Shown: in pieces, positions 1 to 23,485 of the stretch
How the letters are laid out: every line of letters begins with the position of its first letter
Position numbering within the stretch: position 1 is the first letter of the stretch
Virus record (IMG/VR): IMGVR_UViG_3300023179_000525
Span: 1-23,485 of that record
DNA from: a virus
Strand: one strand, 5' to 3'
Length of the DNA: 23,485 nt
Notes under the pieces: model-generated
Databases searched by the model: none
The model's input: only the letters and a program-made list of their open reading frames with translations
What the model was told of the DNA's origin: nothing
Made by a program: the position numbers and the translations under genes

Positions 1-1
1 A

Positions 2-505
2 AACAGAATTTATGGCACCTCAGCTAAAACTACAAATATTGCTGTAGGTGATTTTGATGGATTAACTTACTATTATGATAATTCTACATTCCAAGTAACT
101 TTAGCGGTAACAAATAATAAAACAAACCCCCCACCCTTTCCTCCCCCTCCTGTAGATAATGCTGTTAACGTAAATGTTGAGTTATGGGATTCTTCATTTT
201 CATATCAATACTTAAGTGGTGGTGGTATGGCAATGGCCCCTGGTACTTACGGTCCTAGTGCTATAAGCATGACAAATGATCCTATTATTTTTAGGGGTTA
301 TTGGAAAGTAACAGTTTCTGGAGCTAATCCTACATTTGCCGGAGGTACAGCCAATATTAATATAAATGGTAACGCACATGTTGCCGGAGGTGCAGTCCCG
401 GCAGGTCCTGGAGGTACTACTTTTGATTCAACTGTTTATGGAACAGAGGATGTAGCCGCTTATGGAGGTTACACAGGTTTGTATTTTAATGTAACAGTCA
501 ATTAA
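2..505 (+). CDS. Fibre/adhesin-like virion protein, C-terminal part (5' end outside window)
   Basis: The frame is open from base 2 through the window edge to a TAA stop, so this is the last 167 residues of a longer protein. An internal ATG at 227 could be mistaken for the start, but the open frame upstream encodes ordinary protein. The visible part has a beta-rich segment, then a proline-rich linker (Asn-Pro-Pro-Pro-Phe-Pro-Pro-Pro-Pro near residues 42-50), then a Gly/Ala/Thr/Asn-rich C-terminal domain with almost no charge. This composition is typical of phage fibre or adhesin tips and of receptor-exposed virion proteins. It lies directly upstream of a glycosyltransferase and heads a run of sugar-modifying genes. 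The function is inferred from composition and context only; no specific family was recognised. Confidence 0.6.
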   Translation, partial: NRIYGTSAKTTNIAVGDFDGLTYYYDNSTFQVTLAVTNNKTNPPPFPPPPVDNAVNVNVELWDSSFSYQYLSGGGMAMAPGTYGPSAISMTNDPIIFRGYWKVTVSGANPTFAGGTANININGNAHVAGGAVPAGPGGTTFDSTVYGTEDVAAYGGYTGLYFNVTVN

Positions 506-547
506 AACTAGTTTGGTTTTTTAAAATAAATTCATTATATTAACATT

Positions 548-1204
548 ATGCGTAGAGTTCTAATTGGAACACCCTCTTATGATGGTCGAGTTGATGTTTG
601 GTTTGCAAACAGTTTAATAGAAACTGTTAAAATGGCTGAAAAAAAGGGTATTTTTGTACACGCTATCTATACAAGTTATGACTCATTAGTTCAAAGAGCA
701 AGAAATAGCTTAATTAAACTAGCTATTGATGGAAAATATGATGATTTATTCTTTATTGATTCAGATACTGAATGGGAACCAAATTGGTTTTTTAATCTTT
801 TAGAACGACCTGAACCAATCGTTGGAGGTGCTTTAATTAAAAAGACAGAAAAAGAAGGTTATACAGTAAAATTAATAGATAAAGAACTTAAATATTCTAA
901 AGATAAAAAATTATTAGAGGTAGATGGTGTAGGAACAGGGTTTATGAAAGTCTCTAAGTTTGCTTTTGATAAACTATGGTTAGCAAGTGATCCTTATACA
1001 AGTGAAGGAGATGAACATAGAATGGTTTTTGATATTAAAGTAGAAAACGGAGACCTAATTTCCGAAGATTATGTGTTGTGTAACAAATGGAAATCTTTAG
1101 GATACAAAGTATGGTTAGATCCTACAATTACTTGTAATCATATTGGTATTAAGAAGTTTAAAGGTAACTTTAAAAAATTTATAGATAAAAATGGGTATGT
1201 TTAA
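548..1204 (+). CDS. GT-A fold glycosyltransferase (GT2-like)
   Basis: This probably transfers a sugar from a nucleotide-sugar donor to a glycan or protein in the infected cell. The N terminus has the GT-A entry strand (RVLIGTPSYDGRV). A metal-binding DxD motif, D71-S72-D73, sits in FFIDSDTEWEP, as in GT-A enzymes that place Mn or Mg on the donor diphosphate. A later ED pair (near SEDYVLCNKWKSLGY) resembles the catalytic-base region of GT2-type enzymes, followed by a WLDPTITCNHIG strand common to this group. At 218 residues it is a minimal single-domain transferase with no membrane segments. It follows the adhesin-like gene by 42 bases and precedes a sulfotransferase. Donor and acceptor cannot be read from the sequence. 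Confidence 0.85.
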   Translation: MRRVLIGTPSYDGRVDVWFANSLIETVKMAEKKGIFVHAIYTSYDSLVQRARNSLIKLAIDGKYDDLFFIDSDTEWEPNWFFNLLERPEPIVGGALIKKTEKEGYTVKLIDKELKYSKDKKLLEVDGVGTGFMKVSKFAFDKLWLASDPYTSEGDEHRMVFDIKVENGDLISEDYVLCNKWKSLGYKVWLDPTITCNHIGIKKFKGNFKKFIDKNGYV

Positions 1205-1216
1205 TAAGTTCTTACA

Positions 1217-1224
1217 TATTTATT
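1217..1224 (+). promoter_or_regulatory. Recurrent AT octamer (TATTTATT variant) before the sulfotransferase
   Basis: This is one of eight copies of a TATTTAT(A/C/T) element lying just ahead of start codons, here 32 bases before the ATG at 1257. It is a candidate late-promoter or leader element. This copy differs from the commonest form at its last base. Confidence 0.3.
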
Positions 1225-1256
1225 AACATAAAATAAGTTATTCTAAGTTAAAGTTT

Positions 1257-2078
1257 ATGATAAAAAAAGTGTTTTACAATAGTTCTATGCCTAGGGCAGG
1301 CTCTACTTTAATCCAAAACATTCTAGGACAAAATCCAGATCTTTATACTACACCAACTTCAGGTTTATTTGAGATGTTAGCTGCCTCAAGAACTATTTTT
1401 ACAGATAGTTTAGAGTTTAAAGCTCAAGAAGAATCTCAAATGATGACTGGTTTTAAGTCTTATTTAAAAGGTGGTCTTTATGGATTCTATGAAAATCTAA
1501 CAGACAAACCTTATGTTATTGACAAATGTAGAGGATGGAATTCAGAATGGGAATTTGTAAATGCTTTTGACCCAAATCCAAAAATGATTTGTATGATTAG
1601 GGATATTAGATCAGTTTATTCTTCATTAGAAAAGAAATTTAGAAAGAATCCATTACAAGATCATCACCTTGCTAACTGGGGTAATTTAACAGGTACTACT
1701 ACAGATAAAAGAATTAGTGTTTGGTCTGTTAATCCACCTATTGGACCTTCAATGGATAGGATTTATCAGGTATTAGTACAAGGTCTTCATAAAAACATTT
1801 TGTTTGTTAAGTTTGAAGAATTATGTGCTGACCCAGATACACAATTAAAACGTATTTATGAGTATTTAGAATTACCTTTTTACCAACATGATTTTAATAA
1901 TATCCAACAAGTAACTCATGAGGATGATAAGTGGTATGGTATTTTTGGAGACCATATTGTTAGAAAAGAACTAAAACCATTTAAAGAAGACTTTAGAGAG
2001 GTATTAGGACCAAATGCTTGTAAATTGATTGAGGAAAGTTATGCTTGGTTCTTTAATGATTTTGAATATAAAATTTAA
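1257..2078 (+). CDS. PAPS-dependent sulfotransferase
   Basis: It would transfer a sulfuryl group from PAPS to a hydroxyl or amine, most likely on a carbohydrate given its neighbours. The N-terminal MPRAGSTLIQNIL (residues 11-23) is the 5'-phosphosulfate-binding loop of the Sulfotransfer family. MIRDIRSVYSS (residues 113-123) matches the 3'-phosphate-binding element, with R115 and S123 at the expected spacing. FVKFEELCADP followed by a short helix and YLELPFY is the usual C-terminal part of cytosolic sulfotransferases. The length (273 residues) is normal for a soluble enzyme, and there is no signal peptide or membrane segment. It lies between two glycosyltransferases, 5 bases from the next gene, so the three are probably expressed together. 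The acceptor is unknown. Confidence 0.88.
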   Translation: MIKKVFYNSSMPRAGSTLIQNILGQNPDLYTTPTSGLFEMLAASRTIFTDSLEFKAQEESQMMTGFKSYLKGGLYGFYENLTDKPYVIDKCRGWNSEWEFVNAFDPNPKMICMIRDIRSVYSSLEKKFRKNPLQDHHLANWGNLTGTTTDKRISVWSVNPPIGPSMDRIYQVLVQGLHKNILFVKFEELCADPDTQLKRIYEYLELPFYQHDFNNIQQVTHEDDKWYGIFGDHIVRKELKPFKEDFREVLGPNACKLIEESYAWFFNDFEYKI

Positions 2079-2083
2079 CAAAA

Positions 2084-3079
2084 ATGAAAGTAGGTTTTAA
2101 AACACAAAGTGAAAATGAGTTTAAATCAATTACATTACCAGACACGCAAAGTCAACCAGTAATAATTTCAGTTGTACAAGGAAAAGATAATAATATGGAT
2201 AATAAGTTTTTAGTATGGCATATTGAAGGTGGATTAGGTAAAAACATAGCAGCAACTGCTCTTTTACCTGCTTTAGCTAAACAATACAAAACCAGAAAAA
2301 TAGTTGTAGTTGCTTCCTACCCGGAAGTATTTTTAAACCACCCTGAAGTTCATAGGGTTTATAGAGTAGGCATGACCGCTTATTTTTATGAAGATTTTAT
2401 TTTAGGTAAAGATACATTAGTATTCAGACATGAACCTTATTTTCAAACAGGTCATATCTTAAAACAAAAACACTTAATTGAAAACTGGGCTGAATTGTTA
2501 GGTCTAAGTTATAAAAAACAATTACCTAATTTGCACTTTAATATGGTACAAAAACAGTTATCAGGATTATGGCAAAGACAAAAACCAGTTTTATTAATAC
2601 AGACTAATGGAGGAATGTATCAAGGCCAACCATTAAACTATACTTGGACAAGAGATATGCCTATTGATCTTGCTTTATATATTGTTGATAAGTTTAAAAA
2701 TGACTATCATATTATTCAATTAACAAGACAAGGTAGTTATCAGTTAGAAGGAGTAGAAATAGCAGACCAACAAATGACTAATATGGAATTATTTGGGTTA
2801 GTTGCTGCCTCTGAAAAACGATTCTTAATTGATTCTTGTTTGCAACATACGGCAGCGGCTTTAAATCTTCCTTCAACAGTATTTTGGATTGGAACTTCAC
2901 CTGAAAATTTTGGATATGATATGCATACAAACATAAAAGCATTACCTCCTAAAGGAAATACTAAATTGATTGATGCATATTTATTTGATTATTCTTTTGA
3001 TGGTCCTCTACATGAATGTCCTTATGCTGATGTGAATGAAATGTTTGATGCAAGTAAATTAGAAGAACTTATAAAGTAA
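2084..3079 (+). CDS. GT-B glycosyltransferase, GT9 (heptosyltransferase)-like
   Basis: The protein has the layout of GT9 enzymes. An N-terminal Rossmann domain opens with HIEGGLGKNIAATALLPAL (about residues 46-64), matching the glycine-rich loop of heptosyltransferase-like proteins. A C-terminal domain contains LIDSCLQHTAAALNLPSTVFWIGTSPENFG, the family's donor-binding signature (an acidic residue, then H-x-AAAL and a P-T strand). The first 37 residues precede the fold. An in-frame ATG at 2195 (M38, before DNKFLVWHIEGG) would start exactly at the domain, so the true start is uncertain. The 5-base gap from the sulfotransferase suggests co-expression. The substrate is not determinable; by context it is a phage or cell-surface glycan. 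Confidence 0.72.
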   Translation: MKVGFKTQSENEFKSITLPDTQSQPVIISVVQGKDNNMDNKFLVWHIEGGLGKNIAATALLPALAKQYKTRKIVVVASYPEVFLNHPEVHRVYRVGMTAYFYEDFILGKDTLVFRHEPYFQTGHILKQKHLIENWAELLGLSYKKQLPNLHFNMVQKQLSGLWQRQKPVLLIQTNGGMYQGQPLNYTWTRDMPIDLALYIVDKFKNDYHIIQLTRQGSYQLEGVEIADQQMTNMELFGLVAASEKRFLIDSCLQHTAAALNLPSTVFWIGTSPENFGYDMHTNIKALPPKGNTKLIDAYLFDYSFDGPLHECPYADVNEMFDASKLEELIK

Positions 3080-3091
3080 TAAATTTTGCAA

Positions 3092-3099
3092 TATTTATA
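3092..3099 (+). promoter_or_regulatory. Recurrent TATTTATA element
   Basis: An exact TATTTATA lies inside AATATTTATAATAAAATAA, 13 bases before the ATG at 3113. It is the same element found before the tube, chaperone, tape-measure and small repeat genes, and is a candidate phage late promoter or leader signal. Confidence 0.4.
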
Positions 3100-3112
3100 A
3101 TAAAATAAAACT

Positions 3113-3490
3113 ATGTCACATAAATTAACTTCAAACAAATCAGTAATTTACAATGCTCAAACATTAGAATCTTCTTATTTAGTAATTACTTGCCCTCAAA
3201 CCACTTTCGTTGATCAAGGAAATAATGGTCCTTTCGGTGGTGGTTCAAACGAACATACTGTAAATATTAATGGTGCTATTTTTGCTAATTACAGTTCATC
3301 CGCTCAACAAAGAATTGATGGTGTAAATTATACTTTAACAGAAACCGAATGGGATACTTTTTACGCTTCTCAATCTTTTCAATCTCCAACAAGTTATGAT
3401 AGAGTTCAAGAAGCTTCATTATATTATATTCAAGATAATATTCCTGTAATGTTTGGTTTGTCTTCTTCAAACTGGATTTACTCTGAATAA
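3113..3490 (+). CDS. Hypothetical small virion-type protein
   Basis: I do not recognise this family. The 125-residue product is rich in Ser, Thr, Asn, Gln and aromatic residues, has few Lys/Arg and no membrane segment. A flexible Gly/Asn stretch (residues about 36-46, GNNGPFGGGSN) separates a short N-terminal strand-rich part from a C-terminal part. The single Cys is near the N terminus. This composition resembles small virion decoration or fibre proteins. It is preceded by the recurrent TATTTATA element that also precedes tail genes, which supports late expression. It is followed by a coiled-coil gene whose paralogue follows the fibre-like gene at 7935, so this protein may fill the corresponding structural role. 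That role is inference. Confidence 0.6.
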   Translation: MSHKLTSNKSVIYNAQTLESSYLVITCPQTTFVDQGNNGPFGGGSNEHTVNINGAIFANYSSSAQQRIDGVNYTLTETEWDTFYASQSFQSPTSYDRVQEASLYYIQDNIPVMFGLSSSNWIYSE

Positions 3491-3517
3491 TTAAATAAAA
3501 AACGTTATATAAAATAT

Positions 3518-3784
3518 ATGGAACCAATAAAATTAACTGAAGAAGAACTTAATAAGTTCGCAGAATTTAATCAAAAAAATAATGACCTTGTTTACAAACT
3601 TGGAAATTTAGACCTTACTAAAGTACAAATTGAAGAACGCCGTAAAGAATTACTTGCATTTTTTATTCAATTAAAAGAAGAGGATGCTGTTTTTTCTCAA
3701 GAATTAACTACAAAGTACGGTGATGGCAATATTAATTTTCAAACAGGAGAATTTATTCCTTTTGACAATTCTATTGAAGATTAA
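3518..3784 (+). CDS. Small coiled-coil protein with C-terminal KYGxGxIN motif (copy 1)
   Basis: An 88-residue, acidic protein. Residues about 5-65 look helical and coiled-coil forming (Glu/Lys/Leu/Ile heptad-like pattern), followed by a compact tail ELTTKYGDGNINFQTGEF. The same tail occurs in the product at 8747 (ELQAKYGNGTINLDKGEI), so the two genes are paralogues. Both follow a probable virion-surface gene by about 28 bases. Possible roles are a fibre-associated assembly helper or a small structural protein. No named family was recognised. The leader is A-rich without a Shine-Dalgarno sequence, as elsewhere in the window. Confidence 0.68.
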   Translation: MEPIKLTEEELNKFAEFNQKNNDLVYKLGNLDLTKVQIEERRKELLAFFIQLKEEDAVFSQELTTKYGDGNINFQTGEFIPFDNSIED

Positions 3785-3810
3785 TAATAAAATTTACTAA
3801 ATAATAGGTT

Positions 3811-5802
3811 ATGGAAAAACTACTATATGTAGCCCCCCATTTATCGACTGGGGGGTTGCCTCAATATTTAACTAAAAAAATAGAACTATTAAAAGATAGT
3901 TTTGAAATCTATTTAGTTGAATGGTCGGATTGTACTGGAGGTGTATTAGTAGTTACTAGAAATAAAATTGTAAAGCTTGTTGATAAAGACAAGTTTTTTA
4001 CTCTAGGGGAAAACAAACAAGAACTTATTGATATTATAAACCAGGTGAAACCAGATATTATCCATTTAGAGGAAATACCTGAGTTTTTTATGGATTTTGA
4101 TATTGCAAACCAAATTTATACTAAGGATAGAACATATAAGATTGTAGAAACATCTCACGATTCATCTTATGATATAACTCAAAAGAAATTTTATCCTGAC
4201 AAGTTTATGTTTGTGTCTCAATGGCAAATAAATCAGTATAAAGATATAGACATTCCTAAAGTATTAGTTGAATATCCTATAGAATATATTGAAAGACCGG
4301 ATAGAACAGAGGCATTACAAAAATTAGGATTAGATCCTAATAAAAAACATATTTTACATATTGGCTTATTTACTCCTCGTAAAAATCAAGCTGAGTTTTT
4401 TGCATATGCTAAAGCATTACCACAATATGAATTCCATTGTGTAGGTAATCAAGCAGACAATTTTAGACATTATTGGGAACCATTAATGAATGATAAGCCT
4501 GATAATTTAACTTGGTGGAATGAAAGAACAGATGTAGATGCTTTTTATCAAGCAATGGATTTATTCTTATTTACCTCCAGAGGTACAAACAATGATAAAG
4601 AAACAATGCCTTTAGTAATTAGGGAGGCCGTTTCAAATCAAATACCAATTTTAATTCATAATCTACCTGTATACTTAAATTATTGGGATGATTATGATGT
4701 TAATTATTTAGATACAACAGATTTTAGTTATAATCTAAGTTTAATTGAATCAAGTTTAAACTCTAACAATTATATAAATGTAGAGGAGGAAGCATTTGTA
4801 ATATCAACTTACCCAATATTAAATTCAGTAACAAAAACCACTATAGAATGTATTGAGGCTTTAAAACAAACAGGTAGAAAAATTATTTTAACATCACATT
4901 TACCTATTCCTAAAGAATTACAAGAGTTAGTTGATTACTGTGTTTATGATAAAAATAATTTATTAACGAAACATACATTTTACAATTATACTTGGTTTGA
5001 TTATGATACTTGGAAAGTTGGTTTATGGCTAACAGGAGAAAATAATAATGTTTATCATGGTCCTTCTGTTTACACAAATTACTATAATGGGGCTGCTTTA
5101 GCTGAAAAATTAGGTATTAAAAAAGTATATTTCTTAAATTATGATTATGTTTTAAAAGACTCAACTTTTATAGATAATGTATCTTTAATCTTAAACCAGA
5201 AAAAAGCATATGTTGGAATAAAAGAAGAACAAGAAGGAGAAACAGTTATAACTTATTTTCTAGCTACAGAACCTAAATTTTATTTAAACCATTTTCCCTT
5301 AGTTCAAACCTCTAAAGAATATGATGATTTGATGATTGAGTGGGAAAGTGAATCTAATGGTTTAGAAAATTTAACTTATTGTGCTCTTCAAAAATCAAAA
5401 AATCAAATATATTGGGAAAATCAAGAAACATTTAGTAGCTTAATTGAAAACAATTTTGAACATAAAAATTATTCAAGAGTAGAATATTTTTCTGTATTAC
5501 CAGTTAAAAACTACTCTACTCAATTTGCTGTATTTTTAAATGTATCTAATTCTACAGACAATAGAGATATTGAAATAGCTGTTTATGAGGATGATAAAAT
5601 GTTGTTTGATGAAACAGTAAAAGTAACTCATAAATTATCTTGGTTTAGACAAGTAACATTTGATCCTGAAAAAATATATAAAGTATACTATATGGCTTTT
5701 GATAGATATAATCAAGCATTAGTTGAAGAGAAAAAAATTATTATAGACAAAGAATATTTTGAAAACCAATTACCTAAAAATGGAGTTTTAACATTATCAT
5801 GA
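3811..5802 (+). CDS. Large multidomain glycosyltransferase (GT-B GT4-type plus second transferase-like domain and C-terminal beta domain)
   Basis: Residues about 1-320 form a GT4-type GT-B enzyme. The N-terminal LLYVAPHLSTGGLPQYL has the family's GG loop, HILHIGLFTPRKNQ opens the donor domain, and ETMPLVIRE gives the E-x7-E signature (E264/E272). Residues about 325-540 start a second domain (VISTYPILNSVTKTTIECI, then IILTSHLPIPKELQ) that resembles a GT-A-like or capsule-synthesis transferase half, but I see no clear DxD. The last ~100 residues look like a beta-sandwich and resemble the N-terminal domain of the TibC-like enzyme at 6727. At 663 residues it is a fusion compared with a typical ~350-residue GT4 protein. 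Its stop overlaps the next start (ATGA). Bases 3833-3855 near the start form an unusual GC hairpin. Confidence 0.82.
   Translation: MEKLLYVAPHLSTGGLPQYLTKKIELLKDSFEIYLVEWSDCTGGVLVVTRNKIVKLVDKDKFFTLGENKQELIDIINQVKPDIIHLEEIPEFFMDFDIANQIYTKDRTYKIVETSHDSSYDITQKKFYPDKFMFVSQWQINQYKDIDIPKVLVEYPIEYIERPDRTEALQKLGLDPNKKHILHIGLFTPRKNQAEFFAYAKALPQYEFHCVGNQADNFRHYWEPLMNDKPDNLTWWNERTDVDAFYQAMDLFLFTSRGTNNDKETMPLVIREAVSNQIPILIHNLPVYLNYWDDYDVNYLDTTDFSYNLSLIESSLNSNNYINVEEEAFVISTYPILNSVTKTTIECIEALKQTGRKIILTSHLPIPKELQELVDYCVYDKNNLLTKHTFYNYTWFDYDTWKVGLWLTGENNNVYHGPSVYTNYYNGAALAEKLGIKKVYFLNYDYVLKDSTFIDNVSLILNQKKAYVGIKEEQEGETVITYFLATEPKFYLNHFPLVQTSKEYDDLMIEWESESNGLENLTYCALQKSKNQIYWENQETFSSLIENNFEHKNYSRVEYFSVLPVKNYSTQFAVFLNVSNSTDNRDIEIAVYEDDKMLFDETVKVTHKLSWFRQVTFDPEKIYKVYYMAFDRYNQALVEEKKIIIDKEYFENQLPKNGVLTLS
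3833..3855 (+). promoter_or_regulatory. GC-only hairpin inside codons 8-15 of the large glycosyltransferase gene
   Basis: Seven perfect pairs (CCCCCCA with TGGGGGG) enclose a 9-base loop, starting 22 bases after the A of the start codon. The stem extends by a G-T wobble and an A-T pair. It uses GCC, CCC, GGG and GGG codons, which are rare in this AT-rich gene. It could control translation initiation or early elongation. The role is inferred; the structure is directly visible. Confidence 0.55.
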
Positions 5803-6746
5803 AAATTTGTCAAGTAAATCCAGGATGCGGAATACCAATTCCTCCACCTTCATGGGGTGCAATTGAAAAAATTGTATGGGAGCTTACATGTAATTTAAAA
5901 GAATTAGGCCATGAAGTTGATATAAAATGGGCCAATGAAATCCAACCAGGTGAATATGATTTAGTGATGGTACACGTGGCTAATTTAGCGTTAGAATTGG
6001 CGTCTAATAACGTATCGTATGTATTTCAACACCACGATCACCATGCTTATCATTATGGAAAGGACTCCACTATATATAAACAAAATAAAGAAGCAATGGA
6101 AAAATCTATTTTTTCTTTAGTGCCGGCTCGTTACTTAGTTGATTATTTTGATTTGCCTAATGTGCATTATTTTTCTCATGGAGTAAATATAGATACATTT
6201 AAACCAAATGATACAACCCCTATATATCATAGCTTACTAATGTTGGCAAATAATGGTTTAGGTGGTTATGGTTCATATGATAGGAAAGGATTTGAGTTAG
6301 GTGTTAAAGTAGCTATGTCTCGTAATCTACCTATTACAATAGCTGGACCTAAAAACAATGAAAATTGGTTTAATGATAATCCGTGGGTATTTGGTTATCC
6401 TAAATTAAGCATTTTAAATGAACCATCTAATAAACAATTAAGACAGCTTTATAATTCACATACTATATTTTTACATCCTAGTGACTTGGAGGCAGGTCAT
6501 CCTAATCTTACATTATTAGAGGCTGCAGCCTGTGGTTTACCTATTTTAGGATGTATTGAGGAAGAAACAATATTTCATGGTTTATGGAGAGCACCTCGTG
6601 ACTTAAACTTGTTACTCCAGGGACTAGATGTTATCATTGACGAATACAACCAATATAAACAAAACGCTTTAAATACATCTCAAGAATTATCTTGGTTAAA
6701 CCGTTCTAAAGACTTAATACAGTTATATGAAAGACTTACTAATTAA
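5799..6746 (+). CDS. GT4-family glycosyltransferase
   Basis: A 315-residue GT-B enzyme. The N terminus, MKICQVNPGCGIPIPPPSWGA followed by IEKIVWEL, is the acceptor-domain start of GT4 proteins that open with a PP-x-x-GGIE-like loop. The middle has HGVNIDTFKP, a very common GT4 linker between the two Rossmann domains. The donor domain has HPSDLEAGHPNLTLLEAAA followed by CGLPILG, the family's retaining-transferase signature, although the usual E-x7-E spacing is shifted (E-x9-E). There is no signal peptide or membrane helix. Its ATG overlaps the upstream stop (ATGA), and its own end overlaps the next gene by 20 bases, so translation of the three transferases is probably coupled. Donor sugar and acceptor are unknown. 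Confidence 0.86.
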   Translation: MKICQVNPGCGIPIPPPSWGAIEKIVWELTCNLKELGHEVDIKWANEIQPGEYDLVMVHVANLALELASNNVSYVFQHHDHHAYHYGKDSTIYKQNKEAMEKSIFSLVPARYLVDYFDLPNVHYFSHGVNIDTFKPNDTTPIYHSLLMLANNGLGGYGSYDRKGFELGVKVAMSRNLPITIAGPKNNENWFNDNPWVFGYPKLSILNEPSNKQLRQLYNSHTIFLHPSDLEAGHPNLTLLEAAACGLPILGCIEEETIFHGLWRAPRDLNLLLQGLDVIIDEYNQYKQNALNTSQELSWLNRSKDLIQLYERLTN

Positions 6747-7932
6747 AGAATATAAAAATACCAAAATCTTAAATCTAAAAAGTAAACAACCTTCAAATAC
6801 TTTTAATGTTAATTTTGTTGATGGTGCTTCTTTAGAAGTAGTAGGACCTTTAGAAGAAGAATATAAAGTTACTTTTACAAATACAAAAACTAACGAAGTA
6901 GTTCATGATAGTGTTATTAATAATAATATGTGGACTCGTACTAGTATAAAATACTGTGTTGACTGGAAAATAGAAGTATTTAACAATAAAACAGGAGAAA
7001 AAGTACACGAACATATCTTTAACCCTAAAAACAAAAGAGTTTATATTCATTTAGATTCAGGAGCAGTTGGTGATACTTTAGCTTGGTTTCCTTATGCTGA
7101 AGAATTTAGACAAAAATGGGATTGTGAGGTAATTTGTTCTACATTCCATAATGAATGGTTTAAAAAGGAATACCCACAAATTGAGTTTGTAAAACCAGGA
7201 ACTGAGGTAAACAATTTATATGCTATGTTTAATGTAGGGTGGTTTTATGATGGGGAAGAAATTGTAAAGGATAAAATACCTTTTGATTTTAAAAAACATC
7301 CCCTACAACAAACACCCCCAGAAATTTTAGGACTAGAATATAAAGAAGTAAAACCAAAACTTACTATATCTCGTAAAAAAACAAATATAGAAGGTAAATA
7401 TGTAGTAATTGCTCCTCATGCCTCCTCTCACGCCAAATACTGGATGCATCCTAAAGGATGGCAAACTGTTATTGATTACTTAAATGAAAAAGGTTATAAA
7501 GTAGTTATGATAACAGGTGAACCTTTAGGAGATGAATGGCATGACTCAAAACTAGGAGGTACATTGACCGGTGTAATAAATAAAACAGGTTATAATATTG
7601 ATTTATCTGATAGAATGATTGATATTAGAGATGCTGAATTATTTATAGGAGTAGGCAGTGGATTAAGTTGGTTAAGCTGGTCAATAGGTACTCCAACTAT
7701 CCTAATTTCAGGATTTAGTTACCCTTATACTGAATTTAAAGATTGTGAACGTATTTTTACTTTAGATTCTAAAGCATGTACTGGATGTTTTAATCGCCAT
7801 TGGTTAAATCCTGGTGATTGGGAATGGTGTCCTGACCATAAAGATACTCCAAGACAATTTGAATGTACAAAAACTATAAAACCTGTTCAAGTAACTGGCG
7901 CAATTGATAAAATGTTGAATATTTATCAATAA
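6727..7932 (+). CDS. Autotransporter O-heptosyltransferase-like protein (TibC/Aah family)
   Basis: This resembles the bacterial autotransporter heptosyltransferases, which put heptose on Ser residues of beta-helical adhesins. The architecture is complete. An N-terminal beta domain (about residues 25-100) is followed by a GT9-like GT-B body starting at VYIHLDSGAVGDTLAWFPYA. The donor-site block is ELFIGVGSGLSWLSWSIGTP, then ILISGFSYPYTEF. The C-terminal Cys cluster is C351-x2-C354-x13-C368-x11-C380, with WCPDH and FECTK contexts, as in the iron-binding finger of TibC. At 401 residues it matches the family's usual length of about 400. It starts within the upstream GT4 gene and stops 2 bases before a Ser/Thr-rich fibre-like gene, its most obvious candidate substrate. 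That it uses heptose, rather than another sugar, is not shown. Confidence 0.85.
   Translation: MKDLLIKEYKNTKILNLKSKQPSNTFNVNFVDGASLEVVGPLEEEYKVTFTNTKTNEVVHDSVINNNMWTRTSIKYCVDWKIEVFNNKTGEKVHEHIFNPKNKRVYIHLDSGAVGDTLAWFPYAEEFRQKWDCEVICSTFHNEWFKKEYPQIEFVKPGTEVNNLYAMFNVGWFYDGEEIVKDKIPFDFKKHPLQQTPPEILGLEYKEVKPKLTISRKKTNIEGKYVVIAPHASSHAKYWMHPKGWQTVIDYLNEKGYKVVMITGEPLGDEWHDSKLGGTLTGVINKTGYNIDLSDRMIDIRDAELFIGVGSGLSWLSWSIGTPTILISGFSYPYTEFKDCERIFTLDSKACTGCFNRHWLNPGDWEWCPDHKDTPRQFECTKTIKPVQVTGAIDKMLNIYQ
7920..7927 (+). promoter_or_regulatory. Recurrent AT octamer (TATTTATC variant) before the fibre-like gene
   Basis: TATTTATC overlaps the last codons of the TibC-like gene and ends 7 bases before the ATG at 7935. 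It could give the fibre-like gene its own late transcription. The overlap with coding sequence makes this the weakest copy. Confidence 0.25.
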
Positions 7933-7934
7933 AC

Positions 7935-8717
7935 ATGGCCTTAAAAACCTTATCTAAAACTAATATCCTAAACGGCAATATTGTTCAAGCCTCGGATGTA
8001 TCACAAAGTGTTGACGCATTTACTGGTATTGAAGGATATGCTATTTCATTATCTGGATCATTCACATTTTCAGGAGCAACTACAGGTAGTGGAGTTTTCC
8101 AAAACTCTATAAACTCACTTTCATCCTCTGCAGTATATGTTGCATCTAATGCTTCAACAGATACAAATTATACTTTAGTATTTAAAAACGATTCTTTGGG
8201 ATTAGATGGTTATCATCAGTTAGCTGCAGACGGAACAAATGGCCCATACTATAATCCATCAACTAATATATTAGGAGGAACGGGTGGAATAACAGTTTCT
8301 GGATCTATTGGTAAATTTACCTCTATTACAGGTTCATTATCAGGTAGTGTAAACGGAACTGCATCTTTTGCTACTTCAGCATCACAAGCGATTACTGCAA
8401 GTATTGCCGGTATTGCTACTACATCTAATCAAGTATCTGGATATTACGTTCCAAGCGGTTCAGCAGTAGCAGTTGTAGGTATATTAAAAATATTTGCAGG
8501 AGCAGGTAAGACTGGAGCAACTCCTCCATATACTAGTGTAGTATCAACAACCCCTCTTGATTTAACAGGTAAAACCCTAAATCAAAACTTATTTTTAGGT
8601 ATAGCTCCTTCACAATCAAGCGCTACCGTAAGTGCAACTTTAAATAGTCCTACTAGTATTACTTTTGTGAGTAACATAGCAAGTACTGATTTTACCTTTG
8701 TAGCTACTTATATTTAA
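7935..8717 (+). CDS. Ser/Thr/Gly-rich fibre-like virion protein
   Basis: A 260-residue protein with about 29% Ser plus Thr by hand count (42 S, 34 T), many Gly/Ala/Asn and few charged residues. There is no signal peptide or membrane segment. The central part has short repeated strands, such as SGSIGKFTSITGSLSGSVNG and GTASFATSASQAITAS, a pattern common in phage tail-fibre shafts. The C-terminal part (about residues 160-260) looks like a beta-sandwich tip. It follows the TibC-like glycosyltransferase by 2 bases and precedes a coiled-coil gene and the tail sheath. It is probably an exposed fibre or tail-collar protein and a plausible target for O-glycosylation. The fibre assignment is by composition and position. 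Confidence 0.68.
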   Translation: MALKTLSKTNILNGNIVQASDVSQSVDAFTGIEGYAISLSGSFTFSGATTGSGVFQNSINSLSSSAVYVASNASTDTNYTLVFKNDSLGLDGYHQLAADGTNGPYYNPSTNILGGTGGITVSGSIGKFTSITGSLSGSVNGTASFATSASQAITASIAGIATTSNQVSGYYVPSGSAVAVVGILKIFAGAGKTGATPPYTSVVSTTPLDLTGKTLNQNLFLGIAPSQSSATVSATLNSPTSITFVSNIASTDFTFVATYI

Positions 8718-8746
8718 AAAAACAATAAAATAAAAAACAATAACAT

Positions 8747-8998
8747 ATGGCAACACAAGTTTTAGAACAAGAAGAAATCCAATCAATTAAGGATTTACAA
8801 ACAAAGAGAGAACAGTTAATGTCTGATTTCGGTTTTATCGAAATGAGAATTCAAGAATTAGAATTGCAAAAAGAAAATTTAATTAATCTTTTAGTAGAAA
8901 TTAGAAATTCTGAAGCTACTTTAAGTAATGAACTCCAAGCTAAGTATGGTAACGGTACCATTAACTTAGACAAAGGAGAAATTACTATTGTGGATTAA
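8747..8998 (+). CDS. Small coiled-coil protein with C-terminal KYGxGxIN motif (copy 2)
   Basis: An 83-residue, acidic, largely helical protein. Residues about 5-68 show a coiled-coil-like pattern (QELELQKENLINLLVEI), followed by ELQAKYGNGTINLDKGEI and a short acidic end. The tail matches the product at 3518, making the two genes paralogues that have diverged strongly in the helical part. Here it lies directly between a fibre-like gene and the tail sheath. A fibre-assembly helper or a small tail component are both possible. I recognise no characterised family. Confidence 0.68.
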   Translation: MATQVLEQEEIQSIKDLQTKREQLMSDFGFIEMRIQELELQKENLINLLVEIRNSEATLSNELQAKYGNGTINLDKGEITIVD

Positions 8999-9010
8999 TT
9001 TTTAACCCCC

Positions 9011-9030
9011 TCTATGATATTTATCATAGA
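9011..9030 (+). promoter_or_regulatory. Perfect hairpin in the sheath leader containing TATTTATC
   Basis: TCTATGAT and ATCATAGA form eight perfect pairs around a 4-base loop, 26 bases before the sheath ATG. The recurrent octamer (9018-9025, TATTTATC) lies across the loop. No T-run follows, so it is not a standard terminator. It could be a promoter element, operator or mRNA-stabilising 5' hairpin for a highly expressed gene. Confidence 0.4.
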
Positions 9031-9055
9031 ATAAAACCAACAAACTTTTAGAAAC

Positions 9056-10810
9056 ATGGCATCAACACTAACATCACCTGGCGTACTTTCAATTGAGAAC
9101 GATCAGTCGTTTATTACGCAACAACCTATAACTGTAGGAGCCGCCATTATTGGCCCTACTGTTTTGGGTCCTGTAGAAACACCTACAGTTGTTACCTCAT
9201 ACAGCGATTATAAAAATAAATTTGGTTCAACTTTTATTAGTGGAAGCCAAGTTTATACTTATTTTACATCAATTGCTGCTTTTAACTATTTTAACAACGG
9301 TGGAGAATCATTATTAGTAGCTAGGGTAGTTAGTGGTGCTTTTTCATCTGCATTTACTTCTGCATCAGCTGCTACAAACCCAACAGCAAACGGAAGTGGT
9401 ATTTTAAACTCTAACAACTCCGAATCAATTGTATTAAGTACTCTTTCACAAGGTACTATCATGAACAGTTCTTGTTCATTGGATGCTAGTGGATCTTTAA
9501 ACGCCTCAGGTTCACAAAATAACATTAGATGGCAAATTGTTAATAACGATACAGCATCTGGAACTTTTAGTTTGTTGATTCGTGAAGGTGATGATAATAC
9601 AAACAACCCTGTTACTTTAGAAACTTGGACAAACTTATCTATGGATCCAACAGCTCCAAACTATGTATCTAGAGTAGTTGGTAACCAAGTTAAAGCTTAT
9701 AATTCCCTAGATAATCAAATCACAGTAACTGGTGATTTCCCTAATGCTTCAAAATATGTTTATGTAAGTGCAGTTAAAACTCCTACTCCATTGTATTTTG
9801 ATAACACAGGTATTGCAAAATCTCAGTACACATCATCTATTCCAGTAAACGCTTCAGGATCATTTGCAGGTGCTTCTGGTAATTTATTTGGAGCCGGAGC
9901 TACTTATTATAATAACATCGTATTAAGTTCTACAAATATTCAAGGTTTGTTAAGCTCAAGCTACGATAATATGATTAATTTGTTAGCTAATACTGATGAT
10001 TACAGATTTAACGTATTGATGACTCCTGGTTTGTTTGCTAACGCTGCTGCTTTAGGATCTTCTCAAGTAACTTCTATTATTAACAACACAATGAATCGTG
10101 GTGATAATATTTACGTATCTGATTTAGTACCTTTCAGCTCAAGCATTACAGAAGTAACTAACGCATCAAACGCTAAAAATACTTCATACGCTGCTTCATA
10201 CTGGCCTTGGGTTCAAACAGTTGATCCAGATTCTGCTCAATTAGTTTGGGTTCCTGCCTCAACTATGATAGGTGGTGTTTATGCTTACAACGATTCAGTA
10301 TCTGAGCCTTGGTTCGCACCAGCTGGTATTAACAGAGGTGGATTAAGTAGTGTAGTAAGAGCTGAAAAGAAATTATCTCAAGCTAACCGTGATACTTTAT
10401 ACACAAATAAAGTTAATCCAATTGCTACTTTCCCTGGAACAGGAGTTGTAGTTTATGGACAGAAAACATTACAAACTAAAGCAAGTGCTTTGGATCGTGT
10501 AAACGTTCGTCGTCTGTTGATTGCTCTTAAATCTTATATCGGTCAAGTTGCTAATAACTTAGTGTTCGAACAAAACACAATTGCAACTCGTACAAGTTTC
10601 TTGAACCAAGTTAATCCATACTTAGAATCAGTACAACAACGTCAAGGTTTGTATGCTTTTAAAGTAGTAATGGATTCAAGCAACAACACTCCAGATGTAA
10701 TTGACAGAAATCAATTAGTAGGACAGATTTACTTACAACCAACTAAGACTGCTGAATTCGTTTACTTGAACTTCAACATCTTACCAACTGGAGTATCTTT
10801 CCCAGCATAA
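9056..10810 (+). CDS. Contractile tail sheath protein (T4 gp18-like)
   Basis: This forms the contractile outer sheath of the tail. The N terminus (SPGVLSIENDQS) is the standard sheath opening, followed by a strand-rich domain with AAIIGPTVLGPVETPTVV. The middle (about residues 110-330) is a variable Ser/Asn/Gly-rich domain likely exposed on the tail surface. The C-terminal core is highly typical: GVVVYGQKTLQTKAS, then LDRVNVRRLLIALKSYI, FEQNTIATRTSFLNQVNPYL and a final strand with AEFVYLNFNILPTGVSF. At 584 residues the length suits a T4-type sheath (gp18 is about 660). Codon use is richer in C/G-ending codons than in the glycosyltransferases, as expected for an abundant protein. The tube gene follows 46 bases later. 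Confidence 0.95.
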   Translation: MASTLTSPGVLSIENDQSFITQQPITVGAAIIGPTVLGPVETPTVVTSYSDYKNKFGSTFISGSQVYTYFTSIAAFNYFNNGGESLLVARVVSGAFSSAFTSASAATNPTANGSGILNSNNSESIVLSTLSQGTIMNSSCSLDASGSLNASGSQNNIRWQIVNNDTASGTFSLLIREGDDNTNNPVTLETWTNLSMDPTAPNYVSRVVGNQVKAYNSLDNQITVTGDFPNASKYVYVSAVKTPTPLYFDNTGIAKSQYTSSIPVNASGSFAGASGNLFGAGATYYNNIVLSSTNIQGLLSSSYDNMINLLANTDDYRFNVLMTPGLFANAAALGSSQVTSIINNTMNRGDNIYVSDLVPFSSSITEVTNASNAKNTSYAASYWPWVQTVDPDSAQLVWVPASTMIGGVYAYNDSVSEPWFAPAGINRGGLSSVVRAEKKLSQANRDTLYTNKVNPIATFPGTGVVVYGQKTLQTKASALDRVNVRRLLIALKSYIGQVANNLVFEQNTIATRTSFLNQVNPYLESVQQRQGLYAFKVVMDSSNNTPDVIDRNQLVGQIYLQPTKTAEFVYLNFNILPTGVSFPA

Positions 10811-10826
10811 TTCTTTAAAAACGGAA

Positions 10827-10834
10827 TATTTATA
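10827..10834 (+). promoter_or_regulatory. Recurrent TATTTATA element before the tube gene
   Basis: Exact TATTTATA in GGAATATTTATAACAAAACA, 22 bases ahead of the ATG at 10857. It is a candidate late-promoter or leader element shared with seven other sites in the window. Confidence 0.42.
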
Positions 10835-10856
10835 ACAAAACAAATAAATAAACAAA

Positions 10857-11345
10857 ATGGCAGTATTAGATCCAAACGAAATATTTTTCACAGCCTTTGA
10901 ACCAAAGCAGGCTAACCGATTCATTATGTATATTGACGGTATACCAGCGTATGAGATTAAAGGTGTTGGTGCAGTCACGTTAACCCAAGGTACCGTTCCT
11001 TTAAATCATATTAACGTACAACGTTTTGTGAAAGGTAAAACTACTTGGGGTACTATCCAGTTCACATTATTCGATCCTATTACACCTTCAGGTGCTCAGG
11101 CGGTAATGGAATGGGTACGTTTACACCACGAATCAGTAACTGGACGTGATGGTTATAGTGATTTCTACAAGAAAGACTTAACATTCGACGTATTAGGACC
11201 TGTAGGTGATATCGTTTCAGAATGGATTATCAAAGGTGCTTTAATTACTGAAGCTAACTTTGGAGATTACAACTGGGATACAGCAGATACAGCAGTTAAT
11301 TTAACAATGACCGTTCAACCTGATTACTGTGTGTTGAATTTCTAA
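10857..11345 (+). CDS. Tail tube protein (T4 gp19-like)
   Basis: This would polymerise into the inner tail tube under the sheath. The 162-residue length matches gp19 proteins (about 163 in T4). Family features include the N-terminal FEPKQANRFIMYIDGIPAY, where the first strand enters the beta-barrel, and VNVTLTQG-type strands. A central region (TTWGTIQFTLFDPITPSG) is followed by the helix AQAVMEWVRLHHES. The end (INKGALITEANFGDYNW-like segment, then LTMTVQPDYCVLNF) is a standard tube C terminus. It sits between sheath and chaperone genes in the canonical order and is closed by a strong terminator 25 bases after the stop. Confidence 0.94.
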   Translation: MAVLDPNEIFFTAFEPKQANRFIMYIDGIPAYEIKGVGAVTLTQGTVPLNHINVQRFVKGKTTWGTIQFTLFDPITPSGAQAVMEWVRLHHESVTGRDGYSDFYKKDLTFDVLGPVGDIVSEWIIKGALITEANFGDYNWDTADTAVNLTMTVQPDYCVLNF

Positions 11346-11369
11346 TAAAATTACAATTACTATTAAAAG

Positions 11370-11398
11370 AGCTCGCATTTTTTGCGAGCTTCTTTTTT
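11370..11398 (+). terminator. Rho-independent terminator after the tube gene
   Basis: AGCTCGCA and TGCGAGCT form eight perfect pairs around a TTTTT loop, followed by TCTTTTTT. This is the clearest terminator in the window. It closes the sheath-tube unit, and a TATTTATA element begins 8 bases downstream. Confidence 0.9.
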
Positions 11399-11405
11399 CT
11401 GTTAA

Positions 11406-11413
11406 TATTTATA
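11406..11413 (+). promoter_or_regulatory. Recurrent TATTTATA element before the chaperone gene
   Basis: Exact TATTTATA in GTTAATATTTATATAGGAC, 8 bases after the tube terminator and 31 bases before the ATG at 11445. The position right after a terminator favours a promoter reading, because the next gene would otherwise lack transcription. Confidence 0.45.
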
Positions 11414-11444
11414 TAGGACAACAAAGTTATAACAAATAAAAATT

Positions 11445-12176
11445 ATGGAAGAAAATAAATTTAAGTTCCCTACCGAAATGGTAGATTTACCTTCAAAAGG
11501 TTTAATTTATCCTGAAGGTTCACCTTTATCTAAAGGTAAAATTGAAATGAAATATATGACGGCTAGAGAAGAAGATATTCTTACTAACCAAGCATATATT
11601 AAACAAGGAGTAGTTTTAGATAAATTGCTTCAATCATTAATTATTACTGATATAAATTACGATGATTTAATTGTAGGTGATAAAAATGCATTATTTATTG
11701 CTGCTCGTATTTTAGGTTATGGAGGTAATTATACATTTGAATATGATGGCCAATCTCATACTGTAGATTTATCTACTTTAAATAATAAGGAATTTAATGA
11801 ATCTTTAATAACTAAAGGTGTTAATGAATTCCATTTTACCCTCCCATATTCAGAAACCAAAATTACTTTTAAAATATTAACATCAGCAGATGAAAAGAAA
11901 ATTGAAAAGGAATTAACTGGTCTTAAAAAAATTAACAAAGACAATTCCCCAGAATTATCTACTCGTTTAAAATATATTATTACTTCGGTTGGAGGAGATA
12001 GAGACGAAAAACCAATCCGTGAATTTGTTGATAATTACTTATTAGCCAGAGATTCTAGAGCATTAAGAGAATACATTAAATCTATCCAACCAGATGTAGA
12101 TTTAAATTATACTTTAAGTAGTGGAGCGGAGGTCACTATTCCTATTTCCCTCAACTTTTTTTGGCCTGACGCTTAA
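11445..12176 (+). CDS. T4 gp26-type baseplate/tail assembly chaperone
   Basis: The 243-residue product resembles the T4 gp26 'T4_baseplate' group of hub-assembly chaperones. Its N terminus has VDLPSKGLIYPEGSPLSKG, then IEMKYMTAREEDILTN, a block conserved in these proteins. It is followed by helical and strand segments (LLQSLIITDINYDDLIVGDK) and an end in EVTIPISLNFFWPDA. Its position between tube and tape measure is where tail chaperones normally lie, and those are often made in two forms by frameshifting. Near the 3' end the FFW codons form a seven-T run (12156-12162), from which a +1 slip would enter the overlapping frame at 12118-12450. The gene is bracketed by two terminators, so it appears to be a separate unit. 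Confidence 0.75.
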   Translation: MEENKFKFPTEMVDLPSKGLIYPEGSPLSKGKIEMKYMTAREEDILTNQAYIKQGVVLDKLLQSLIITDINYDDLIVGDKNALFIAARILGYGGNYTFEYDGQSHTVDLSTLNNKEFNESLITKGVNEFHFTLPYSETKITFKILTSADEKKIEKELTGLKKINKDNSPELSTRLKYIITSVGGDRDEKPIREFVDNYLLARDSRALREYIKSIQPDVDLNYTLSSGAEVTIPISLNFFWPDA

Positions 12177-12450
12177 TATAGCACCACAGGTTAGAATTAA
12201 CTTATTTACCCAAATCCACGAAATAGTATTTCATGGAAATGGAGGTTATGATTGGCATACAATATACAATATGCCTATTTGGCTACGTAAATTTACATTT
12301 TCTAAATTAAGAGATTACCATTCACCAAAAGATGAAAATAATGTTGAAAAATCTATTAATAATTTAAAATCAGCAGGTGTACCAAATACTAAACCTCCAA
12401 TATCAAAAATTACACCCCCATCATATATTACTAAGGCATCAAAAAAATGA
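12121..12450 (+). CDS. gp51-like second chaperone frame (own GTG start or frameshift extension of the upstream gene)
   Basis: The overlapping frame ends in a TGA at 12448-12450. The protein-like part, NLFTQIHEIVFHGNGGYDWH followed by TIYNMPIWLRKFTFSKLRDY, resembles the short gp51-type proteins that follow gp26 in T4-like phages and contain a MP-x-x-LR-x-F motif. The C-terminal tail is Lys/Pro-rich and probably flexible. The frame has no ATG or TTG. The only conventional start is a GTG at 12121, which would encode an unlikely leader (MERRSLFLFPS) read out of frame from the gp26 end. Expression by +1 slippage at 12156-12162 is therefore an attractive alternative. The last codons lie within the downstream terminator stem. 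Confidence 0.65.
   Translation: MERRSLFLFPSTFFGLTLNIAPQVRINLFTQIHEIVFHGNGGYDWHTIYNMPIWLRKFTFSKLRDYHSPKDENNVEKSINNLKSAGVPNTKPPISKITPPSYITKASKK
12156..12162 (+). other. Candidate +1 programmed frameshift site (T7 run)
   Basis: In the upstream frame the codons read AAC TTT TTT TGG. Moving one base forward keeps TTT in both the P and A sites and continues as GGC CTG ACG into the downstream frame. The downstream frame is open only from 12118 (TAA at 12115-12117), so any switch must fall between there and the upstream stop at 12174. A shift would give a fused protein of about 334 residues. This is hypothetical. Confidence 0.45.
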
Positions 12451-12458
12451 TGCCTTTT
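12434..12458 (+). terminator. Rho-independent terminator before the tape-measure gene
   Basis: AGGCATCA and TGATGCCT form eight perfect pairs around an A6 loop, followed by a short T tract (TTTT, counting the last paired base). The upstream gene's TGA stop lies in the stem. A TATTTATA element starts 3 bases downstream, so the site may separate the chaperone and tape-measure transcripts. Confidence 0.75.
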
Positions 12459-12460
12459 AA

Positions 12461-12468
12461 TATTTATA
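12461..12468 (+). promoter_or_regulatory. Recurrent TATTTATA element before the tape-measure gene
   Basis: Exact TATTTATA in TTTTAATATTTATAACAAAA, 3 bases after a terminator and 14 bases before the ATG at 12483. This is the second terminator-element pair in the window. Confidence 0.45.
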
Positions 12469-12482
12469 ACAAAATACTTTAA

Positions 12483-14900
12483 ATGGCTGATAAAACTACT
12501 AAATTTTCTAAAGAAGACGTTGAAAATGTTAAAGATTTTAGCGATGCCTTTAAAAATGTTAATAAAGAAGTTGATGAATTATTTTCAGGATTAAATTCTA
12601 TTGGAGATGAAATAAAAGGTCAAGTTCAAGGTTATCAATTAGCTAATAAAGCTGTAAATAATCTTACTGGTGTTTTTGGTAAATTAAAAGATATTCAAGA
12701 AAATATCAAAACTACCAATTCTAAAGATTTAAAATCTCTCCAAGAAAAAGCACTATCTGAAAAGAAAAATTTAGTAGAATCTCAACGTTTATTACAGGTT
12801 AAAGCAACAACATTTGGTTTAACTGAAAAAGAAGTAGCTACTTTAGCAAACGTAAATGGTCTTTTAGAAACACAAGAAGGTTTATATCAAAATATTGAAG
12901 ACACTTTAAACCAAATAGTTCAAAATGAACAAATAGTTGAAGATACTTTAGGTAATTTAGGAACATTAACTGAAGGTTTTAGTTCAGGTTTAAAAAAAGC
13001 AGGCTTAGGAGCTCTTGATACTAGATTAAGTTTAGGAGATGCTTTGCAAAAAACTAAAGACATGGTACTTGCTGGAGAAGGCAACGTTTCTAATTTAGAA
13101 GCATCCAAGTTCCTAGCAAAAGAATTAGGTACTAATTTAATTAAATCTGTAGATGCCGCATCTTTAGTAGCTGGAGGTGTAAAATTAATGGTAGATGCTC
13201 TTAAATCTGTTGATAGTTTAGCAGGTGATACAGCAAAACAATTTAATTTATCATACAACGAAGCATCCCAATTAAATAATCAATTAACTAATACTGCTGC
13301 TTTATCAATGGATGCAGCTGTAAATACAAAAGGATTAAATGAAAGCATGATGGCTGTAGGTAAAACTTTAGGTTCTAATGCTAAATTAAACGATGCCGAT
13401 TTAATTACTTTTACTAAATTACGAGAACAAGCAGGTTATACTAATGAAGAATTAGCAAGCATACAAACATTATCTTTAGCTAATGGTAAATCATTAGAAA
13501 CTAATACAGCAGAAATATTAGGAGGAGCACAAGCATATGCTTCCCAAAATAAATTAATAGTTAATGAAAAAGAAGTTTTAAAAGAAGTTGGTAAAGCATC
13601 AGCATCTTTAAAATTATCCTTAGGAGGCAGTGCATCAGCCTTAGCTGAATCGGTTGTTAAAGCAAAACAATTTGGATTAAATTTAGAACAAGCTTCTAAA
13701 ATATCTAGTGGATTATTAAATTTTGAAGATTCAATTTCTAGTGAATTAGAAGCAGAACTCCTTACAGGTAAAGATTTAAATTTAGAACAAGCTAGATTAT
13801 TAGCATTAAATGGAGATATAGCAGGAGCAGCAGCCGAAGTAGCTAAACAAGTAGGTTCATCTGCTCAATTTGGTAAAATGAATGTTATCCAACAAGAAGC
13901 AATAGCTAAATCTGTTGGAATGAGTAGAGATGAATTAGCCCAATCTTTAATTGATAAAGAAGCATTAAATAAACTATCAGGAGTAGAAGGTAAAGATGCT
14001 AAAGAAAAATTTGATAATTTAGTTAAACAAGTAGGAATGGAAGAAGCTAAAAAACGTTTAGGTAACGATCAATTAGCAAACCAATTTAAACAACAGTCGG
14101 CTCAAGAAAAAATGACTAATATGGTTGCAAAAATGCAAGAAATATTTATAGCTATAGCTGAACCTATAATGGCAATAGTAACTCCCTTAATTGATTTAGC
14201 AACTAAAGTACTTCCATTAATAAATACTCTTTTATTACCTCTTACTTATACTATGCAAATAATAGGTGAAGGTTTTTCAAATATTCAAAATATAGTAAAT
14301 GCTATGCTTGATCCTACAAAATCATTAGCAGACACATTTAAAGAAATGGGCCCCGTAGCTTCATTTATTGCTGCTGCTTTAGGAGCCGCTGGTATAGCAG
14401 TTGCAACTGTTTTACTCCCAGGACTAATCAGTTCAGCAGGAGCAGCTATAATGGCTTTAGGACCAATGATAGCAACTGCTATGGCCGCTATGTCAACAGC
14501 AATTGCTAGTACTTTAGGGGTAGGTGCTATTCCTATTATAGCAGGAATTGCAGCCGTAGCAGGTACAATTGCCGCAGTAACTTCTATAAGTGATGGAGTT
14601 ATTGATCCTAAAGGAGGATTAGTAGTATCAGGAGAAAAAGGAACATTTAAATTAGATGAAAATGACTCTATTGTAGCAGGTACTGATTTAAATAAATCAA
14701 ATAAATCATCATCTTCTTCTACTTCTACACTACAAAATGATAAAAATACACCACCTCCTCCAGCACCTCAAATTGATTTATCACCATTAATGGAAAGAAT
14801 AAATGTATTAATAGATGCTGTAAAAGCAGGTGGTGATGTTTATTTAGATGCTACTAAAGTAGGTACAGCAATGAATGTAGGAACATACAAAGTTCAATAA
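12483..14900 (+). CDS. Tail tape-measure protein
   Basis: At 805 residues this is much the longest helical protein in the tail module. It lies directly after the tube and chaperone genes, the usual position of the tape measure that sets tail length. Residues about 1-180 are charged, helical and coiled-coil-like. The middle (200-540) is Ala/Leu/Lys-rich helix. Two hydrophobic segments follow, at about 545-600 (MAIVTPLIDLATKVLPLINT) and 625-703 (LGAAGIAVATVLLPGLISSA and more), matching the membrane-active part of tape-measure proteins that helps DNA cross the inner membrane. The C terminus has GGLVVSGEKGTFKLDENDSI, a Ser-rich linker, a proline stretch and a final helix. At about 0.15 nm per residue a tail near 120 nm would be expected. 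Confidence 0.88.
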   Translation: MADKTTKFSKEDVENVKDFSDAFKNVNKEVDELFSGLNSIGDEIKGQVQGYQLANKAVNNLTGVFGKLKDIQENIKTTNSKDLKSLQEKALSEKKNLVESQRLLQVKATTFGLTEKEVATLANVNGLLETQEGLYQNIEDTLNQIVQNEQIVEDTLGNLGTLTEGFSSGLKKAGLGALDTRLSLGDALQKTKDMVLAGEGNVSNLEASKFLAKELGTNLIKSVDAASLVAGGVKLMVDALKSVDSLAGDTAKQFNLSYNEASQLNNQLTNTAALSMDAAVNTKGLNESMMAVGKTLGSNAKLNDADLITFTKLREQAGYTNEELASIQTLSLANGKSLETNTAEILGGAQAYASQNKLIVNEKEVLKEVGKASASLKLSLGGSASALAESVVKAKQFGLNLEQASKISSGLLNFEDSISSELEAELLTGKDLNLEQARLLALNGDIAGAAAEVAKQVGSSAQFGKMNVIQQEAIAKSVGMSRDELAQSLIDKEALNKLSGVEGKDAKEKFDNLVKQVGMEEAKKRLGNDQLANQFKQQSAQEKMTNMVAKMQEIFIAIAEPIMAIVTPLIDLATKVLPLINTLLLPLTYTMQIIGEGFSNIQNIVNAMLDPTKSLADTFKEMGPVASFIAAALGAAGIAVATVLLPGLISSAGAAIMALGPMIATAMAAMSTAIASTLGVGAIPIIAGIAAVAGTIAAVTSISDGVIDPKGGLVVSGEKGTFKLDENDSIVAGTDLNKSNKSSSSSTSTLQNDKNTPPPPAPQIDLSPLMERINVLIDAVKAGGDVYLDATKVGTAMNVGTYKVQ

Positions 14901-14906
14901 TTTAAA

Positions 14907-14914
14907 TATTTATA
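14907..14914 (+). promoter_or_regulatory. Recurrent TATTTATA element before the small repeat gene
   Basis: Exact TATTTATA in TTTAAATATTTATAATAAAA, 16 bases ahead of the ATG at 14931. It is the last copy in the tail module; the genes from 15191 to 21292 follow without intergenic space and would depend on it. Confidence 0.42.
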
Positions 14915-14930
14915 ATAAAATAACACAACA

Positions 14931-15191
14931 ATGGGACTATTAGATAAATTACAAACAGCAGGTTCAAACCTTTCAGCTTATGATGGTAATCAACCATTAA
15001 AATACGATCAAAAATCAAATTACCAAACCGATTTAGCAAAATCTAATTTAGATTTAGATGGTAAACAACCTAAAGTTTACGATAAGAAATCTAATTATGC
15101 TACTGATTTGGCTGTTTCTCAATTAGACTTAAATGGATTAGCTCCTAAAGTAAACGGAAAATTACCTTATTTAGATAACCTGCCCAAATAA
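14931..15191 (+). CDS. Small repeat protein of the tail module
   Basis: An 86-residue soluble protein built from a 25-residue repeat. Residues 18-42 and 43-67 align at 15 or more positions (D-G-x-Q-P-x-x-Y-D-x-K-S-N-Y-x-T-D-L-A-x-S), and a third partial copy begins at 68 (N-G-x-x-P-K). A short N-terminal helix-like segment (MGLLDKLQTAGSNLS) precedes the repeats. The gene lies between tape measure and baseplate genes, and its TAA overlaps the next ATG (TAATG), so it is probably translated together with the baseplate protein. I do not recognise a characterised family. A baseplate or tape-measure-associated structural role is likely by position. Confidence 0.65.
   Translation: MGLLDKLQTAGSNLSAYDGNQPLKYDQKSNYQTDLAKSNLDLDGKQPKVYDKKSNYATDLAVSQLDLNGLAPKVNGKLPYLDNLPK
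14982..15158 (+). repeat. 75-base coding repeat (about 2.4 copies)
   Basis: The unit encodes 25 residues: copy 1 is 14982-15056, copy 2 is 15057-15131, and a partial copy 3 follows. The protein level is much better conserved than the DNA (for example AAATCAAATTAC against AAATCTAATTAT), so the duplication is old and kept by selection on the protein. Confidence 0.75.
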
Positions 15192-17113
15192 TGGGGTTAA
15201 TAAACCTAAAAACTGACCTTAAGTCCCTTAGATATGGGAACGACAGGATTGGAGGTGCTAATAGTGGACAACCATATATTACCACAGACATTCCTGATAG
15301 GATAGGTCCGTACATAGGTACAACTGATTTCTTATTAAGAGGTGGAGTTAATGCTATAACTGATTCTTTAGAGGATATTAAACGTTTGGGTAAAATGTTT
15401 GCTGACACTAGATCACCAAACGGATTACTTTTTATAGCAAAACAACAGTTACTGTCTCGTACAGCTGTTCGTACTCAAACGAGTGGTGTTTTAAATGAGG
15501 GTGTATATTCCCCATTAAACACATTGGCAGAAGCCGGTCTAGTAGCGTTTGGTGGTCATTTAAACAAACAAGGCATTAACCCATTTGCAGACACAGGAGC
15601 TTACGCTAATAACATAAATTTATATTTTAATAAAGTAAAACCAAACCCAAATGATCCAGGTGGTTCTACAGCAAGTAATAGACTTGTTAAAATATATAAT
15701 GAAAAACAAGTAGTAAAAAATCTTAATCCTAATGTATTAACATATACTGGAGGACCTGGTTCTATTTTAGGTGTAGGAAATACTAATATTAAATTTTCAG
15801 ACCAAAGAACAGGAGTAAATAATGCTACTGCTATTACTACTCAAAAAATAGTAACTCCAAGTGATTATTTAAAAAACTTAGGAAGTATTCTACCATCTAC
15901 TATTCCTGGGTTATCAGGAAAATATTATAGATTAACTAATCAATATTTAGAAAACGGATTTAATTCTGAGGGATTGTCTTTTGGTACTTATAATTATAGT
16001 GTATATGAACCTGCTATTGAGGGAAATACTTGGCCTAAAAATAGCCCATTAATTAATACCCAAAACACATATACTTACAATCAGGAAGATATAATCCAAA
16101 CTGAAAATAATGAAGGTGGTATTGCTTCTCCTAAGATACAAGATTTTAGATCTATTTTAAGAAAAAAAGCACAATCAAACCCACAAACTGGATTTGAAGG
16201 TGCCGACCAAGCAGGCCAATTATCAACCTCTCTCCCCTACTCAGGTCCAGAGGCTCAAAATTTTGAAAAACGAGTACATATAGGAAATCCCGGACAACGA
16301 GGCAATAATGATTATTCCGATTATGCAAAAGGTGTTCGTACTAAACAAAATCTAAACTCAGGTTCAGCTTATGCACCTTTTGGTACAACCCCAGGTGGAT
16401 TAGATAGAATAAACTCTTTACCAATATACAGAAGTGAAAATGTTGATACAACCCTTCCAGTAAATGATTTTGTAAAATTTAGAATAGCTGTTATTGATAA
16501 TGACAGTCCTAATTTTAAAACATTTATGCATTTCAGAGCATTTTTAGGACCTATATCGGATTCATATAATGCTGATTGGAATGGGTTTAATTATTTAGGA
16601 AGAGGAGAAAAATTTTATACTTATAGTGGGTTTGATAGAAAAATTTCATTATCGTGGACCGTAGCTGCTCAATCAAAAGAGGAACTTATTCCAATGTATA
16701 AAAAATTAAATTATCTTGCATCAACATTAGCACCGGATTATAGTCCTAATGGTTATATGAGAGGTAATTTAGTACAATTAACAATTGGAGGTTACTTATA
16801 TGAACAACCTGGATTTATAACTGGATTAACATATGAGATGGGTGAAGATAGTCCATGGGAACTTGGAATAGGAACAACCGAAACCCCAGACGATCCATCA
16901 GTAAAAGAATTAACACAAATTATTAGAGTTACAGGATTTAGCTTTACACCAATTCATAATTTTGTTCCAAGAAAACAACAATTAACTTTTACTAATAAAA
17001 ATACCCCAGGTGGTGTAAGTGATGATACAGGATTTGTTCAAAATTATGATGTTCAACGTTTTATAGCTTTAGCAAATGGACCTAATGCAAACCAAAACAA
17101 TTACGATAGTTAA
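15191..17113 (+). CDS. Baseplate protein with C-terminal tube-like domain (tube cap/baseplate-tube type)
   Basis: A 640-residue protein. The N-terminal half contains a helical segment (residues about 45-130: LLRGGVNAITDSLEDIKRLG) and a long, Asn/Gly/Pro-rich region of probable extended structure. The C-terminal domain (about 420-600) is distinctive: FVKFRIAVIDND, FYTYSGFDRKISLSWTVAAQ, MYKKLNYLASTLAPDYSPNG and LVQLTIGGYLYEQPGFITGL. These look like the tube-fold baseplate proteins that nucleate the tail tube (T4 gp48/gp54 role). That equivalence is from position and fold-like pattern, not from recognisable identity. It starts in a TAATG overlap with the preceding gene and ends in another with the gp53-like gene. 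Confidence 0.68.
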   Translation: MGLINLKTDLKSLRYGNDRIGGANSGQPYITTDIPDRIGPYIGTTDFLLRGGVNAITDSLEDIKRLGKMFADTRSPNGLLFIAKQQLLSRTAVRTQTSGVLNEGVYSPLNTLAEAGLVAFGGHLNKQGINPFADTGAYANNINLYFNKVKPNPNDPGGSTASNRLVKIYNEKQVVKNLNPNVLTYTGGPGSILGVGNTNIKFSDQRTGVNNATAITTQKIVTPSDYLKNLGSILPSTIPGLSGKYYRLTNQYLENGFNSEGLSFGTYNYSVYEPAIEGNTWPKNSPLINTQNTYTYNQEDIIQTENNEGGIASPKIQDFRSILRKKAQSNPQTGFEGADQAGQLSTSLPYSGPEAQNFEKRVHIGNPGQRGNNDYSDYAKGVRTKQNLNSGSAYAPFGTTPGGLDRINSLPIYRSENVDTTLPVNDFVKFRIAVIDNDSPNFKTFMHFRAFLGPISDSYNADWNGFNYLGRGEKFYTYSGFDRKISLSWTVAAQSKEELIPMYKKLNYLASTLAPDYSPNGYMRGNLVQLTIGGYLYEQPGFITGLTYEMGEDSPWELGIGTTETPDDPSVKELTQIIRVTGFSFTPIHNFVPRKQQLTFTNKNTPGGVSDDTGFVQNYDVQRFIALANGPNANQNNYDS

Positions 17114-17436
17114 TGAATAGATATCAAAACATACCTAAAACAAAAATCAATGGAAAAGATGTCTATGTAACTTCTCGTTATCCTGAGGTACCTTTATCAC
17201 CAAATGATATCTATGTTTACACAACTCAAGGTGATAGATTTGATGTTTTAGCCCAACAGTATTATAAAAATAGTTCTTTATGGTGGGTTATTTCTATAGC
17301 AAATACAGGTAATGCTGGTGCTGGAACTTTAGTAAGTTTACCTCAAAATAGTTTAGTCATTCCTGAAGGAATACAAATAAGAATCCCTGCAAATTACTCA
17401 GGTATCGTTTCAGAATTCAAAACAATAAATAACTAA
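17113..17436 (+). CDS. LysM-like baseplate wedge protein (T4 gp53-like)
   Basis: A 107-residue protein with one LysM-like domain at residues about 33-92. It begins with DIYVYTTQGDRFDVLAQQYY, continues with a WWVISIAN helix, and ends with a strand VIPEGIQIRIPAN. The same pattern is seen in T4 gp53 and other small LysM-type baseplate proteins that clamp wedge units or bind the tube/spike. The N-terminal 30 residues form a short arm. It sits between two baseplate genes, overlaps the upstream stop by one base (TAATG) and is 3 bases from the hub gene. A lytic role is unlikely because there is no catalytic domain. Confidence 0.82.
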   Translation: MNRYQNIPKTKINGKDVYVTSRYPEVPLSPNDIYVYTTQGDRFDVLAQQYYKNSSLWWVISIANTGNAGAGTLVSLPQNSLVIPEGIQIRIPANYSGIVSEFKTINN

Positions 17437-17439
17437 GTT

Positions 17440-20400
17440 ATGTCAAATATAGTAGGAGAAGGATTTCCAGATTTTGTACTAGAACAAATAAACCAACGTC
17501 AAAAAATATATGGTTCTATTAATAGAGATGAGCAACAATTATCCTATTTAGAAGCTAGAACAGGATGGTGTAAGTTAGTTTCTTCGGTTAATGTTAAAAA
17601 ACCACTTAGAAATATAACTTTACTTGAAGAAGATTTAGCAAAAGCATTTGTTTTATTTAATGGCACAACAAATGAGGGCACAAATGCTCAAAGAGCTGGA
17701 ATCTGGCCAGGAACTGGTAATCCAAATGATTATGCTTATGGTATGGGAGGTACAGCTTATGGTTTACGCCCTATGCCTGGTATAAAATCAGCATCAACAA
17801 AAACAGAAACTAGAGGTTCATTAAAAACGTCAACAATTCAAATCCAAGCAAATAATAAAGAACAATTTGATATAATTGATACTCTTTATTTACGTTTAGG
17901 ATTTTCATTATTATTAGAATGGGGTAATAGTTCTTATTTTAATAATAAAGGAGTTTATATAGCTGATAATCCTAATAGTTTAGCAGATGAATTCATTTCA
18001 GGAAAATTAAATTATAGTAATTACTCAACTAAAATTAATAAAAAACGTGAAGAGTCTAATGGTAATTACGATGCTATTGTTGGTAAAGTAGTTAATTTTA
18101 CTTGGACTTTTACTAAAGATGGTACTTATGATATTACTGTAACTTTAAGAAGCATGGGGGATGTGATTGAATCACTTAAGTCTAATTTACTTCTTCCTGG
18201 TTCACCAAATATTGTAATACCAACAAAAGTAATAGAACAACAACAAGATATTAAAGATGAAAAAGCCGAATTGGCTCAAGATCAAAAAGATTTAGAAAAA
18301 GGAAAAGCAAAAATAGCAGCATATGATGCTGAAATATCCGCTGCTGAAAAAGTATTAGCAGACGAAAAAGCAGCTTTAGAAGCAAATAATGGTTTTTTAA
18401 ATCCAATAGATGAAATATCAATAGCTGCTCAAATAGTAGCCTCAGAAGTTAAAATAGCTGCTCTTAATGTTGAAAGAGAAGTAGCAAATATTGCTTATGT
18501 TAAACTTAATGAAGCATTTGTTGCTAAAGGTAAACAAGATGTTGTAGATGCTACAGCAGAATTAAAAGTAATAGAAGCTGAAGAAGCATTAAAAACAAAA
18601 GAAGAAATAGCAACAGCCTTAGCCGAAGCTAATCCCAAACCTGAAGATGTTATTAAAGCATTTTCACAAGCCCATGAAATAGGAAGATATTTTTATATAA
18701 AACAATTAGAATTATCCAACCAAACAACCCTTTCAGATACAGGATTACAATATATTCAAGAAACACCAATTAATTTCTTTTCACAACAGTATGGAGGTGA
18801 TAGTAGTTGTATTCAATATTATATAAGATTAGGTCATTTTTTAGAATGGATCCAATATCAATTAATTCCTAAAGTAGTACCAGCAGTCCCTCTTATTAAA
18901 ATTGATACTAATGTTAAAACTAATATAATATATCTTTTAGGTAGACAAATTAGTAGTGACCCAGGTATATGTATATTCAATACAGAAGTTCCATTTGAAA
19001 ACTCAGTAACTCAGTTCGCACCAGATACCGAAACTTTTGAAGTTTTTCTTAAGGGTAGTAAAAATAAATATGGTCAGATAATGAACTCATATTTTAATAT
19101 GGTGTATATTCTTACTCAATTAGATTCTTTAAAAGATAAGGATGGTAAAGTTTCTATATTTGATTTAGTTAAAAGCTTATGTGATGGTTGGAATAAAGCA
19201 ACAGGTAATTTCAATAAATTAGCTCCTACAATAGATGCAGATGATAATGAAATGAAAATCACAGATGAAGTATCATTACCTGATAGAGATGGTTGGTTAA
19301 AGGAATTTCAACAAACTACCACCTTAGCTAGCTTTGATGTTTTTGGTTATTATTATCCTTTAAAAGGGTCAAAAGAATCAACAGGTGCTGGTTTTATTAG
19401 AGAAATAAATTTTAATACAACTGTTCCACCAAATTTAGCTACTATGATTACTATAGGAGCAACAGCTAATGGATATGTTGTTGGACAGGATGCTACAAAT
19501 TTAAGTGCTATGAATGCTGGTTTAGAAGACAGATTCAAAGAAAAAATCCAACTCCCAGAAGAAACAACCAATCCTCAACCCCCTAGTTCAGCCTCTATTA
19601 ACCAAGATTATGTTACTGCTTTAACAGATTTTAATGTGTTTACAAGTGAATTAGGACATACTAAAGGTTCATCTAATATTCCCATTTGGAATAAAGAAGC
19701 TATTTCTTCTTTTAATACAACAGCTGCCCAATTCTATGAATACGATCAGGCAAAACAAACACTAGCAGCAAAGGGAGAAAAAAATGCATCTCAAGTTGCT
19801 TTAGGTATATCTGGTAGTTCTTTAAATCAAATCCAACTAGGATTAACAAAACCAGCATCACCAAACGGTGGATTTTTACCATTTGACTTATCACTAAAAA
19901 TGGATGGCCTTTCAGGAATGAAAGTCTACCAAAAATACATTATTGATACTAATTATCTTCCCTCAAACTATCCAAACTCATTAGAATTTTTAATTAAAGG
20001 TATTACTAATACTATTGAAAATAATCAATGGCTTACTACTATAGAATCATTTGCTATTCCTAAAAATCCATTTGGATCATCTATATCTAAATCTCCAGTC
20101 TCAGCAGCTTCGAATCCTCCATCTAGAGGAACACAAGCTCCATTTACAGGAAACACCCCAAATGCCGATGCTTTAAGAACAGTACTTGCCTCTTTAGGTT
20201 ATACAGAAAAAGGAAAAGAACTATCAAATGGTGGTGATATAACTCCCGAATTAGTAAAATATGCATCGTCAGTACTTAAAGAAATTAAAAAACAATTGCC
20301 CACTTTACAAATAAGGATAACTGGAGGTAATGATAAATTTCACCAAAACCTTAGCAAAAAATCCTCCCACACCAGAGGACAAGGATTAGATTTAGCAATT

Positions 20401-20634
20401 ATACCTGATACAGCCGCAAACAAAAAAGCAGTTGATACAATATTAGGTGGATTTGCAGCAGGTAATAAAACCCAATCAGTTAGTTTTATTAATGAATACG
20501 ATTATCCATCAGCAAAAGCTTCTGGAGGTCACTTTCACCTTAGAATAGGAGGAACAATTGAAGGAGCTACAAGAATTAATAATTTTTATGCTTTAGCCAA
20601 CCAAGGAAAATTAACAACTTATCCAATAGTATAA
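17440..20634 (+). CDS. Baseplate hub protein with C-terminal M15-like peptidoglycan peptidase
   Basis: A 1064-residue multidomain protein. Residues about 1-265 form a strand-rich domain (KTSTIQIQANNKEQFDIIDT, FTWTFTKDGTYDITVTLRSM) of the sort found in phage hubs. Residues about 266-395 are an Ala/Glu/Lys-rich coiled coil. Residues 400-880 are mixed alpha/beta with further hub-like strands. After a Pro/Ser/Asn-rich linker (about 880-910) comes a peptidase domain. SSHTRGQGLDLAII supplies H977 and D984 in the H-x6-D spacing of M15 D,D-carboxypeptidases and endopeptidases, and GGHFHLRIGG supplies H1031/H1033 as the HxH zinc ligands. The enzyme would cut the peptide part of peptidoglycan during injection, in the place of the T4 gp5 lysozyme domain. 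No signal peptide is present, consistent with a virion part. Confidence 0.8.
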   Translation: MSNIVGEGFPDFVLEQINQRQKIYGSINRDEQQLSYLEARTGWCKLVSSVNVKKPLRNITLLEEDLAKAFVLFNGTTNEGTNAQRAGIWPGTGNPNDYAYGMGGTAYGLRPMPGIKSASTKTETRGSLKTSTIQIQANNKEQFDIIDTLYLRLGFSLLLEWGNSSYFNNKGVYIADNPNSLADEFISGKLNYSNYSTKINKKREESNGNYDAIVGKVVNFTWTFTKDGTYDITVTLRSMGDVIESLKSNLLLPGSPNIVIPTKVIEQQQDIKDEKAELAQDQKDLEKGKAKIAAYDAEISAAEKVLADEKAALEANNGFLNPIDEISIAAQIVASEVKIAALNVEREVANIAYVKLNEAFVAKGKQDVVDATAELKVIEAEEALKTKEEIATALAEANPKPEDVIKAFSQAHEIGRYFYIKQLELSNQTTLSDTGLQYIQETPINFFSQQYGGDSSCIQYYIRLGHFLEWIQYQLIPKVVPAVPLIKIDTNVKTNIIYLLGRQISSDPGICIFNTEVPFENSVTQFAPDTETFEVFLKGSKNKYGQIMNSYFNMVYILTQLDSLKDKDGKVSIFDLVKSLCDGWNKATGNFNKLAPTIDADDNEMKITDEVSLPDRDGWLKEFQQTTTLASFDVFGYYYPLKGSKESTGAGFIREINFNTTVPPNLATMITIGATANGYVVGQDATNLSAMNAGLEDRFKEKIQLPEETTNPQPPSSASINQDYVTALTDFNVFTSELGHTKGSSNIPIWNKEAISSFNTTAAQFYEYDQAKQTLAAKGEKNASQVALGISGSSLNQIQLGLTKPASPNGGFLPFDLSLKMDGLSGMKVYQKYIIDTNYLPSNYPNSLEFLIKGITNTIENNQWLTTIESFAIPKNPFGSSISKSPVSAASNPPSRGTQAPFTGNTPNADALRTVLASLGYTEKGKELSNGGDITPELVKYASSVLKEIKKQLPTLQIRITGGNDKFHQNLSKKSSHTRGQGLDLAIIPDTAANKKAVDTILGGFAAGNKTQSVSFINEYDYPSAKASGGHFHLRIGGTIEGATRINNFYALANQGKLTTYPIV

Positions 20635-20635
20635 A

Positions 20636-21292
20636 ATGTATTATCCTAAATCCCAAATCACCCCCAATCTACACACCAATGGTGGTGAATTTGTATTAAA
20701 TACAGATAAGTCTGATTATAGTGGTTATTATTTTAAAGTTTCAACAGGAAAATATTTTACTGGAAGAAACCAAGATGATAGACCTAATGTTGAATTAATT
20801 CTTATTACTCCATTATCCCAAGATAGTACACTTCCCCCAAACCCATTTATAAATGTTAATGTTTTATCATTAGATAATTCAAATTTTGTAACTACTCAAT
20901 ATGAAACAAATACAGATGAGGTATTAAACTATTTTGCTTTAAAAAATATTGACATTTATAACCCTCCAATATCATTTGTTCCTTATTATAGTCCTGTCCT
21001 CCCATCTAATCAAGATTATCAAAATGGGGAATTTAGAAGATTTTTTTGTAAAAAAACAAACGAAATCCAATATATTGAAATTGATATACCAACATACAAT
21101 AAGTTAATAGCCCAAGATCCACAAATATTATGGCAATTATATCAACCCTTTAATATAACTTGGAAATTAACAGGTACTATACAAGAAGTAGTTAGAACCA
21201 ATTATAACATAGTACAATTAGCTTCTAAAACAAAAAATTTACCTATGCTTGGAAACTACCTAAATTCTAATTATATTAAATACCGTAAATAA
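20636..21292 (+). CDS. Probable baseplate/tail structural protein, unrecognised family
   Basis: A 218-residue soluble protein one base downstream of the hub gene, which argues for translational coupling and a tail role. The N terminus has TPNLHTNGGEFVLNTDKSDY, then SGYYFKVSTGKYFTGRN, a Gly/Tyr-rich beta pattern that could be a small structural module. The middle is rich in Pro, Asn and aromatic residues (NPPISFVPYYSPVLPSN). The C-terminal third (FCKKTNEIQYIEIDIPTYNK onward) is more ordered, with mixed helix and strand. No catalytic motif is visible. I cannot name the family. Confidence 0.65.
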   Translation: MYYPKSQITPNLHTNGGEFVLNTDKSDYSGYYFKVSTGKYFTGRNQDDRPNVELILITPLSQDSTLPPNPFINVNVLSLDNSNFVTTQYETNTDEVLNYFALKNIDIYNPPISFVPYYSPVLPSNQDYQNGEFRRFFCKKTNEIQYIEIDIPTYNKLIAQDPQILWQLYQPFNITWKLTGTIQEVVRTNYNIVQLASKTKNLPMLGNYLNSNYIKYRK

Positions 21293-21341
21293 ATTTGGTA
21301 ATTTAAAATTTCCTTCGTATATATATAACATATAGAATAAC

Positions 21342-21671
21342 ATGAAAAAAGCAGACAATTTTGACTCTAGTAAGTGGTTAACAGAAAATAAAATCACTAC
21401 ACAATCTCGTTTAAATGAAGATGAAGATTCAGACACTAAAAATAACATTATAGTAGGATATAGATGGAAATCTAATCAAATGAGAAGAGATAATGTTGAA
21501 GAAGCATTAGCTATAATTGGATTTGGAAAAAATCAAGATAGACTTTATAATTCTATGCCTATAGAAGGAAAAATGGTAGCATTTTATGATTCATCAGACC
21601 CAAATTCCGCTTGTGAAAGACTCAGAAAAGCAGGAAAATTAGATGAATGGTTTGAACCTGTTTATAAATAA
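21342..21671 (+). CDS. Small protein with possible capsid-targeting N terminus
   Basis: A 109-residue protein. The first 26 residues (FDSSKWLTENKITTQSRLNE after MKKADN) form an amphipathic helix-like segment ending in L-N-E, followed by a very acidic stretch (DEDSDTKNN). T4-like phages place N-terminal targeting peptides ending in an L/I-x-E site, cut by the prohead protease, on proteins packed into the capsid; this pattern would fit. The remainder (IIVGYRWKSNQMRRDNVEEA through DEWFEPVYK) is a compact alpha/beta domain with no recognised motif. The gene is the last before a terminator. The targeting reading is speculative. The upstream 49 bases hold only an AT-rich TATATATA stretch. Confidence 0.6.
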   Translation: MKKADNFDSSKWLTENKITTQSRLNEDEDSDTKNNIIVGYRWKSNQMRRDNVEEALAIIGFGKNQDRLYNSMPIEGKMVAFYDSSDPNSACERLRKAGKLDEWFEPVYK

Positions 21672-21696
21672 AAAATAATTAAAAATTAATTAACTT

Positions 21697-21722
21697 AGGC
21701 TTGGTTTATCTAAGCCTTTTTT
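21697..21722 (+). terminator. Rho-independent terminator ending the structural region
   Basis: AGGCTT pairs with AAGCCT (six pairs plus a G-T wobble), with a loop of about seven bases and then TTTTTT. An A-rich stretch lies upstream. An alternative pairing (CTTAG with CTAAG) exists. It separates the tail-type genes from the polymerase gene, where base composition changes. Confidence 0.72.
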
Positions 21723-21748
21723 GTATATTAATGGAGTAAATCAAGGTT

Positions 21749-23038
21749 ATGTTTTGGATAATAGAGACAGAAGAGGCAATGGAGTATCTTACTCACAAAA
21801 CGATAGCGGAAGCATTCATAGAGATAATTCCACTACACGATAACATACATCCTGCTTTAAACAACGTGTCTTTAGTGTATATAAGACCGTTTAATGACAC
21901 AAAGGGTTATATGTTATGCGTTGACCATAGCGAGACGTCCTCGCTTAATAAGACAACTATAGACGCATTACTACAAAAAATAAATAAGGTATGGGTGCGT
22001 GATAAGAAGGCAGCATTATATTATTTTCCTATCAAAAGCTTGTGCGACCTATCAATCCTAAACCCTACGTATATACCCTCGGAAACACAAGCACATACAT
22101 ACTTTTATTCTCACCATACGGATTATTTAAAGGTTAATAAATTAATTCCTCTAAGCAAGCACTACCAAAAATGCGAACATATTTATCAGCAAGCTCGTAA
22201 TGTAATACCAAAGGAATTACCACCGTATTTTGATTTTTATAACAATAAGGTAGTATTAGCATTTTTTGGGATAGAAAAAAACGGATTAAATATAAACAAA
22301 TATGAATTTGATAAACACTATGAACTTAACAACGAATCTTATTCAATCGATAACGATAGAATCTACACCAGTTACAATTTGGCTACAACAACACGTAGAC
22401 CAAGTAACTCTTTTAATGGCGTTAATTTCGCAGCAATAAACAAAGAAAATGGCTCAAGGAGAAGCTTCATATCGAGTCATGGGTTTATGGAGCTCGATAT
22501 TAGTGCATATCATCCTCATCTCGCTAGTCGTATGGTTGCCTTTGATTTTGGCACTACAGATGTCCACCAAACCTTCGCGGACCTCTATGGTACGAGCTAC
22601 AAAGAGGCAAAAGAACTTACGTTTAAACAGCTATATGGAGGCGTATTTAAAGAGTATGAGCACCTTGAATTTTTTCAACAAATAAAGAAATTTATTGACA
22701 ATAACTGGGAGGCGTTCAATAACTCCGGTCAAGTTATCGTACCAATTTCGGGTTATTGCTTTAAAAAGAGCGAGCTGGAGAATATGAATCCGCAAAAACT
22801 GTTTAACTATATGTTACAGAACGTGGAATCAGCAATGAATGTTTGTATATTGATGGATATACATAAGCTATTACGAGGGCGCAAAACAAAAATTGTATTA
22901 TATACGTACGATTCGTTTTTGTTTGAGCTAGGTGAGGGTGAGGAAAATATAGAAAACGAGATAAAACAAATATTTAATAAATACAGGTTACAGACAAAAA
23001 CAAGTTATGGAAAAACATACGATTTTACAGAGGAATGA
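21749..23038 (+). CDS. Compact family A DNA polymerase with degenerate exonuclease region
   Basis: The C-terminal half carries the family A polymerase motifs in order. TTTRRPSNSF (near residue 211) matches the T-x-G-R-x-S region. LDISAYHPHLASR is motif A, with catalytic D250. AKELTFKQLYGG is the O-helix motif B, with K288, F292 and Y296 at the K-x3-F-x3-Y spacing. YTYDSFLFE is motif C, with catalytic D388. The N-terminal ~130 residues (IETEEAMEYL, then FIEIIPLHDNIHPALNNVSL) look like a 3'-5' exonuclease fold without an intact D-x-E. At 429 residues the protein is shorter than a Klenow fragment (about 600); the stretch between IEKNGLNIN and the T-x-R motif is only about 40 residues. This probably makes it the phage replicative polymerase. 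Confidence 0.82.
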   Translation: MFWIIETEEAMEYLTHKTIAEAFIEIIPLHDNIHPALNNVSLVYIRPFNDTKGYMLCVDHSETSSLNKTTIDALLQKINKVWVRDKKAALYYFPIKSLCDLSILNPTYIPSETQAHTYFYSHHTDYLKVNKLIPLSKHYQKCEHIYQQARNVIPKELPPYFDFYNNKVVLAFFGIEKNGLNINKYEFDKHYELNNESYSIDNDRIYTSYNLATTTRRPSNSFNGVNFAAINKENGSRRSFISSHGFMELDISAYHPHLASRMVAFDFGTTDVHQTFADLYGTSYKEAKELTFKQLYGGVFKEYEHLEFFQQIKKFIDNNWEAFNNSGQVIVPISGYCFKKSELENMNPQKLFNYMLQNVESAMNVCILMDIHKLLRGRKTKIVLYTYDSFLFELGEGEENIENEIKQIFNKYRLQTKTSYGKTYDFTEE

Positions 23039-23042
23039 CTAT

Positions 23043-23471
23043 ATGTATGACGGATACGATTTTGATTCGACAAACATAAAAGACGTGAACAATAAGTTAT
23101 TTTGTACATTTACAGGAATAGAGGATTTAGATACACTAATCAGTGATTTGACTAAGGCCTATACTATCATGTATAATAAGATGTTTGTGCTTTATGTAAA
23201 AAGCACAGACGAGTACGTTGTTACATACAACGTGGAGCAGGGCAATGTTGAGGGTATTCCAATGAATACGATCCTAGTACATAGAAAGAAAGAAACCAAC
23301 ACATTATATACTATTAATGCGTTGAATGATTTAATAAAAAAATTAAATGGTGGAGTGGTTGACCCATCTTACCGTGTAAATTGGCAACACTATAAAAACT
23401 GTATTTTGTTAACCAACCATAACGAGTTGAAACAATTGAATACAAAAGTTCACAAGATTGTTGAACTTTAA
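23043..23471 (+). CDS. Unrecognised protein downstream of the polymerase
   Basis: A 142-residue soluble protein with mixed helix and strand, Asn/Asp/Lys-rich and without obvious catalytic motifs. Segments include LDTLISDLTKAYTIMYNKMF and INALNDLIKKLNGGVVDPSY. I chose the ATG at 23043, which lies 4 bases after the polymerase stop and 8 bases after an AGAGGA sequence. An in-frame ATG at 23007 would add 12 residues and overlap the polymerase by 32 bases. Its composition matches the polymerase gene rather than the tail genes, and the tight spacing suggests it belongs to the replication operon. No function is proposed. Confidence 0.65.
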   Translation: MYDGYDFDSTNIKDVNNKLFCTFTGIEDLDTLISDLTKAYTIMYNKMFVLYVKSTDEYVVTYNVEQGNVEGIPMNTILVHRKKETNTLYTINALNDLIKKLNGGVVDPSYRVNWQHYKNCILLTNHNELKQLNTKVHKIVEL

Positions 23472-23485
23472 AAAACGTCATTTGG

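Follow-up and report, generated by a model that had tools for sequence, protein, structure and literature searches.

Conservation evidence for a +1 ribosomal frameshift predicted to extend a gp26-type tail protein in relatives of phage T4

Within a 23,485-nt stretch of viral DNA (hereafter the window: positions 1 to 23,485 of IMG/VR record IMGVR_UViG_3300023179_000525), which is a fragment of a T4-like phage with a contractile tail, we found a gene that very probably makes two products, a short gp26-type protein and a long fusion generated by a +1 frameshift, predicted to serve together as a tail-assembly chaperone pair. This reading was derived from sequence comparison, without protein, ribosome-profiling or reporter data. 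Both the occurrence and the frequency of the +1 shift are inferred from sequence conservation, and the role as a chaperone of the tape-measure protein is inferred from gene order together with homology to T4 gp26 and gp51.

The tail genes of the window described here lie on the plus strand. A tail sheath gene (9056–10810; PF04984, E = 8e-14; PF17482, E = 4e-12; phrog_23, E = 1e-70) and a tail tube gene (10857–11345; phrog_4542 tail tube, E = 9.5e-23) precede the gp26-type ORF, to which the tube gene is the immediate 5' neighbor. This ORF (11445–12176, frame 0) encodes the 243-aa "G" product and matched phrog_150 (baseplate hub, E = 2.2e-9). Immediately 3' of the extension domain lies a putative tape-measure gene (12483–14900), which is assigned by position, length and synteny with the tail tape measure protein of Flavobacterium phage immuto and had no significant family match of its own. 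The window gene order thereby bore out the earlier note's placement of two overlapping frames between the tube and tape-measure genes, a G/GT-type arrangement that is syntenic with annotated immuto genes. No tRNA or Rfam family match was found in the window. Elsewhere in the window, two small ORFs (3518–3784 and 8747–8998) carry similar C-termini, KYGDGNINFQTGEF and KYGNGTINLDKGEI, and resemble paralogues.

The gp26-type gene ends in AAC TTT TTT TGG CCT GAC GCT TAA. As first noted from the letters alone, a second frame, offset by +1 from the first ORF, is open from 12118 to 12450 and overlaps the end of that ORF by about 56–59 nt, and the run TTTTTTT at 12156–12162 lies within the overlap, in the register AAC TTT TTT TGG. 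The predicted slip site TTT TTT TGG C occupies 12156–12165, with the P-site TTT at 12159–12161, the zero-frame A-site TGG at 12162–12164 and the +1-frame A-site GGC at 12163–12165. Joining 11445–12161 to 12163–12447 (span 11445–12450) gives a predicted "GT" fusion of 334 aa, with the junction ...LNFF-GLTLN..., in which the +1-frame "T" domain (12163–12450) contributes 95 aa, beginning with GLTLNIAPQ and ending before the stop codon 12448–12450.

In the mechanism that we propose, most ribosomes would stop at TAA 12174 and release the 243-residue gp26-type protein. In a fraction of ribosomes, once TTT occupies the P site and TGG the A site, the Phe-tRNA would slip forward by one base onto the overlapping TTT and GGC would be read next, so that the slipped ribosomes would produce the 334-residue fusion with its helical T domain. 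Both forms, short and long, would then act jointly as a tail-assembly (tape-measure) chaperone pair, like lambda gpG and gpGT. The A-site TGG may be read slowly, as +1 shifting needs. Among bacterial +1 slips, CUU_U has been ranked best and UUU_U lesser (PMC5009743, PMC10885494).

Support for the +1 shift came from relatives. An initial search yielded 80 relatives from IMG/VR. Searching with only the T domain revealed at least 592 encoding stretches among the matches listed, with 80 loci retained, and searches from Microcystis phage Mel-JY01 and phage LR756508 added loci L188–L285, with identities as low as about 40%. In the first set, every relative except one (L061) kept the slip site together with the +1 offset, a few being ended by the contig edge, and nearly all of L188–L285 were also +1. 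Altogether 246 loci or entries were examined, and the T domain showed the conserved pattern GLT...LF.QIHEIVFHG.GGYDW.TVYNMPIWLR in these 246 entries. The same arrangement was present in isolate phages, namely immuto (TTT CTT TGG C), Mel-JY01 and Rhodothermus phage RM378 (both TTT TTT TGG). An assembly error in the T run was ruled out, since isolate genomes and hundreds of independent contigs share the arrangement.

Reduction of the set below 75% identity left 86 representatives, in which the slip site was TTT TTT TGG C in 73, TTT TTT TTC C in five, and TTT TTT TAC C, TTT CTT TGG C, CTT TTT TGG C or TTC TTT TGG C in two each. All 86 share a core consisting of a P-site TTT (84) or CTT (2) followed by T, with TGG, TTC or TAC in the A site and then C. 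In each of the 86, the P-site tRNA could re-pair one base 3', from TTT or CTT onto TTT. The T run singled out in the earlier note thus did mark a conserved slip site, but the essential motif is this TTT/CTT core and not the seven Ts themselves. Codon choice pointed the same way: the P-site Phe was TTT in 84/84, compared with 637/784 (81%) of Phe codons elsewhere in these genes (p about 3e-8, treating the representatives as independent). Among about 70 conserved degenerate positions, zero codon entropy was seen only at the slip Phe and at the Pro two codons on, the latter being CCT in 86/86. The Pro codon is constrained by the overlapping +1 frame as well, whereas the Phe codon would have no such constraint unless the shift occurs. 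Judged by these comparisons, the predicted +1 frameshift site in the gp26-type gene is preserved far beyond chance.

Conservation of this kind also bears on whether the second frame could be a gene in its own right, initiated from GTG 12121 or a different non-ATG codon through translational coupling to the first gene. The frames do overlap, and GTG 12121–12123 is the sole start candidate in the +1 frame upstream of the conserved domain. The statement that the second frame lacks ATG and TTG was accurate up to that domain but not within it, where an ATG occurs at 12271 (in YNMP), 36 codons past the slip; a start there would delete the first two helices of the modelled T domain. No SD precedes the GTG, which is probably unused, and in a relative 93% identical to the window (L003) a TAA stands in the +1 frame directly 5' of the slip. 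Because this stop falls between the GTG position and the slip, a GTG start is impossible there, and the alternative initially offered for the window is excluded in that relative. More broadly, the +1 frame offers no ATG, GTG or TTG ahead of the conserved core in 29 of the 86 representatives, and a +1-frame stop lies no more than 30 nt 5' of the slip in 34. A separate gene would also leave the invariant frame-0 TTT TTT TGG C unexplained.

Relatives whose T domain has its own ATG provided natural controls. Such genes, which had been named beforehand as the observation that would refute a frameshift, do exist (L061, L278 and L283, with Pseudomonas phage Cygsa01 likewise, at TAATG) and speak for independent initiation. 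The slip has, however, decayed in two of the first three, and the +1 frame is closed in the third. In L061 (66% identical), a GIY-YIG homing nuclease gene at 5724–6460 separates the gp26-type gene from the T domain. That domain starts at an ATG of its own (METNEKLRNQLALFGITP...), and the former slip has become TTC TTC TGG CCC GAT, a synonymous decay that retains the residues FFWPD. In L278 the corresponding site is TTC TTG TAT, and in L283 it is the +1 frame that is closed. Slip codons are therefore kept where a shift is needed and are lost or cut off exactly where an ATG is available, which strengthens the case for frameshift use and leaves the separate-gene explanation very unlikely. The existence of relatives with the T domain as a separate gene also means that the fusion is not strictly required. 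With the slip site, the offset and the start-less second frame persisting in hundreds of relatives, the +1 programmed frameshift suggested for the window was upheld as the preferred reading.

Two other routes could produce the same fusion. In the first, RNA polymerase would slip on the seven-T run, leaving a share of mRNAs one U short, and ordinary translation would yield the fusion; the run is a possible slip site in an AT-rich genome, and TTT TTT TGG is kept in 73/86 representatives. Immuto and L127, however, carry TTTCTTTGG, and L268–L282 carry TTCTTTTGG with only four Ts, all with the same +1 domain and offset, and neither the conserved A-site codon nor the C after it would be expected from polymerase slippage. 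The second route is a –2 ribosomal shift, as known in phage Mu (PMC5009743), which would reach the same frame as +1 with one extra residue. Re-pairing two bases back fails for TTC TTT TGG and TTT CTT TGG, and the +1 slip works in all. Relatives lacking the T run (TTT CTT TGG C and TTC TTT TGG C) thus argue against both routes, and we regard polymerase slippage as more improbable still than a separate gene and the –2 shift as the least probable of the three.

For the preferred +1 ribosomal shift, a candidate stimulator was seen 5' of the slip. An element resembling GAGGAGG recurs in this family at a constant distance, about 27 nt 5' of the P-site codon; the window copy is the SD-like GGAGG at 12128–12132, 31 nt 5' of that codon. 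Glu codons at the element were GAG in 79/101, compared with 16% elsewhere (p = 1.6e-39), and anti-SD affinity in the relatives peaked at –34, 8 SD below baseline. An internal ribosome-binding site was not favoured, as no +1-frame start codon at initiation distance from GAGGAGG was found at the sites read. In the absence of such a start, the element may stimulate the shift, a role that is inferred, its function not having been shown and its spacing being unlike that of known stimulators. No conserved RNA structure was detected around the slip, where RNAalifold gave an energy of 0 and z averaged –0.7 downstream, and pairing between the purine element and downstream sequence barely exceeded that of permuted partners (–11.2 versus –10.7). 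Lacking a conserved downstream RNA structure, the identity of the stimulator remains uncertain.

The AlphaFold model of the gp26-type ORF (pLDDT 92) matched viral baseplate-hub/gp26 models with probability 1.0; among the PDB matches listed, the top match probability belonged to the HK97 tail assembly chaperone 2ob9, a weak match (E 1.7, probability 0.28) that is no more than a hint. The T-domain model is helical (helices 7–24, 31–35 and 39–70), with pLDDT >90 over residues 11–50, and its fold matches in the viral library were weak. No solved relative of T4 gp51 was found by sequence.

We then considered how the predicted fusion relates to T4 gp26 and gp51. PF12322 spans residues 1–206 of 208 in T4 gp26 and 1–201 of 249 in gp51, and the two proteins are paralogous (blastp E 7e-6), with gp51 carrying an additional C-terminus. 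The window protein reached phrog_150 but not PF12322, whose cut-off was passed by its relatives in RM378 and in Streptococcus phage vB_SagM-GXN1. When a profile of the +1 fusion family was aligned by hhalign to gp51 combined with the cyanophage fusions, the match crossed the junction and spanned 274 columns (Prob 97.5, E 6e-12); the cyanophage fusions alone gave 97.0 and a reversed control 0.3. Against T4 gp51 alone, neither the +1 fusion family nor the +1 T domain profile (Prob 1–6) was significant, so homology between the fusion and gp51 rests on the cyanophage bridge. The initial idea that the second frame is a separate gp51 was not sustained: the counterpart of gp51 is the whole fusion, and in T4 the proteins gp26 and gp51 are themselves paralogous.

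The cyanophage bridge itself appears to involve a frameshift of the opposite sign. In cyanophages and in Vibrio phage Bakedbeans, the gp26-type gene ends in T TTT TTC and the T domain follows in the –1 frame, with T TTT TTC or T TTT TTT present in 11/13 such genomes read. The alignment of the –1 fusion to T4 gp51 covered 236 columns (Prob 99.1, E 1e-18). In cyanophage S-CAM8, no ATG precedes the T core and gp51 is unannotated. The join between the gp26-type protein and the T domain in cyanophages, Sinorhizobium phage phiN3 and Bakedbeans is thus probably a –1 programmed frameshift, as judged from these alignments, through which the same two forms would be made at the same Phe-Phe position. Such a frameshift would explain why cyanophage gp51 lacks its first ~200 residues, as described by Sullivan et al. 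2010 (PMC3037559). No report of a –1 frameshift at the cyanophage gp26-type gene was found in the literature searched.

Several further arrangements were observed at this locus. Entries from cyanophages, phiN3 and Bakedbeans (L168, L170, L172 and L180–L187) carry T TTT TTC or T TTT TTT with a –1-frame T domain, which either bears the annotation of a short "gp51" or has none. The T domain may start from its own ATG in S-SCSM1 (L169), 22 nt past the gp26 stop, and in Cygsa01 (L171) and S-CRM01 (L183), at a TAATG overlap; these would be variants in which the two parts are unlinked or coupled. Two distant gp26 homologues end in GAA TTC TTT CGT CCC (vB_SagM-GXN1, L086, about 3690–3730) and AAC TTT CTA TTC CCT (LR756508, L084, about 3730–3754), each with an open +1 frame behind, and a +1 slip on TTT-C is possible in both from their sequences. 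A TTT-C +1 slip is of the kind known from influenza PA-X.

In T4, the 3' end of gene 26 reads TTC TTT GAG TTA CTA TAA; gene 25 comes next and a T domain is absent, indicating that no slip takes place there. Given that gp26 and gp51 are paralogues, a duplicated gene rather than a frameshift is the probable source of the long form in T4, the order of events being inferred, and the same two forms would then come from genes 26 and 51. Taking these lines together, we lean towards, without regarding as settled, a scenario in which the T4 superfamily ancestrally had a frameshifted tape-measure chaperone at a Phe-Phe site, with +1 shifting in Bacteroidota-type and far-T4 phages and –1 shifting in cyanophages, and in which gp51 is a duplicate that now encodes the long form in a single frame. 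On this view T4 would be no real exception, gp26 and gp51 being its G/GT.

The earlier note was correct, as a general statement, that –1 is the usual shift in tail chaperones, with +1 and –2 known elsewhere; frameshifts of –1, –2 and +1 have been described for tail chaperones, under a rule said to hold "except T4" (PMC5009743). We found no report of a frameshift in gp26 or gp51 of any T4-like phage in the literature searched, which did not cover most subscription papers. A +1 switch in a large T4-related group would be of the class that most long-tailed phages use and T4 is said to lack, and it may explain the origin of the separate gp51 of T4; if this is true, T4 gp26 and gp51 would both be expected to bind the tape-measure protein gp29. 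Annotated pieces of this locus appear to have been misread, as in S-CAM8 with its missing gp51 and in immuto gp038 (37 aa; L082, 4851–4961), a probable misannotation that begins at an internal ATG and covers only the end of the T domain. Kept across hundreds of genomes, a +1 slip at a sense codon should also be useful for finding further ones.

Compared with known systems, the window resembles lambda G/GT in the order of tube, G, T and tape measure, in having a short and a predicted frameshift-extended form, and in its start-less downstream frame. It differs in shifting +1 rather than –1, in belonging to the T4 gp26 family with no detectable sequence similarity to gpG, and in using a TTT/CTT-T-GG-C core instead of a –1 heptamer. 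By analogy, the window system is seen to work like G/GT, membership of the lambda G family by sequence not having been shown. With T4 gp26/gp51 (PF12322, phrog_150) it shares the gp26-type domain, a gp51-like C-terminal extension in the predicted fusion and an inferred role in hub assembly, whereas in T4 the two paralogues are encoded by separate genes, divergently placed, without a frameshift. Cyanophage gp26 and the short "gp51 baseplate hub assembly catalyst" likewise include a T domain in another frame, matching the C-terminus of T4 gp51, but their join is –1 at T TTT TTC and that of the window is +1. In Bacillus phage 0305phi8-36, G/GT equivalents come from paralogous genes without a frameshift (PMC2147016), a two-gene chaperone like that proposed for T4 gp26/gp51, although in another phage lineage and without homology data behind the likeness.

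At the level of the slip itself, the closest parallels are prfB (CTT TGA C) and yeast Ty1 (CTT AGG C), in which the P-site codon shifts +1 to an overlapping triplet before a slow A-site codon with C next. The prfB A site holds a stop and that of the window the sense codon TGG, and the SD-like element is only 3 nt away in bacterial prfB compared with about 27 nt in the window family, further upstream than in prfB or dnaX. The CTT TGG C of immuto is a site of the same type as those of prfB and Ty1.

Follow-up and report, generated by a model that had tools for sequence, protein, structure and literature searches.

A divergent family A DNA polymerase, divPolA1, was described in 2024 from 14 phages with genomes of 155-190 kb (PMC11348598; preprint, PMC11188092). 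According to the accessible part of that report, these enzymes have a truncated thumb and an exonuclease domain inactivated by replacement of all three catalytic aspartates, retain the palm residues, are followed by replication genes downstream, and occur alongside a regular polymerase of family A, B or C. From this operon its authors inferred that divPolA1 is involved in replication, and they regarded what the regular polymerase does as less obvious; the accessible text takes up neither a partner protein nor the steric-gate residue nor a primase role for divPolA1, and the word "steric" does not occur in it. Our literature search returned no biochemistry for any divPolA1 member.

The window analysed here is the whole 23,485-nucleotide stretch of IMG/VR virus record IMGVR_UViG_3300023179_000525. 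At 21749..23038 (+ strand) it carries an open reading frame, with the position and frame length claimed in an earlier note on this DNA, for a compact family A DNA polymerase of 429 amino acids from a T4-like aquatic phage, which by profile and fold comparison almost certainly belongs to the divPolA1 family described in PMC11348598 (accessible part). The enzyme of immuto, a named divPolA1 member, matches it at 36.7% identity in an alignment that covers 91% of the window protein (E 3e-79), and the divPolA1 traits are present: a palm with D250, K288 and D388, a short thumb, and an exonuclease-like domain lacking the catalytic acids. A first IMG/VR scan returned 82 stretches encoding relatives, and further scans returned at least 573 with the A1 query, 312 with the immuto protein and 109 with that of Mel-JY01, sets that may overlap; the LR756508 query found no relatives in IMG/VR. 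Six of 50,697 named phage records were matched, comprising four immuto records, Microcystis phage Mel-JY01 and one 484-kb uncultured phage, together with nine stretches in bacterial and archaeal assemblies, several of them in Flavobacteriia metagenome bins, that could be phage contigs. The relatives fall into three clades, members of the other clades being 24-36% identical to the window protein. In three relatives (L026, L170 and L240) the polymerase frame is broken, by sequencing error or genuine breakage. New here are the hundreds of additional relatives in three clades, an invariant histidine at the steric gate, a near-invariant tyrosine in place of R754, and a linked partner gene.

Placement within the wider family A superfamily rests on profile comparison and the predicted fold. 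The window sequence by itself had no Pfam match, falling short of the cut-off of PF00476 (DNA_pol_A), which 19 of 81 relatives matched at E <= 0.01 (best 7e-13); in PHROG it weakly matched DNA polymerase I (E 0.037), and among PDB sequences it gave weak matches only. A profile of 21 relatives reached Klenow at E 1.2e-4 (hmmsearch) and hhalign with 81 relatives did so at E 1.4e-5, pairing D250, K288 and D388 with D705, K758 and D882 of E. coli Pol I, though hhalign in global mode misaligned the N-terminal domain. Since the 81-row profile found no match among PDB sequences although the 21-row profile had one, the link by sequence is a weak one, and it is the fold on which the argument depends. 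Structure prediction and comparison, which the earlier note had proposed, returned the fold of the Klenow fragment. The AlphaFold2 model, built with 81 aligned relatives (pLDDT 92.9, pTM 0.91), had as its best Foldseek match in the PDB E. coli Pol I (8oo6, E 6.2e-17), with Pol I-type enzymes of M. smegmatis and the Plasmodium apicoplast also among the top matches, and VIA-align superposed it on Bst Pol I with a Z of 26.5 (rmsd 3.7, 392 residues aligned), covering model residues 1-426, or 1-428 with other Bst chains.

Motifs A, B and C are all found, and in order, in the profile alignment, as had been claimed from the sequence, and the spacing of the two catalytic aspartates also stands: D250 and D388 lie 138 residues apart, against 177 for D705 and D882 counted on the fetched E. 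coli K-12 polA sequence, a shortening of 39 residues, and the spacing is 138, 144 and 137 in the three clades. Motif A (D250-I-S-A-Y-H255; 22496..22513, +) places a histidine at the steric-gate position, D250 and H255 occupying the hhalign columns of D705 and E710. Motif B, on the O helix (Y284-KEA-K288-ELT-F292-KQL-Y296-G; 22598..22639, +), is supported by hhalign and the residue tallies, and Y284 would fall on R754 when the alignment is carried ungapped from K288. Motif C (Y387-D388-S389; 22907..22915, +), assigned from tallies and alignment, replaces the HDE of E. coli Pol I and T7 gp5. Across 225 distinct full-length proteins R217, D250, H255, K288, F292 and Y296 are invariant, Y284 is present in 224, Q357, Y387 and D388 are each present in 224 with one gap, and residue 389 is split between Ala (124 proteins) and Ser (100); conservation of the motif residues to this degree means that the motif match is not due to chance. 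The same tallies show that E. coli E710, R754, H881 and E883 are represented by His, Tyr, Tyr and Ser/Ala throughout the family.

In Klenow, E710 excludes ribonucleotides and R754 touches the incoming triphosphate, and T7 RNA polymerase has HDS as its motif C. The invariant H255 and the Ser/Ala at position 389 could therefore be read as permitting NTPs, making this a primase or another ribonucleotide-using enzyme that lays down primers or transcripts. We regard this as very unlikely, since 223 and 224 of the 225 proteins retain N353 and Q357, residues characteristic of DNA polymerases, the top structure matches are DNA polymerases, a DnaG-type primase is encoded in immuto outside the operon and matched in G001 and G002, and a histidine may exclude the 2'-OH as well as a glutamate does. 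The alteration of E710, R754 and E883, all important in Klenow, might also suggest a catalytically dead polymerase retained as a scaffold or regulator; this seems scarcely credible for a family in which virtually every one of the 225 proteins retains the metal-binding aspartate pair, K288 and Y296, across clades only 24-36% identical to the window protein.

Upstream of the palm, residues about 1-134 (21749..22150, +) appear to be a remnant 3'-5' exonuclease-like domain, as the structural alignment of the model to Bst Pol I begins at residue 1 and so puts this part of the protein in the place of the exonuclease domain. We infer the positions of motifs I-III, motifs I and III by hand alignment. 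With this mapping and the tallies the acidic triad is gone: intact D-x-E, N-x-x-x-D and Y-x-x-x-D motifs were not found in the window polymerase, motif I near residues 26-28 is non-acidic, and none of the residues listed for the motif II position (89), together accounting for 220 of the 225 proteins, is Asp. E6-x-E8 was considered as a surviving D-x-E and dropped, as position 8 varies (E 45, Q 30, D 12, K 11 and L 3 among 106 distinct proteins of the window clade) and the N-terminus of Klenow fits residues 21-31 better by hand alignment. The earlier note was thus right that no intact D-x-E is present, and its suggestion of reduced proofreading agrees both with the loss of the acidic positions in this partly manual alignment and with the published account of divPolA1 (PMC11348598, accessible part). 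A conserved alternative exonuclease site was looked for and not found as an acidic triad. The description of the region as decayed holds for the triad only, because H34, Y44, H60, K86 and K87 are invariant over an 81-row alignment, which points to a domain that is still constrained and not to simple decay.

The largest change, which the earlier note overlooked along with the His for the steric-gate Glu, the Tyr for R754 and the YDS/YDA in place of HDE at motif C, is the near-complete loss of the thumb. A thumb is usually considered one of the standard components of a DNA polymerase. Its expected site is residues 176-217 (22274..22399, +), which we take to be the thumb from the known domain limits, and there E176 and R217, equivalent to E540 and R668 of E. 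coli, are separated by 41 residues, against 128 in E. coli/Klenow; the same landmarks span 201 residues in T7 gp5 and 217 in the regular PolA of immuto. The median span among distinct full-length proteins, taken clade by clade for the three clades, is 41, 41 and 23 residues, and thumb helices are absent from the AlphaFold2 model at 176-217, so that the polymerase is, judged by this span and the predicted structure, almost thumbless. The earlier description of the region before motif A as very short also holds, at 249 residues compared with 381 in Klenow (324-704).

A regular DNA polymerase is encoded as well in 17 of 18 large related records, of family B in 10 and full-length family A in seven (matches of about 190 bits), and one 114-kb fragment had neither. 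Of 27 further window-like fragments (28-164 kb), 13 have a family B polymerase and in 14 none was found, PF00476 exceeding its cut-off in none of the 27. A family B polymerase is present in G018, which has a compact polymerase 89% identical to that of the window; in G016 and G017, the nearest relatives, which are fragments of 49 and 73 kb, family B was not found. The family B enzyme of G002 carries the PF03104 exonuclease domain and the regular PolA of immuto carries PF01612, which indicates that in these relatives the compact enzyme works beside a polymerase of the proofreading type, and the phage from which the window, a 23,485-base fragment, derives probably encodes a regular polymerase as well. 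The alternative suggested earlier, dependence of the compact enzyme on a separate downstream exonuclease, is borne out only loosely, in that the 3'-5' exonuclease domains found sit in the second, regular polymerase; no stand-alone proofreading exonuclease was found in the five records searched, where PF00929 had no match and the one PF01612 match was the immuto regular PolA itself. The "exonuclease" of immuto gene 180 was rejected as a proofreader, being a PD-(D/E)XK nuclease (E 2e-4, just under the Pfam cut-off). In at least two frames, as if split or interrupted, are the regular family B polymerases at G041 27629-29100, G014 53555-55532 and LR756508 260623-266900, and in immuto (L338, 18-40 kb) the regular PolA adjoins GroEL/GroES, near a 7-deazaguanine DNA modification set of QueD/E/F, FolE and DpdA.

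This second polymerase bears directly on the earlier proposal that the window enzyme is a minimal replicase with reduced proofreading, copying the phage genome itself. In its favour are the position of divPolA1 at the head of a replication operon, the location of the immuto regular polymerase elsewhere, by the chaperonin and modification genes, and the replication role inferred by the divPolA1 authors in the accessible part of PMC11348598. Loss of the thumb, however, speaks against processive copying of 150-kb genomes unless a partner substitutes for it, and a regular polymerase is present in 17 of the 18 large records, with an exonuclease domain in both of the two checked. We therefore reject a minimal replicase as the main reading because of the second polymerase, and consider it distinctly improbable.

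In immuto, L066, G001 and G002 the genes follow the order polymerase, partner, small genes in some, a gp32-like SSB, RecA, a 5'-3' exonuclease and DnaB, according to the operon order of immuto, tblastn matches in G001 and G002, and identified domains for the gp32-like protein and the 5'-3' exonuclease. The window ends 14 bases past the partner gene; it is in these four records that replication genes were seen downstream. A terminator-like hairpin followed by a T run (21697..21717, +), one of three such sites in the region against a mean of 1.3 in shuffles, separates the tail and baseplate genes from the polymerase, which may thus head its own transcription unit. Elsewhere in the window, the tail sheath and tube genes are preceded by several glycosyltransferase-like genes (548-7932), the first with a weak Pfam Glycos_transf_2 match. 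Small proteins of unequal length in the window (21342-21671), G001 (159257) and G002 (143213) share a near-identical N-terminus, KADNFDxSKWLxENKITTQSRLNE, with a looser version in immuto gene 3 (L080 1803-2318); a pattern search gave one occurrence in each of two genomes, and from the sequences the stretch could be a targeting signal or a leader that is cleaved off.

The partner gene (23007..23471, +) encodes 154 amino acids and overlaps the 3' end of the polymerase gene, and its assignment as a partner derives from its linkage to the polymerase in relatives. Of 287 polymerase loci, 253 had it close by (128/132, 69/75 and 56/80 by clade), a count in which some loci have no downstream DNA and the ORF caller required ATG. 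A search with the partner only, considering the best 80 of 593 loci, found the polymerase in all 74 new loci (71 within 50 bases, three at 739-813), where ranking by likeness to the window leans the sample to the window clade and some loci repeat earlier contigs. Polymerase and partner are carried by the same six of the 50,697 named phage records. The partner had no PDB sequence match, no credible Pfam match and no clear fold match; its model (pLDDT 80.9) gave a best Foldseek E of 0.032 and a best Z of 6.7 (rmsd 1.9, 62 residues aligned, residues 27-91), which may reflect only a common arrangement. Some loci have 680-860 extra bases between polymerase and partner (L246 from 7458 onward, and three partner-search loci), and the 208-aa ORF in the L246 insert presumably resembles an HNH homing endonuclease.

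By these computations divPolA1 keeps its palm and fingers site and has a non-catalytic exonuclease remnant and almost no thumb. It heads a T4-like phage replication operon, in the order polymerase, partner, gp32-like SSB, RecA/UvsX, 5'-3' exonuclease and DnaB helicase, and is kept whichever regular polymerase the genome has (family A or B in the records analysed here, and family C as well in the accessible part of PMC11348598). We favour, with modest confidence, a reading in which it performs short-patch synthesis beside the regular polymerase with the aid of the partner. Without a thumb the enzyme would probably grip DNA poorly alone, and such poor holding would imply short, non-proofread synthesis together with the 154-aa partner. 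This synthesis could be either Okazaki-gap filling or recombination-primed; the likeliest use would be gap filling once the separate Pol I-type 5'-3' exonuclease, four to five genes downstream, has removed RNA primers, so that the two proteins might in effect be a Pol I divided between genes. Several points count against this explanation: an active DNA polymerase would not usually have Tyr for R754, His for E710 and Ser/Ala for E883, a family B polymerase was not found in 14 of the 27 further fragments, the gap-filling role is suggested by gene neighbours only, with recombination genes among them, and the authors of PMC11348598, in its accessible part, infer a replication role.

Those recombination genes also invite the reading that divPolA1 is a recombination or lesion-bypass polymerase, extending RecA-made D-loops or bypassing damage, which is possible but on balance unlikely. 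RecA and gp32-like genes follow the polymerase at a distance of two to four genes in immuto, L066, G001 and G002, and loss of exonuclease and thumb suits enzymes of low fidelity and low processivity, but the operon also has a helicase and a 5'-3' exonuclease, so that the neighbours do not single out recombination. Pol theta and Pol nu carry insertions, and the compact protein leaves no space for any like them. Returning to short-patch synthesis with the partner, a more speculative and rather doubtful extension is that divPolA1 and the 154-aa protein form a two-subunit polymerase, in which the partner replaces the thumb or acts as a clamp, co-inherited in no fewer than three phage clades even as the regular polymerase of the same genomes swaps families, and in which the histidine gate may tolerate ribonucleotides.

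The interest of this locus lies in its linked partner gene and the missing thumb. The existence of the family is already published, and it is the partner gene and the altered gate and O-helix residues that are a source of new experiments. A large natural family with a family A active site and neither thumb nor proofreading, almost always next to a single small partner gene, offers a test case for thumb replacement, and its genomes, mostly with a normal polymerase too, offer a case for why some phages keep two polymerases.

In comparison with known systems, the window polymerase resembles the Pol I large fragments of E. coli and Bst (Klenow and BF) in the order and fold of its exonuclease-like domain, palm and fingers. 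It differs from them in its almost absent thumb, the changes of E710 to His, R754 to Tyr and HDE to YDS, a motif A-C distance shorter by 39 residues and a smaller exonuclease-like domain, and from Pol I in having no fused 5' nuclease. A dead exonuclease domain is also found in Bst and Taq polymerases. T7 gp5 and the immuto regular PolA (MW353176 gene 71) share its family A motif order, but have long thumb regions (201 and 217 residues) and an intact D-x-E, both of which the window polymerase lacks. The divPolA2 of barbaviruses, as described in the accessible part of PMC11348598, is likewise a second PolA without an exonuclease domain or canonical thumb, beside a regular family B polymerase, but is set apart from divPolA1 in that description by an unrelated N-terminal domain and variable gene neighbours. 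The closest system is divPolA1 of the immuto-like phages, the same family, from which no tested feature sets the window polymerase apart, and which grows from the 14 phages given in the accessible part of PMC11348598 to the hundreds of IMG/VR stretches found here.
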